A stretch of 64,000 nucleotides of DNA from Methylocaldum szegediense. GTDB taxonomy: Bacteria; Pseudomonadota; Gammaproteobacteria; Methylococcales; Methylococcaceae. The notes below the pieces were generated by a model. That model ran no database searches. It had not been told where the DNA came from and saw only the letters and a program-made list of their open reading frames with translations. The stretch spans positions 2,480,001-2,544,000 of the forward strand of contig NZ_OX458333.1 of the NCBI RefSeq assembly GCF_949769195.1. Reading direction: 5' to 3'. A program made the translations under genes and the position numbers. Of the stretch, positions 1 through 64,000 are shown piece by piece. Within the stretch, counting starts at the first letter, position 1; each line of letters starts with the position of its first letter.

Positions 1-571
1 AAGCTTCGGCCAAAGGCTCAACCGCACGAGGGTCGCCAAGGTTCCCGAGCGATTCCGCGGCTTCCCGGCGAACCACGGCGTCGCTGTCAAACAAAGCGCC
101 GACCAGCGGCGCCACCGAAGATGGCGCTTTGATTTCTCCCAGCGCCTTGACCGCGCCCCAGCGCACCGAAGGCTCGCTGTCCCTAAGCGCATCGACGAGG
201 GGTGGGATTGCCACCTTGCCCAGGCTTCCCAGCGCTACAGCTGCCGCCCATTGCACTGCCGCATCGCCGCCCCTCAGACTCCCGAGCAGCGGCTCGACCG
301 CCCTGGGATCCTTGATTTCGCCCAGTGCCTCGGCGGCTTTCCGCCGGACGTCCGGGTCCTCGTCGCGCAAGGCTGCGACGACGGAGTCGAAAGCCCTGGG
401 ATCGCGAGTTTCGCCCAGCCTCTCTACGGCCTCGCGACGAACCACCGAGTTGCCCTCCTTGACAGCGTCGATCAAAGCACCCACCGGCGGGCCATCTTCA
501 GCTGCCGCTCCGGCGGAAAAGAGCCATCCGAAGAGTAATGTGAGCCGGAGTTTTCCTTGCGCCTGGATCAT
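1..571 (-). CDS. HEAT-repeat exported protein (3' end outside window)
   Basis: The minus strand is open from an ATG at 571 to the window edge, giving 190 codons with no stop, so the gene is partial. The product begins with a hydrophobic segment ending in SAGAAAED, which looks like a signal peptide. It then runs into repeated units of about 31 residues carrying the signature DPRAxxxLxxALRDxDxxVRxxAAEALG, typical of PBS-lyase/HEAT repeats. At least five units are visible. Such repeats form alpha-solenoids for protein binding; no catalytic residues are visible. GAGGTG lies just upstream of the ATG. It follows the last glycosyltransferase by 27 bp on the same strand and may belong to the polysaccharide operon. 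Its partner is unknown. Confidence 0.85.
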   Translation of the reverse strand, partial: MIQAQGKLRLTLLFGWLFSAGAAAEDGPPVGALIDAVKEGNSVVRREAVERLGETRDPRAFDSVVAALRDEDPDVRRKAAEALGEIKDPRAVEPLLGSLRGGDAAVQWAAAVALGSLGKVAIPPLVDALRDSEPSVRWGAVKALGEIKAPSSVAPLVGALFDSDAVVRREAAESLGNLGDPRAVEPLAEA

Positions 572-598
572 GCCGGACACCTCGGCAGGACAAAGTCC

Positions 599-1525
599 TC
601 AGAGCACAGCCCGACGCCAGTAGGCTTGATGCAGACTGAGGCGCCTGTTGAGAAACAGAGGCAGCTTTCGGTGCAGGGAGCTTCCCATCTTGAAGCCCAA
701 CCACTTGAGCCCGGTGCGAAGTACGGCCGACGGCATCAGCCACGGTGCGTTTTTCGCGAGATAGCGGAGTTCCGAGATAACAAAACGTCGACCTTCGCCG
801 GCCGCACTTCCGAAGGTTTGCTGCAGCCACGGCGTCCGAGCGTGAAACACGCCGATATCGAAGTAGCGCTTGAATTCGTCCGTGTAAGCATAATCGTGCG
901 AATGGTAGACCCGAGCATCGGCGCAATAGGCAATTTTCCAGCCCAAGAGCAGCATTTTGCCGGCGACGAAGGTGTCTTCGTTCATGACAGTGTCGGTGGG
1001 AAAGCCACCCACCTCGAGCAAGGCATTGCGCCGATAGGCGGCGAACGAGTTGGAAATGAAGGCCGTCTTGATGCCCAGCCGGCTGCGATCGTCCAGCGTT
1101 CGTACCTGGCTCTCGGGCGGATAGTTGAAAAGTCGCGCATGAGCGCCGATGGGTCTAGCGTCTCGATGCGGGAGCTGGCGGCCATAGGCGGCACCGACCC
1201 GTTCGTCCGCGAACGCGTCCAGAAGACGCTCGATCGCCTCGGGATCGGCCAACAAGGCATCCTGAGTCAGGAACACGATGATCTCGGCTTCGGGCATAAG
1301 GCCGATCCCGAACTGCCGGGTTCCGCCGTGGTTGAAATCGGCCTTCGCGATGAGCCGCACTTCGAAACCGTAGGAACGCGCCAAGGCCACGGTGTCGTCG
1401 CTGGACGACGAATCGATGACCAGGAGGCGGTCAGGCTTTCGGGTCTGCCGATCGAAAGCGGCGAGCCACGATCGCCAGAGGCTTCCCCCGTTCAGGGTAG
1501 GAACAATGAGACCGATATGAGCCAT
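599..1525 (-). CDS. Family 2 glycosyltransferase (rhamnosyltransferase-like)
   Basis: This 308-residue protein begins MAHIGLIVPTLNGG, the usual start of a GT-A fold transferase. It continues with VIDSSSSDDT and AKADFNHGGTRQFG, the pattern of RfbF/rhamnosyltransferase-like GT2 enzymes. FLTQDALL stands where the DXD-type nucleotide-sugar site is expected. NEDTFVAGKMLLLGW is the conserved acceptor-side motif. It probably adds one sugar to the lipid-linked repeat unit on the cytoplasmic face. It is the most distal transferase of the locus and is separated from the rest by an IS element, which may affect its transcription. The donor sugar cannot be read from sequence. Confidence 0.85.
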   Translation of the reverse strand: MAHIGLIVPTLNGGSLWRSWLAAFDRQTRKPDRLLVIDSSSSDDTVALARSYGFEVRLIAKADFNHGGTRQFGIGLMPEAEIIVFLTQDALLADPEAIERLLDAFADERVGAAYGRQLPHRDARPIGAHARLFNYPPESQVRTLDDRSRLGIKTAFISNSFAAYRRNALLEVGGFPTDTVMNEDTFVAGKMLLLGWKIAYCADARVYHSHDYAYTDEFKRYFDIGVFHARTPWLQQTFGSAAGEGRRFVISELRYLAKNAPWLMPSAVLRTGLKWLGFKMGSSLHRKLPLFLNRRLSLHQAYWRRAVL

Positions 1526-1588
1526 GGAGACTTCCGATTGATAAAATTGCTGAATAGGTTTTCTGTGGGAAAAGGTCTGATACGCAGA

Positions 1589-1625
1589 GCCTGTCCTGAG
1601 CCGGTCGAAGGACCTGTTCTGAGCC
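1589..1625. repeat. Dispersed CTGTCCTGAGC-GTCGAAGG repeat
   Basis: One copy of a short interspersed repeat with core CCTGTCCTGAGC, a few variable bases, then GTCGAAGG, followed by a second partial half. It lies between the glycosyltransferase and the IS. The same family recurs at about 11.83, 14.82, 15.55, 17.59, 20.45, 30.03 and 30.22 kb, always between genes. Confidence 0.8.
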
Positions 1626-1637
1626 CTGAGTTAGGCC

Positions 1638-2603
1638 TTAATTGTCAAGTCCCGCAAGATCGTAAACCTTCTTTCGAAAAAGATGAGGATGGGACAGTTG
1701 CCAGTTTTTGAGAGCCTGGATCGGGGTGAGATGGCCTAAGGCCTTTTGGGGAATGTGATGATTGTACAGCTCGACATAGCGGTGCAGGGTGGTGTCCAGA
1801 TCGGCGGTTGAATCGAAGTGATGGGTTTGCAACACCTCCTCGATGCGGCCATTGAAGCGTTCCACCAGGCCATTCGTTTGGGGCCGGCCCGGCGGAATCA
1901 GGCGATGTTCGATGCCTTGTTCAGTACAGAGGCGGTCAAACTCATGCGTCCCCGAGGGCTGCCGAGTTCGGGTCAGGAAACGGTCGGTAAACTCCGAGCC
2001 GTTGTCGGTCAGGCATTTCTGGATGCGGAAAGGCGCGGCCTGAATCACCGCTTTGAGGAAGTCCTTTGCGCTTAAGGCGGTGCGGTTGGGCTTGAGGGCG
2101 ACATAGACCCAGCGGGTGGCGCGGTCGATGGCGACGAACAGGTATCGGCGGGGTTCGCCGTCGATGGCGGGCAAGTACTTAACATCCAGGTGAAGGAAGC
2201 CGGGCTCATAGGCCTTGAAGGGTTTGACCTTCGCCTTCTCTGTAGGCGGAAGCAGGGTCTTGAGGGACGCCACCCCGTGGCGGCGCAGGCAGCGGTCTAG
2301 CCCGGAACGGGACACGGCGGGATTGAGAAATTCCCGGGTCACGGCCAGGAGATCATCCAAGGGGAGGAGCAGAGCTTGGCGGAGGTAGACCACGATGGCT
2401 TCCTGGGCGGGCGTGAGCGTGGTTCTGAGGGTGTGGGGCCGGTGTGAGGCATCTTCGACCGAGGAGCGGTGTTTCCACTTGCGGACGGTCGTTCGGCTAA
2501 TGCCATGCTTTTGGGCCAAGGCGCGCTCGCTCAACGTGGACGCTTGAATGGCCTGCCGAACGGCCGGGGTGGTACGGGCGTTCTTATGAAGACGAATCTG
2601 CAT
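1638..2603 (-). CDS. IS481-family DDE transposase, copy 1
   Basis: The transposase of the first IS copy has about 321 residues from the ATG at 2603; a GTG five codons upstream is possible. The N-terminal third is a helix-turn-helix region ([20 protein letters not shown]). The rve/DDE core follows, with the acidic residues in [18 protein letters not shown] and [10 protein letters not shown]. It catalyses cut and strand transfer at the element ends. Its last codon and TAA stop are read across the element boundary: the IS ends in GACA and the duplicated target supplies ATTAAG. It differs from copy 2 at roughly twenty residues. No frameshift is visible, so it may be active. Confidence 0.93.
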   Translation of the reverse strand: MQIRLHKNARTTPAVRQAIQASTLSERALAQKHGISRTTVRKWKHRSSVEDASHRPHTLRTTLTPAQEAIVVYLRQALLLPLDDLLAVTREFLNPAVSRSGLDRCLRRHGVASLKTLLPPTEKAKVKPFKAYEPGFLHLDVKYLPAIDGEPRRYLFVAIDRATRWVYVALKPNRTALSAKDFLKAVIQAAPFRIQKCLTDNGSEFTDRFLTRTRQPSGTHEFDRLCTEQGIEHRLIPPGRPQTNGLVERFNGRIEEVLQTHHFDSTADLDTTLHRYVELYNHHIPQKALGHLTPIQALKNWQLSHPHLFRKKVYDLAGLDN

Positions 2604-2707
2604 GGAGAGAAACCTCACTTGGACGAACCGAATATCTCCTGGAGAAGGCTCCGGGCTTCGAACAGAGCATAACTCCTTCTCGGTAAATAATCACACGAGA
2701 CGCGACA
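1643..2707 (-). mobile_element. IS481-type insertion sequence, copy 1
   Basis: A 1065-bp element whose left end reads TGTCAAGTCCCGCAAG and whose right end, on the other strand, reads TGTCGCGTCTCGTGTG: imperfect inverted repeats starting with TGT. It is flanked by CTTAAT at 1637-1642 and 2708-2713, a 6-bp target duplication. It carries one transposase gene. Insertion was directly at the TAA stop codon of the glycosyltransferase ending at 2709, so that protein is intact. A second copy of the same length is at 28609-29673 in the same orientation. Confidence 0.92.
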
Positions 2708-2708
2708 C

Positions 2709-3920
2709 TTAATCCGACCTACATACGGCGATTTCCTGAGATGCGGCGACCGTGTCGGAGCCCGTCAACATTGTCCAAACCTGATCGCCCAGTTTGACCG
2801 GATCGAGATGCGTCTCGACGTATCGCCGGGCGTTGCCCGACATCCTTTGCCAATCGGTCCTATCCAACGACTGCACGCGGTGCAGGACATCACATACCGA
2901 CTCTTCGCTGCGGTCGAAAACGAAACCTGAGGCTATAGCCTCGACATGGTCCCAGGCCAAACCTCTGGCGACCAGAACCGGGCGCCCTGCGGCCATGGCT
3001 TCTGCTACCACGTTGCCGAAGTTCTCGCGCATGCCGCCCGCTTCCTCCAGCCCGGATGGAAGCACCAGATAATGACTCTCGGCCAACAGCGCGGCGACTT
3101 CGTCCCGCCCCAGATACCCCCGGTAGCTGATGGCCCCGCCGGCTTGTTCGACCAACGCCTGAAACTCCCGGAAATACGCCCCGTCGACGCTACGCCCCGC
3201 GACGACCAAACGGTCGCGCTCCCGCCGAGTCCTAAGCCAGGCACGGATGAAGGCGTTGATGCCCTTCTCTTGCTGGATGTGACCGAGAAAACAGATCTGT
3301 AAGCCATCCCACTTGGGAAAATCCGCGACGGTCACGGCACGGCTGTCGATGCCGTTCGGAACCAGCAGGATACGGACGTTCTCGCCGAGCACGTTTCTTA
3401 CCCCTTCTGCCTCGGTGTCGCTGGTGCAGTGCACGGCGATTGCGCGCCGCAGGGTGGGAAACGTGAGCCATTTATAGAACAGCCATTTATGTGGTTTCTG
3501 GCGCCGGATCAGGGCGACATGCTCGGGCATCAGACCACCGTGCACTGCTACCATGAAGCGCCGCCCGAGCAGCACGCAGAAAACCGCCGCGAGCGTCGAG
3601 GGCCAAGTAGCAATGCCGTGGATATAGACGACCGGAGACCTCAGACACAATCGAAACAGCTTAGGGATCGCCCCCAGCCCGAATCCCCACCGCCTGAATC
3701 CGTATGAACGGTACAGACTGACCTCGACGCCCTCGCCCAGCTGCACGTCTTCGGGCTTCAGCCGACGGTTGATGGACTCGCTCGAGGCTACCAGCGCGAT
3801 CTTGTGTCCCGAGTCTGCCCATGCCTTGGTCAAAACCCCGGCCGTTACCGAAACCCCGCCATAGCCCTGAGCAGGGGGTATATGGGTCGAAACGACACCA
3901 ACGTCTACCGAAGTCCCCAT
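2709..3920 (-). CDS. Family 4 glycosyltransferase
   Basis: This 403-residue protein has the GT-B architecture of GT4 enzymes. The N-terminal acceptor domain has a glycine-rich start (VVSTHIPPAQGYGGVSV). The C-terminal donor domain has ICFLGHIQQEKGINAFIRA, and SGLEEAGGMRENFGNVVAEAM with the E-x7-E signature that binds the nucleotide sugar. It probably adds a hexose to the growing exopolysaccharide unit. GGGAG precedes the ATG, and only 3 bp separate it from the upstream transferase gene, so the two are cotranscribed. The stop codon lies inside the target duplication of IS copy 1, which leaves the protein complete. Confidence 0.88.
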   Translation of the reverse strand: MGTSVDVGVVSTHIPPAQGYGGVSVTAGVLTKAWADSGHKIALVASSESINRRLKPEDVQLGEGVEVSLYRSYGFRRWGFGLGAIPKLFRLCLRSPVVYIHGIATWPSTLAAVFCVLLGRRFMVAVHGGLMPEHVALIRRQKPHKWLFYKWLTFPTLRRAIAVHCTSDTEAEGVRNVLGENVRILLVPNGIDSRAVTVADFPKWDGLQICFLGHIQQEKGINAFIRAWLRTRRERDRLVVAGRSVDGAYFREFQALVEQAGGAISYRGYLGRDEVAALLAESHYLVLPSGLEEAGGMRENFGNVVAEAMAAGRPVLVARGLAWDHVEAIASGFVFDRSEESVCDVLHRVQSLDRTDWQRMSGNARRYVETHLDPVKLGDQVWTMLTGSDTVAASQEIAVCRSD

Positions 3921-3923
3921 CCG

Positions 3924-4778
3924 TCATCTCCCGTATGCACAAAAGCCGCGCCAGATGCCGACCAGGTTGTTATACGAATAAATCAACCGTTTCCGATTGC
4001 CCAACATTAGGGCTACGGCCATTTTCAGCAAAGGCGCAACCACCATTTTTCTCACGATGAAATACAGCATCGATAAATCGTATTCGTTCGTGAATTTCCG
4101 GATATAGGCGCCGACGCCGGCGGAATATAAAAGCATTCGATCGGTCCCGACATGATAATTGTCTTTGTCGGCGTGATAGATCTTTATCCTGGGATCATAA
4201 AACGCCTTATTGCCTGCACGGAGTAAGCGGTACAAGAGCTCGAAGCCTTCCGCACCAGGATATTTCGAGCCTATGCCGAAATCGTGATCCAGATAAAACT
4301 CGCTCCGATCCACCCTGTTCAAATGAAAGAAATGGGTAAATTCGACACCCATCATGTAATACTGCGAAAACCGCCTGGGATATTTCGAATTCACACCTAT
4401 GCTGAAATGGGTCTTCGAAAAATCGTAAGAACCGGCCGATAAAATGGCGATATCGGGCTTGCTCCTGAATTCCTCGACCACTTTTTCTAACACGTCGTTC
4501 TCATAAACGCAGTCGTCATCCGGAAAGGCGATAATTTCTCCTTGGGCGAACCGAATTCCGTAATCTCTGGCCCTAGAATTCCCTTTGAAATCCACTTTAA
4601 GGTGTTTTACCGGAAAATTCATTCTGCACGACCTTAGAACGGAATCTATCTTTCCATCCTTGTTCTGGTCGATGATGATCAGCTCGAAATCTCTATAGGT
4701 CTGGTTCTGTAGAGAATTCAAGAAATACATTAACTCGATATCCCTTCCCAGGGTCGCTAGGACAAGCGAACATTTCAT
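3924..4778 (-). CDS. Family 2 glycosyltransferase
   Basis: A GT2 enzyme of 284 residues beginning MKCSLVLATLGRDIEL. The start at 4778 is preferred over longer frames because AAAAGGGGG sits just upstream and the previous gene ends at 4795. Visible motifs are IIDQNKDG, the DDD metal/nucleotide site in AFPDDDCVYENDVLE, and a C-terminal basic amphipathic segment. YPGAEGFELLYRLLRAGNK is the acceptor-side motif with the catalytic acidic residue. It is likely to add one residue of the polysaccharide repeat. The gene is noticeably richer in A and T than its neighbours, which suggests separate acquisition of this sugar module. The sugar specificity is unknown. Confidence 0.85.
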   Translation of the reverse strand: MKCSLVLATLGRDIELMYFLNSLQNQTYRDFELIIIDQNKDGKIDSVLRSCRMNFPVKHLKVDFKGNSRARDYGIRFAQGEIIAFPDDDCVYENDVLEKVVEEFRSKPDIAILSAGSYDFSKTHFSIGVNSKYPRRFSQYYMMGVEFTHFFHLNRVDRSEFYLDHDFGIGSKYPGAEGFELLYRLLRAGNKAFYDPRIKIYHADKDNYHVGTDRMLLYSAGVGAYIRKFTNEYDLSMLYFIVRKMVVAPLLKMAVALMLGNRKRLIYSYNNLVGIWRGFCAYGR

Positions 4779-4794
4779 AGCCGATACCCCCTTT

Positions 4795-5634
4795 TCAAGG
4801 ATTGCCTTCGAGCAAGGTTTCACGTCCTTGAAGCGAGCCAACCTCCGATTCGCACCCCGCTTTCGCCTGCAGGTATATCGTGGCTTCGTACCAAGTAAAC
4901 ATCAGCGCGAATTCAAAGCCAGCGAAGCCATCCAGAAACCCGCGCCGCACCACGAAGTGATAGAGAAATCGGGCAAATATCCGGAACGCCGAGCGTCCCA
5001 GCCAAACACTCAAGCGGCCGCGGGTCGTCATGACGGCGCCCTTGGTAGGCCGCGGTCGCACCTCCAGCGCCGCTTTTCCAATGTGCTTATGCATCCATTC
5101 GATGATTTCGCCGTTATAGAAATAATGTTCGTATGGAATGGGCGAATACGAGATTCGGCAGGTATCAATCACGGCTTCGCCGTGGCCGGTATGATTAGTG
5201 ACGAATTTCGTGGTATCCCTGCGCACCAGTCTCGGGTGGTAAATCGGGTAGCCCGGCGCGTAATTCAGGCGTTTTCCGCGCAGATAGAGAATCGACGGAA
5301 CCATCACCACATCGACTGAGTCCGAGCTTGCGATATACGATTCGAACCAGTTATAGAATTTCGCGGGATAAATTTCGTCCGCGTCGATAAACAAAACCCA
5401 GCGCGTCTTGATATTGCAATGCCGAAGCGCGAAATTGCGTTGCTCAGAAAAACCCGGCCAAGGGTTTTCGAAAACCGTGCATCCGCGCTGCTTCGCGATC
5501 TGGACTGTCCGATCGATACTTCCAGAGTCTACGACGACGACAGGGTATCGATTAGGTATTGCGTCTAAGCAACGAGGAAGATTATCTTCCTCGTTCTTGG
5601 TCAAAATAACCACGGTCAGCCTACAATCGCTCAT
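4795..5634 (-). CDS. Family 2 glycosyltransferase, WaaE/KdtX-like
   Basis: The product of 279 residues begins MSDCRLTVVILTKNEEDNLP. It has VVVDSGSIDRT and a strong LFIDADEIYP metal-binding motif, the pattern of the LPS-core beta-glucosyltransferase (WaaE-like) branch of GT2. A start at 5634 is chosen because GGGAG lies before it; the longer frame would run into the end of the upstream methyltransferase gene. The C-terminal region has a hydrophobic stretch (FARFLYHFVVRRGFLDG), probably a membrane contact. It acts on a lipid-linked intermediate on the inner face of the membrane. Operon spacing to both neighbours is under 25 bp. Confidence 0.85.
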   Translation of the reverse strand: MSDCRLTVVILTKNEEDNLPRCLDAIPNRYPVVVVDSGSIDRTVQIAKQRGCTVFENPWPGFSEQRNFALRHCNIKTRWVLFIDADEIYPAKFYNWFESYIASSDSVDVVMVPSILYLRGKRLNYAPGYPIYHPRLVRRDTTKFVTNHTGHGEAVIDTCRISYSPIPYEHYFYNGEIIEWMHKHIGKAALEVRPRPTKGAVMTTRGRLSVWLGRSAFRIFARFLYHFVVRRGFLDGFAGFEFALMFTWYEATIYLQAKAGCESEVGSLQGRETLLEGNP

Positions 5635-5656
5635 ATCATGTCTCCCGTCGAACCGG

Positions 5657-6652
5657 TTATGCTTTGACGGCGTACACGTTGATATACGTGCCCATCCCCA
5701 GAGAATCGACAATACGGGAGAACGGTCCTTGCAGGTTTATCACTAAAAATTCCAGGAGATCCGACAAAAGCTTGCCGCCATTTATCCGCTTGGCCAGCGC
5801 ATTCGGTTGAATCCGGGTAATGTACTCCGTCTTCATTACCTTAAATCCGCTCTTTTCAAGCAGTATTCGCAGGCCTTTTTCGGTGAAGTAATTGACGTGT
5901 TCCGGCACCCATAAGCAGGCGTTATCCCGAGTACCGAGCAATTTCACCGCAAACGATTCGAAGTTGGGCACGGCGCAAGCCAAAACCCCACCCTGCGCCA
6001 ACAGCCCGAATACCTTTTTTACCGCCCGCTCAGGTTCCAACAGGTGCTCCAGAACCTGCGACATGACGACCACGCCAAATGGTTCCGAATCCTGGAACGA
6101 ATCGAACATGACAGGTATCGGGTCGTCTCCGTTGATTTCTTTGAAAACCGCATTCTCGTATTTGCCGGGGTTGATGCTGACGGTCCGATACCCGGCTTTC
6201 CTCAACGCTTGTGTGTAGAACCCGAAACCTGAACCGATATCCAGCGCCCTCTTGTTTCCGGAACTGTTGTATCGATCAGCGTCGCGGGCCATACGTGCAG
6301 CGTCTACCGTCATATTCGGGAACTTCGTTTCACGCGCGAGCACATCGGCAGCCGTGACTGGCTCGGTGAGCGCCTGTCCTGAGAGCTGGTAGATCGCCTT
6401 CAGCCAGTCCGGGTGTGGCGGCCGGTTCAGAAAGCCCGTGCCGCAGTCAGAGCAGCGCCAGATATGGAAAGCCTCGACGCTGCTGTTCGACGTGTATTGG
6501 TACCGTTTCCTGCGCCAGAAGCGGAGATTCCCGCCTCTGCAAGCTACGCATTCGTTCAGAAACTCCCCGTAGACGGCAGAACCCGTCGACGCCGGCATCG
6601 TATCGTCGTCGTCCCAGGCGATATCGGAGAAAAAGTACAGTGGCACAGGCAT
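5657..6652 (-). CDS. SAM-dependent methyltransferase with N-terminal zinc-binding motif
   Basis: A 331-residue class I methyltransferase. Near residue 35 are paired cysteines (CVACRGG, then CSDCGTGF), a zinc-ribbon-like element common in sugar C- or O-methyltransferases of the Methyltransf_13/23 type. The SAM pocket is ALDIGSGFGFYTQAL, followed by VVMSQVLEHLLEP. AGGAG precedes the ATG. Position inside the transferase cluster suggests it methylates a sugar of the polysaccharide or a nucleotide-sugar intermediate; this is inference. A small-molecule target outside the pathway cannot be excluded. Confidence 0.82.
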   Translation of the reverse strand: MPVPLYFFSDIAWDDDDTMPASTGSAVYGEFLNECVACRGGNLRFWRRKRYQYTSNSSVEAFHIWRCSDCGTGFLNRPPHPDWLKAIYQLSGQALTEPVTAADVLARETKFPNMTVDAARMARDADRYNSSGNKRALDIGSGFGFYTQALRKAGYRTVSINPGKYENAVFKEINGDDPIPVMFDSFQDSEPFGVVVMSQVLEHLLEPERAVKKVFGLLAQGGVLACAVPNFESFAVKLLGTRDNACLWVPEHVNYFTEKGLRILLEKSGFKVMKTEYITRIQPNALAKRINGGKLLSDLLEFLVINLQGPFSRIVDSLGMGTYINVYAVKA

Positions 6653-6793
6653 TTACCTGACTCCTTTTGAAATAGGTTGGAACCATTCTCGGATGGCGAT
6701 CATCGTCTCGTTCTACAGCTTGTGGCACGTAGGAAGGGCAAAAGCCGGTTGGTTGCGCCCTTCATCTCCAGGTACCTGAGCCTTCCCCTCACT

Positions 6794-8137
6794 CTAGCCC
6801 TCCCCCAGAGGCAGAGCGGATTTCCTGACTACCCACGTCTCCTCCTTCCGAACCGCACCGATCTTCCGCCACGGCCTCGCCAATAACGCCATGACCAGCG
6901 CTTCGACTCCGAAATAGACCGGCGCCGCCACGGCCGCACCGGTCAGACCGTATGCCCGGATCATCAAGGGTGTGGCGACGGCGGCGGTTATCGCCCCGAG
7001 CAGGCGCCCGACCAGAAGGGGGCGGGTCCGCTTCACCGCCAACAGCGGCTGCCCTGCCACCATGCCCAAGGCCTGCAGCGCGCAGCCGGCCCCGATGATG
7101 GGCATGAGGACGGCTGCCGATTGATAGGTTTCCGCCAATAACAAGGCGGCGACCCAGTCTTTCAGCACAAACAAGGCCGCAACACCCCCTATCCCCATGG
7201 CGGCCACACAGCCCAGCCAAATCCAATAGATCTTGAACGCCTGTTCTTTTTCGCCGGCCGAAACGTGTTGGAAATAAACCGGCTGGAAGGTGCGCAACAG
7301 CACAATGGCGCTACGGTTGAACGCTTCATTAGTCAAGGTGTAAGCGGCGGCGTAAACGCCCACATCCGCCGCGCTCATGAGGTAGCCGACGATATACCGG
7401 GCGCCCAGCCCGCTGAACCAGGACAGCAGCTCCATCGGAATCAACGGCAGCGCATAAACCCTGAGATCCCGTTCAAGCTGCTTAAGGGTTACTGCGCGAG
7501 GCCGTACCTTTCTGCTCCGCTCCCGGTCATGCACAAACGACCAGACCGTATTCGCGGCAACGCTAGCCAAGACATATCCCAGCAACACCCAGGCGGCGTC
7601 CGGCCCCCACAGCCACACCAGCAGAATGGCGAACAGTGGCCGCAAAATGCTGTCGCTGGCCTGCCACAGACTGGCATCGCGCTGCCGACGCTCGCCGATC
7701 AGCAACTGAAACCCCATTTCCCGGCGGACGGTGACAAAAAAAAGTAGGGCAGCAATCGCGAACAACCATGGGTCAAACCCGGTCATTCGACTGTACGCCG
7801 CCCCTCCAAACGCCAGGAACGACATGGCAACGAAACTTGAACGCGCCGTCAGGCGGCGCACGCCCCGATACAAGGCGGTCCGCTCTCCGGCGTTCAAGCA
7901 CTCCGGCAGCAGACGCATGCCCGCACAAACGAACGGATAGGCGAAGATGCCAACGCCGAGCGCCACGATACCGGTCAACAAGGCGACCTGCCCGTAAACC
8001 GCCGGCGAAACCATTTCGGTAATGATCCGAGTACCCAGCAACAGCACGAGGCCGGACCCTACCTGGCCGAACAATGCCCAGGAGGCGTCTCCGAAGATGC
8101 GCCGCCCACCCGCGGCGTTAACGGATCGGTTCGCCAT
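6794..8137 (-). CDS. Polysaccharide flippase, MOP/Wzx-like membrane protein
   Basis: The protein has about 447 residues, nearly all hydrophobic, with roughly a dozen predicted transmembrane segments and the N-terminal pattern GDASWALFGQVGSGLVLLLG typical of the polysaccharide-exporter family. It should flip undecaprenyl-linked repeat units from the inner to the outer face of the cytoplasmic membrane. The ATG at 8137 and a GTG at 8143 are both possible; either overlaps the end of the upstream polymerase-like gene, which supports translational coupling. The C-terminus is cytoplasmic and basic. The family is assigned from topology and position, since these proteins have few diagnostic residues. 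Confidence 0.82.
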   Translation of the reverse strand: MANRSVNAAGGRRIFGDASWALFGQVGSGLVLLLGTRIITEMVSPAVYGQVALLTGIVALGVGIFAYPFVCAGMRLLPECLNAGERTALYRGVRRLTARSSFVAMSFLAFGGAAYSRMTGFDPWLFAIAALLFFVTVRREMGFQLLIGERRQRDASLWQASDSILRPLFAILLVWLWGPDAAWVLLGYVLASVAANTVWSFVHDRERSRKVRPRAVTLKQLERDLRVYALPLIPMELLSWFSGLGARYIVGYLMSAADVGVYAAAYTLTNEAFNRSAIVLLRTFQPVYFQHVSAGEKEQAFKIYWIWLGCVAAMGIGGVAALFVLKDWVAALLLAETYQSAAVLMPIIGAGCALQALGMVAGQPLLAVKRTRPLLVGRLLGAITAAVATPLMIRAYGLTGAAVAAPVYFGVEALVMALLARPWRKIGAVRKEETWVVRKSALPLGEG

Positions 8138-9377
8138 AGCCACGGTGGTAGTTCGTAGCCGTCACCCGCGATGGCTGCAGACTCGCCTCACGCGCGGTAC
8201 CCAATACCGCGCCCCACAGGAACATCAACATCGCATTCTGCGGAAAATACTCCCAAAGATTGAACGGCAGCCCCGCTACGAAAATGAATGTCATCACCAT
8301 GCCTTTTCGAGGATGGACGGACATCCGGGCGGACATCCAAAGGAAAACGAGATACGCGAGCAGGCCGATCAGGCCGTAGCCGTTAAGGAGAAACAGATAC
8401 AGGCTGTCGGAATCGAACTGGCCGGGAAAATGCTCGGCACCGAACAGGACGTTGATCGTGTTGGAGCCGAGCCCGAGCCCCCAACCGAAGAGAAGATCCG
8501 GCAGGTCATTGATGTTATTGCTCAGCATCCGTTGCCAGAGCGCGATGCGGCCATCCTGCGTGGGATCGGCATCCTCCCGGCCGCTCAGGAGCGGACTCGA
8601 TGCCAGTATCAGCGCGCCGACCGCGAGTGCCGGGGCGGGCAGGATCAATGTCCAGCGGTCGCGGGGACGCACCGCCGAATAGAACTGGAAGAAAAGAACC
8701 AGGAAAGAGCTGAGCAAGGCCGTTCGGGACCCGCTCAACAAGGCCAGAAAAGTGGTGACGTACATCCATTTCCGAATCTTCGGCGCCTTGGCCAGCGCGA
8801 AAAAAAGCGTGCAGGTCGACATTGCCGCTCCGAACAGATTCGGGCTGACAAAAGTGCCGAAGGGACGTCCGCCGCCCAGAAGCGATACGCCGACCAAGGG
8901 CGGCGACCACAGCGCCTGGATGATGGCCAATACGCCTTGCAGGACGATGTAATAACGGAGGTAGGAGGTAAATTTCAGAATGACCGTCTCGGCCGCGCCC
9001 AGCCGCGCCGTCATGTAGCCGATCAGAGCCAGCGGCAGGTATTCGAACACGCGAAGCCCGGCCAGCGGCACCACCAACGGTAAATCCAAGAACAGCGCAT
9101 AGGCGACTTCGAACAGCGCGTAACTTGCGACCACCGCAAGGAAGGCAAACATCGAACCGGTCGCCGCGCCTCTCCAGAACCGCCGTTCCAGCGCCGCGTA
9201 AGCGATTACCACCACCAGCATCACTTCACGCAAGATGCGCAGACCGAAATCCTGTTCCCCGTAAACCTCCTTGACCCCGTTCCACGCCGACTCGACCTGA
9301 GGCAACGACGCGACCGCCGACACGCTCACCAGGGCGAAAAGAAGCACGGGCAGATCTTTTTCGAGGCGGATTTTCAT
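8118..9377 (-). CDS. O-antigen polymerase/ligase-like membrane protein (Wzy-like)
   Basis: A membrane protein of 419 residues with about ten to twelve hydrophobic segments and a larger periplasmic loop around residues 270-330 (SGREDADPTQDGRIALWQRM, then LFGWGLGLGSNTI). This is the layout of the O-antigen polymerase/ligase superfamily. In a WcaJ-Wza-Wzc-Wzx locus with no other candidate, polymerisation of the exopolysaccharide in the periplasm is the likely role. GGAACG precedes the ATG. Its stop overlaps the start of the flippase gene by about 20 bp. Ligase activity is the alternative. Confidence 0.8.
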   Translation of the reverse strand: MKIRLEKDLPVLLFALVSVSAVASLPQVESAWNGVKEVYGEQDFGLRILREVMLVVVIAYAALERRFWRGAATGSMFAFLAVVASYALFEVAYALFLDLPLVVPLAGLRVFEYLPLALIGYMTARLGAAETVILKFTSYLRYYIVLQGVLAIIQALWSPPLVGVSLLGGGRPFGTFVSPNLFGAAMSTCTLFFALAKAPKIRKWMYVTTFLALLSGSRTALLSSFLVLFFQFYSAVRPRDRWTLILPAPALAVGALILASSPLLSGREDADPTQDGRIALWQRMLSNNINDLPDLLFGWGLGLGSNTINVLFGAEHFPGQFDSDSLYLFLLNGYGLIGLLAYLVFLWMSARMSVHPRKGMVMTFIFVAGLPFNLWEYFPQNAMLMFLWGAVLGTAREASLQPSRVTATNYHRGYGEPIR

Positions 9378-9440
9378 CGTTCCAAAACGTCTTTTTGTTT
9401 TTGGCAGTCGCTGTGCCGGTCCAAAAAAGCCGAAATCCCG

Positions 9441-11678
9441 TTAAACCGCCTTCGGATACGCATACCCGTAATACGAGTAATACGACGAACCTTCCTTCAT
9501 ATCGTTGATGATGAAGCCGTTCGGCTTGATGCCCACGTGCTGGAAGCGGCGGAAGCTCACCTCCAGCTCCTGCGCGGTGTAACGTCCTTCCTTGACAACC
9601 AGGAAGGTAGCATCGGCGTGTTTACCGATGATGGCGGGGTCGGTCGTACCCAAGACCGGCGGGGAGTCGATGACGATGTGGTTATAGAAAGCTTTCAGGT
9701 CTTCCAGGATCGAGTCCAGGCCGCCGAGCACCAGGAGTTCGGCGGGATTGGAGACGTTCCGCCCTTTCGAGATGAAATCCACACCCACCTCCGGAAGGCT
9801 GGTGATCACCTCGGCCAGCGAAGCCGTTCCCTCGAGGAGATCCGAAAGCCCCCGTTCCTTCTGTACCGAAAAAACCTCATGCAACCGGCCATTGCGTAAG
9901 TCGGCGTCTATGATCAGCACCCGTTTCCTGATGCTGGCGAGGAGAGCTGCCAGGTTCGAACTGACAAAGGACTTTCCCATGCCCGGTGCCGGGCTGCTGA
10001 TCATGATGACCTTGCTTTCGCCGCTGGCGAGGGTGGCTTCGAGAGTCGTCCGCAGGGCACGCAGCGATTCGACCGACATGTCGTGAGGTGCCTGGCTGGC
10101 CAATACGGCCGGCCGGTCCGAATCGACGCGTTTGGCGAGACGCCTCTGGGTCTTGCTGTGGGGAATAGCGGCGTAAAGCGGAATCCCGACCCGGTATTCC
10201 AGCAACGCCGGGTAATTGTCGTGGCGCTGCAGGGAGTTACGCAGGAACACGAGCGCGGAACCCGCGGTCAGGCCCAATACGGTCGCGATCGCCAACAATA
10301 GAGCGGGTTTCGGCCAGTAGGGTTTTTCCGGTATCACGGCATAGTCGACGATGCGGGAATTGCCGATCGATCCCGCGGCGGCCACGCGCTGCTCCTGCGC
10401 GCTGTTCAGCAGCGAGGTATAGAGCTCGGTGTTGACTTGCACATCGCGGGACAAGCTCACCATGTTTTGCTGCGTACGCGGCAGTTCCTTGATCCGCTTG
10501 TTGAGATCCGCGAGCTTGCGTTCGACCCGGGCGATCTGGGCCTTGGTGGCGATCATGTCCGGATGCGCATCCGTGAGCCGCTGATTTTGTTCCTCGTATT
10601 TCTGTCTGAGCTGGATGCCGAGGGTTTCCATTTCCGCCGCTTGCTTCAGGAGTACCTCAGCCTCGGCCGAAATGTCGACCGCGCCGTGTTGCTGCCGATA
10701 CGCGCTCAAGGCCTGCTCCGCCCGTTCCAGGCGCTCTTTCACGATAGGCAGCTGGCTTTCGAGAAACGCCAGTTTCTGTGCGGCTTCCGCCGATTCCCAG
10801 TTCACCGTCGCGTTTACATAGGTGGTGGCGATGTCGTTCACCGATTTGGCGAGCTTCACGGGGTCGCGGCCCTTGAGTTCGACATTCAGGATGTCCGTGT
10901 CCTTGGAGGCTTCCTTGACGGTGAACGCCTTCTTGAGTTTTTCGATAGCTGTCAACCGGCTTTCCCGGCGCAGATCGAAATGCGTGCCGGGATGGGCCTT
11001 GAGCTCGGAAACCTTGATGACGATGGGTTTCTCTTCACCCACGTCGATCTCGACGCTGTCGCCCACCTGCCCTTCGCCCAGCCGTTCGCCCTTGGGACCG
11101 AGCAGTTGGAATCGCGCACCTTCAAGAGCAACCAGGGTGAAATCTTTCCCGAGGTAACGATCGGGCACGGTGAAATCGCCAATCTCGATCTTCTCACCGC
11201 CGAAGGCCCAACGGCTGAACCCCCACCAGGCACCAGCCACGCCGTCGCGCGGGTCGTGCCAGCGCGCGAGGGCTTCGCCGATCAGGGGAAAATACCGGGG
11301 CGAAACTTCCACCGCCAGATTCAATCCGTCGACGACTTTGCCGAGTACCGAACGGGATCTAAGAATCTCGACCTCCCGCTGCGCTCTCGGATTTTCGGCC
11401 TCCGCAGGGTATTTACTGGCCTCGCTGCGGAGCGGCGCGGTAAGCAGCGCCTTGTTCTTATCGATGCGCAGCAAGGCGTCCGCCTTGTAGGTGCGGGGAG
11501 CGAAGATCAGATAGACCACCGTCACCGTTAGCACCGCTGTCAGCGTCAACAGGATCGTCTTCTTGCCTTCGAGCAGCAGGTCGACGTAGTCCCTAATGCT
11601 GACGCCCGGCTCCTCGATCCTGGACGACCAGTTCGGCGACGGGGGAAGGATGATCTCGTTTTGTCCGTACGTGTTCAT
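9441..11678 (-). CDS. Polysaccharide co-polymerase with tyrosine autokinase domain (Wzc-like)
   Basis: This 745-residue protein combines a Wzz chain-length domain and a BY-kinase. Residues 27-60 hold the first membrane helix. A long periplasmic region with coiled coil (about 300-430) follows, then the PxxPxxP-type second helix near residue 475. The kinase has Walker A APGMGKS near residue 560, Walker A' LIIDADLR near 589, and Walker B in VIDSPP. The C-terminus is SYYSYYGYAYPKAV, with six tyrosines, the expected autophosphorylation cluster. It controls chain length and couples to the export lipoprotein. A cognate Wzb-type phosphatase is not present in the window. Confidence 0.93.
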   Translation of the reverse strand: MNTYGQNEIILPPSPNWSSRIEEPGVSIRDYVDLLLEGKKTILLTLTAVLTVTVVYLIFAPRTYKADALLRIDKNKALLTAPLRSEASKYPAEAENPRAQREVEILRSRSVLGKVVDGLNLAVEVSPRYFPLIGEALARWHDPRDGVAGAWWGFSRWAFGGEKIEIGDFTVPDRYLGKDFTLVALEGARFQLLGPKGERLGEGQVGDSVEIDVGEEKPIVIKVSELKAHPGTHFDLRRESRLTAIEKLKKAFTVKEASKDTDILNVELKGRDPVKLAKSVNDIATTYVNATVNWESAEAAQKLAFLESQLPIVKERLERAEQALSAYRQQHGAVDISAEAEVLLKQAAEMETLGIQLRQKYEEQNQRLTDAHPDMIATKAQIARVERKLADLNKRIKELPRTQQNMVSLSRDVQVNTELYTSLLNSAQEQRVAAAGSIGNSRIVDYAVIPEKPYWPKPALLLAIATVLGLTAGSALVFLRNSLQRHDNYPALLEYRVGIPLYAAIPHSKTQRRLAKRVDSDRPAVLASQAPHDMSVESLRALRTTLEATLASGESKVIMISSPAPGMGKSFVSSNLAALLASIRKRVLIIDADLRNGRLHEVFSVQKERGLSDLLEGTASLAEVITSLPEVGVDFISKGRNVSNPAELLVLGGLDSILEDLKAFYNHIVIDSPPVLGTTDPAIIGKHADATFLVVKEGRYTAQELEVSFRRFQHVGIKPNGFIINDMKEGSSYYSYYGYAYPKAV

Positions 11679-11825
11679 GGCTTAATTCACGTATCGATTC
11701 GGTTAAAAGGGTCGGAAATCGGTTCTTACTTTCGTGCCGTTTTGCTGGAAGCGTCTATCACTCCCCCGACCGGCCCAGGACAGCTCATAGGATGTGCTGC
11801 ATGAACCACATCGTTCGCGATCGAC

Positions 11826-11875
11826 GCCCTTCCTGAGCTTCGTCGAAGGGCCTGTCCTGAGCTTCATCGAAGGAC
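11826..11875. repeat. Two tandem CTGAGC-GTCGAAGG repeats
   Basis: Two adjacent copies of the dispersed repeat (CCTGAGCTTCGTCGAAGG, then CCTGTCCTGAGCTTCATCG). They lie in the 249-bp gap between the autokinase and export lipoprotein genes. Apart from these I see nothing coding in the gap. Confidence 0.8.
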
Positions 11876-11927
11876 GGTTTCTTCGTCACCGCTTCCGACG
11901 TGCTTATTCCGGCCTACCCAAAAACCG

Positions 11928-13079
11928 TCAGAACCCCCCATAGAACGCGCCTCGCGTCATGACCTGGCTGAACGACGACGGCAGGAGCTGGTTCAGTACC
12001 CTCGACCACTGGGTAACGCCTGCCGTGCCGACGAAAACAATGTCGTGCGGCTGCAAGGAAAACTGTTCCGCCAGAATCATGGCGTCGGGCGATTTCCCGT
12101 TGAGCTGGAAAATTTCCGGCTTGGCCTGTCCGGCGCGAATGACGTAGATTTCCTCCGCGTTCGACGTGTTGAAGTCGATTCCGTTGGATTCCGACAAGGC
12201 CTGAGCGAGCGTCATCCTGCCCTTGTGGATTTGCAGCGCCTGCTGCCGGCCCACTTCGCCGGTGACGAAGACCTTGGCGTGATAGCGATCGGGCACATGC
12301 AGCACGTCGCCGGCCTTAAGTTGCAGGTTTTGGCCGTTATCGCCCTGTTCATAGAGCGCTTGGAGATTGATCGGATAGAGTTTGTCCCCGCGCGCCAGCG
12401 TCACATGGCTCAGATCAGCCTCTGCCGTCACGCCGCCCGCACGGCTGATGGCTTCCGCGACATTGAGCGGCGAATCCACGATCGACTGGACACCGGGATA
12501 CTTAACTTCGCCCACCACGGTGACTTTGTGGGCCTGAAACGCGAGCACGCGTACGTCCAGCTTGACCTTCTTGAAGTATTTGGAAAGTGCCTCGGTCAGC
12601 ATGTCCCTGATCTCCGCAACGGTCTTGCCCGCCACGTGAACGGTGCCCACGTAGGGATAGAAGATCGTCCCATCATCGAGAACGACCTTGCCCGCCAGTT
12701 CGGGCGGAATATCCTCACCGCCCGGATCGTTCAGCTCGGGATGGTCCCAAACCGTGATCAGCAGCCGATCATGCGGCCCGACCCGGTAAGGCTCCGGTTC
12801 CGAGTTCGGCAGCGTGAGCGTGCGGGCGTCCTGCAGCCTGGCGTTTTCCCGCTCGATGATCAAATCGGCGGTGATCGGAACGATCTTCACTTTCTCCTTG
12901 ACTAGCTTGCCGTCCTTCATTACCGGCACAACCGCATCCGAGACATCGCTGCCCCGTTTCATATCCATGCCCGGCGTCAGCGCGCAGCCGGAAAGAAAAA
13001 CAACCAGCCACAACACCAAGACCGCGGCCATGGCATCCGATTTTCCAAGCAACGAACCCACGGTTGACGATGCGCTCAT
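11928..13079 (-). CDS. Polysaccharide export outer-membrane lipoprotein (Wza-like)
   Basis: A 383-residue protein of the OPX family. The N-terminus has a membrane segment ending in the lipobox LSGC, with Cys32 as the lipidated residue. The Poly_export domain follows (PYRVGPHDRLLITVWDHPEL), then the SLBB repeats (VTVVGEVKYPGVQ and VFVTGEVGRQQA). It forms the outer-membrane channel through which the polymer leaves the cell, in contact with the co-polymerase encoded next. GGAG lies directly before the ATG. It follows the initiating transferase gene by about 25 bp. Length is close to that of E. coli Wza. Confidence 0.93.
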   Translation of the reverse strand: MSASSTVGSLLGKSDAMAAVLVLWLVVFLSGCALTPGMDMKRGSDVSDAVVPVMKDGKLVKEKVKIVPITADLIIERENARLQDARTLTLPNSEPEPYRVGPHDRLLITVWDHPELNDPGGEDIPPELAGKVVLDDGTIFYPYVGTVHVAGKTVAEIRDMLTEALSKYFKKVKLDVRVLAFQAHKVTVVGEVKYPGVQSIVDSPLNVAEAISRAGGVTAEADLSHVTLARGDKLYPINLQALYEQGDNGQNLQLKAGDVLHVPDRYHAKVFVTGEVGRQQALQIHKGRMTLAQALSESNGIDFNTSNAEEIYVIRAGQAKPEIFQLNGKSPDAMILAEQFSLQPHDIVFVGTAGVTQWSRVLNQLLPSSFSQVMTRGAFYGGF

Positions 13080-13104
13080 CTCCTATCCCCTCCCCGCGGA
13101 CCTA

Positions 13105-14532
13105 TTAATAGGCGTTCTTGTTGACGAAGCCGGACACGATGGTTCGTAAGGCGATTTCCAGGTCGAACCACACCGACCAGTTTTGGATGTAATAAAGATC
13201 GTGCTCGATGCGCTTGACGAGATCGGTGTCACCACGCCAGCCGTTCACCTGAGCCCAACCGGTGATGCCGGCCTTCACCATGTGCTTCTTCATGTAGTTC
13301 GGCACCTGATCCTTGAACACTTCCACAAAATCCGGACGTTCAGGGCGAGGACCCACCAGCGACATTTCGCCTTTGAGCACGTTGATAAGCTGTGGAAGTT
13401 CGTCCAAGCTGGTCCTGCGCAGGAACGCCCCGAACGGCGTTGCCCGATTCTCCCCGGGCTTGGCCCAGACCGGACCGGTCTTCGCCTCCGCATCCACCGG
13501 CATGGACCGGAACTTCAGCATGATGAACTTGCGATTGTTCCAACCTACCCGCTCCTGCCGGTAGAACACCGGGCCCGGCGAGCTGAGCTTCACCCCGATG
13601 GCGATCAGCAGCATCAGCGGGCTTGCCAGGATCAAAAGGATCAGCGCGAGCAAACGGTCTTCGATTTCCTTGATGTAGCGATTGATGCCGTGCAGAGGCG
13701 AGACTGAAATATCGAGGGTCGGTATGCCGGCGACTTCGTTCAGATTGAGGAACTTGCTCATCTTGAAGGCGAAGCAGTCGATCACCAGCCGAATGCTGAC
13801 CGGCAAATGGCGCAACTCGTGAAGAACCTGCTCCGCGCGCGCCTCGCCCTTGAACGGAAACGCTACCCAGACTTCATCGATAGCCTCCCGGGTCACCAAG
13901 GAGGCCAGATCCTTCAGCCCGCCCAGCCGCGGCAGCGACACTGCTCCGACCAATCCCCTGGGTTCCGAACGATCGTCGACATAGCCAACCACCTGCAGAC
14001 CGGCCCAGGGGGATTCGTTCAATTGGCGGCTCGCGGCAATCGCCATCTCGTTCAGCCCGACCATCACAATCCGGCCCTGCTGCCAGCCACGCGCCCGCAA
14101 GATTCGAAGTACGCGCGAAAGCACGGCGCGCGCGAGGACCACGAAGGCAAAACCCAGCACGCCCCAGGTTGCAATCCAGCGATAGCTGGAACCGAGCCAG
14201 ACATGGAGACGGACTAAGGCAACAATGCAAACAACCGAAATCAGGGTGAATATCCAGGCGCGCAGAATACGGGCGATTTCCCCGCGCATCGCATCGTTCC
14301 GCCAGGGACGATAAATCTGCCCGATTTCGAAGAAAAAGATGGCTCCCAGAATGCCTATCGCGATCACGACCCTGTGGTCCGGGTCGATGACCGGTGTTCG
14401 ATGCCAGAAATAAAAGGCGACCCAAGCCGCGGCTAGCAACATCGCAATGTCGAGAAACCGCAACAGCACGATCACCGTGTGGCCATACTGTTTGTAAAGT
14501 CCCCTAAATACGAGTCCAAAACCGAGTGGCAT
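13105..14532 (-). CDS. Undecaprenyl-phosphate sugar phosphotransferase (WcaJ/GumD-like)
   Basis: A 475-residue polyisoprenyl-phosphate hexose-1-phosphate transferase. The N-terminal half has four membrane helices and a CoA-binding-like domain (RIVMVGLNEMAIAASRQL). The C-terminal catalytic domain carries KFRSMPVDAE, RRTSLDELPQL, LVGPRPERP and GITGWAQVNGWRG, all hallmark motifs. It transfers a sugar-1-phosphate, most often glucose, from UDP-sugar to undecaprenyl phosphate, the first step of polysaccharide synthesis. AAGAGG precedes the ATG. As the most upstream gene of the minus-strand run it probably follows the main promoter of the locus. Confidence 0.93.
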   Translation of the reverse strand: MPLGFGLVFRGLYKQYGHTVIVLLRFLDIAMLLAAAWVAFYFWHRTPVIDPDHRVVIAIGILGAIFFFEIGQIYRPWRNDAMRGEIARILRAWIFTLISVVCIVALVRLHVWLGSSYRWIATWGVLGFAFVVLARAVLSRVLRILRARGWQQGRIVMVGLNEMAIAASRQLNESPWAGLQVVGYVDDRSEPRGLVGAVSLPRLGGLKDLASLVTREAIDEVWVAFPFKGEARAEQVLHELRHLPVSIRLVIDCFAFKMSKFLNLNEVAGIPTLDISVSPLHGINRYIKEIEDRLLALILLILASPLMLLIAIGVKLSSPGPVFYRQERVGWNNRKFIMLKFRSMPVDAEAKTGPVWAKPGENRATPFGAFLRRTSLDELPQLINVLKGEMSLVGPRPERPDFVEVFKDQVPNYMKKHMVKAGITGWAQVNGWRGDTDLVKRIEHDLYYIQNWSVWFDLEIALRTIVSGFVNKNAY

Positions 14533-14551
14533 GTTCGTGAACCTCTTCTAT

Positions 14552-14569
14552 TTCTCGCAACGTCGAGAA
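14552..14569 (-). promoter_or_regulatory. Perfect inverted repeat just upstream of the polysaccharide locus
   Basis: TTCTCG-CAACGT-CGAGAA is a perfect 6+6 inverted repeat located 20 bp upstream of the first polysaccharide gene. It may be an operator or a 5' leader hairpin. No regulator is identified, so the role is a guess. Confidence 0.35.
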
Positions 14570-14713
14570 GACTGCTGTGCATCGGAACGGAAGCAGCCTT
14601 TCTGGCATTAGCCTACGAAGGCAAGATGAGTGAACAGCCGAGGGGAAAATTAAAACGAGATGAAGATTGAATTATTTTTGGAGGAGGATTTTTGCGCGGC
14701 GGTGACCAGAAGA

Positions 14714-14800
14714 TGCCGGAAGTGCTTCGCTTATTCCAGCCTACAAGCTCAATTCATACGCCGGAACGTAGGCCGGGATAAGCGAAGCGTTCCCGGCGCG
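14714..14800. repeat. REP-like hairpins, left of the RAYT gene
   Basis: Two related palindromic units are present. The clear one is GCCGGGA (14772-14778) and TCCCGGC (14791-14797) around AAGCGAAGCG, preceded by GTAG. A degenerate inverted copy is at 14714-14742. The same unit recurs on the other side of the transposase gene, as expected for REP sequences mobilised by RAYT enzymes. Confidence 0.8.
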
Positions 14801-14822
14801 AAACTTGCGGCGTGACACTTAG

Positions 14823-14887
14823 AGCCTATCCTGAGATTCTATGTTTGATGTCAAGTCGAAGGGCCTGCCCTGAGCGAGTCGAAGGGC
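14823..14887. repeat. Dispersed CTGAGC-GTCGAAGG repeats
   Basis: Two adjacent copies of the dispersed repeat. The first is interrupted: CCTATCCTGAG, about 20 unrelated bases, then AAGTCGAAGG. The second is CCTGCCCTGAGCGAGTCGAAGG. They lie just downstream of the RAYT stop codon. Confidence 0.7.
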
Positions 14888-14922
14888 TCAGAGCGAGCGG
14901 CCGATCGGGATTGGCTCTTAAG

Positions 14923-15444
14923 CTATTCGAACTCCATCCCGCGAATGTTCTCGGGCTCGCTCCCACCCCAAGCCGCATCGTACCACCCTGTCCTTACGAA
15001 TCGTCTGAACGAACTGAATTTCCATTCGAGCGACGCCGATGCAAGCCCGTGCTTGACCGGATTGTAATGGATGTAATCAAGATGCCGCCCGAAATCCTCG
15101 TCATCCCGTATGCTGCAATGTTCCCAATAGCGGGGTTGCCATAGGTTTTTCGAACCATCCTTGTTCAGCCGAGCCGGTACATGCCGTGAAAAATCGGTTT
15201 TGATCATTTGCCAGCGTGTGGAAAAGTCGGTATCCGCAACTGGCAATTGCCAAAGGCAATGCAGATGATCCGGCAAAACCACGGCGGCAATCATTTCGAA
15301 AGGGCGGCGAGGGTTTACATAGCGGAATGCCGAGCGCAGCTTTTCGATGTTTTGGTCATCGGCGAATAACGGTTGCCGTCCATGAGTTACGACGGTAAAA
15401 AAGTAGGTCCCGCCGGGGAGATAGAGCCGCCGATAATCGCTCAT
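14923..15444 (-). CDS. REP-associated tyrosine transposase (RAYT)
   Basis: A 173-residue Y1 transposase. It has the HUH motif within VVLPDHLHCLWQLP and the catalytic tyrosine in RHLDYIHYNPVKHGL, the signatures of the TnpA(REP) family. The N-terminus YRRLYLPGGTYFFTVVT is also typical. These enzymes cleave and join single-stranded REP hairpins. REP-like hairpins flank the gene on both sides (14714-14800 and 15471-15592), which fits that role. It is alone between the polysaccharide locus and the autotransporter and is not part of either. Confidence 0.92.
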   Translation of the reverse strand: MSDYRRLYLPGGTYFFTVVTHGRQPLFADDQNIEKLRSAFRYVNPRRPFEMIAAVVLPDHLHCLWQLPVADTDFSTRWQMIKTDFSRHVPARLNKDGSKNLWQPRYWEHCSIRDDEDFGRHLDYIHYNPVKHGLASASLEWKFSSFRRFVRTGWYDAAWGGSEPENIRGMEFE

Positions 15445-15470
15445 GGTTCGGATGATGTTACAAGCTGGTT

Positions 15471-15592
15471 TGCCGGAAACGCTTCGCTTATTCCGGCCTA
15501 CCTACTACGAATCAGGAAGAAATTGACGACATCGTAGGCCGGGATAAGCCTGTCCTGAGCCCCGTCGAAGGGGCGTTAGCCGTTCCCGGCGC
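15471..15592. repeat. REP-like hairpins, right of the RAYT gene, one split by another repeat
   Basis: The first unit (15471-15501) reads TGCCGGAAACGCTTCGCTTA followed by TTCCGGCCTACC. The second (from 15531) starts GTAGGCCGGGATAAGC as usual. It is then broken by a CTGTCCTGAGC-GTCGAAGG repeat before ending CGTTCCCGGCGC. The interruption looks like a nested insertion. Confidence 0.75.
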
Positions 15593-15597
15593 AATAT

Positions 15598-17394
15598 CTA
15601 AAACGAAATTCTGACGCCGGCTTCGACAATATGGCTGGAAACGGTCCGCTGGCCGAGGCGGGTTTCATAGCGGAGAAAGGCGGCGTTGCCGCCGGGCAAG
15701 GTGGCGGCCAGCGATCCGCCCAGGTTGAAATAATCGCGGTCCGGGACCGAGTTGGAGATGGTGAAGCCGCCGGTGCCAGGGGCCGCATCCACGAAGCGTC
15801 CTCTGATATCGCGCGAGCCGTTCTGGTACTGGTGCTCCCACTCGAAGCGAATGGACGGCGTCAGTACGCCCCAGGGCAGACTGAAACTCCGGCCGATTTG
15901 GGCGCCCAGGTCCGTGGTCAGGGAGTGATCGTCCTGGCTGCTGAAGGCCAAGCCTAGGCCGCCGCCTCCTCTTTCCTGATAGGCGTCGATCTGGAGCTTG
16001 GCGTATTCCATACGGAGGTACGGATTCAGGCTCCATTCGCTGATCGCGAAATCCTTTCCGACACTGACGGCGAAGCCGTACTGATTGCCTTCCGGATTGC
16101 TGCGCGCCCGCGACGAGAACCCGCTATAGCGGATATTGCGCTTCATGTCGTAGTCGTGGCGGGTGAAATTCCCTATCCAATCCACGTAAAAGTCTTGGGG
16201 CAGGTAATAGCTGCCGTAGAAGGAGCCGTGGTACGAATCGGTGTCCATAGCGCCGGAGTCCTGGCTGAACACGGACGAAGTACCGTCGTAGCCGAACGCA
16301 AGCCCCAGGACTAACTGATCGGTCAGCCGGTAATCGGCGCCCACAGTCACGCCTCCCGACGTGAACCGGTAGCCCCGCTCTTCGCGAGTACCGTCCCTGT
16401 CCCCCCCGTTGAACCGGCCCTGCACGAAAAACCCGAGGGGGCCGTCCCGCAGCGGGTCGTCGGGGCTGTCGCCGGCCGCGCCGCCCGATTCCTTCCCGAG
16501 CGCACGCGCGAGCTGGGCGTAAGAAATGTTTCGGCCGTCTATATTCATGGCCAGGTCGAGACCGCCACCACCGTGCCGCAGCTGGGTCAGCCGCTGCCGC
16601 AGGTTGGCCATGCGCCCGGTGCCGATACGCAAAGGCGTACTGGTTTGGGAAGCGACCTGCTCGGGGGTGATCTGGCTCAAGGCGGCGATCTTCTCGGCAT
16701 CGCTCAGTTCGGAACCCAAGAGGTCCGAACAGCGCTGCGCCAGTTCGCCGGTAGCGCCGTCACAGGCCCCTATCAGGGCGCTGGCCACGGAGCGCTCGTT
16801 TTCGGTGAGTCCGGGAAGTTCGCCGAGCGGCGTGGGCGTGGGAGGCTGGGTGGTTGACACAGGCGTGATGGTGATTGTGACGGTACTAGTCGGAAAAACA
16901 TCCGAGGGACACGGCGACTCCGAAAAACTCTCGTCACAAGTCAAGTTGAGCGTGAATGTCCTGGGCGCAGTCAAATCCGGATTGTTGACGATGGGAATCG
17001 AGATAACCTCGGTTTGCGTCAATGGTCCCTCCACACGGTCGAAGAGCCCCCCCCCACTCACGCCGATATAGTCCACCGAAGCGGTCGCGGTACCGTCGTT
17101 GGTCTCCCAAGTGACAAAAAGTTCACCGGACTGTTGTTCGTTCACTCCTCGCGAATAGGTGAGCGTAATTTCCACCGACCCGGCATCCGCAGCCACCGAA
17201 GGCGCCGTTGGACTAACCGTGACGGTGTCGGCCAGTGCCTGGTGCCCGCTCAACGCCAACATTAAAAAAGCGAGCCACCATGGCGAAGGCATGACGTAGA
17301 AAAGAAGAAATTCCCCGAAATGCGATATCCCCCTCCTCTGGGAGCCCCCATCCCGATTTCCGACTTCAGACAGGCTCCGCCTAAACTTGTTCAT
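15598..17394 (-). CDS. Autotransporter with Calx-beta-like passenger
   Basis: About 598 residues from the ATG at 17394. The N-terminus starts MNKFRRSL and reaches a hydrophobic core ending SGHQALADT; this long leader resembles the extended signal peptides of autotransporters. A Calx-beta-like segment follows (about residues 58-170, ATASVDYIGVSGG), then a proline/threonine linker. From about residue 320 there is a beta-barrel (GFFVQGRFNGGDRDGT) with alternating aromatic residues, ending in the terminal phenylalanine of GVRISF. It should insert into the outer membrane and display a short passenger. An alternative start is the ATG of MPSPWWLAFL. No protease or adhesin motif is visible. Confidence 0.85.
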   Translation of the reverse strand: MNKFRRSLSEVGNRDGGSQRRGISHFGEFLLFYVMPSPWWLAFLMLALSGHQALADTVTVSPTAPSVAADAGSVEITLTYSRGVNEQQSGELFVTWETNDGTATASVDYIGVSGGGLFDRVEGPLTQTEVISIPIVNNPDLTAPRTFTLNLTCDESFSESPCPSDVFPTSTVTITITPVSTTQPPTPTPLGELPGLTENERSVASALIGACDGATGELAQRCSDLLGSELSDAEKIAALSQITPEQVASQTSTPLRIGTGRMANLRQRLTQLRHGGGGLDLAMNIDGRNISYAQLARALGKESGGAAGDSPDDPLRDGPLGFFVQGRFNGGDRDGTREERGYRFTSGGVTVGADYRLTDQLVLGLAFGYDGTSSVFSQDSGAMDTDSYHGSFYGSYYLPQDFYVDWIGNFTRHDYDMKRNIRYSGFSSRARSNPEGNQYGFAVSVGKDFAISEWSLNPYLRMEYAKLQIDAYQERGGGGLGLAFSSQDDHSLTTDLGAQIGRSFSLPWGVLTPSIRFEWEHQYQNGSRDIRGRFVDAAPGTGGFTISNSVPDRDYFNLGGSLAATLPGGNAAFLRYETRLGQRTVSSHIVEAGVRISF

Positions 17395-17591
17395 GAGGTG
17401 CACCTGGTGTTGAGTTCGGAGCAATCGATTTGCCCACTTACATTTTTAGTTTGCCGACCCTGGACGCACTGCTCGGCCGTGCAGATCATACCCCAACGGA
17501 TCGCCGTAAGTGTATTAAAGACGAAATCAGCGGCTTCGACAAAGATTTCCGTCGGCGCCCCCGTTGCCTATTAGTAGGAAGCTTTGATTTA

Positions 17592-17630
17592 AGTCCTTCG
17601 ACAGGTCTATCCTGAACCAAGTCGAAGGGC
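17592..17630. repeat. Inverted pair of dispersed GTCGAAGG repeats
   Basis: CCTTCGACAGGTCTATCCTG followed by AACCAAGTCGAAGG, two half-units facing each other. It lies in the roughly 320-bp interval between the autotransporter and response regulator genes, where no coding frame is convincing. Confidence 0.7.
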
Positions 17631-17713
17631 ATGAACGGAATCCTTGTTCAGAGCTTCCTAATGCCGCGTGCACAGACCGCGACTACCCCGGTTTTCGAAA
17701 ACCGTGCCGGGAC

Positions 17714-18427
17714 CTAAGCCTCATCCTGAGCAATCCTGTCTGTTTCGCACGACGCGTCCAACTTGTAACCGTAACCGCGAACGGTCTTGAGGAGCTTGTG
17801 TTCGTAGCCTTCGTCGATCTTGCGCCGCAGCTGGCGGACATAAACGTCAACCACATTGGTCATGGGATCGGCGCTGTAACCCCAGACCTGCTCCAGGATT
17901 CGGGTCCGGCTCAAGACCTTGCCGGGAGACCGCATGAAGCTCTCCAGCAGCGCGAACTCTTTGGGCGTAAGCTCGATCACCCGGCTGCCACGCCGGACTT
18001 CGTGCGTGTCCAAGTTCAGCACCAGATCGGCGACACGGAGTTCCCTGGATTCCATCTTGAGTCCTCCGCCGCGCCGGCGCATCAGCGCTTCAATGCGTGC
18101 GAGCAGTTCCTCGAACGAAAAGGGCTTTGTCATATAGTCGTCGGCCCCGGCGCGAAGACCGGTCACCTTGTCCTGCACCGTGTCCATGGCCGTCAGCATG
18201 AGTATGGGGGTGTCGATCTCGTCGGCGCGCAGCCGCTCGCACACCTCTAGACCGGTCAAATCAGGTAGTTTTCGATCCAGGATAATCAGTCGGTAATCCC
18301 CCACCGTAGCGAGCGCGGTCGCTTCCCGTCCGGTCCGGGCGACATCCACCTTATACCCCTCCGCCTTCAGTCCGCGCCTGACGAATTCGACAATACGCTC
18401 GTCGTCTTCTACCAACAGAATGTCCAA
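17714..18427 (-). CDS. OmpR/PhoB-family response regulator
   Basis: A two-domain response regulator of 237 residues. The receiver has acidic residues in VEDDE, the phosphoacceptor Asp51 in IILDRKLPD, Thr in MLTAMD and Lys in YMTKPFSFEE. The winged-helix DNA-binding domain has LTPKEFALLESFMRSPGKVL and VRGYGYKL. The start is a TTG at 18427, supported by GAGGTAAC just upstream; there is no ATG nearby. The histidine kinase gene ends 36 bp upstream on the same strand, so the two form one operon and presumably one phosphorelay. Targets are unknown. Confidence 0.93.
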   Translation of the reverse strand: MDILLVEDDERIVEFVRRGLKAEGYKVDVARTGREATALATVGDYRLIILDRKLPDLTGLEVCERLRADEIDTPILMLTAMDTVQDKVTGLRAGADDYMTKPFSFEELLARIEALMRRRGGGLKMESRELRVADLVLNLDTHEVRRGSRVIELTPKEFALLESFMRSPGKVLSRTRILEQVWGYSADPMTNVVDVYVRQLRRKIDEGYEHKLLKTVRGYGYKLDASCETDRIAQDEA

Positions 18428-18463
18428 GCTTTTGTTACCTCGCCTAAAAAAGGGCCTTCGACG

Positions 18464-20116
18464 TCAGGCAGCCGATTCTCGAGCGTAATCCTGGCAAACG
18501 TCTACGTCGGCGCCCACGTCCGTATCGCTCTCGTTCAGTGTGAGTTGTGGCAATGTTACTGCAAAGGTCGTTCCATGCCCTTCACTGCTATGTGCCGAAA
18601 TCCGTCCGCCATGCGCAGTCACGATAGCTTTTGCTACCGGAAGACCGAGGCCGGTGCCGTCGTCGCTGGAACGGCGGGCATTCGTACTGCGGTAATAGCG
18701 ATCGAAGATCAACTCCAGATCGTGCGCGGGAATGCCGATACCGCGATCGTTGACGCGCAAGACCGCTTCCGCGCCGTCGGCTTCCAGATCGATCCTGATC
18801 CGGCTGCCCGCATCCGAATATCGGACGGCATTGTCCCCCAGGATGAAAACGACTTGACGGAGCCGCTGTTTGTCGCCCCGGACCCATACCGGCGTATCTG
18901 CGACATTCAGCGTCACTTCGATCGATTTGTCCTGCGCCAGCACGCGGATGTCCTCGGCCGCGTTGACCACCAGTTCGACGAAATCGAGCATTTCCCACTC
19001 GAACTGCAGGTGAGCGGTTTCGGCCCGTGCCAGGAACAGCAGATCGTTGACCAGCTTGCCCAATTGCAGCGACAGATCGAGGATGCGCTGCAAGGATTCC
19101 TTGTACTCCTCGGCCTCCTTGTTCCGCCCTCGCAGCGTCACTTCCGCCTCGCCGCGGATCACGGTGATCGGCGTGCGCAGTTCGTGGCTGATGTCGGCGA
19201 AAAACTGCCTGCGCGCATGATCCAGCCGTTGCAGCTCGCCGTTGAGGCGGTTTAGCTCCAAGGTCCGTTCGGCGACCTTATGCTCCAACGCGGCATGCGC
19301 CTCGCCGAGTTTGCGCCGCTGGATTTCCAGCTCCTGCGCCATTTGATTGAAGTGCTTGGCGAGATACCCGAATTCGTCCCGGCTGTCGATGGCGATACGG
19401 TAGAGTAGATTGCCCGCCGCGATTTCGTCAGTACCCCGCATCAGGGCCTCGATCGGACGACGGATGCTTCTGAACAGCATGGCGCCCGCGGCCAGGCTGA
19501 AAACCACCGAAATCAGCGCCGTGCTCACGGATATCCACCTGGAAAGGCCGACCAGTCCCATTAGCCGCTCTCTTGCCACCAAAGCGCGTTCACGCTCGCG
19601 GCTGATCGCGCTATCGATGAGCGGATCGAAGGTGCGGTCGATGTCTTCCTCCAGAACTTCCGATAGCAGCAACAAGGCCGCTTCACGACGGCCTTCGTGG
19701 CGCAAACGGTCGACCTCGTCGAACCGATGCATCCCGGCCTCGAGCGATGCACTCAAACGGGCAATGCTGTCCAATTCGCTCTGACGGTTCTGCCAGGCTT
19801 CGATATCGTTGGCGGAATCCAAACCCGTCGCGGCCGCTTTCCGCAAGCGTTCGATCGCATCGTGCAGGCGCTGGCGCGACATTTCCACGTCCGCCACCGT
19901 GCCTTGCTGGTCGACCAGGAGCAGATCCATACGTTGCTTGAAGTAACGATAGGCTTCCCGGTAGAGCTGCTGATAACGATCGAACGCCTCATAAGCCGCC
20001 TGGCTACGGGACGAATACAGGGCGATTTTGTGAGACCCCCAATACAGCGTCAAGCCGAGCACGAAGACAAAACACAGAGAGATGGCGACAACCAGTGCCA
20101 ATCTTACACGCAACAT
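18464..20116 (-). CDS. Membrane sensor histidine kinase
   Basis: A 550-residue kinase. It has a membrane helix near residues 5-28, a periplasmic helical region to about 185 (a four-helix-bundle-type sensor), and a second helix near 195-215. A HAMP domain (RSIRRPIEALMRGTDEIAAG) follows, then HisKA with His311 in DISHELRTPITV. The ATPase domain has DNAVRYSD, DRGIGI and GTGLGLPVAKAI. It should phosphorylate the response regulator encoded directly downstream. The periplasmic part resembles no sensor I can name, so the stimulus is unknown. All catalytic motifs are present. Confidence 0.92.
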   Translation of the reverse strand: MLRVRLALVVAISLCFVFVLGLTLYWGSHKIALYSSRSQAAYEAFDRYQQLYREAYRYFKQRMDLLLVDQQGTVADVEMSRQRLHDAIERLRKAAATGLDSANDIEAWQNRQSELDSIARLSASLEAGMHRFDEVDRLRHEGRREAALLLLSEVLEEDIDRTFDPLIDSAISRERERALVARERLMGLVGLSRWISVSTALISVVFSLAAGAMLFRSIRRPIEALMRGTDEIAAGNLLYRIAIDSRDEFGYLAKHFNQMAQELEIQRRKLGEAHAALEHKVAERTLELNRLNGELQRLDHARRQFFADISHELRTPITVIRGEAEVTLRGRNKEAEEYKESLQRILDLSLQLGKLVNDLLFLARAETAHLQFEWEMLDFVELVVNAAEDIRVLAQDKSIEVTLNVADTPVWVRGDKQRLRQVVFILGDNAVRYSDAGSRIRIDLEADGAEAVLRVNDRGIGIPAHDLELIFDRYYRSTNARRSSDDGTGLGLPVAKAIVTAHGGRISAHSSEGHGTTFAVTLPQLTLNESDTDVGADVDVCQDYARESAA

Positions 20117-20816
20117 GAACTATCCCATCTTAAGGACGAAGCAGGGGTGGCCTTACGTGACGCCATGACCGAACCCGAACGCCGTTTCGCTTGTTTTCGT
20201 CAAACGATCAGGGGCAAAAGTCATCCTGTTCGTCAGGCATGGTAATACGAAAAACTCCGGATACCGAATCAGGGCACATTTGCCGGAAAAGGATTGGCGA
20301 TCGCCCCGCAGTGCGGTCAGGCACAATTGTTCTGACCGAAGGCACAAGTCATGCAGGGAAAACCCAAGCCAGTCCTGGTTGGCGTTGGGGCACGAGAAGG
20401 ATAATCGCAGGGTTCGTGGGACGTTAAGAAATCTCTGACCAAGTGCATGCCTTTCGACAAGTCTGTCCTGAGTCTGTCGAAGGACTTATTGAGCTTCCTT
20501 AATGTGAGCGCTTGGCAGGCGGCAACCGCGAGAAAACCGAAGCGTTTGACTTAAAGCGGCTTTTGCCACCGGCCGTCTTTCGCAAAGCATCGCCGTCAAG
20601 ACATTCAGCTCGAGCCGCTTCTTATCCGATTACGGCGCGGAAGCGCTTTCTCTCACCCCTGGCTCAAAGCCCGCGGCGCGAAACCCACTTCAAACTCACT
20701 GGTTGCTAAAAGCAGCTTCCTTTTCGAGCGTACATCAGCGATGAAAACGCTCTAAGAACCAAGCAGTGCCCGAGGATAGGCTGGAGGGCTACCGTCGTGA
20801 ACCGCTTCGCAGCGCC
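20117..20816. other. Intergenic region upstream of the two-component operon
   Basis: About 700 bp without a convincing gene. It contains an inverted pair of the dispersed repeat at 20451-20485 (CTTTCGACAAGTCTGTCCTG, then GTCGAAGGAC). The promoter of the kinase/regulator operon is presumably at its left side. I see no RNA gene. Confidence 0.5.
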
Positions 20817-21971
20817 TCAAGCCCGCACTGGCAACCACACCGTGAACTCGCTTCCCTTTCCCGGCCCTTCGCTGTAGGCTTCGATTCGCCCTTGGTGCAG
20901 CTCGACCAGCTTTTTGACAATGGCCAAGCCGAGCCCTAATCCGCCCTGGGCACGATCGAGGGTTTTCTCGGATTGCGTGAAGATATCGAAAATACGGGAC
21001 AACAGCGCTTCCGGGATGCCCTCCCCGTTATCCTTTACCCGAATCACGGCTTCCTCGCGCTCCCGCGTTACCGTTAGCCATATAGTCCCGCCCGGGTGCG
21101 TGTATTTAGCGGCGTTGTTGAGCAGGTTGGAAATCATCTGCGCCAGACGCTCGGCGTCGCCCATGAGCGTAATGGACGCGGTCGGAACCGAAACGATCAA
21201 TTCGTGCTGGCGGGACTGGACCAAGGGCCGGCAGCTCTCCAGTGCCTGATCGACGACTGTCGCGAGTTCGATCGGCTCCTTGCGGATCGTAATCTTGCCT
21301 TGTTCGATCCGCGAGATATCGAGCAGGTCCTCGACCAGGCGCGCCAGATGGGTGGTCTGACGATCGATGACCTGCTGGACCGTCTGAAGCTTCGGGTCGG
21401 AAACATTCATTTTTTTCATGATTTGCGCGGCGTTCCTGATCGGTGCCAGAGGATTCCGAAGTTCGTGGCCAAGCATGGCGAGGAATTCGTTCTTGCGCCG
21501 ATCGGCCGCCTTCAGAGCGTTCTCGATCCGCTGCCGCTCCGCGAGAGCTGCCTCCAGCTCGCGCACCCGCTCCGCCAGTTCCCGCTTTTGGCGGTAGAGT
21601 TGCATGAAGACGGCGACCTTGCTGGACAGGATGTGTGGGTTCAAAGGCTTGAACAGGAAATCCACGGCCCCCGACTCGTAGCCTCTGAATACGCGGGCGT
21701 GGTCGTGAATTCCGGCGGTGACGAAAATGATGGGAATCTCCCGGGTGCGCTCGGTCCCGCGCATCAGCTCGGCCAGTTCGAATCCGTCCATTCCCGGCAT
21801 TTGCACGTCGACGAGCGCCAGCGCCACCTCGTGTACCAGTAGACGGTCCAATGCCTCTTCGCCGGAACGCGCGCATAACAGATCGGCCTCATGTCCGTTC
21901 AGAAGGCCCGCCAGCGCCACGAGATTCTCCTCGCGATCGTCCACCAGCAAAATCTTTGGTTTAGGATTCAT
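20817..21971 (-). CDS. Response-regulator/histidine kinase fusion (REC-HisKA-HATPase)
   Basis: A soluble protein of 384 residues from the ATG at 21971. The receiver comes first (ILLVDDREENLVALAG, phospho-Asp in ALVDVQMPGMDG, Lys in FLFKPLNPH). A short coiled coil with ELEAALAERQRIENAL follows. HisKA has FLAMLGHELRNPLAPI, and the ATPase domain has LLNNAAKYTHPGG, DNGEGIP and GGLGLGLAIVKKL. The receiver in front of a kinase suggests that phosphorylation by another kinase gates it. The neighbouring three-receiver kinase is a plausible partner. It is the last gene of a run with cheB, cheR and that kinase. Confidence 0.9.
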   Translation of the reverse strand: MNPKPKILLVDDREENLVALAGLLNGHEADLLCARSGEEALDRLLVHEVALALVDVQMPGMDGFELAELMRGTERTREIPIIFVTAGIHDHARVFRGYESGAVDFLFKPLNPHILSSKVAVFMQLYRQKRELAERVRELEAALAERQRIENALKAADRRKNEFLAMLGHELRNPLAPIRNAAQIMKKMNVSDPKLQTVQQVIDRQTTHLARLVEDLLDISRIEQGKITIRKEPIELATVVDQALESCRPLVQSRQHELIVSVPTASITLMGDAERLAQMISNLLNNAAKYTHPGGTIWLTVTREREEAVIRVKDNGEGIPEALLSRIFDIFTQSEKTLDRAQGGLGLGLAIVKKLVELHQGRIEAYSEGPGKGSEFTVWLPVRA

Positions 21972-21979
21972 GGTTCTTC

Positions 21980-22576
21980 TCACGCTCGGTCGCTGCCCGC
22001 AAGCCGGAGCAGGTGCTCGCGAATCTCCTTCGCCGACAACACGCAGGCGTGCTCGCACAGGGCGATGGCCGCGTTTGGCATCGCAGACATCGCGGCATCC
22101 TCCGGCGCTTGGACAATGGCGGTCCCGCCGGCATCCTCGATGGCTTTGAGACCGCGCGCGCCGTCGGCGCTCGCGCCGGACAGCAGAACCCCTACCAGCC
22201 GCGCGCCGAAAACGTCGGCTGCGGATTCGAAGAGAACGTCGATAGAGGGTAAGCTGAAATTCACCGGCTCGTCCACCGAAAGGGCGAATGTCCGCCCTTG
22301 GTCGATGAGCAGGTGGTAGTCCGCCGGAGCGACGTAAATCATCGAAGATGAGACCGGTTCCTTATCCTGAGGTTCCCGTACCGGCCGGCCGGCCTTGGCT
22401 GAGAGAACCTCGGCCAGCACGCTGGGCTTGCGTCGCGGCAAGTGCAGAACGATGACCATGGGTACGGTAAACTCGTCGGGCAGGTCGGCAAGCAGCGTGG
22501 AGAGCGCATTGAGGGCACCGGCGGAACCGCCCACCACGATCGCCTCTGGTCGGACCGGGGTCGGACATGGTTCCAT
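21980..22576 (-). CDS. Stand-alone CheB-type methylesterase
   Basis: A 198-residue CheB catalytic domain with the Ser in VVGGSAGALNAL, the His in VLHLPRR and the Asp in SGASADGARGLKAI. There is no N-terminal receiver, so unlike classical CheB it is not directly controlled by phosphorylation. The ATG at 22576 is preceded by AAAAGGTGTGAGG. It removes methyl groups (or deamidates) glutamates on receptor-type signalling proteins. No chemoreceptor or CheA/CheW is encoded here. Pairing with CheR and hybrid kinases is seen in non-chemotactic stress-signalling clusters. Confidence 0.9.
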   Translation of the reverse strand: MEPCPTPVRPEAIVVGGSAGALNALSTLLADLPDEFTVPMVIVLHLPRRKPSVLAEVLSAKAGRPVREPQDKEPVSSSMIYVAPADYHLLIDQGRTFALSVDEPVNFSLPSIDVLFESAADVFGARLVGVLLSGASADGARGLKAIEDAGGTAIVQAPEDAAMSAMPNAAIALCEHACVLSAKEIREHLLRLAGSDRA

Positions 22577-22584
22577 ATCGAGCC

Positions 22585-23403
22585 TCACACCTTTTGATAA
22601 ATCCTTTCCTCGCGCGCGAATTCGCTGAACTCCCTGGCGTGATCCGAGAATCGGAGCGTCTCCTTGGCCCCCAGGGCCAAGAATCCCTTCCGGCAAAGGG
22701 AATCCCGAAACAGCCCGATCGCCCGGTTCTGCAGCGCGCGATCGAAATAGATGAGAACGTTGCGGCAGGTGACGAGTTGGACCTCGGCGAAAACATGGTC
22801 GGTCGCGAGGCTGTGGTCGGAAAACACGGTGTTCCCGCGCAGGGCTTTGTCGAACACGGCCGAGCCGTAGGCCGCAGTGTAATAATCGGAGAGTGACGCA
22901 CGTCCGCCCGCCGCCTGGTAGGCTTTGCTGAACCCGACGACCCGATCCAGGTCGTAGATGCCCGCCTTGGCCTTTCGCAGAGCTTCGGGATTGATATCCG
23001 TCGCGTAAATCAGGGTGCGATCGAGCAGCCCTTCCTCTTGCAAAAGAATGGCGAGGGAATAAACCTCCTCTCCGGTGCTGCAACCCGCGACCCAAATCTT
23101 GAGAGACGGATACGTTTGGAGAAACGGGGCCACTTTTTCGCGCAGAGCCCGATAGAAAGCGGGGTCGCGGAACATCTCGCTCACCATAATGGTGAGAAAC
23201 GACAGGAGTTCAGGGAAAACGCCGGGCTCATGCAGGATTCGCTCCTGCAGCCCCGACAGCGTCCGGCAGCCGAACCGGCGCATGGCCTGGGAAAGCCGGC
23301 GCTTCAGCGATGCCGGCGCGTAATGACGGAAGTCGTAGTGGAACTTGAGATAGATGGCCTCGAGGAGCAGCTTGAGCTCCGTATCGAAAGTGTCTTCGTG
23401 CAC
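22585..23403 (-). CDS. CheR-type protein-glutamate methyltransferase
   Basis: About 272 residues starting at a GTG (23403) with GAGGAC just before it. The N-terminal helical domain (YDFRHYAPASLKRRLSQAM) is followed by FLTIMVSEMFRDPAFYRAL. The SAM-binding site is WVAGCSTGEEVYSLAI, then ATDINPEALRKAKAGIY and VTCRNVLIYFD. All are conserved CheR motifs. It would methylate glutamates on a signalling protein. The gene sits 8 bp from both neighbours, cheB and the three-receiver kinase, so expression is coupled. Which protein is methylated is unknown, because no receptor gene is close. Confidence 0.92.
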   Translation of the reverse strand: MHEDTFDTELKLLLEAIYLKFHYDFRHYAPASLKRRLSQAMRRFGCRTLSGLQERILHEPGVFPELLSFLTIMVSEMFRDPAFYRALREKVAPFLQTYPSLKIWVAGCSTGEEVYSLAILLQEEGLLDRTLIYATDINPEALRKAKAGIYDLDRVVGFSKAYQAAGGRASLSDYYTAAYGSAVFDKALRGNTVFSDHSLATDHVFAEVQLVTCRNVLIYFDRALQNRAIGLFRDSLCRKGFLALGAKETLRFSDHAREFSEFAREERIYQKV

Positions 23404-23411
23404 GGCGTCCT

Positions 23412-26522
<3,111 letters not shown>

Positions 26523-26865
26523 CCCGCTGCCCTCAACCCGAATTCCGCCCACCGTCGGAAGCGTCCGACAACGCGAAGTCGCGGAAACTTCCGCCCTAAG
26601 GCTTTCGACACACGGCACGCCGCGTCCCGTCGACGGCGAACGATGGAAGCTTGGAGCGACACGATGTTTTTCCGGAGAAAAATGAAAGATTCAACCGGCG
26701 CGGCGCCTTTCTTGCCAAAAGGGTGCGCTCCAGCTAAGACGCCGTCACGCGAAGAAAAGTCCGTCGCGGGCTAAAAAGCTGAAATGCATAGCCGGTACAA
26801 GCGCGGTGGAAGACGAAAGGCACGATTCCTTGCATCGTCCCGCATTTCGCCCCGCTCTCTACAAA
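26523..26865. other. Intergenic region between kinase and msrQ genes
   Basis: About 340 bp. I see no supported gene. It probably holds the promoter of the minus-strand signalling operon and the 3' end of the msrPQ transcript. Confidence 0.4.
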
Positions 26866-27582
26866 TCACGGCAAAGTCTCCGAATGAGCGTTTCCTTCCG
26901 AGACTTGGCGGTACGGCGGACGCCGTTTCGAATCGAATCTTTCGGCATCCACCGCTTTCCGGTTCGAGGTTCCGCCCCCCGGCATCCGGACCGCCCAAAG
27001 CAGCCGAAATCCCAGCAATACGATGAGGATCGCGGCAAAGACGCCGGGTCTGGAGATATCTTTCTTGACCAGCCACCAGAAATGTAGGACCCCTGCCACG
27101 GCGATCGGATAGACCAGGCGGTGCAGCGCCCGCCATCGTTTACCGCCGAGACGGCGGATCATCCCATCAGTCGAGGTGAGTGCGAGGGGAAACAACAGCA
27201 AGTAAGCGGCAAATCCCACTGTGATATAGGGGCGCTTGGCAATGTCCTTGATGATGGCGGGCCAGTCGAAGAACTGGTCCAGGACCAGATAGCTGAGAAA
27301 ATGAAGGCATCCGTAGAAGAAGGCGAAAAGCCCGAGCATCCGCCTGAACCGTCCCGGCCAAGGCCAGCCGGAAAGCCGCCGGAGCGGCGTCACGGCCAGG
27401 GTCACAAGCAGCAGCGTCAGTGTCCAATAACCCGTGGTCCGGGTGATTTTCTCGATCGGATTCGCCCCCAGTTCACCCAGCACGCCAAGGCCGATCAGCT
27501 TTAACAGGGGGATCAATGCCAGCAAAAAGATCCCTCGTTTTAGGACGGCCATCGTCTTGGGATGGGGATTTCGAATATTCAT
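26866..27582 (-). CDS. msrQ: MsrQ, heme-binding membrane subunit of MsrPQ
   Basis: A membrane protein of about 238 residues with six hydrophobic segments. It carries the histidines expected for heme b ligation (FYGCLHFLSYLVLDQFF, RALHRLVYPIAVAGVLHFWW) and the RxxLG core of the ferric-reductase-like family. It passes electrons from the respiratory chain to MsrP for repair of methionine sulfoxide in the periplasm. The ATG at 27582 is a reasonable start, but no strong ribosome site is visible and other starts nearby are possible. It lies 100 bp downstream of msrP. The C-terminal tail of about 30 basic residues is longer than usual. Confidence 0.87.
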   Translation of the reverse strand: MNIRNPHPKTMAVLKRGIFLLALIPLLKLIGLGVLGELGANPIEKITRTTGYWTLTLLLVTLAVTPLRRLSGWPWPGRFRRMLGLFAFFYGCLHFLSYLVLDQFFDWPAIIKDIAKRPYITVGFAAYLLLFPLALTSTDGMIRRLGGKRWRALHRLVYPIAVAGVLHFWWLVKKDISRPGVFAAILIVLLGFRLLWAVRMPGGGTSNRKAVDAERFDSKRRPPYRQVSEGNAHSETLP

Positions 27583-27681
27583 TTCATGACGCATGACGTT
27601 TAAACGAAGCGGTCGGGAATCCCTTCCCGACGCCTTTGCCGGCAAAGGGTTGCCGACCTACTTGACCCGGCACGAGCCGCC

Positions 27682-28623
27682 CTAGAAATACTTGCGCAAA
27701 TCCATCCCCGCATAAAGCTGTGCCACCTGATCACCATAACCGTTGAAAGGCAACGTCGGGCGCTTGAAGAACTCACCGATGCGGCGTTCCTTGGCCTGGC
27801 TCCAACGGGGATGGTCAACCTCCGGATTCACGTTGGCGTAAAAGCCGTATTCCTTGGGACCCGCTTTCATCCAGGTGGAAACCGGCTGCTTCTCCACGAA
27901 ACGGATGCGCACGATAGACTTGGCACTCTTGAAGCCATACTTCCAAGGCACGACCACCCGGATTGGCGCACCGTTCTGGTTGGGCAGGACTTCGCCGTAA
28001 AGCCCTACCCCGAGGAGAGTCAAAGGGTGCACGGCCTCGTCCATGCGTAAGCCTTCGACGTACGGCCAGTCCAGCACCGCCGAGCGCTGGCCCGGCATCT
28101 GCTCGGGGTCCAACAAGGTCGTGAACTCCACAAACTTGGCATTGCCCGTCGGTTCCACGCGCTTGATCAGCTCCGCCAAAGGAAAGCCGACCCAGGGCAC
28201 CACCATGGACCAGCCCTCCACGCAGCGCAGGCGATAGATGCGCTCTTCCAGCGGCGCCAGTTTCAATAGTTCGTCGATATCGTAGATCTTGGGCTTGCGG
28301 ACTTCGCCTTCCACCGCCACCGTCCAGGGCCGGGTTTTCAGGCTCCCGGCCAGCTTGGCGGGCGTTTCCTTGTCGGTGCCGAACTCATAGAAATTGTTGT
28401 AGTGGGTGATGTCCTCGTAAGGCGTGACCTTGTCCGGCAACACATCATCGCTCTTCCGGACCATGGGTAGCTTCTCACCGGCTTCGAGCCCCCGCGGCAA
28501 GAGAGCCAGAGCCGAGGTCCCGGCCGCGAGTTGCAGGAACCGCCTCCGGCCGTAAAACAGCTCGCGCGGGGTGATTTCCGAGGGGCGGATATCGGAGGGC
28601 TTCTTAATTGTCAAGTTCCGCAA
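27682..28623 (-). CDS. msrP: MsrP methionine-sulfoxide reductase, 5' end separated by IS
   Basis: The molybdopterin subunit of MsrPQ. It has a Tat motif ([10 protein letters not shown]), the Mo-cysteine in [15 protein letters not shown], and [19 protein letters not shown] and [16 protein letters not shown], as in E. coli MsrP. Natively it began [23 protein letters not shown] at 29685-29674, followed by AAG-CCC. An IS now lies after ATTAAG. The remaining body is in frame with a TTG at 28623 inside the element, preceded by GAGGG, so a product lacking only M-L and gaining L-R-N-L-T might still be made. Whether the gene is expressed cannot be judged. The coding body is otherwise intact. Confidence 0.85.
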
Positions 28624-29569
28624 GATTGTGAACCCTCTTGCGAAAGAGATGGGGATGGGACGTTTGCCAGTTTTTGAGCGCCTGAATCGGGGTGAGATGG
28701 CCTAAGGCCCGTTGAGGAATGTGATGATTGTACAGGTCGACATAGCGGTGCAAGGTCGTTTCCAGATCGGCGGTTGAATCGAAGTGATGGGTTTGCAACA
28801 CCTCCTCGATGCGGCCATTGAAGCGTTCCACCAGACCGTTGGTCTGGGGCCGACGAGGCGGAATCAGGCGATGTTCGATGCCTTGTTCAGTACAGAGGCG
28901 GTCAAACTCATGCGTCCCGGAGGGCTGGCGAGTTCGGGTCAAGAAACGGTCGGTGAACTCCGAGCCGTTGTCGGTCAGACATTTCTGGATGCGGAAAGGC
29001 GCGGCTTGAATCACCGCTTTGAGGAAGGCCTTTGCGCTTAAGGCGGTGCGGTTGGGCTTGAGGGCGACATACACCCAGCGGGTGGCGCGGTCGATCGCGA
29101 CGAACAGGTATCGGCGAGGTTCGCCGTCAATAGCCGGCAAGTACTTGACATCCACGTGAAGGAAGCCGGGCTCGTAGACCTTGAAAGGCTTGAACGTGGT
29201 CTTCTCCGCAGGGGGGAGCAGGGCCTTGAGGGAGGCCACCCCGTGGCGGCGCAGGCAGCGGTCCAGTCCGGAACGGGACACGTCGGGATTGAGAAACTCT
29301 CGGGTTACGGCCAGGAGATCATCCAAGGGGAGGAGCAGGGATTGACGGAGATAGACCACGATGGCTTCCTGGGCGGGCGTGAGCGTGGTCCTGAGGGTGT
29401 GGGGCCGGTGTGAGGCATCTTCGACCGAGGAGCGGCGTTTCCACTTGCGGACGGTCGTCCGGCTGACGCCGTACTTTTGGGCCAAGGCGCGCTCGCTCAA
29501 CGTGGACGCTTGAATGGCCTGCCGAACCGCCGGGGTGGTACGGGCATTTTTATGAAGACGAATCTGCAT
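28604..29569 (-). CDS. IS481-family DDE transposase, copy 2
   Basis: Transposase of the second IS copy, about 321 residues from the ATG at 29569 (a GTG at 29584 is in frame). It has the same helix-turn-helix ([20 protein letters not shown]) and DDE residues ([23 protein letters not shown]) as copy 1. Differences from copy 1 cluster around [13 protein letters not shown]. The stop codon TAA again lies in the target duplication (28604-28606). The gene reads in the same direction as msrP and overlaps the TTG from which the msrP body could start, so transposase transcripts run into msrP. Confidence 0.93.
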
Positions 29570-29673
29570 GGAGAGGAACCTCACTTGGACGGACCGAATA
29601 TCTCCTGGAGAAGGCTCCGGGCTTCAAACAGAGCATAACTCTTTCTCGGTAAATAATCACACGAGACGCGACA
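28609..29673 (-). mobile_element. IS481-type insertion sequence, copy 2, in msrP
   Basis: Same length (1065 bp), ends and orientation as copy 1. It is flanked by CTTAAT at 28603-28608 and 29674-29679, the same hexamer as for copy 1. Joining the flanks restores ATG-CTG-ATT-AAG-AAG-CCC, the start of msrP, so the target duplication is real. The copies differ at scattered sites, so they are not a very recent duplication of each other. Confidence 0.95.
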
Positions 29674-29685
29674 CTTAATCAGCAT
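29581..29685 (-). other. Native msrP start now opening a 33-codon fusion frame
   Basis: The original msrP ATG (29685) keeps its AAGAGGTAA ribosome site. Translation would read M-L-I-K from the gene, then 29 residues of IS DNA, ending at a TGA (29583-29581). That TGA overlaps the in-frame GTG of the transposase as GTGA. The layout suggests the transposase may be translated by coupling to the msrP start. Confidence 0.6.
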
Positions 29686-30024
29686 GTCGCTTACCTCTTG
29701 AACGGACGGGCGTGAGAAAGCGTGGCCAGACGTTATTTTAAGTCTCGGACACGCTCGATGGGCGCGTACATTCGACTCGCGCGTAGCCGTTCTTGATCCT
29801 TCTTTCGCGCGATTCTCACATCGCCGGGATTTAGCCATTCGCCCCCCTTCCAGCACCGCGCCCCGGTACCGAGAGCAATAATCGGCATGGTGTGGCGCCA
29901 GAGAGCGAAGGCCGAAGGACGTTAGCACCGCTGCTTGCCGTTCGGAAGCGAGCGGGCTTTTACAGCGTTTTCATCTTCATTGAAAGGTAACCGAGGGAAA
30001 GGAAAGTGAGTGAAGGCAGGTTAG

Positions 30025-30058
30025 CCCTTCGACACGCTCAGGACAGGCTCGTCGAAGG
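30025..30058. repeat. Inverted pair of dispersed GTCGAAGG repeats
   Basis: CCCTTCGACACGCTCAGGAC followed by AGGCTCGTCGAAGGAC: two half-units facing each other, the same family as elsewhere in the window. Confidence 0.75.
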
Positions 30059-30120
30059 ACTCAGGATAGGCCCGCTAGGCCGTAATCCGCCCTACCTCGC
30101 TCATGTCACTCCACAAAGCC

Positions 30121-30150
30121 GTCATTCCGGCAGGGATCGCCGGAATCCAG
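30121..30150. repeat. Short palindromic repeat (ATTCCGGC-GCCGGAAT)
   Basis: ATTCCGGC (30124-30131) and GCCGGAAT (30139-30146) form a perfect 8-bp stem with a 7-base loop, inside GTCATTCCGGC and GCCGGAATCCAG. It matches a widespread type of intergenic palindrome. No gene overlaps. Confidence 0.6.
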
Positions 30151-30214
30151 AACCAGGGACGGTAAAACGCCTCCTCGAGGTCGTATAGGCCCCGGTTATC
30201 TCTGCTCGAACGGT

Positions 30215-30263
30215 GCCTGTCCTGAGCGAAGTCGAAGGGTCTGTCCTGAGCGAGGTCGAAGGG
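30215..30263. repeat. Two tandem CTGTCCTGAGC-GTCGAAGG repeats
   Basis: Two direct copies, CCTGTCCTGAGCGAAGTCG and CTGTCCTGAGCGAGGTCG, each ending AAGGG. This is the clearest tandem example of the dispersed family in the window. Confidence 0.85.
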
Positions 30264-30494
30264 CGGTTCGCTTCGCTCACCACACCCTACTTCCACTACG
30301 GCTAAATGATTTCCGCAACGTAGGCTTACCGTATAAACAAAATGAAAATGCTCTAAGGCAGGCGCGCCACCAAGGACTTGATTGGGGGCAGAGCAAAGCG
30401 TCGTCGCGCAAGCTTGCGCCAAGACTGGTCCATCTACCGTTACAGCCTTGAATCGCACGAGCAGGGCGCAGCGAAACGGACCGAGATGAAACCG

Positions 30495-32345
30495 CTACGA
30501 AGCCTGTCTCACGCTGTTGCGGCCGCCTTGCTTGGCCTGGAATAAAGCTTGATCAGCCCGCTTGATCAGGGTTTTGCAGTCGGTCGTGGCATCCGTGGAA
30601 CTCGCCACGCCGATGCTCGTGGTCAGCGGAAAGGACAAGGCGAGCTTCGTGGGTTGATGCCGCTCGATGGCGGCGCGTATCCGCTCGCCCAGATGAAGCG
30701 CGGCGGCGCTGTCGGTGTTGGGGGCGATGACCAAGAACTCCTCGCCGCCCATCCGGCAGACGACGTCGCTGGCACGCACGGCATCACGCATGACCTTGGC
30801 CGCATGGGCGAGGACTTGATCGCCGACATCGTGGCCGAAGGTATCGTTGATCGACTTGAACCGGTCCAAATCCAGGATGATGACGCTCAACGGACGGTTG
30901 ACCCGGAGCGCGGTCGACCATTCCTGCTCCAGTCGGTCCAAGGCGTAGCGCCGGTTCGGCAGCCCGGTGAGCAGATCGGTATTCGCCATGAGTTCGAGGC
31001 GGCGGTTGGCGACCGCCAATTCCGCCGAAAAACGCTCGATTTCCTGACGCTCCTGAGCCAAATCCTGCTGCAGCGCGATGATCCGTTGACCGGCCCGAAT
31101 GCGGGCATTGAGCACTCTGAGGCTCGGCGGTTTGACGACATAGTCGTCGATGCCGGCATCGAAAGCCTTCACCAGCGCATCCTCGTCTTCGGTCGCGGTC
31201 AGCATGATGAGATACAGCGTCTTGCCGAACGCCGAGGCGCGCAGCGCCTTGCACAAGGCCAGGCCGTCCATGGGCTTCATGTGCCAATCGGTGATGACGA
31301 GTTGCGGTTTGTGTTCCAGCACGTGCTTCAGCGCGGACTCGCCGTCCCGGCAGGTGGCGATGCGATGCCCCAAAGCGCCCAACTGCTTGGAAAGTCGAGC
31401 GAGCGTCATCGGGTCGTCGTCGACCAGCAGCACGTCGAGCCCCAAGAGCGGCCGTTCTTCCACCTCAGATGGTTTTGGCGGGGATTGCCGGAGATCGGTC
31501 GCGACGCCGATCAGATTCCCCCACTCGCGCCATTGCGCTTCCGTGGACTCCAGGATTTCGGTCAGAGTCCTTTCGTCGAAGTCGTGATTCGCGGCCTGGG
31601 TCTGCAATCTCGGCAAGAGAACCTCCCGACCGGCTTGCTCCGCCAGGCAGTAATGAGCGATCTCGCGCGCGAAATTCAGTTGGCCGGCCAGAGTGCCGGC
31701 GCGCGAACCGTCCGTTGGAGCCGAGTCGAAACTCAGCCTCAATGCTTGCAGGAAGTTCTCAGGGAATCCCCAATCGGCCAGCAACATGATGCTCAGGCTG
31801 CGATGGTCGATGGCGAAACGTTCCCGTTCCAGATTGAGCAGGCGTTCGCCCTGTGCACGTTCCAAACAATCGCTGTAGTCTTCCGGCCAGGCCGTCGCCA
31901 GCACGAGGCGTCCGATCTCGGCGAGCAGCCCCATGGTAAAGGCCTCTTCCGGCGCCACGGTCCGCTTGCGGGCAGTCACTTCCTGAAGAGCGACGGCTTG
32001 TGCCAGGGACATCGCCCAGTACCCCGCGTAATCGAAGGCCTTACAGCGCCCTTGGCTATAACCCGCTACTAGCGACAGGCTCAAAGCGAACTGGCGAACC
32101 ACGTTCATGCCCAGAATCAATACCGCGTCCATCACGGCGACAATGGGCCTGCGCGCACCGATGGCCGGCGAGTTGGCGAGGCGCAAAATCCTTCCGGTCA
32201 GCGCGGGATCCGATTGAATCAGTTCCGCCATAGATTGAGCCGTCGCATCCTCGCGTTGAACCAGCTTCATGATGGCCAAGGCGGTTCCTGACGGAGTCGG
32301 CAACCGTTCACTGGCCTTGAGCTCGTGAAAATTGAATGTATTCAT
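30495..32345 (-). CDS. HDOD-receiver-GGDEF protein (diguanylate cyclase)
   Basis: A soluble protein of 616 residues. HDOD domain at about 5-205 ([34 protein letters not shown]). Receiver at about 305-425 with acidic residues in VLLVDDDPM, phospho-Asp in [13 protein letters not shown] and Lys in YVVKPPS. GGDEF domain at 455-612 with [11 protein letters not shown] and the intact active site [11 protein letters not shown]. It should make cyclic di-GMP when the receiver is phosphorylated. It overlaps the upstream hybrid kinase gene by 4 bp (ATGA), which makes that kinase, with its Hpt domain, the likely phosphodonor. No inhibitory RxxD site is obvious. Confidence 0.9.
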
Positions 32346-35300
32346 GATATTTCCGCGCTCCTCGCTCGGCTCAAGTCCTCGATCAGGCGAGCGGCGGCCT
32401 CCGCCAAAGTGCCTACCAAGCGCGCGTAATCGGTTGATTTCGCCATCCGGGCGATGTGTTCCAGTTTCAACGCTGCGCCTCTAAGATCCTCCGCGTGGAA
32501 GTGTCCAGCCATGCCTTTAACGGCATGGGCGATCTCGGCGAGAGCCGCGAGATCCGAGCGCTCCTGAGCGTCATGAAGAGCCGTCAATTGCTCAGGGACT
32601 TCGGCGACAAACGCATCGATCAACTCATTGAGAAGTTCTTCATCCCCGTCCAAGTCACGCAGAACGGCCTCCCGATCCCAAACGGGCGCTCTAGTCGCGG
32701 TCGGTCCAACGTCTACCCTTTCCGATAGCAGGTCATCAAACGCTTCTTGATCCGGTACAGGCGTGTCGCCGAGCCAGCGCGCCAAGGTCGCTGCAAGTTC
32801 TTTCTGCGAGACGGGTTTGCTCAAATAAGCGTCCATGCCGGCAGCCAAACACTTTTCCCGCTCCCCGGCCGTAGCGTGCGCAGTGAGCGCCACCACCGGC
32901 GTGCGCCGAGATCCCTCGGCGAGTTCGCGGGCACGGAGTATGCGGGTAGCCTCGTATCCGTCCAGGACCGGCATTTGGCAGTCCATCAACACCAAATCGA
33001 ACGGCGCTTCGGTGAGCCGGTCCAAGGCTGCCTGGCCGTTATCGGCTAACACCGGTGTGAGTCCGAACTTGGCCAGCATGGCAAGTACCACTTTCTGGTT
33101 GACTTTGTTGTCCTCCACGACCAGCACCCGGTAATTGCCGTAATCGGGCAGCGCCGGACGAGACTTGAAGGGCGAGCGATCCTGTGCGAGGCTTCGGGTC
33201 TCGAACAGGTCCAAAATGGCATCGAACAATTGGGATTGGCGCACGGGTTTCAGCAGGCTCCGAGCAATTCCGAAAGCCCTGCGTTCGGCCTCCTCGGCCA
33301 ATCCTCCCGAGGACAGCAGTAGGCGCGGAGTCTGTTTCAAAGCGGGATCGGTGTTCATGGCGCGCGCCAGAGCGATGCCGTCCATTTCCGGCATTTGCAA
33401 ATCCAGTAACACCAAATCGTAAGGCGTGCCCCGGCTTTGGGCCGCTTCGAGCTCGGCCAAGGCCGCCGAGCCGTGGTCGGCTTCATGGGCAATGAGTCCC
33501 CAATGTGTCAGATAATGCTTGAGGATGAGCCGGTTCGTGGCGTTATCGTCCACGATCAAAACGCGGCGCCCGGACAAATCGAGTGTGGGAGTTGGCCCTG
33601 TGACCGCGGCGACCGACTCGAGAGGCAGCGTGAACCAAAAGCGGCTTCCGCAGTCCGGTGCGCTCTCCACCCCGATGGCGCCACCCAGCCGTTCCACCAA
33701 CTGCTTGCAGATGGACAGCCCGAGCCCGGTGCCGCCGAAACGCCGTGCCATCGAGCTGTCCGCCTGGGAGAAGGGCTGGAACAAATGCGCTTGCGCTTCT
33801 GGGGCGATGCCGATGCCGGTATCCCGGATGTCGAAACGTAACGCCGACGCCCCGGAGGACGATTCGTCGCGCTTGACTTCGATCGAGACCTCCCCCTGCT
33901 CGGTGAACTTGACCGCATTACCGATGAGATTGGTCAGCACCTGACGGATGCGGGTCGGATCACCCCGCCACAAATGCGGCAAGTCCGCCGGGAAGAAGCA
34001 ATTCAATTCCAGCCCCTTATCGTGTGCACGCGCGGCGAACAGAGCGCAAACATCCTCGACCAGGGACGCCAGGTTGAATTCGACTTGCTCGAGTTCGAGC
34101 TTGCCCGCCTCCAGCTTGGAGTAATCCAGAATCTCGTTGAGAATCTCGAGCAGGTTTTCCGCCGAGTTTGCCGCGGTCAGCACCAGATCCCATTGCTCGC
34201 TGGACAGATCCGTGTCCTTGAGCAACTCCAGCATGCCCAACACACCGTTCATAGGCGTCCGGATTTCATGGCTCATGTTGGCGAGGAACGCGCTCTTGGC
34301 CTGCGCCGCCCGAAGGGCTTCGTCGCGGGCGGCCCTCAACGAGGCTTTTGTCTGTTCCTCCAGGACTGCGAGCGCGAGCATTTCGCCCACCTGGCGGAGC
34401 ATGACGAGACGGGCCTCCGTCCGCACCGGGTGCGGGTCGGTGTAGAGCACCAATACGCCCAGGTTTTCACCGCCGGATGCAATGGGTACGATGTAGTGCC
34501 CGTGCGGCTGCATGCCTTCGTAGCGACGCTCGTGGCGAGGATCGCAGAAGCAGTCGTCGGAAACCAGCAATTCGCCCGAGACTGTGGCGCGTCCGCACAA
34601 ACATGAACCCAACGGAACACACCTCTCACTGCACATGAATCCCTCGCTGAAAGGCCCGCGCCGCACGAACATCTCTAGGTGATCCCCTTCTGTCGAGCGC
34701 AAAAACACTCCACCCTTGCGCTGGACATCGAACGCTCGAAGCTCGAACAAGATATCGAGAACACGGGTAAACCGGTCCTCCAATGATCCCTTCCGCTGCA
34801 AAACTTCCGCGATCCGAAGGCGCGCCGTTGCGTCTTCCTTCTCCAGCAGCAAGGCGCTTTCCCTGGCTACTCGCTCGGTCACGTCGCGCTGGATTTGGAC
34901 GAAACCAAGATGAGCCCCGTCTGATCCGCGGATAGGCGTGATGCTCATCTCGGCCCAGTAATCCAGAGAGCTGGATGGATTCGCCTGGCCCTCGACACAG
35001 CCGGGCGACGCCGCCCGGCGCCGGTTCAGAAGCCGGCCTGACCAGAATTCGCCGCGTCGCAAGGCCGCCCGCATATCGGCGAGCGTAGCCTGGTCGGCAT
35101 CAGGGCTGTCTAGCACGTCTGGCGTGCGACCCCAAAGTTCTTGTTCCGTGCAGCCGACAAAGCGGGTCAACGCGGGATTGGCGTAGTCGATGCGACCGGC
35201 GGAATCGGTGATGATGATCATTTCCTCACACGCGTCCATAGCCCGTTTGAGGCGGATCAGCTGCGCCTCGCTTTCTTTGAGCGCCGTGACGTACCGGCGA

Positions 35301-35590
35301 AGCTCCGCATGCTCTTTCATGTCATCCTCGATGCGCCTTTTCTCCTTGCGGAAGTGCATGGCCAGAGGCCGAAGCATGAACCACCAGAGCATGGGAATGC
35401 ACATCAGAACGAGCAGGAAGACATTCAGCGCACTCTGTTCGAGTACGCTCAAACGGATACCGGTCCGCTGCAGAGCAGCCGCCAAAAGCAGGATGAAACA
35501 TTCGGACAGGCCGATCGCCAAGGCGCCGAAGGCGAGGGATCTCCGAAACCTTGGATCGATCGGTTGCGAGATTTCCTGCGGTATTGACAT
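32342..35590 (-). CDS. BarA-like hybrid sensor kinase (PAS-GAF-HisKA-HATPase-REC-REC-Hpt)
   Basis: This 1082-residue protein has two membrane helices before residue 75 and a PAS domain at about 100-230 ([18 protein letters not shown]). A GAF domain at about 260-410 contains many cysteines ([16 protein letters not shown], then [10 protein letters not shown]). HisKA has [16 protein letters not shown], and the ATPase has [13 protein letters not shown]. Two receivers follow ([11 protein letters not shown] and [11 protein letters not shown]). The C-terminal Hpt domain has [18 protein letters not shown]. This is a complete phosphorelay. Its stop overlaps the start of the GGDEF gene, so cyclic di-GMP output is likely. 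The cysteine-rich GAF could respond to redox or bind a cofactor, which is inference. Confidence 0.93.
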
Positions 35591-35681
35591 TCAGCTAGCG
35601 CTTTAGAATTGATCACAGTACAAAGTCTAGATGATGGACTGCACCCATCGATCAAGCTCGCCGAATCCGCATCCAGAGATC

Positions 35682-37556
35682 ATGAAACACGAAGCCCTCG
35701 CCGCACCCACGAGTTTATCGGCGCCCCCGTCGCCGGCATCCAAATCGACCATGGCCGCTCCGGCGCTCGTCAAGCTGTCGCCTCTCGGAAAACAGTTTGC
35801 CGCCTACCTGAGCCGGCTGGACCATACCCCGGAAGAGGCGGTCCGCTGGGCTGCGCAACTCGCCTATCAGGCGGTAGCAGACGGTCAGGTCTGTCTCCGT
35901 CTCGACGATTACGCGGGTTCCGAAGCGGTCGTCGAGGACGGCGCCACCGTCGTTCTGCCCACCCTGGACGAGTGGTTGGCTGCGCTCCGAAAATCGAGAT
36001 TGATCGGATCACCTGGCAGCTTCGCGCCGCTCGTGCTCGACGCCAACAACCGTCTTTACCTGACGCGTTATTGGCGTTATGAGAAGACTGTGGCCGATAG
36101 CCTCAAGGCACTCGCGGAAAGTCCCTGTCCGGAAATCGATGAAGGCAAGCTTCGGACCGAGCTGGACCTCCTTTTCGCCCATAACACCGAAGTGCCTGAC
36201 CGGCAAAAGTTGGCGGCGGCGGTGGCCGTACTCAGGCGATTCTGTGTCATTTCCGGCGGTCCCGGAACCGGGAAGACCTCGACCGTGGTTCGCATACTCG
36301 CCGCTCTCCAATCCCAGGCCGGAGATAAGCCCTTGCGCATAGCGTTGAGTGCGCCCACCGGCAAGGCTGCAGCACGGCTGCAGGAAGCCATTCGCGAACA
36401 GAAGGCGAGGCTGCCGATATCGCAAGCCGTGCGCGACACACTTCCCGAAACCGCTTCTACCCTACACCGCCTGCTCGGCGCGAGACCCGATTCCGTTTAT
36501 TTTCGCCACAACCGGAAGAATCCGCTGCCGTTCGACGTGCTAGTGGTCGATGAGGCCTCGATGATCGACCTGGCGCTGATGGCCAAGCTGGTCGACGCCC
36601 TGCCGAAAAACGCCCGGCTGATCATGCTGGGTGACAAGGATCAGTTGGCGTCGGTAGAGCCCGGCGCAGTATTCGGCGACCTTTGTCGGTCCTTCGGGTA
36701 CAGCCCGGCGTTTCGCGAACGGCTCTATGCAGCCTCGGGGGTCGAGACTCCGTCAGGCGATCTGTTCACACCGGCCCTCTCCGACTGCATCGCTCTGCTC
36801 ACTCACAGCCATCGCTTTGGTTCGGAAAGCGGCATCGGCCAATTGGCGCGGCTGATTAACGCCGGGCGCGCGAAAGACGCGGTGGATTTACTCTCGAGTG
36901 GCCGCCATCCCGAAATTCACTGGGAACCGGCGCGGCGGCACAGCCCGGCGGATTTGGTCGCTAGAATGGAAAACGGCTATCGGGCGTTCTTCGCGGCCGT
37001 GGACTCGGGCGCCGAAGTGGAGGCAGTCCTCCGGGCCTTCGGCCGTTTTCGGGTGCTCACCGCGCACCGAGAAGGCGACAGCGGGGCTGATGGGATTAAC
37101 CGGCTGTTCGAAGAACGGCTTCACGAGGTACGGCGGTTGCGCCGTGGCACGCGGTGGTATCCGGGGCGTCCGGTTATCGTCACACGTAACGATTACGACC
37201 TCCGGATCTTCAACGGCGATATCGGCATTACGCTGGAGACGGCAGCCGGACTCAGGGTTTTTTTCGAGGACGCCGACGGCCATATCCGGTGCTTCGCACC
37301 AGCTCGGCTGCCCGAACACGAAAGTGTATACGCCATGACCGTACACAAGAGCCAAGGGTCTGAGTTCGACGAGGTCTTGCTGGCGCTGCCGGACGTCGAA
37401 AGCCCGGTGCTGGACCGCCCGCTGATCTACACCGCCATCACCCGAGCACGGCACCGAGTGGAAATTCTAGGCTCCCGGAAGATTCTGGAAGAAGCCATCA
37501 AGCGTGTTCCGGATCGATCGTCCGGGCTTCGGGAGCGGCTCTGGAGGCATATCTAA
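35682..37556 (+). CDS. recD: RecD, exodeoxyribonuclease V alpha subunit
   Basis: About 624 residues from the ATG at 35682; starts further upstream (35631 or 35634) are possible. Superfamily 1 helicase motifs are complete: Walker A GGPGTGKTS near residue 197, LSAPTGKAAARL, Walker B VVDEASMIDLALM, LIMLGDKDQLASVEPGAVFGDL, and near the C-terminus YAMTVHKSQGSEFDEVLL and LIYTAITRARHRVEI. RecD is the 5'-3' helicase of RecBCD, which repairs double-strand breaks. recB and recC are not adjacent, at least on this side. It is divergent from the BarA-like kinase gene, sharing a spacer of about 90 bp. Confidence 0.92.
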   Translation: MKHEALAAPTSLSAPPSPASKSTMAAPALVKLSPLGKQFAAYLSRLDHTPEEAVRWAAQLAYQAVADGQVCLRLDDYAGSEAVVEDGATVVLPTLDEWLAALRKSRLIGSPGSFAPLVLDANNRLYLTRYWRYEKTVADSLKALAESPCPEIDEGKLRTELDLLFAHNTEVPDRQKLAAAVAVLRRFCVISGGPGTGKTSTVVRILAALQSQAGDKPLRIALSAPTGKAAARLQEAIREQKARLPISQAVRDTLPETASTLHRLLGARPDSVYFRHNRKNPLPFDVLVVDEASMIDLALMAKLVDALPKNARLIMLGDKDQLASVEPGAVFGDLCRSFGYSPAFRERLYAASGVETPSGDLFTPALSDCIALLTHSHRFGSESGIGQLARLINAGRAKDAVDLLSSGRHPEIHWEPARRHSPADLVARMENGYRAFFAAVDSGAEVEAVLRAFGRFRVLTAHREGDSGADGINRLFEERLHEVRRLRRGTRWYPGRPVIVTRNDYDLRIFNGDIGITLETAAGLRVFFEDADGHIRCFAPARLPEHESVYAMTVHKSQGSEFDEVLLALPDVESPVLDRPLIYTAITRARHRVEILGSRKILEEAIKRVPDRSSGLRERLWRHI

Positions 37557-37733
37557 TCGATTGTGGAGTTTGCAGCGATGAACGCGGGTATATGAAGGAG
37601 CACGCCGAACACTGCAGACGCCAACCGGGACCGCGTGCCCGTTTTTTTGGCAATATCAGAGCAAACTTCCGGATTGAGCAGAACATTCAGGGCGACTACA
37701 ATCCCGACCTTTGCTGCAAGGCAAAGACCAGCT

Positions 37734-38348
37734 ATGCACGACGAATTCCAGCAGCGCGCCCGCGAATTGATCGAAGCCGGTCGCTACATTCACGCCCGGG
37801 GCTGGGTGCCCGCGACCAGCGGAAACTTCTCGGCCCGCCTCAGCGACGGACGCATCGCTATCACGGTATCGGGACGCCACAAAGGCGAGCTGACGCCCGA
37901 AGACATCATGCTGATCGATGCCGAAGGCCGTTCCCTGGACGGAAAAAAGCCGTCAGCCGAGACTTTGCTGCACACATCGATCTATCGCCGCTATCCGGAT
38001 GTCGGTGCCGTGCTGCACCCGCATTCCCCCGGCGCCACGGTGATTTCTCGATTCTTCCGCGACGAACTGGTACTCCAGGACTATGAACTGCTGAAAGCCT
38101 TACCGGGAATCGATACCCACGAAACGCGCATTGTCATTCCGATCTTCCCTAACGATCAGAACATCCCCCGGCTGGCGCTCAAAGTGGACGAGTACCTCGA
38201 ACTCCACCGCGACATCTACGGCTATATCATCGCGGGTCACGGATTTTATACCTGGGGCGCCTCGGTAAAGGACGCCCTGCGCCATGTCGAAGCGCTGGAA
38301 TTTTTGTTTGATATCGAGTGCCGCTTACACGGAGTAGGAACACCATGA
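37734..38348 (+). CDS. mtnB: MtnB, methylthioribulose-1-phosphate dehydratase
   Basis: A class II aldolase-like enzyme of 204 residues beginning [30 protein letters not shown] is the family's phosphate-site motif. The zinc ligands are in [13 protein letters not shown] and in the later [11 protein letters not shown]. It converts 5-methylthioribulose-1-phosphate to the diketo phosphate in the methionine salvage pathway. The start at 37734 is preferred to a longer GTG frame because homologues begin here. Its TGA overlaps the ATG of the next gene (ATGA), and the three salvage genes form one tight operon. Confidence 0.93.
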
Positions 38349-38905
38349 GCTTGCTGACCATTCACCCCGAAAATCGTCCGGACGACGCCGAAGTGATCCG
38401 CGAACCCGAGGCCATCGCCCAGAAGCTTTGGGAAATCGGCGTGTTGTTCGAACGCTGGACCGCCGACCGAGAGCTGTCTCCCGACGCCGATCAGGAATCC
38501 ATCATCGCAGCCTACCGCGAATCCATCGACCGATTGATCGACCGTTACGAGTTTCGTTCTGTCGACGTCGTCAGCATTCGGCCGGACCATCCCCAAAAAG
38601 CGGAGTTGCGCGCCATGTTTCTAAACGAGCATATGCACGACGATTTCGAGGTCCGCTTTTTCGTCGACGGAAGAGGACTTTTTTATCTGCATCCCAACGA
38701 CAAGGTTTATGTGCTGCTCTGCGAGCAGGGTGACCTCATCAGCGTCCCGGCGAACCTCAAACATTGGTTCGATATGGGAGAAAATCCCCATTTTACGGCA
38801 ATCCGCTTATTCACAACGCCCGACGGCTGGAAAGCGCGATTTACCGATAGCGGGATCGCCAGCACCTTCCCAAGCTTCGAACAATTCTTGACCCGATACG
38901 TATGA
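38345..38905 (+). CDS. mtnD: MtnD, acireductone dioxygenase
   Basis: A 186-residue cupin. The metal site is [17 protein letters not shown], giving two His and one Glu, with the second His cluster at LKHWFDMG. It oxidises acireductone to the 2-keto acid precursor of methionine (Fe form) or to the off-pathway products (Ni form); the metal cannot be told from sequence. The stop TGA overlaps the ATG of mtnC. Being between mtnB and mtnC fits the salvage order. The upstream steps (mtnA, mtnN/P, mtnK) are not in this window. Confidence 0.93.
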
Positions 38906-39585
38906 TCCGCGCCATTCTGACTGACATCGAGGGAACTACATCGTCGATATCCTTTGTCAAAGACGTATTGTTCCCTTATTCCCGGGCGCGTATGATGGAT
39001 TTCGTCACCCGTCATGCGGACGATCCCGAGGTAGCAACGTTGCTTGAAGAGGTCCGCTCACTCTGCGGAAAAAAGGAGCTGAGCGCGGCGCAAGTGGCTG
39101 AGCAACTCATACACTGGATCGATGAGGATAGAAAGTCGGCTCCCCTCAAGGCATTACAGGGGATGATCTGGGAAGAGGGATACCGCAACGGAGATTTTTG
39201 CGGTCACATCTACGAGGACGCCGTGCGCAAGCTAAGGGAATGGAAAGCACAGGGCATCGATCTCTACGTATTTTCTTCAGGATCCGTCCACGCTCAAAAA
39301 CTCCTATTCGGACACACCGAATACGGCGATTTGACACCATTGTTTTCCGGGTATTTCGACACCCGCACCGGTCCCAAACAGGAAGCCGAGTCCTACCGGG
39401 AAATCGCTCGACGCATAGGCTTGCCACCGGCCTCCATTCTGTTCCTTTCGGATACCCCCGGCGAATTAGACGCTGCAAAATCCGTCGGCTTTTTGACGTG
39501 TCAACTGGAACGCGAAGGCACCGATTCGGGTCCCGCTACCCATAATCGAGCGGCGGATTTCGATGGCATCAATATTTCTCAATGA
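38902..39585 (+). CDS. mtnC: MtnC, enolase-phosphatase E1
   Basis: A HAD-family enzyme of 227 residues. The first motif is LTDIEGTTSSISFV, with the nucleophile Asp followed by Glu as in E1. The second is FSSGSVHAQKLLFGH and the third SILFLSDTPGELDAAK. It enolises and dephosphorylates diketo-methylthiopentyl phosphate to acireductone, the substrate of the dioxygenase encoded just upstream. The start overlaps the mtnD stop. It is the last gene of the operon, and no clear terminator follows. About 300 bp separate it from the next gene on the same strand. Confidence 0.93.
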   Translation: MIRAILTDIEGTTSSISFVKDVLFPYSRARMMDFVTRHADDPEVATLLEEVRSLCGKKELSAAQVAEQLIHWIDEDRKSAPLKALQGMIWEEGYRNGDFCGHIYEDAVRKLREWKAQGIDLYVFSSGSVHAQKLLFGHTEYGDLTPLFSGYFDTRTGPKQEAESYREIARRIGLPPASILFLSDTPGELDAAKSVGFLTCQLEREGTDSGPATHNRAADFDGINISQ

Positions 39586-39674
39586 GAAAAGAAGCATCTA
39601 CGAATCGTACCAGCACTATACGAACAGAGCCGGTAATCATTGAACCATAGACACTTAAGTTCGGAATATATATT

Positions 39675-39690
39675 GGCACGAAAACTGCTT
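39675..39690 (+). promoter_or_regulatory. Sigma-54-type promoter candidate
   Basis: TGGCAC-GAAAA-CTGCT matches the -24/-12 consensus TGGCAC-N5-TTGCW with one mismatch, with GG and GC correctly spaced. It lies about 200 bp upstream of the M15-type peptidase gene and downstream of mtnC. No enhancer site or activator gene was recognised. Confidence 0.5.
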
Positions 39691-39754
39691 ACAGCTGGGA
39701 GGTGACTTTAGGGCTTGATTCCGTAAGACACGAAACGTAAAGTTCGCGTTTTTC

Positions 39755-39776
39755 GGTGAGCGGGTTGCTGCTCACC
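39755..39776 (+). promoter_or_regulatory. Hairpin in the leader of the M15-type peptidase gene
   Basis: GGTGAGC and GCTCACC form a perfect 7-bp stem with an 8-base loop, about 110 bp before the start codon. No T-run follows, so it is more likely a leader structure or operator than a terminator. Confidence 0.35.
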
Positions 39777-39884
39777 CGGGCATCGACAAATTCCCCGGCT
39801 CCGTACGCTTGTGGCGGAGAAGGGACTACGGAGAATTCGTCGATGCCTATGCGAAGACCTTGTTTAAAAAAGGGACCTGAGCAT

Positions 39885-40472
39885 ATGAGCACAGATACGA
39901 TTTCTCATCCTGGGTATCAAATGCCCACGGCCAACCTGTCCCGGCGAGCTTTTTTGACTCGCGCCGGAATGGCGGCGGTGGGGACTTTACTTCTTCCCTC
40001 GGCTGATGCGTTTGCCAAGGTTTTCAGCAAAGAACGCAAATTGTCATTTTACAATTTGAATACTGGCGAAGAACTAACGCTCGTTTGTAGCCCGCAACAG
40101 TACTACGACCGCCGGACTTTGCGCCGGTTCAATCGTTTTTTGAGGGACCACCGGACCAACAGCGTCTACCCGATGGACCCCGCTTTGATCGATCTGCTCT
40201 ATGCCGTCTTCGTTTTCACCGGCAGTCGCGGTACGTTCCATGTCCTCTCCGGCTACCGTTCGCCGGAAACGAACCGGATGCTACGCAAGATCAGTCACGG
40301 CGTAGCGGAGCATAGCCTGCACATGGAAGGTAAGGCGATCGACCTTCGCATGAGCGATATCAGCACGCGCACCGTTCAAAAGGCGGCACTCGCACTACAA
40401 CAGGGCGGTGTCGGCTATTACCGGCGTTCTGATTTCGTTCATCTCGACACCGGCAGAGTCCGTTCCTGGTAG
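39885..40472 (+). CDS. Tat-exported DUF882/M15-type peptidase (YcbK-like)
   Basis: A 195-residue protein with a Tat signal (LSRRAFLTRAGMAAVGTL) cleaved after ADAFA. The mature part is a DUF882/peptidase M15 domain: HVLSGYRSPETN, then HSLHMEGKAIDLRM and SDFVHLD, which supply the zinc ligands His, Asp and His. Such enzymes act on peptidoglycan side chains in the periplasm. The ATG at 39885 follows AGGGA. The E. coli homologue ycbK lies next to the L,D-transpeptidase gene ycbB; here a homologous pair is convergent. The exact bond cleaved is unknown. Confidence 0.88.
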   Translation: MSTDTISHPGYQMPTANLSRRAFLTRAGMAAVGTLLLPSADAFAKVFSKERKLSFYNLNTGEELTLVCSPQQYYDRRTLRRFNRFLRDHRTNSVYPMDPALIDLLYAVFVFTGSRGTFHVLSGYRSPETNRMLRKISHGVAEHSLHMEGKAIDLRMSDISTRTVQKAALALQQGGVGYYRRSDFVHLDTGRVRSW

Positions 40473-40511
40473 GGCCGTGTAGAACTCCAGAGGGGAGTTC
40501 TGCGCCCTACC
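40470..40511 (+). terminator. Strong hairpin at the end of the M15-type peptidase gene
   Basis: GTAGGGC/GCCCTAC and inner AGAACTCC/GGAGTTCT give a stem of about 15 bp starting at the stop codon. The following bases are only moderately T-rich, so it may act as a weak bidirectional terminator. Confidence 0.5.
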
Positions 40512-40735
40512 TCTTCTGCTTAATGATTACGCCGTCTCTCGGGTCTGGGCTACGGGGCGAGAGTACTGGGAACCGATCTGCAGAGCCGAACACAGGCGCG
40601 GCGCATGCCGCGCCCGAACTCGACAAAGATGTGTCCGGGGTAGGACCCGGCCGACCTCCGTCCGACCGTTTTCCGCGGATATCGCCTTGCGCAAACATGC
40701 CGTCGCTACAGCATCCCCCTCGCCCGCGCGGCGTG

Positions 40736-42442
40736 TTATGAGGGATATGGGAACCCCTTGGCCAATAGATCGCTCAGGATCAGGTCATGGCCGTAGATAT
40801 CGTCGTAGAAGCTCACAGACCCCTCCTCGTCGGCAAATACCGTCGAATAGAAGATGTAAACAGGCACGGGGTGCTTCAAGGTAACGGTTTTCGGCTTACT
40901 GCCATTCATAGCCGACTCGATTCGTTCGCGCGTCCACTCGCCCTGGTCCGCCAGGACGAATTCCGCAAGACCCACCGGGTCTTCCACCCGAATGCAGCCA
41001 TGGCTGAAGTCGCGTCTGGCCTTCTTGAACAATCCCTTCGATGGCGTACTGTGCAAGTAGATGTTGTTATGGTTTGGAAATGCAAACTTGACCAAACCCA
41101 AAGCGTTCTTGGGCCCCGGCTTCTGCCTTAACTTAAGCGCGCCGGTCGAGAGCATCTCGATATTCCTGAAAGTCGGCTCATAGACGGGCGCATTGGGCGA
41201 AAAATTAGGGACGAGTTCAAGATTGTGCTGAGCCAAATATCCCGGGTTGCGGAGAATCTGCGGCAGCATCTCCTTGACTGTGATCTTGTACGGCAGATTC
41301 CAGTACGGGCGAAAGATGATATACGTCATGTTGGAGTGAAAAACCGGCGTATGGCGTCCGTCGACGGACTCACCGACGATGACGTTCATCTTGAGATCGG
41401 ATTTTCCTAAAGCGGAGCCATTCCGGAAGCCGAACAACTGGAATGAGGGGATATTGACCACGAGATAGCTGCCGGAAATTCGTTCCGGCAACCAACGGAG
41501 ACGCTCCAGGCCAAGTTGAATCTGGCGCAGTCGGTCGGTCAAAGGAAAGTTGAGCTGATTCAGAGTACTTTTTCCGATAACGCCGTCCGGTGTCAACCCG
41601 TGGCGTTGCTGGAACCGCTTGACCGCTTGCACCAATTCGCTGCCGTACACCTGGGAGTTCGCGGAAGCAGGTTTGATCTCTTCCAGGTCTCCGAGAACGT
41701 GCAACAGCTGCCTGAGTGCCGGTACATCCTTGTGTCGATCACCCGGCTTAAACTTTGCCGGAAAGGAGAACTGGACTTGGGGGGTTTCCTTGACCAAGCG
41801 CTGATACCGTGATAGCGCTTCCTTGAGCCGCTCGTAAATGGGAAAAGTGGGCTCCAAGGTCTCGATGATCGCCGTGGGCTGGGGACTCTGTGCAATCTTC
41901 TGAATCAGATTGGGTAGGTCTACCCGCTTAGGCTCGATGTTGAGCCCGTAATTAATGTTGTTCGGGTTGATGCGCCCGATATAAAGGTTCGACACATACC
42001 GCATCGCCGCGAGACTCAGGGCGACATCGGCGGAGGCAATCTCCCGAGGATTTGCGCCTCTCTCACCAAACTCGCTCAGCCACTGGCCCAAAAGTTCGGC
42101 ATCGTAGTCCTCAGCGTTCAAGCCTTTGCTGTCTGCGCCGGCCAGATTCTGCACCAACTCCTTAGCCTGCGGCGTCGGCCTTCCCTCGTTGAACCACAAA
42201 GGTAGAAGGCCGTTTTGGCCATACAACTGCTCCAATTGCACCTGGTAATCCGAAAACTTGCCCCAGCGCAGTTTTGGGTGCGTTCCTTCCTTAAGCAGGC
42301 TTCGGATGTGAGTCGTAGGGGTATCCGGAATGAACTCCGGTTCTGCAGCAGGAACGACGGTCGCGGTACTGAGACCGACAACCAGAATAGTCAGGGTAAA
42401 CTGAAACAAAACCCCTATGGGCGAACAAGCTTTGATCATCAC
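40736..42442 (-). CDS. L,D-transpeptidase (YcbB/LdtD-like)
   Basis: A 568-residue exported enzyme with an N-terminal signal or anchor (VLFQFTLTILVVGLSTATVV). A helical scaffold domain follows, then a peptidoglycan-binding motif (VKRFQQRHGLTPDGVIGKST, about 250-300). The YkuD catalytic domain carries NNIYLHSTPSKGLF and the catalytic Cys in DFSHGCIRVED. It makes 3-3 crosslinks between meso-diaminopimelate residues. The length and layout match E. coli LdtD. It faces the M15-type peptidase gene, and the two likely work on the same peptide cross-bridges. Confidence 0.92.
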   Translation of the reverse strand: MMIKACSPIGVLFQFTLTILVVGLSTATVVPAAEPEFIPDTPTTHIRSLLKEGTHPKLRWGKFSDYQVQLEQLYGQNGLLPLWFNEGRPTPQAKELVQNLAGADSKGLNAEDYDAELLGQWLSEFGERGANPREIASADVALSLAAMRYVSNLYIGRINPNNINYGLNIEPKRVDLPNLIQKIAQSPQPTAIIETLEPTFPIYERLKEALSRYQRLVKETPQVQFSFPAKFKPGDRHKDVPALRQLLHVLGDLEEIKPASANSQVYGSELVQAVKRFQQRHGLTPDGVIGKSTLNQLNFPLTDRLRQIQLGLERLRWLPERISGSYLVVNIPSFQLFGFRNGSALGKSDLKMNVIVGESVDGRHTPVFHSNMTYIIFRPYWNLPYKITVKEMLPQILRNPGYLAQHNLELVPNFSPNAPVYEPTFRNIEMLSTGALKLRQKPGPKNALGLVKFAFPNHNNIYLHSTPSKGLFKKARRDFSHGCIRVEDPVGLAEFVLADQGEWTRERIESAMNGSKPKTVTLKHPVPVYIFYSTVFADEEGSVSFYDDIYGHDLILSDLLAKGFPYPS

Positions 42443-42609
42443 GTATTTTCCTTGCTGGCAATGAGCGCGCCATTAGACGGTGCAATTGCGTGCGGGTTCG
42501 CAACAGTATAACGCCGAAAGGGTCCACCTTGACTCGTATGCGCAACGCGTTCGCAGCGCGCTCGTCTTAAAGACGCGGAACACCACCCGAAACAACAAAA
42601 GCTTAGTAC

Positions 42610-42638
42610 TTTACTTGGGATTTATACAGGACTAAAAT
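42610..42638 (+). promoter_or_regulatory. Sigma-70-type promoter of the suf operon
   Basis: TTTACT (42610-42615), 17 bp, TAAAAT (42633-42638), ending about 27 bp before the regulator's start codon. The -10 box lies inside the IscR-like operator, which fits autorepression. Confidence 0.55.
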
Positions 42639-42648
42639 GGTCCTTAAT
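42624..42648 (+). promoter_or_regulatory. IscR/SufR-type operator
   Basis: The 25-bp site begins ATAC, has the core GGACTAAAATGGTCC, and ends TTAAT. It resembles the type 1 IscR motif (ATA-n-GACT-AT-rich-AGTC). The arms AGGAC and GTCCT are perfect. It overlaps the -10 box of the operon whose first gene encodes an Rrf2-family regulator with three cysteines. Confidence 0.7.
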
Positions 42649-42665
42649 TGAAAAAGGCAGTCCCC

Positions 42666-43127
42666 ATGCTTCGTATCAGCAAGTTGACCGATTACGCCAT
42701 CATCATTCTCGGACATATGGCCAGAGAACCTGAGCGCACTTATGCTGCCACCGATTTGGCCGATTCGACCGGTATCACGATCCCTACGGTGAGTAAGATT
42801 CTGAAGGCGCTCACGAGAGCCGACATCCTGAAATCGACGCGCGGCGCCAAAGGCGGCTATCAATTGACCCGATCGCCTGCTAAAACCAGCGTGGCGACCA
42901 TCATTTATGCCCTTGAAGGGCCGATCGCTCTCACCGAATGCGGACTCGAACATGATCAGTGCCAGCAGTCCTCGTCGTGCCAGATTCGGGGCAACTGGGG
43001 CGTCATCAACCGGGCGATCCGTGCCGCTCTGGAATCCGTCAGCCTGGCCGATATGGTCATGCCCTTAACGAAAGCGCCCGAGGAAATCCGCATTCCGGTC
43101 AGCGCCCTTCACTATCAGCCGAGATAA
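42666..43127 (+). CDS. sufR: Rrf2-family Fe-S regulator of the suf operon
   Basis: A 153-residue Rrf2 protein beginning MLRISKLTDYAIIILGHMA. The winged helix has TVSKILKALTRADIL and RGAKGGYQLTR. The Fe-S ligand region is LTECGLEHDQCQQSSSCQIRG, with Cys spacing as in IscR-like regulators. It should repress the suf operon when it carries a cluster and release it under iron limitation or oxidative stress. The ATG at 42666 follows AAAAGGCAG. It is the first gene of the operon, directly after an IscR-type palindrome. The symbol sufR is used for function; the protein is of the IscR/Rrf2 type. Confidence 0.9.
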   Translation: MLRISKLTDYAIIILGHMAREPERTYAATDLADSTGITIPTVSKILKALTRADILKSTRGAKGGYQLTRSPAKTSVATIIYALEGPIALTECGLEHDQCQQSSSCQIRGNWGVINRAIRAALESVSLADMVMPLTKAPEEIRIPVSALHYQPR

Positions 43128-43145
43128 AGAGGCGGAGTAAACCTC

Positions 43146-44591
<1,446 letters not shown>

Positions 44592-44636
44592 TATCCCGGT
44601 CGGCCCATTCAACAGATATATCTAGGTAAATCACTC

Positions 44637-45395
44637 ATGCTCAAGATCGAGAATCTCCACGTCCGGGTCGACGACAAGCCCATCCTCAAGGGCATCAACC
44701 TGGACATCAAACCCGGCGAGGTCCACGCCATCATGGGACCCAACGGTTCCGGCAAGAGCACCTTGTCGCACGTGCTGGCCGGCCGCGCGGGCTATGAAGT
44801 CACGGCCGGAACCGTAACCTACCTCGGCCGGAATCTTCTAGAGATGAAACCCGAAGAGCGTGCCCGGGAAGGCGTTTTTCTCGCCTTTCAATACCCGGTG
44901 GAAATCGCCGGCGTCAGCAATATTTATCTCTTGAAAGCCGCCCTGAACGCCATCCGCAAACATAAGGGCCTGAGCGAAGTCGACGCGATGGATTTCCTGA
45001 AATTGGTCAAGGAGAAGATCAAGGCCGTGAACCTGGATGAACAATTCCTGTACCGCGGCGTGAACGAAGGCTTTTCGGGCGGCGAAAAAAAGCGCAACGA
45101 AATCCTCCAGATGGCGGTGCTCGAACCGAGCCTATGCATCCTCGACGAAACCGATTCGGGACTCGACATCGACGCGCTCAGATTGGTCGCGGAAGGCGTG
45201 AACTCCCTACGCTCGCCGGACCGGTCCTTCATCCTGGTCACCCATTACCAGCGCCTGCTCAACTACATCAAGCCGGACTATGTTCATGTGCTCGCCCACG
45301 GCCGAATCGCCAAATCGGGTGACGCCGACCTGGCGCTGGAACTGGAAAAGAAAGGCTACGGCTGGGTCGATCAACTGATCTCCGCGGGTGCCTGA
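44637..45395 (+). CDS. sufC: SufC, ATPase of the SufBCD complex
   Basis: An ABC-type ATPase of 252 residues. Walker A is [15 protein letters not shown], the signature is [15 protein letters not shown], and Walker [16 protein letters not shown], with the switch His in LVTHYQRLL. It does not transport; it powers conformational change of SufB-SufD during cluster assembly. sufD follows with one base between the stop (45393-45395) and its ATG (45397). No membrane segment is present. Confidence 0.96.
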
Positions 45396-45396
45396 T

Positions 45397-46706
45397 ATGA
45401 GCGCGGCTCAACACTACGTCGAACACTATCGGGCATTGGCCCTGCCCGGCGAGCCTCTACCGTGGCTGCGCCGGTTGCGGGAAGAGGCTCAAAGCCGCTT
45501 CTCCGCCGGCGGCTTTCCTTCGCCGCGCGAGGAAGAATGGAAATACACTAATGTCGCGGCGCTGGAAAAGAAGCTGTTCGTGCCCACAATGGGCACACCT
45601 GCGGTTGCGGCGGACACGAGCGATCTAGAGCGGCTTCGTCTGGACGATGCCTGGTCGCTGGTCTTCGTCGACGGCATGTATTCTGCGGAACATTCCATGA
45701 CCGACGGACTTCCCGAAGGCGTTATCGCGACGTCTCTGGCCAGTGCGCTGGAACGGTATCCCGAGCGGATCGAGGACTTGTTCAACCAAGCGGTTCCGCA
45801 AGACGCTCACGGCTTCATCGCCTTCACCACGGCGTATTTCAGAGACGGTGCCTTCGTGCTTGTGCCGGCCGGCACGATTCTGGACAAACCCTTGCAGCTG
45901 ATTCATTTTTCGACGCGCCCGGACGGACTGGCCGTGACCCGCAATCTCATTGCGCTGGAACAGAATGCCGAAGCCAGCCTCGTCGAAACCTATGCGGGTG
46001 CCGGAGACTTGAGTTATCTCTCCGCCTCGGTCACCGAGGTTTCAGTGGGCGAAAATGCGGGACTCGAGCATTACAAGCTCCAGAGCGAAACCGTCAAGGG
46101 CTATCACTTCGGCGGGATTTACGCGCTAGAGGCACGCTCGGCACGATTCCGTCAGCATCATCTCGCTTTCGGCGGCCTCGTGGCTCGTACCGAGATTCAC
46201 GCTCAATTGGACCATGAGGCGGCGTGTGAATTGGACGGATTGTTTCTCGCGACCGGACGGCGGCATCTGGATACCCACACTCTCATCCGTCATAAGGCAC
46301 CCTGCGGCACCAGCCGTGAAACCTACCGAGGCATCGCCGCGAATCGTGCGCGGGGCGTCTTTTCCGGACGCATCGTCGTTCACCCAGAAGCCCAGAAAAC
46401 CGACGCCGAAATGAGCAACCGCAACCTGCTCTTGTCGGAAGACGCCGAAATCGACAGCAAGCCGCAGCTCGAAATTCACGCCGACGACGTAAAATGCTCC
46501 CATGGTGTAACCGTCGGGCAACTCGATCCGGAGGCCGTTTTTTATCTCGAATCACGCGGCGTGGATGAAGCAACGGCGCGCAACATGCTCATATTCGCCT
46601 TTGCCAACGAGATGGTCGAAAAAATCGGACTCAACAGCCTCAGGAGAATAGTTCACGACGAACTGTTGTCTTTCCTGCCGCAATCCAATGTCCGAAAAGA
46701 TTGGTT

Positions 46707-46710
<4 letters not shown>
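45397..46710 (+). CDS. sufD: SufD, Fe-S assembly subunit
   Basis: A SufD of 437 residues beginning MSAAQHYVEHYRALALPGEP. The N-terminal part has FPSPREEEWKYTNVAAL, and the beta-helical core ends in VHPEAQKTDAEMSNRNLLLS, IDSKPQLEIHADDVKCSHGVTVG and LESRGVDEATARNMLIFAFANEM. These are standard SufB/SufD family motifs, including the conserved His of CSHG. It pairs with SufB and helps iron entry. The ATG is 2 bp after the sufC stop, and its own stop overlaps the start of sufS (ATGA). Confidence 0.94.
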
Positions 46711-48019
<1,309 letters not shown>

Positions 48020-48020
<1 letters not shown>

Positions 48021-48472
48021 TGCTGGAGCAGATCCGGGATCTTTATCAGGAAGTTGTGTTCGATCACAACCGCAACCCGCGCAATTTCCGGGTCATGGAA
48101 GACGCCAATCGGAAAATCGAAGGGTTCAACCCGTTGTGCGGCGACAAAATCACGCTCTACGTCAAAGTGAACGACGGCGTGATCGAGGATGTGAGTTTCC
48201 AAGGTTCCGGCTGCGCTATTTCGACGGCTTCCGCCTCGCTCATGACCGAGCTCGTCAAGGGTCAGAGCGAAGAAGAAGCCCAGCATTTGTTCGACATTTT
48301 TCACCGCATCACTACGGGCAAAGACGACGCCGTGAATCTCGAAGAGCTCGGCAAGCTCGCTGTCCTGGCCGGTGTCCGCGCCTACCCGGCTCGGGTGAAA
48401 TGCGCCACCTTGGCTTGGCATTCGCTGCAAGCGGCGCTCAAGAATGAAAAGGACACCGTCAGCACCGAATAG
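48020..48472 (+). CDS. sufU: SufU, sulfur-acceptor/scaffold protein
   Basis: A 150-residue IscU-like protein of the SufU type. The three cysteines are in NPLCGDKITLYV, QGSGCAISTASASL and ARVKCATLAWHSL, and the insertion region around KGQSEEEAQHLFDIFH is typical of SufU rather than IscU. It accepts persulfide sulfur from SufS and delivers it to SufBCD, usually bound to zinc. The ATG shares its A with the sufS stop. No sufE is present, as expected when SufU serves this role. Confidence 0.93.
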
Positions 48473-48496
48473 AGCCGGATAGAAAGCAAGCGTTTC

Positions 48497-48817
48497 ATGT
48501 CCGATTGGATCGACGTTACCCCTGAAGGCAGCCTGCAAAACGGCGAGCATGTGGTCGTGGATGTCGACGGAACGCAGGTCGCCGTGTTCATGATCGATGG
48601 TGAGTACTACGCCATCGAAGACGTCTGCACCCACGACGGCGCCGAGATCGCCAGCGGTCGGCTGGAAGGCTGCGAGATCGTTTGCCCCCGCCACGGTGCC
48701 CGCTTCTGCCTGAAAACCGGCAAAGTCCTAAAACCCCCGGCCTATGAGGATCTCCCGTGCTTTCCCGTCCGGGTCGAGCGTGGCATGATCCAAGTTCGAG
48801 ACGAGCGCTGGGACTGA
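48497..48817 (+). CDS. Rieske-type [2Fe-2S] ferredoxin
   Basis: A small Rieske protein of 106 residues with the cluster motifs CTHDGAEI and CPRHGARF, i.e. Cys-His pairs separated by about 17 residues, as in non-heme oxygenase ferredoxins. It probably carries electrons in the cytoplasm. As the last gene of the suf operon, 24 bp after sufU and before a terminator, it may help cluster assembly or act as a reporter of cluster supply; this is inference. It lacks a signal peptide. Confidence 0.9.
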   Translation: MSDWIDVTPEGSLQNGEHVVVDVDGTQVAVFMIDGEYYAIEDVCTHDGAEIASGRLEGCEIVCPRHGARFCLKTGKVLKPPAYEDLPCFPVRVERGMIQVRDERWD

Positions 48818-48825
48818 CCCAGGGT

Positions 48826-48852
48826 CGAGCCCGGTCTCAAGGCTCGTTTTTT
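48826..48852 (+). terminator. Intrinsic terminator of the suf operon
   Basis: CGAGCC (48826-48831) and GGCTCG (48841-48846) form a stem followed by TTTTTT. It lies 9 bp after the Rieske gene's stop codon and ends the operon. Confidence 0.85.
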
Positions 48853-48913
48853 CTTGAGACTCATCTGTAGTACCATTCCAGTTTTTTGACTGGATATCAA
48901 AGCTTGTTCAACT

Positions 48914-50012
48914 ATGCGCGAACTCAATCCTCTCTATAACCAAATCAAAGATTTGAAGAGCCGCCAGGCAGCTCTTAGGGGGTATCTTTGACTTCGATAC
49001 CAAACGCGAGCGGCTGGACGAAGTCTTAAAAGAACTCGAAGACCCGAAAATCTGGGATAACCCCGAAAAAGCCCAAAGCCTGGGACGCGAACGCACACAG
49101 CTCGAATCGGTCGTTAACACACTGGTTCGAATTGAACAGGGTGTAAACGACGCCGAGGAACTTCTCGCTCTGGCGGTGGACGAGGACGACGAAGCGACCG
49201 TGGATACTGTGGCCGCCGATCTCGAACGCCTAGAGAAACAAGTCGCCGAACTCGAGTTCCGCCGTATGTTCTCAGGCGAGATGGACCCGAACAATGCCTT
49301 TCTCGATATCCAGGCGGGGTCCGGCGGCACCGAAGCGCAAGATTGGGCTGAAATGCTGGAACGCATGTATCTCCGCTGGGGCGAGCGGCGCGGTTTCAAG
49401 ACCGAACTGATCGAAGAGTCGCCGGGCGAGGTAGCCGGTATCAAGAGCGCCACGATCCGTTTCGAAGGCGAATATGCCTACGGTTGGCTCCGGACTGAAA
49501 CCGGCGTACACCGCCTGGTTAGAAAATCACCGTTTGACTCCGGCAATCGCCGGCATACCTCGTTTGCTTCGGTTTTTGTCTCGCCCGAAGTGGACGACTC
49601 GATCGATATCGAGATCAATCCCGCCGATCTCCGCATCGACGTGTACCGGGCCAGTGGCGCCGGCGGGCAGCACGTCAACAGAACCGAATCTGCGGTGCGC
49701 ATCACACATATCCCAAGCGGCATCGTGGTTCAGTGTCAGACCGAGCGGTCCCAGCACGCCAACCGTGACCGATGCATGAAACAGCTTCGGGCCAAGCTCT
49801 ACGAAATGGAAATGCAGAAACGCAACGCGGAAAAGCAAAAGCTGGAAGAGTCCAAGTCCGACATCGGCTGGGGTAGCCAGATCCGCTCGTACGTGCTGGA
49901 CCAATCCAGGATCAAGGATTTACGTACCGGTGTCGAAAGCGGCAACCCGCAAGCCGTATTGGACGGCGATCTGGACATGTTCATCGAAGCCAGCTTGAAA
50001 AGCGGCCTGTAA
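48914..50012 (+). CDS. prfB: Peptide chain release factor 2, with programmed +1 frameshift
   Basis: RF2 is read in two frames: codons 1-25 from the ATG at 48914 to CTT, then +1 from GAC at 48990, giving about 365 residues as in E. coli. It recognises UGA and UAA stops. The anticodon-like motif is [15 protein letters not shown], and the catalytic GGQ is in [33 protein letters not shown] at 48977-48992 is the classical autoregulatory site: low RF2 promotes shifting past the in-frame TGA. It ends 107 bp before lysS, a common gene order. Confidence 0.96.
48977..48992 (+). promoter_or_regulatory. Programmed +1 frameshift site of prfB
   Basis: The internal Shine-Dalgarno-like AGGGGG (48977-48982), TAT and the slippery CTT-TGA-C (48986-48992) match the E. 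coli prfB signal. The in-frame TGA is at 48989-48991. Confidence 0.95.
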
Positions 50013-50119
50013 GGCTTGATGTCGGTCGCCATGGCTGTGGCTCGTCCCCTCGCGCGGGTTTGTTTTACTCCGTCAGGGCGGGGCCTCCCTCGAAACGAGA
50101 ACTCGCAACAAGAAAACGT

Positions 50120-51610
50120 ATGAACGATCAATTGGACGAAAACAAGCTCATCGCTCAAAGGCGGGAAAAATTGGCGGACCTGCGCCAGAAAGGTATCGCC
50201 TTCCCCAACGACTTCCGCCGCAACACCCTGGCGCAGGCGCTTCACGACCAGTACGGAGACGAGGACGGCGCCACCCTGGAAACTCGGAACATCCAGGTCA
50301 AGGCTGCCGGGCGCATCATGAGCAAGAGGCTGATGGGCAAGGCGAGCTTCGCCCATATTCAGGACATGTCTGGGCGTATCCAAGTTTTCCTCCAGAAAGA
50401 CGCCCTACCGGAAGGCCAGTACGAAGCTTTCAAGCACTGGGATATCGGCGACATCATCGGCGTCAAAGGTACGGTTTTTCGTACCAAGACCGGCGAGTTG
50501 TCCATTCGGGCAACCGAAATCCGCCTGCTCACCAAGAGCTTACGCCCTTTGCCGGAGAAGTTCCACGGACTGACGGACGAAGAGCTCCGACATCGGCAGC
50601 GTTACGTCGATCTCATCGTGAACGAGGAATCCAGGCGAATCTTCCGAATGCGCAGCACCATCATTCAGTTCATTCGCCAGTTCTTGCTCGAGCGGGACTT
50701 CCTTGAAGTGGAAACCCCGATGATGCAGGTGATTCCCGGCGGTGCTCGCGCCCGGCCCTTCATCACCCATCACAATGCCCTCGATATGGACTTGTATCTC
50801 CGTATCGCTCCGGAACTCTACCTAAAACGGTTGGTGGTCGGCGGTTTCGAAAAGGTTTTCGAGATCAACCGCAGCTTCCGCAACGAGGGGCTCTCTACCC
50901 AGCACAATCCCGAGTTCACGATGCTGGAGTTTTATCAAGCCTATGCGGATTATCACGACCTGATGGACTTGACCGAGGAAATGCTGCGCGGCCTCGCGAT
51001 GCAATTATTCGGCAGCGCCACGGTAAGCTATGGCGGGCATAGCTATGATTTGTCGAAACCCTTCGAACGGTTGACCGTGTTCGAATCGATCCTCCGCTAT
51101 AACCCCGAGCTGACAGCCGCGAACCTTACCGATCGCGAACGGGCCGCCCAAGTCGCGGAGAGACTAGGCTGTCTCGTCACGCCGTCGGACGGCTTAGGCA
51201 AATTGCAAACCGAGATCTTCGAGAAAACCGTAGAAGATCGGTTGATGGGACCGATCTTCATTACCGAGTATCCGACCGAGACCTCACCGCTCGCCCGCCG
51301 AAATGATCGAAATCCGTTTGTGACCGACCGCTTCGAGCTATTCATCGGCGGGCGGGAGCTCGCCAACGGTTTCTCAGAGCTGAACGATCCGGAAGACCAG
51401 GCCGAACGGTTCAGAAAGCAAGTAGCGGACAAGGACGCCGGGGACGAAGAGGCCATGCATTACGATGCGGACTATATCCGCGCATTGGAGTATGGGCTGC
51501 CACCGACTGCGGGCGAAGGCATCGGCATAGACCGGTTGGTGATGTTCTTCACTGACTCGTCGTCGATCCGTGATGTTATTCTCTTCCCGCATATGCGAAG
51601 AGAAAACTGA
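50120..51610 (+). CDS. lysS: Lysyl-tRNA synthetase, class II
   Basis: A class II enzyme of 496 residues starting [20 protein letters not shown]. It has an N-terminal OB-fold anticodon-binding domain ([18 protein letters not shown]) and the catalytic core. Motif 2 is [20 protein letters not shown], and motif 3 is [35 protein letters not shown] is highly conserved. It charges tRNA-Lys in translation. A longer frame begins at 50060, but homologues start at the ATG 50120. It lies directly after prfB, as in many gammaproteobacteria. Confidence 0.96.
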
Positions 51611-51685
51611 AACTCATACCCTGGTCTTCACGCCGGCAGGGCGGAGTCCTTATCCCCGCCCTCACCCGCTGAACCTTGTAACCCC

Positions 51686-52558
51686 TTACTTCTTTCCCTT
51701 ATTCGCCGCTTGGATCAGGTTCCCGTCCTGATCGACCAGCGGCACACGATACTCGCGCAGCAAAGCAGCGATCTTCTCGGCATTCTGGCTGATCAAGGCG
51801 TTCAACTCCTCTTTCCGTTCCTTGTCGGGAAAACGAACCGCCATTGAGATGGGAAAGTCGAACTTGATGGATTCCTCCGACTTCATAGGTAACATCTCGA
51901 AAGCACCCGGCTTTGCGTGCGTCACCAGATAGCCGGCGATCGGTCCCCAAACGATCACCATATCGATGTTTCCGGCTGCGAATTCCTTTTCCAGCAACTG
52001 CGCAGTGTTCACTGTGGCGTCCCCTGTCATGCTTGGATAAGGAACGCCCTGCTGAGCGAGCTGATGTTTGAGCAGCCAAGTGGTTCCCGGCGCTCCATCA
52101 AACATGGCGATGCGCAGCTTGCCTTTTCGCTCCTCCGGAAGATGCGCGAGATCATCGGGCGACTTGATGTCGTCCCAGCCGCTTTTCTTCCGATACACCA
52201 AGGCATAAGTCGAGCGGTAATAAGGCTTGGTGGTCGCAGCAAGCTCATATCCTGTAGGAACGCCCATCACCACGTCGCACTTATAGTCCTTAGAGTTCGG
52301 CAATTGCGCCTTCAAGGTATTGCGGATAAAGCCGATCCTTTGCGGAAACCAGCTGTATTCGACTTTCTTGCCTAGTTGTTTGGCGAACAGTTCGGCGATT
52401 TTGTTCTCGAATCCGCTTCCATTCTTGTCCGAAAAAGGCGGGTTGTTCGGATCCGCGCAAACCTTGAATGCGTTATTGTCCGCATGAGCGATGGAAACAG
52501 ACATCAACACCGAAACCAAAAGCGCCATTCGCCAACTGAAACAGCATTTGACGGCCAT
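51686..52558 (-). CDS. xoxJ: XoxJ, periplasmic binding-protein-like partner of XoxF
   Basis: A 290-residue exported protein (signal ending SVSIAHA) of the family 3 solute-binding fold. The start of the mature part is FKVCADPNNPPFSDKNGSGFE, followed by YRSTYALVYRKKSGWDD and IDMVIVWGPIAGYL, the pattern of MxaJ/XoxJ. It is encoded 140 bp after xoxF on the same strand. XoxJ is thought to interact with or activate the methanol dehydrogenase in the periplasm. A TTG-ATG pair offers two starts; AGGAG supports the ATG at 52558. xoxG, the usual cytochrome partner, is not present between or beside these genes. Confidence 0.88.
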   Translation of the reverse strand: MAVKCCFSWRMALLVSVLMSVSIAHADNNAFKVCADPNNPPFSDKNGSGFENKIAELFAKQLGKKVEYSWFPQRIGFIRNTLKAQLPNSKDYKCDVVMGVPTGYELAATTKPYYRSTYALVYRKKSGWDDIKSPDDLAHLPEERKGKLRIAMFDGAPGTTWLLKHQLAQQGVPYPSMTGDATVNTAQLLEKEFAAGNIDMVIVWGPIAGYLVTHAKPGAFEMLPMKSEESIKFDFPISMAVRFPDKERKEELNALISQNAEKIAALLREYRVPLVDQDGNLIQAANKGKK

Positions 52559-52631
52559 CAAGAACTCCTCTAGTACAAAACGAATCGCCTCTTAGAGACG
52601 TGCTAAACGCAAAAATTCGGCGTTCGTTCGA

Positions 52632-52669
52632 CAAAAAGAACGCCCCGGCTGACGGACTCAGCCGAGGCG
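52632..52669 (-). terminator. Hairpin terminator after xoxF
   Basis: On the minus strand GCCTCGGCT and AGCCGGGGC form a stem with two mismatches, followed by TTCTTTTTG. It lies between xoxF and xoxJ, so some transcription may end before xoxJ. Confidence 0.65.
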
Positions 52670-52699
52670 TACTTTACCAAGTAACGAATCGCTTTAGAT

Positions 52700-54565
52700 T
52701 TACTTGTCGGGTAGAGCGAATACGGTGAGTACGCCACCCAACTTGGTATAGTTGCTGAGGCTGCGGTATGCGCCTACGGCACCCAAGCCTTCACTTTCGC
52801 CCTCAAGACCGGCAGCCATACCGATACCCGCCCAGCCGCCGAGGCCAGACAAGACGCCGACATACTGCTTGCCCTTATACATCCAAGTATTGACGTTACC
52901 GATGATACCCGACGGGGTCTTGAACCTGTAAAGTTCCTCGCCCGTCTTCGCATCAACCGCTTTCAGGTAGCCTTCCAAGGTTCCGTAGAACACGACGTCA
53001 CCCGCGGTCGCTAGCGCACCGCTCCACACCGAGAACGGCTCATCCTTAGACCAGACGATCGTGCCGGTTGTCGGATCCCAAGCGGTGAACACACCCAGGT
53101 TGTGCGAACCATTCTTTTGGCCGGTCTTGGCATCGACGCCAGCCGGGAACATGGTCAGCGTCGCACCGACATACGGTTGACCCGCGGTGTACTCGACTTC
53201 GAAGGGTTCGTAGTTCATGCACACGTGGTTGCCCGGAATATAGACCAGTTTGGTCCTGGGCGAATATGCCACCGGTTGTTGGTCCTTGCTGCCGAGCGCG
53301 GCCGGGCAGATTCCAGTGGTGTTATGATCGACACCGCCTTTGTGGGTACTGTATTGGTCGACGACCTGTGGACGGCCGGTTTTCATGTCGACATGCGTAG
53401 CCCAGTTGACGGCTTTGTCGAACTTCTCGGCAACCAGCAACTCGCCTGTCTCACGGTCCAGGGTGTAGCCGAAACCGTTACGATCGAAGTGAACGATAAG
53501 CTTCTCGTGCACCTTACCGTTCTTGTCGGTCATTTTTAGATCGATCAACGGCGCTTCGTTGATGCCGTCATAGTCCCACTCGTCGTGCGGGGTCATCTGA
53601 TAAACCCACTTGGCCACGCCGGTATCCGCGTCGCGGGCCCATAGGGTCATGGACCATTTGTTGTCGCCGGGACGCTGAACCGGGTTCCAGGTGCCGGGGT
53701 TACCGGAACCGTAATAAATCAGGTTGAGTTCCGGATCGTAGCTATACCAACCCCAGGTCGTACCGCCACCGAGCTTCCACTGATCGCCTTCCCAGGTTTT
53801 CAAGCTGGAATCCTTGCCGACCGGCTGCATCTTACCGTCGGTCCAGGTCATGGTCTTTTCGGGATCGACCTTGATATCGGAATCCGGACCCATGCTATAG
53901 GCTTTCCAAGCCAGGGTGCCGTCTTTGATGTTGTAAGCAGCGATGAAACCGCGAACACCGAATTCACCGCCGGCAATACCCGTGATAACCTTGTCTTTGA
54001 CCACGAGCGGAGCGTTGGTGCTGGTCATGCCGAGCTTCGGCTCGCCGTTCTTGACTTTCCAGACGACTTTGCCGGTTTTCGCGTCCAAAGCCACCAAAGT
54101 GGCATCGCCCTGCGCCAGGAAGATCTTGCCGTCGCCGTATGCGAGACCGCGGTTCACCACGTCGCAGCACATAACCGAAATAACCTGGTTGGGGTCGACG
54201 TCCTTATCAGGAGAGTAAGAGTACTCCCAGATGACGGACTGAGTGGCCTGATCCAGCGCGTAAACCTTGTGCGGGTAGGGCGTCTGGATGTACAGCACGT
54301 CGTTCACGACCAGCGGACCGCCTTCATGGCCGCGGAGCATACCGGTGGAAAAAGTCCAGACAGGCTGAAGATTCTTTACGTTCTTGTTATTAATCTGGTC
54401 CAGCTCGCTATAGCGCGTGCCGGCATAATTCCCACCCCAGGTTACGAAGTTCTTGGGGTCCTTCGAGAGCGCCTCGACTTCGGCATTGGCTTGGGAAATC
54501 CCCGGGGCTGCTAGCAACGAAGCTACCGACGTTGCAATCAGCCAACTTTTCACGGGTTTTTTCAT
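52700..54565 (-). CDS. xoxF: XoxF, lanthanide-dependent methanol dehydrogenase
   Basis: A PQQ quinoprotein of 621 residues with a signal peptide ending SQANA. The vicinal disulfide is Cys133-Cys134 ([10 protein letters not shown]). Metal and active-site residues in precursor numbering: Glu201 (GGEFGVRG), Asn289 (GSGNPGTWN), Asp331 and Asp333 (DEWDYDGIN). The second aspartate is the mark of lanthanide-dependent XoxF; MxaF has alanine there. Tryptophan-docking repeats such as [11 protein letters not shown] are present. It oxidises methanol in the periplasm and is placed with xoxJ. GAGGAGG precedes the ATG. The long upstream region probably carries its metal-dependent control. Confidence 0.96.
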
Positions 54566-55540
54566 CTCTTTTCCTCCTCGTATTCTGTATACACAGAGTA
54601 CGCTTTGTTAACGATTAAGTGACCCTAAATACGATAGGACGGATTTTATGTTGCGTAAGGAAACATTCCCTAAGGGAATCATGAAAATTCCCCGACAAGC
54701 CCGTCTGCGTGCGTAAGTTGAAGTATTTCAGGCAAAAAGTCAATAACGCAGAAACTACTGAGAGGCGCGGCTGAGCTCGGTTGGACAGGTTTTTGCACGG
54801 CTCGAAAGGAAAAGCCTTAACGACCAAATTCGCCGCCAAGACTGCTTTATTTAAATCAATCAATTAAGAAACTTTCCATCAAGTTGTTCCGATTTTCCGA
54901 AAAACAACAGCTGGATCCTACTCGAGCGTGGCGGACGTGTCGGCTGTCCGGAGCTCCGTCGAAGGAGCGGCGGCGCCGCAGCGTCGTCTTCCGAAAGGGT
55001 GTCCGCTTGACGTGCCAGACTTGAATTCCCGTGTTTTGCCATGCGGGTCCAAGACTTTGTTGGTAACCCAATCTAGCCGAAGCTTCCTGAGGGCTTCCGA
55101 AAAATACCGGGCGCTTTAGCCATCCGGCTGGAAGCGTAAGCCTTCAAACATCCTTTAGCAAAGCCGATGTTAAGACCGAACCTTAGCCTCGACCGCCTTG
55201 TTTTCGACTGCCTGTCGCAGTGTTTCATGTACTCTGATTGTTCGGATTCTGACGACCGCAGCGAGCGGTACGTAAAAAGACCGACGCACGGCACTCGTCA
55301 ATCTCGCAGTCGCGGGTGTCGTCGGCGCAAAGATCGCTGCAAGCTCGTCTCGGCATCTGTTTCACATCCCTTCAAACTACGCGCCACGAGAAACGACAGC
55401 CTCGTATCGCCGCGCATCGAACCGGTCGACAGCCTCCAATGGCAGTTGAACATCATTGCGCCCGAGGCGAAAATGCGGTCGCGACCCAGCTGACTAGAGC
55501 TCTGTCCGCTGGTCGCCAACGAACGAGATATAGCACCATA
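54566..55540. other. Long intergenic region between xoxF and the relay genes
   Basis: About 975 bp of divergent upstream DNA. Short open frames occur but none looks coding. It holds the xoxF promoter on the left, with TAAAAT on the minus strand at 54648-54643 as a possible -10, and the promoter of the metallo-hydrolase gene on the right. Confidence 0.5.
54665..54692 (-). promoter_or_regulatory. Cluster of ATTCCC half-sites upstream of xoxF
   Basis: ATTCCC (54665-54670), GGGAAT (54674-54679) and ATTCCC (54687-54692) form two overlapping inverted repeats about 100-125 bp before the xoxF start, beside the TAAAAT box. This is the arrangement of a regulator binding region, but no known regulator motif was recognised. 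Confidence 0.4.
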
Positions 55541-56470
55541 ATGAAAGTTCTTGCCATCGCTCTACCCCTGGCGCTCATCACATTCAATGCCGAAGCTCGG
55601 GACGACGACCCGAAAATCTCGCTGCAGCAGGTCGCACCGGGTATTTATGTCCACCAAGGCGTCCACGAACTGCCGGACCGGCACAACCATGGCGAAATCG
55701 CCAATATCGGCTTCATCGCCGGCCAGCGCTGCGTGGCGGTGATCGATACGGGGGGCAGTCCGGAACAAGGCCGTGCGCTCAAAAAAGCCATAGAGTCCAT
55801 CACCACGACCCCTATCTGCTATGTCATCAACACCCATGTCCATCCGGACCACATCTACGGCAACATCGCCTTCAAACAACCCGGCGTCAGCTTCGTCGGC
55901 CATCATAAACTGGCCGAAGCCATGGCTATGCGCGCGCCCTTCTACCGGGAAAAGGCCGAACGAGACCTCGGGTTCAACTTGGAAACCGAGCATTTCGTGC
56001 CACCCGATCAGCTGGTTCGGGATACGCTCGTGATCGACCTCGGTGCGAGAACGCTGGTTTTGAAGGCCCACAAGACCGCCCACACGGATAGCGATCTCAG
56101 CGTTTACGACGCCACGACCAAGACGCTTTGGCTCGCCGATCTCCTATTCATGGGACATTTACCCGTGATCGACGGAAGCCTCAACGGTTGGCTCGAGACT
56201 ATCGATCAACTCAAGACCATAGATGCGAAACTTGCGATACCCGGACACGGCCCCGTCTCGGCCGAATGGCCCAAAGCCCTGGAGCCCGAGGAGCGCTATC
56301 TCAAGACTTTGCAGTCCGAAATCAGAGCGTTTATCAAAAGTGGCAGAACCATGGAGGATGCCATCACGAACGTCGGACTGTCCGCCCGCGATGACTGGCA
56401 ACTGTTCGACGAATTTCACAAGAAGAATATTTCCACCGCGTTCGCCGAACTGGAATGGGAAGATGATTGA
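55541..56470 (+). CDS. Quinoprotein relay system zinc metallo-hydrolase
   Basis: A 309-residue metallo-beta-lactamase-fold protein with a signal peptide ending FNAEA. Zinc ligands: INTHVHPDHIYGN, the Asp/His in KTAHTDSDLSVYD, and PGHGPVSAEWP. It resembles the hydrolases that accompany PQQ dehydrogenases together with a SoxYZ-like carrier, and the next gene is such a carrier. It is divergent from xoxF, suggesting a shared role in C1 oxidation. The ATG at 55541 is chosen because the signal peptide starts there. The substrate is not known; thioester or sulfur-carrier hydrolysis is a guess. Confidence 0.85.
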   Translation: MKVLAIALPLALITFNAEARDDDPKISLQQVAPGIYVHQGVHELPDRHNHGEIANIGFIAGQRCVAVIDTGGSPEQGRALKKAIESITTTPICYVINTHVHPDHIYGNIAFKQPGVSFVGHHKLAEAMAMRAPFYREKAERDLGFNLETEHFVPPDQLVRDTLVIDLGARTLVLKAHKTAHTDSDLSVYDATTKTLWLADLLFMGHLPVIDGSLNGWLETIDQLKTIDAKLAIPGHGPVSAEWPKALEPEERYLKTLQSEIRAFIKSGRTMEDAITNVGLSARDDWQLFDEFHKKNISTAFAELEWEDD

Positions 56471-56501
56471 ACCTCTGAACTCTTGAGCGGAGAGTAGTTA
56501 A

Positions 56502-57320
56502 ATGAAACGATCGAAAACGTACAGCAATGGCCTCTGGATAGTCTTGGCCTATTTAATGGCAGTAGCCGGCTCCGCGTTCGCCGCGGGCGAAGAAGAGACG
56601 GCCTGGAACGGCGGATTGAGGCAAAAATTTTTCGGCGACCGCCCGATCGAGGAAGGCAATCAAATCGTCGAACTGACCGCACCCTACCGCGCAGAAGATC
56701 CCGCCCTCGTGCCGATTCAGATCAACAGCAAGATTCCCCAGACCAAGGATCGGTTCATCAAAACCGTAACCTTGATCATCGACAACAACCCGGTTCCATT
56801 CGCCGGCACTTTTCATTTCACACCGGAAAGCGGAAAAGCCGACCTGGCCATGCGGGTACGCGTCAATGCCTACACCCATATTCGTGCTATAGCCGAAACC
56901 AACGACGGCAAGCTCCACATGAACAAAGCCTTCGTCAAGGCAAGCGGCGGCTGTTCGGCGCCCATAGGCACGGACCTCGAAGCGGCGATGGCGCGCATGG
57001 GCAAGATGAAGTTCAAGCTGGACAATGAAAAAGCGACCCTGCAACAGCCGAATTTGGTTCAGCTGCTCATCAGTCATCCGAACATCACCGGTCTACAGAT
57101 GGATCAACTGACCCGGATGATCAAGCCGGCTCACTTCGTCGAGGAAGTGAACGTCAGCTTCAACGACAAACCGGTTCTAACCGCGCAGACGGACATCGCT
57201 ATCAGCGCAGATCCGAACTTCCGTTTCTATTTCGTGCCGGAAACGGCGGGCGAATTGAAGGCCGAAGTCCGAGACAATAAAGGTAATCGGTTCTCGGCTA
57301 GTCAGACAGTAACACCCTGA
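56502..57320 (+). CDS. Quinoprotein-associated SoxYZ-like carrier protein
   Basis: An exported fusion of SoxY-like and SoxZ-like domains, 272 residues, with a signal ending GSAFA. The SoxY part contains VPIQINSKIPQTKDRFIKTV and the carrier cysteine Cys151 in VKASGGCSAPIG. The SoxZ-like part starts near residue 180 with LISHPNITGLQMD. In sulfur oxidation SoxY carries substrates on its cysteine; this branch is linked to PQQ dehydrogenases. It follows the metallo-hydrolase gene by 31 bp and ends in a strong terminator. Its exact chemistry is unknown. Confidence 0.87.
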   Translation: MKRSKTYSNGLWIVLAYLMAVAGSAFAAGEEETAWNGGLRQKFFGDRPIEEGNQIVELTAPYRAEDPALVPIQINSKIPQTKDRFIKTVTLIIDNNPVPFAGTFHFTPESGKADLAMRVRVNAYTHIRAIAETNDGKLHMNKAFVKASGGCSAPIGTDLEAAMARMGKMKFKLDNEKATLQQPNLVQLLISHPNITGLQMDQLTRMIKPAHFVEEVNVSFNDKPVLTAQTDIAISADPNFRFYFVPETAGELKAEVRDNKGNRFSASQTVTP

Positions 57321-57344
57321 CAGTCGCGTAGATAAACGAAAACG

Positions 57345-57373
57345 GAAAACGGCCGGTTCTCTCGGCCGTTTTC
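57345..57373. terminator. Bidirectional terminator between carrier and glgX genes
   Basis: GAAAACGGCCG (57345-57355) and CGGCCGTTTTC (57363-57373) form a perfect 11-bp stem with a 7-base loop. The A- and T-runs at its ends let it stop transcription from both convergent genes. Confidence 0.85.
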
Positions 57374-57382
57374 GATTTCGGA

Positions 57383-59479
57383 CTAGCGATTACGCTCCGC
57401 CAGCAACACGCTCATGCTGCGCTCCACCAGCCGAATCGACGCGTTCCCTCCGAACGGAATACCCTCTCCCGGCTGACAAACATCGAAAGGCGGCGCTGCA
57501 CTGGTATCGATCACCCGCAGCCAGACCGAGTCATGCGACAGATCCGGCAGCACGAAATTCGTCGGATGGGGTAGCGGATTGAAGAGCAAACAAAGGTCCT
57601 GGTCCCCATCATGCTCCCCATAAATCCTGCATCCCACCGCGCTCTCGGTATGCCAATCCGGTGTCTGTCCGGACGGATTGAACCAACTCACGTCCTCGGG
57701 CCTATAGAACCTCTCCGACGATAGAGTCGGGTGACGAGCCCGAAAGGCGATCATATTCCTCACGAACTCGAAAAATTCCTGGTTTTCGTCCAACAAAGCC
57801 CAGTTGTACCAGGAAATCTCGTTGTCCTGGCAATAGGCATTGTTATTGCCCATCTGGGTACGGCAGAATTCGTCGCCGCCCAAGATCATGGGCACCCCTC
57901 GGGAAATCAGCAGCGTAGCAATGAAATTTTTCATCTGCCTGAGCCGAATTCGCCGAATGGCCGGGTCATCCGTCGGACCTTCGACCCCGTAATTGGCGCT
58001 GTAATTATCGTTCGAGCCGTCCCGATTATCTTCGCCGTTAGCCAGATTGTGCTTGTGTTCGTAGCTGACCAGATCGTTCAGCGTAAACCCATCATGACAA
58101 GTCACGAAGTTGATACTGTTGACCGTCGCCTTCCCGCTGTGCTCGTAAAGATCGGCACTGCCGCAAATCCGGCTGGCGAAAGCTCCGGCCATGCCCTGGT
58201 CGCCCCGCCAGTAACGCCGCACATCGTCACGATATAGGCCGTTCCACTCCGACCAACGCTCTCCCGGAAAACGTCCGACCAAATAGGCGCCGCCCGCATC
58301 CCAAGCCTCGGCAATCAGTTTTACGTCACGCAAAATCGGGTCTTCGGCGATCTGCTCCAGAAGCGGCGCATTGGAGACCAAATGGCCGTTGCGGTCGCGT
58401 CCCAAAATGGAAGCGAGATCGAAGCGGAAACCGTCCACATGCATCTCAACTACCCAATACCTGAGGCAATCGAGAATGTAACTGCGCACCACCGGATGAT
58501 TGCAGTTCATCGTATTACCGCAGCCGGAAAAGTTCTTGTAACGGCTTTTGTCGTCTTCCAGCAGGTAGTAGATGCTGTTGTCTAAACCGCGGAAGTTAAG
58601 TGTGGGCCCAGTCTCGTCGCCTTCCGCTGTATGGTTGAATACGACGTCGAGCAGCACCTCGATACCGGCTTTGTGCAGGGCTTTGACCATGGTCTTGAAC
58701 TCGTCGACCTGGCAACCGGGATAAAGACGGCTGCTATAGCCCTGGAAAGGCGCAAAAAAAGCGATGGTGTTATATCCCCAGTAATTGCGGAGCCTTTCTC
58801 CGGTGAGGGGATTGACCGCAGTGACTTCGTTAGGATTGAACTCCTGCAAAGGCATCAGCTCAATGGCCGTGATGCCTAGCCGCTTGAAATACGGGATTTT
58901 TTCGATGACACCAAGATAGCTCCCGGGCGATCGGACACCGGACGACGGATGCACGGTCAGACCACGGACATGCGTTTCATAAATCACCAGGCTGGACCAT
59001 GGGTGATGAAGCGGTCTATCGTCCTCCCAGTCAAAACTGTTGCCGGTCACAAGACACTTGGCGACCGCGGTAGCTTCGCGCCCCGAATCCGTCAAAGCCG
59101 ATGCTTCGCCTTGGGACGATAACCCGGCAAAACTCCACTCGGGCGGGGTCGCGATCGCGGTGGCGTAAGGGTCTAATAGTATTTTCGTCGGATCGAAGCG
59201 ATGCCCTTGCTCCGGCGCGTAAGGACCGTCGACGCGAAAAGCGTAGACCAGATTCCTGCCCGCTCCCAGCACGCATATGTGCCACATATCGCCGGTCTTG
59301 TGGTGCTGCGGATCAAGTTCGATGACCTGAAACGGCTTGGTAGCATGCACATCCTCGAACAACAGCAGCCATACTCGGACGGCGTGCCGACTAAACAGCG
59401 AGAAATTCACCCCGCTCTTATGCAAATGGACTCCATGCGGAATTGGAGAACCAGCCGAATAGGAGTAACGGGGTTTCAT
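57383..59479 (-). CDS. glgX: GlgX-type glycogen debranching enzyme
   Basis: A glycoside hydrolase family 13 isoamylase of about 698 residues from the ATG at 59479; an ATG at 59518 is also possible and no ribosome site decides. It has an N-terminal CBM48 region (PHGVHLHKSGVNFSLFS) and the catalytic barrel. VLLDVVFNHTAEGDE and VDGFRFDLASILG hold the nucleophile Asp, and the acid/base is Glu in KLIAEAWDAGG. FVTCHDGFTLNDLVSY holds the third acidic site. It removes short branches from phosphorylase-limited glycogen in the cytoplasm. It stands alone, convergent with the carrier gene. Confidence 0.92.
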   Translation of the reverse strand: MKPRYSYSAGSPIPHGVHLHKSGVNFSLFSRHAVRVWLLLFEDVHATKPFQVIELDPQHHKTGDMWHICVLGAGRNLVYAFRVDGPYAPEQGHRFDPTKILLDPYATAIATPPEWSFAGLSSQGEASALTDSGREATAVAKCLVTGNSFDWEDDRPLHHPWSSLVIYETHVRGLTVHPSSGVRSPGSYLGVIEKIPYFKRLGITAIELMPLQEFNPNEVTAVNPLTGERLRNYWGYNTIAFFAPFQGYSSRLYPGCQVDEFKTMVKALHKAGIEVLLDVVFNHTAEGDETGPTLNFRGLDNSIYYLLEDDKSRYKNFSGCGNTMNCNHPVVRSYILDCLRYWVVEMHVDGFRFDLASILGRDRNGHLVSNAPLLEQIAEDPILRDVKLIAEAWDAGGAYLVGRFPGERWSEWNGLYRDDVRRYWRGDQGMAGAFASRICGSADLYEHSGKATVNSINFVTCHDGFTLNDLVSYEHKHNLANGEDNRDGSNDNYSANYGVEGPTDDPAIRRIRLRQMKNFIATLLISRGVPMILGGDEFCRTQMGNNNAYCQDNEISWYNWALLDENQEFFEFVRNMIAFRARHPTLSSERFYRPEDVSWFNPSGQTPDWHTESAVGCRIYGEHDGDQDLCLLFNPLPHPTNFVLPDLSHDSVWLRVIDTSAAPPFDVCQPGEGIPFGGNASIRLVERSMSVLLAERNR

Positions 59480-59889
59480 AGAGGAATCAATTGGGGGTGC
59501 GTGATAGACGGACTTCATAAAACCAGGATCGGCAACGGAGCGGCGTACGCGTAGGATTGCCAACGGCTGCGTCAGTACGCCGATAGGGGCGACTCCCTCT
59601 GTTCTCGCGGGTCTATGAATTCAGCCACGAACAATCCGCTTTATATGGATGAGTTTGATCTTACCACTCAGTTCGAGGAACGAAAAACCCACGCGCTTCC
59701 ACTACTTCGATCCTTCGACATCTTTTATTATTAATGTTATGTATCGCCACCTAAGGGCTCGGCCCGATTAAACCCGGGCGCCCTAACAAGCCAGCAGCAT
59801 TCCGAGCTGACCATCGACGACTCCGCCCGCCTGATCTGATCGGCGCCAAATTTCGACATCGACCTCGTATACACATCTACACATCTCGG

Positions 59890-59919
59890 TTGACATTGCT
59901 TGTAAGCCGAGCGTACAGT
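59890..59919 (+). promoter_or_regulatory. Sigma-70-type promoter of pmoC copy 1
   Basis: TTGACA (59890-59895), 18 bp, TACAGT (59914-59919). The -35 context TTGACATTGC is identical upstream of copy 2, also with an 18-bp spacer. Predicted start of transcription near 59926. Confidence 0.7.
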
Positions 59920-59925
59920 ATTGAT

Positions 59926-59986
59926 CCGATACGATAGGTCGCGGCTAGGCATTCTTTAGCCTTGGCCGCGTGCCGAAACGTATCGG
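59926..59986 (+). promoter_or_regulatory. Predicted 5'-terminal hairpin of the pmoC-1 leader
   Basis: CCGATACG (59926-59933) pairs with CGTATCGG (59979-59986). Inside, CGCGGC (59940-59945) pairs with GCCGCG (59965-59970), and AGGC with GCCT. The structure begins at the expected transcription start. Confidence 0.6.
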
Positions 59987-60048
59987 TGCTACTCGGGAAT
60001 TAGAGTTTCGAAAAGCTTCTCGCAATCTAAACGCAGAAGCCGCACATC

Positions 60049-60079
60049 AAAAAATTCTTCCCAACGGACGGAATTTTTT
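60049..60079 (+). promoter_or_regulatory. Second hairpin in the pmoC-1 leader
   Basis: AAAAAATTC (60049-60057) and GAATTTTTT (60071-60079) form a perfect 9-bp stem, 11 bases before the AACTCTAACC box. Copy 2 has a hairpin at the same place. Confidence 0.5.
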
Positions 60080-60170
60080 CGTGCAACGTAACTCTAACCT
60101 GGGGTCAGGTACGTCAACTACGTACTCTGACTTAAGCTGTAATTAATAACCCAAACATTGGAGGTAAAAC

Positions 60171-60938
60171 ATGGCTGCTACAACAGCTGGTGGTATTGAA
60201 GCAAGAGAAGAACCCTTATTGAATGTAAAGTGGCTGACCTTTGCATTCCTGCTGTACCTGGTCTTCTATCTGTGGGTACGGTGGTATGAAGGGGTTTATG
60301 GCTGGTCTGCCGGTCTGGACTCGTTCGCACCGGAATTCGAGACGTACTGGATGAACTTCCTGTACACGGAGATCGTGTTGGAAGTCATCACCGCCTCGAT
60401 TCTGTGGGGTTGGATGTGGAAAACCCGTGACCGCAACATGGCGGCGCTGACTCCGCGAGAAGAACTGCGTCGGAACATGACGCACCTGATTTGGCTGTTT
60501 GCGTATGCATGGGCCATTTACTGGGGTGCGAGCTACTTCACCGAGCAGGACGGCACCTGGCACCAGACGATCGTGCGCGACACCGACTTCACGCCGTCGC
60601 ACATCATTGAGTTCTACCTGAGCTACCCGATCTACATCATCACGGGTGGTGCTGCGTTCCTGTATGCCCACACCCGCCTGCCGTACTTCCAGACGACCAC
60701 CAAAGGTCTGTCTCTGGCGTACCTGATCTTGTGGACGGGTCCGTTCATGATTCTGCCGAACGTCGGCCTGAACGAGTGGGGTCACACCTTCTGGTTTATG
60801 GAAGAGTTGTTCGTAGCGCCCTTGCACTACGGCTTCGTGATCTTCGGCTGGTTGGCTTTGGCGATCATGGGCGTGCTGCTGCAGGTCTTTGCTAGCGTCT
60901 CGAACCTGATCGGCAAAGATCTCTGCCCCGATCTGTAA
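60171..60938 (+). CDS. pmoC: PmoC, particulate methane monooxygenase subunit C (copy 1, solitary)
   Basis: A 255-residue membrane protein with about six helices. Copper ligands corresponding to the Asp, His, His of known PmoC are Asp127, His131 and His144 (DGTWHQTIVRDTDFTPSH). The N-terminus is short and soluble, as usual. The enzyme converts methane to methanol in the intracytoplasmic membrane. TTGGAGG precedes the ATG. No pmoA follows: a strong terminator comes 54 bp after the stop, so this is a solitary pmoC. Such extra pmoC genes are needed for growth in some methanotrophs. It is about 91% identical to copy 2. Confidence 0.95.
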   Translation: MAATTAGGIEAREEPLLNVKWLTFAFLLYLVFYLWVRWYEGVYGWSAGLDSFAPEFETYWMNFLYTEIVLEVITASILWGWMWKTRDRNMAALTPREELRRNMTHLIWLFAYAWAIYWGASYFTEQDGTWHQTIVRDTDFTPSHIIEFYLSYPIYIITGGAAFLYAHTRLPYFQTTTKGLSLAYLILWTGPFMILPNVGLNEWGHTFWFMEELFVAPLHYGFVIFGWLALAIMGVLLQVFASVSNLIGKDLCPDL

Positions 60939-60991
60939 TCGCGAAACCTGACAGCGTCTTAGCTTAAGTTCTAAGCACTGTTGCGGTTACG

Positions 60992-61030
60992 GCCACTGTC
61001 TGGAGCGACTGCTCCGGGCAGTGGCTTTTT
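60992..61030 (+). terminator. Intrinsic terminator after pmoC copy 1
   Basis: GCCACTG and CAGTGGC, with inner GGAGC and GCTCC, give a stem of about 14 bp, followed by TTTTT. It shows that copy 1 is not followed by pmoA and pmoB in one transcript. Confidence 0.9.
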
Positions 61031-61207
61031 AGTGCGCCGAAATCTTTATTGATTACATACATGCGACAATTTATTTGCTTATATTAAATTCACTTGCTAG
61101 GATTTTACTGAGCACGCATTCAGTAGGCGTTTTGTATACGTTTGCTTTTCTACGCCCTACCGATTGATGCCGCACAGTACTATTCCCACGCTTGCTGGAT
61201 GCCATCC

Positions 61208-61423
61208 ATGAACAAACTACAGACAACACTCAAACATCTTTTTCGCGTCGTCATCGGTGGATGGTGGGGTGCTTTTGCGTGGTGTCTGTCTGGAGCGAGT
61301 ACCCTCGCCGTTATTCTCTGGGGATTGAAAACAGTCGCGCTTCCTTTGTTGATGCTGAAAACGGCATCCTGGGGCATTTGGGGGCTCGGGGTTCTACGTG
61401 AATCACGGGCGCGTACTATTTGA
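61208..61423 (+). CDS. Possible small membrane protein, unrecognised
   Basis: An open frame of 71 residues beginning MNKLQTTLKHLFRVV. It has two hydrophobic stretches (GGWWGAFAWCLSGASTLAVI and TVALPLLMLKTASWGIWGLG) and a basic tail. I recognise no family. There is no strong ribosome site, and the frame lies in a region with few genes, 180 bp after the pmoC-1 terminator. It could be a real two-helix protein or chance. Confidence is low. Confidence 0.3.
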   Translation: MNKLQTTLKHLFRVVIGGWWGAFAWCLSGASTLAVILWGLKTVALPLLMLKTASWGIWGLGVLRESRARTI

Positions 61424-62930
61424 GACTCTAGTACGCCGTCCTCCGTCAAAAGTCGCGTAAAACTTTACGTAGCCTGATTCGAACCCCGGCCGTCGAGATC
61501 TGCCGGTTTGCTTTTTGCGCCGCTGGGTCCGAATGGCGACCTACCTGACTGGAACCGCACTCTCGCAGCCCCACGCCAAGAAGTCACGAGCCAAAGTCCT
61601 CGGCACAAATTCGGACCTTACCCAGTCAACTGTCGTCCTTCGGCATCTGGTGAATTTCTTGGCAAAATTCAGTAAGCCGCAGCTCTGCTGCGGAGAAGGT
61701 TTCTCCGTCACCAACACACTTCCCCGTACCGACTCTCCACCCGATTAGGTACCCCACGGGCTAAGTCCTTCCGCACCCAGCCACCGGCGGTCTGCCCCCC
61801 TCCCGAGCCAAGGGCTCAAAAGCCGCGAACACGCTCTCACGCCCGGTCCGGACATGAACGCTGGCGTAATACTCCATCCGACCGAGCGTCCCCAGCGGGA
61901 CCCAAAATCCGGCAATCCGTCAGGGACGGTCTCGCCGAACCAAACCACCGGCTACTCGGCCCGGTACGGCTGCAAATAAACCTCAAGGCTACCTTCACAA
62001 CCACCACCAACTTGGGCGCAGCTTTCCGAAGAAAATCACCCCTATCTTTGGACGACATCGTTGCGCTCTCGTGTAGCGCGTCGAGGTTCGCCGCCCCCTT
62101 ACAATGCGCTCCGAGTGCAACTTGACCTGGGTGAGGTGGCGACCGGACATAAAGGGCACGGCTGTTTTCGCGCCTCGACATACCAGCAGCGAGCGGGTAC
62201 AGCATGGGAGGACGCACACTGCCGGTTGTTCCATCTAATTTCCGCGCTGAAGCGAATCACGCTGCATAACATAACAACGTGCAGAGGCCAGACTTCATCA
62301 ATTAGGCGAGATCGCCGGACTTGTTTCCAGCGGACAGCAAGTTCTTCGACGAAACCGCCCTTGGCCGTTCTAAGGCGCCAAGCATCTCGCCACGCCCTCA
62401 CCCACATCTGCCTTCAGAGACCGCCTATCAGGCCATAGACCGACGGGCAGTCGTTCTGCCTTGCGCTCGCCAAAATCCGACAGGCACATGCCTGAAACCC
62501 CTCGCGTCGGCTCATCATGGTCGTTCGCCAACCGAATGCCCGAAAGAATGTACCTGAGACGAATCTCTCGCCGTTTGGCAGTAATCGGAATATCCATAGC
62601 CAGTGTTGCAGCGCCTTCGCCACCCTGCCGGATGTTGAGTTACGGTAGCACGGAAGACCCCGGTTGGATTCTGGTGCGGTCGTGCTCGTGGTGAGCGACG
62701 CCTTTGTGGACCGCCCAAGCTTCGGCGTGAAGATTGATACGGGCCAGCTGCAGAAACCCCCGGGATTTTAGGTTGACACCTCGCCAAATCTGTCCCTCGG
62801 CGACACAGAGCGCTTCCGTGTTGATCACACCCGCAATGTCTCCACCTCGCATCGTGGTTAAACCTTCGGCCTGATCCGATGGCCCTTTAAACCTGCTATC
62901 CGCCTAGTCGGTGAAATCGCGGACACAAGG
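61424..62930. other. Gene-poor interval between the pmoC copies
   Basis: About 1.5 kb in which only short overlapping frames occur, none with a recognisable domain, a signal peptide or a ribosome site. It may be decayed coding sequence or long untranslated DNA. I see no tRNA or rRNA. Confidence 0.5.
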
Positions 62931-62931
62931 C

Positions 62932-62961
62932 TTGACATTGCCGATAGACCAGGCCTAAAGT
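62932..62961 (+). promoter_or_regulatory. Sigma-70-type promoter of pmoC copy 2
   Basis: TTGACA (62932-62937), 18 bp, TAAAGT (62956-62961), with the same TTGACATTGC context as copy 1. Distance from -35 to ATG is 292 bp, against 281 bp for copy 1. Confidence 0.7.
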
Positions 62962-62965
62962 ATCA

Positions 62966-63029
62966 ACTCGATGTCGTATCGAGTCGCTACGATATCGACA
63001 CGATACCAACGTCTTAATGACGCGTATCG
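62966..63029 (+). promoter_or_regulatory. Predicted 5'-terminal hairpins of the pmoC-2 leader
   Basis: ACTCGAT-GTCGT-ATCGAGT (62966-62984) is a perfect 7-bp hairpin at the expected transcription start. CGATAC/GTATCG with inner CGTC/GACG (63001-63029) forms a second. The sequences differ from copy 1 but the arrangement is similar. Confidence 0.6.
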
Positions 63030-63097
63030 ATGCTGGCTCGGGATTTAGGGTTCTGAAAGGCTTCTCCGTAGGTTCGACGCGGAAGCTGCACCTTCGA

Positions 63098-63120
63098 GAT
63101 TCCCGCCAAAAAGCGGAATT
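63098..63120 (+). promoter_or_regulatory. Hairpin before AACTCTAACC in the pmoC-2 leader
   Basis: GATT-C-CCGC and GCGG-AATT pair around CAAAAA with one bulged base. The AACTCTAACC box follows at 63135-63144, as in copy 1. Confidence 0.5.
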
Positions 63121-63223
63121 CTTCAGTGCCAGTTAACTCTAACCCGAAGTTCGAAACGGTATGTGCGCAAGTACGTGCCGTTGAGTCTATTGGCTATCAA
63201 CAATATCCATTGGAGGTCAAACT

Positions 63224-63991
63224 ATGGCTGCTACAACAGCGACTGGTGTAGAAGCAAAAGAACAACCCTTGCTAAATGCCAAGTGGATGACTTTTGCATT
63301 CCTGTTCTACTTGCTGTTCTATTCCTGGGTACGGTGGTACGAAGGGAAGTTCGGCTGGTCTGCCGGTCTGGACTCGTTCGCACCGGAATTCGAGACGTAC
63401 TGGATGAACTTCCTGTACATCGAAATCGTGGTGGAAGTGATCGTCGCCTCGCTGCTCTGGGGTTGGATGTGGAAGAGCCGTGACCGCAACATGGCTGCCA
63501 TGACCCCGCGGGAAGAACTGCGTCGGAACATGACGCACCTGATTTGGCTGTCGGCATACGCTTGGGCCATTTACTGGGGTGCGAGCTTCTTCACCGAGCA
63601 GGACGGCACCTGGCACCAGACGATCGTGCGCGACACCGACTTCACGCCGTCGCACATCATTGAGTTCTACCTGAGCTACCCGGTCTACATCATCACGGGT
63701 GGTGCTGCGTTCCTGTATGCCCACACCCGCCTGCCGTACTTCCAGACGACCACCAAAGGTCTGTCTCTGGCGTACCTGATCTTGTGGACGGGTCCGTTCA
63801 TGATTCTGCCGAACGTCGGCCTGAACGAGTGGGGTCACACCTTCTGGTTTATGGAAGAGCTGTTCGTAGCGCCCTTGCACTACGGCTTCGTGGTCTTCGG
63901 CTGGCTGGCTTTGGCGATCATGGGCGTGTTGCTGCAGGTGATGGCAAGCGTCTCGAACCTGATCGGCAAAGAGCTCACCCAGGGGATGTAA
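63224..63991 (+). CDS. pmoC: PmoC, particulate methane monooxygenase subunit C (copy 2)
   Basis: The second 255-residue PmoC, with the same copper ligands Asp127, His131 and His144. It differs from copy 1 mostly in the first 125 residues and at the C-terminus (GKELTQGM instead of GKDLCPDL). TTGGAGG precedes the ATG. The window ends 9 bases after the stop, so whether pmoA and pmoB follow is not visible. Its promoter and leader resemble those of copy 1. It may be the head of a pmoCAB operon or another solitary copy. Confidence 0.95.
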   Translation: MAATTATGVEAKEQPLLNAKWMTFAFLFYLLFYSWVRWYEGKFGWSAGLDSFAPEFETYWMNFLYIEIVVEVIVASLLWGWMWKSRDRNMAAMTPREELRRNMTHLIWLSAYAWAIYWGASFFTEQDGTWHQTIVRDTDFTPSHIIEFYLSYPVYIITGGAAFLYAHTRLPYFQTTTKGLSLAYLILWTGPFMILPNVGLNEWGHTFWFMEELFVAPLHYGFVVFGWLALAIMGVLLQVMASVSNLIGKELTQGM

Positions 63992-64000
63992 CCCGTAAGA

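Follow-up and report, generated by a model that had tools for sequence, protein, structure and literature searches.

The two stand-alone pmoC genes of Methylocaldum szegediense in the window (the whole stretch of 64,000 nucleotides analysed here) are each preceded by a leader of about 250 nt, and the view that the structure of this leader is under selection is well supported. One RNA-and-promoter module seems, on sequence comparison, to tie stand-alone pmoC to a second, unlinked operon. The leader is probably a cis-acting structured 5′ mRNA leader that would stabilise or tune the two co-regulated mRNAs.

Downstream of pmoC-2 lie a radical-SAM gene, an unassigned reading frame and a gene for IMP dehydrogenase, with no pmoA or pmoB among them. 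The genome (chromosome 4.87 Mb, 4.90 Mb in total) contains two further pmoC copies, each followed by pmoA and pmoB, and one more distant pmoC copy. Two other genomes of the genus (G005 and G006) carry one pmoC each with the leader, adjoining a radical-SAM gene. Stand-alone pmoC genes occur in several methanotrophs; those of Methylocaldum have been termed ‘type 2’, and the available portion of that account gives their function as unknown (PMC10974252). As far as the available portions go, M. szegediense is described as having two adjoining ‘type 2’ copies near radical-SAM and IMP dehydrogenase genes, and the window genes fit this description in both respects (PMC10974252, PMC11931723). Those portions cover the coding genes and their neighbourhood; the leader, its fold and the second operon are absent from them (PMC10974252, PMC11931723). 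The coding sequences of pmoC-1 and pmoC-2 are 91% identical overall (98–100% at approximately codons 121–220 and 80–92% elsewhere), with 22 synonymous and 27 non-synonymous codon differences. The leaders are 62% identical, a contrast that suggests gene conversion limited to the coding sequence.

Both promoters have the same −35 context, TTGACATTGC, at 59890 and at 62932, and the same 18-bp spacer, to TACAGT in pmoC-1 and to TAAAGT in pmoC-2. Transcription is predicted to start at about 59926 and 62968, respectively. The distance from −35 to ATG is similar (281 nt in pmoC-1, 292 nt in pmoC-2). An earlier note on this DNA had reported these likenesses, together with a hairpin at the start of the RNA and a later one upstream of the gene, and its coordinates agree with ours. 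The first 8 nt have a mean pairing of 0.99 in pmoC-1 and 0.97 in pmoC-2, compared with 0.48 and 0.41 in 20 base-shuffled copies of each, and the later hairpin is present before AACTCTAACC (60090 in pmoC-1, 63135 in pmoC-2). The note had also described the stems as built from different bases. This is correct for the 5′ stem, the inner part of P4 and the P5 hairpin; P2 (TTAGAGTT or TTAGGGTT with AACTCTAA) and P3 (GCTTCT with AGAAGC or GGAAGC) have nearly the same sequence in both leaders. To regard the leaders as wholly different in bases is therefore an overstatement, as they are 62% identical against a shuffled baseline with a mean of 46% and a maximum of 51% (60 comparisons of one pair, pmoC-1 with G006_S).

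Table 1. Positions of the genes, promoters and predicted RNA elements in the window.
Feature	Position	Strand	Details
pmoC-1 promoter	59890–59919	+	TTGACA, 18-bp spacer, TACAGT
pmoC-1 P1	59926–59986	+	CCGATACG (59926–59933) with CGTATCGG (59979–59986); inner arms GGTCGCGGC / GCCGCGTGCC
pmoC-1 junction	59992–60103	+	P2 CTCGGGAATTAGAGTT / AACTCTAACCTGGG (60090–60103) encloses P3 and P4; ACUCU upstream pairing 1.0
pmoC-1 P5 hairpin	60103–60132	+	GTCAGGTACGT...ACGTACTCTGAC
pmoC-1	60171–60938	+	stand-alone pmoC, 255 aa, Pfam AmoC
Terminator-like hairpin, 3′ of pmoC-1	60991–61026		
pmoC-2 promoter	62932–62961	+	TTGACA (62932–62937), 18-bp spacer, TAAAGT (62956–62961)
pmoC-2 5′-terminal stem	62968–62998	+	TCGATGTCGTA / TACGATATCGA; rebuilt as compared to pmoC-1
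pmoC-2 second stem	63001–63029	+	CGATAC...GTATCG; P1 3′ arm GTATCG with a displaced 5′ arm
pmoC-2 junction	63038–63147	+	P2 63038–63052 with 63135–63147, TCGGGATTTAGGGTT / AACTCTAACCCGA; ACUCU upstream pairing 0.99
pmoC-2 P3 hairpin	63058–63088	+	GGCTTCTCCG...CGCGGAAGCT; largely conserved across nine leaders
pmoC-2 P4 hairpin	63088–63129	+	GCAC...GTGC, inner CCCGC/GCGG
pmoC-2 P5 hairpin	63155–63182	+	AACGGTATGTGC-GCAA-GTACGTGCCGTT; same place as pmoC-1 P5, other bases
pmoC-2 ribosome-binding sequence	63212–63217	+	GGAGGT
pmoC-2	63224–63991	+	stand-alone pmoC, 255 aa, Pfam AmoC (1.9e-121)

Compared with dinucleotide shuffles, the pmoC-1 leader folds with a z of −7.9 and the pmoC-2 leader with a z of −4.1, none of 200 shuffles being as good in either case (−7.4 and −4.5 in a repeat run). 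The nine 250-nt stretches located 5′ of the promoters have z above −1.6 in eight cases and −2.9 in one. P2 links both ends of the leader core and so forms a junction, a feature absent from the earlier note. The partners of nucleotides 1–8 in the 5′ stem are nucleotides 24–31 in pmoC-2 and nucleotides 54–61 in pmoC-1. The partner of the second pmoC-2 stem is ambiguous; the match to the covariance model R2 starts at 62984 and uses another 5′ arm. Folded singly, five other leaders of this kind are little better than their shuffles (z −1.8 for the G005C pmoC leader and −1.1 to −3.1 for the four second-operon leaders). For comparison, z was −0.8 to −5.2 in six ordinary pmoCAB-type leaders and −1.4 to −3.0 in the initial part of the pmoC coding sequence (five genes).

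The five pmoC leaders from four genomes (alignment A1), in which the G007 copy is counted as a putative stand-alone gene since its pmoC runs off the contig end, share one consensus fold. P1 (CCGATACG/CGTATCGG) is located at the predicted 5′ end. The long-range P2 (TTAGRGTT/AACTCTAA), extended by CYCGGG and its partner, encloses P3 (GGCTTCTCCG/CGCAGAAGCC) and P4 (GCAC...GTGC, its inner stem A/U-rich), and P5 is a hairpin 5′ of the ribosome site. The consensus energy is −40.5 kcal/mol, as compared to means of −24.1 for a tree null, in which the same substitutions are re-placed on the same tree, and −19.9 for a column shuffle. None of the 200 nulls of either kind reached the observed value (z −3.8 and −5.9), and the same holds for the second-operon leaders (−3.3 and −5.2, 0/200 each) and for all nine leaders together (−3.2 and −4.7, 0/200 each). 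The RNAalifold structures used for the pair counts came from the same sequences; the energy test re-predicts the structure for every null, which removes this circularity.

Standard pairs fill 90% of the pair cells of A1, falling to 31–44% when the partners are slid; these counts and the energies were obtained on structure-blind alignments, with P1 of pmoC-2 misaligned in both A1 and A4. Under the tree null, pairing has a mean of 67% and a maximum of 77% (0/500 reach the observed 90%). Changes on both sides were seen in 9 of 61 pairs against 4.5 in shuffles (7/500 reach this). On the tree null, 8 double changes compare with 3.4 (12/500) and 3.6 compensated branches with 1.7 (42/500). When the helices are taken one at a time, an excess of double changes is confined to P1 and its inner stem (3 as compared to 0.6, 9/500); P2, P3, P4 and P5 keep their pairing with no excess of compensatory change on this null. 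In P1, column pair 1–70 is CG in three leaders, UA in three, UG in two and CA in one, and pair 5–66 is UA in eight and CG in one. In G005_S, the change of one P1 arm to CGACAC is matched by GTGTCG in the opposite arm. Since the consensus energy lies below all 200 nulls of both kinds and double changes exceed those in shuffles, selection on the structure is well supported, in agreement with the proposal in the earlier note that structure kept while sequence changes points to a selected RNA; that note had taken an absence of covarying pairs, or equal pairing in shuffled sequence, as evidence to the contrary, and neither was observed. Covariation alone is only moderate evidence, because just five to nine sequences exist.

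Across the nine leaders the first 8 nt have a mean pairing of 0.67–1.00, as compared to base-shuffled means of 0.35–0.55, and a 5′ stem is predicted in all nine relative to the predicted start. The first one or two nucleotides are unpaired in G005C and G006_S; in own_S, P1 is clear only in an 85-nt fold, nucleotides 3–7 preferring another partner at full length.

The nine copies of the module comprise five on pmoC and four on the second operon, the two being unlinked. The second operon, located near 2214405 of G000:C1 in the window's genome and carrying the same leader, encodes two proteins: one of 59 aa, a membrane protein with a single hydrophobic stretch, and one of 127 aa, rich in cysteine and with an N-terminus resembling a signal sequence (hydrophobicity and signal both judged by eye). 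Neither protein has a significant match in Pfam, NCBIfam or the solved structures. In the family, 28 of 38 genomes have relatives of the 59-aa protein (a weaker paralogue is included in this number); in a class-wide sample they were found in 3 of 369 genomes, each of which belongs to the window's order. A short paralogue of this protein, flanked by unrelated genes at 7078–7232 of L169, is also present in many other members of the family. The promoter, P1, the 5′ strand of P2 and the P3 region are common to the pmoC and second-operon leaders in all four genomes, the similarity beginning about 20 bp upstream of −35. All four second-operon leaders are without the full P2 and one C–G pair of P3 (columns 104/129, alignment A4). 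Identity is 59–78% among the five pmoC leaders, 70–83% among the four second-operon leaders and 49–60% between the types.

A covariance model built from the pmoC leaders only (R1) scores these five at 114–128 bits. The earlier note had proposed such a model for the leaders of many methanotrophs; among 311 genomes of the order (Methylococcales), strong matches to R1 are confined to four genomes of this one genus. Its weak matches at 24 and 19.4 bits are two of the four second-operon leaders; the remaining two were located through the neighbouring genes. Even a laxer search of the family with R1 missed own_S and G007_S. A match in G252 scored above two real relatives (26.2 bits) and was set aside as chance: an inverted repeat accounts for most of the match, and the genes on either side are unrelated. 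Model R2, built from all nine leaders, scores them at 71–130 bits, the next match in the 311 genomes being one of 24 bits in G190; some matches in the family scored 14–20 bits. Neither model found further credible members in these genomes under the stricter Infernal filters; more distant relatives may exist in other genera, since such filters lose weak matches. The pattern TTGACA-N18-TAMAGTAT-N5-CGA, with one mismatch allowed, occurs at exactly nine sites in the four genomes and its reversed control at none; as the pattern was drawn from these nine sites, the new information is the absence of others. One Methylocaldum-type leader is carried by L125 (DYIL01000106.1), a metagenome-assembled genome whose label, Methyloversatilis universalis, is probably wrong. 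In other genera, several of the stretches 5′ of pmoC (L066, L069, L059, L079, L078 and L113) contain hairpin-like A-run/U-run elements that include GGAATTTTTT or a close variant of it; in some, GGTCAG follows. They resemble P4 of Methylocaldum and, judged by this likeness, may be a wider, diverged relative of the leader.

The conserved block could instead be mainly a DNA control region. A regulator would then bind the dyad GTATTG-N3-CGATAC over −10/+1 along with elements that begin about 20 bp upstream of −35, and the fold of the RNA would come second. Seven of the nine promoters have an intact dyad (four pmoC cases by pattern match), and the conservation between the operons does begin at that upstream position. 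Two other genera have a different dyad in this position at their second operon (AGTTTCG-N3-CGAAACT in G010, a form with one mismatch in G017). Several observations speak against a pure DNA operator: the dyad is broken in G005_S (CGACAC) with P1 restored by GTGTCG, it is also broken in pmoC-2 where a 5′ stem remains, and the folding signal reaches far beyond the promoter. The rebuilt stem of pmoC-2 and the matched change in G005_S, both with a broken dyad, favour selection on the 5′-terminal RNA stem. We consider it unlikely that DNA control is the main explanation; a DNA regulator at the −10/+1 dyad, alone or in addition, is possible. At the second operon of the two other genera, the 17-bp dyad AGTTTCG-N3-CGAAACT across −10/+1 near 1120–1139 of L136 and near 1092–1110 of L135 (one mismatch) is a candidate regulator site.

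A consensus scan of the window flagged no intrinsic terminator between promoter and start codon in its two leaders (59926–60170 and 62968–63223, + strand), and a transcription attenuator was rejected on this ground. P4 has a U-run in some leaders, with only an A/U-rich stem. In a translational switch controlled by a ligand or protein, ACTCTAA would pair either with TTAGRGTT, which forms P2 and frees the ribosome site, or with that site itself, and a local CCC/GGGT hairpin at the 5′ strand of P2 would act as a competitor. ACTCT is the common partner sequence and pairs with the ribosome site at 0.98 in G005_S and 0.95 in G006_S, two of the four second-operon leaders (37 °C), but at only 0.00–0.02 in own_S and G007_S (37 °C). 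The alternative hairpin (columns 74–94) is 88% paired in the nine leaders, as compared to a null mean of 77% (36/500 reach this), but its double changes do not significantly exceed those of the null (92/500). For the pmoC leaders, all five show ACTCT paired upstream at 0.96–1.00 (37–55 °C), with a probability of 0.00 for the ribosome site. When the upstream partners are made unavailable, the cost is 2.9–9.3 kcal/mol, and in some leaders ACTCT is left unpaired. Constrained folding thus gave no mutually exclusive ribosome-site structures in the five pmoC leaders, hiding of the site being predicted in two of the four second-operon leaders. With no terminator flagged and no consistent sequestration of the ribosome site found, a riboswitch is not supported, and we regard a translational switch as improbable. 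Equally doubtful is a new sensory RNA, so far found in Methylocaldum only, that would sense a cue of methane oxidation (e.g., copper, methanol or redox state) and set the expression of stand-alone pmoC together with that of the cysteine-rich protein and of the small membrane protein, which has been found only in the methanotroph order. Shared ancestry only, with a fold lacking function in young duplicates of one genus, would fit the homology of the sequences in all three identity classes and the four carrier genomes, but is very improbable given substitutions placed so as to keep pairing well above the tree-null maximum, a consensus energy below every null and the retention of the plan in pmoC-2 at its present divergence from pmoC-1.

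Stabilisation or tuning of the mRNA appears the likeliest role of the leader, because of the evidence for the 5′ stem, the lack of a flagged terminator and the upstream pairing of the 3′ strand of P2 (ACTCT, 0.99–1.00 in all five pmoC leaders, 37 °C). Each copy would be transcribed from a sigma-70-type promoter with an 18-bp spacer and would present P1 at its predicted 5′ end; in the pmoC form, P1 would be followed by the TTAGRGTT/AACTCTAA junction with its two hairpins and then by the hairpin before the ribosome site. The 5′-terminal stem and the compact junction may protect the mRNA from decay that depends on the 5′ end, and the ribosome site would be kept outside the folded leader, as in the ompA leader. 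The ribosome site of the pmoC leaders is unpaired at 0.22–0.42 (37 °C) and pairs, in the folds examined, mostly with early coding sequence rather than with the leader core; being partly paired, it is not plainly open. From the common promoter, both operons would be expressed together, and this could in turn be adjusted by a small RNA or a bound protein. The apparent coupling of stand-alone pmoC to one other operon offers a concrete, testable partner, the 59-aa protein and its cysteine-rich neighbour, and the leader is a defined RNA whose mutants can be assayed. The sensory RNA, if true, would be a first clue to the reason for having stand-alone pmoC genes at all.

In ompA-type leaders, a 5′-terminal stem-loop stabilises the mRNA. 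The Methylocaldum leader resembles these in having a stem at the extreme 5′ end, in preceding a membrane-protein gene and in keeping its structure while bases change. It differs in having, 3′ of this stem, a long-range junction plus two to three further hairpins, in that the module is common to two unlinked operons and in that stabilisation is here a prediction. With translational riboswitches it shares a junction-containing leader on a metabolic gene and a strand able, in principle, to reach the ribosome site; unlike them, it shows neither a consistent expression platform nor a match to a known aptamer. Permissive searches with Rfam 15 (4227 models), covering the leaders other than the G006 pmoC leader on L044, gave no match in them. 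The only matches, both below threshold, were to a snoRNA model at 61929–61978 and to HgcC at 486–566 of L040 (32 bits as compared to a gathering score of 50). No description of the leader was found in literature on the regulation of pmoC or pMMO or on Methylocaldum, as represented by titles and the openings of abstracts (a few of subscription papers).

A further comparison is with the leaders of ordinary pmoCAB operons, drawn from a survey of 80 stretches upstream of pmoC matches at 79 loci of 38 family genomes; several stretches start at internal or partial pmoC matches and so are no true leaders, though they are still counted, and partial matches without a gene start were left out. The pmoCAB leaders likewise have a TTGACA promoter and a structured leader, and many also start with a small 5′ hairpin. 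In 17 of 28 pmoCAB-type leaders (e.g., L037, L038, L041, L042, L057, L058, L064, L065, L067 and L068), two unpaired bases precede such a hairpin, of which CACCCCGGGAGTGGGG is an example; its bases vary. The pmoCAB spacer is mostly 16 bp with TAGACT at −10 (29 of the 80 stretches), as compared to 18 bp and TAMAGT in Methylocaldum, and the pmoCAB-type leaders are 119–148 nt long (n = 28), as compared to about 250 nt. The window leaders thus fall outside this class (TTGACA-N16-TAGACT, leader of approximately 120–150 nt), for which pmoA and pmoB were confirmed downstream of both short-leader copies in the window's own genome. ACTCTAA occurs in 5 of the 80 stretches, which are the five long leaders. 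The Methylocaldum leader is new within the broad class of structured 5′ leaders, rather than a new kind of system.
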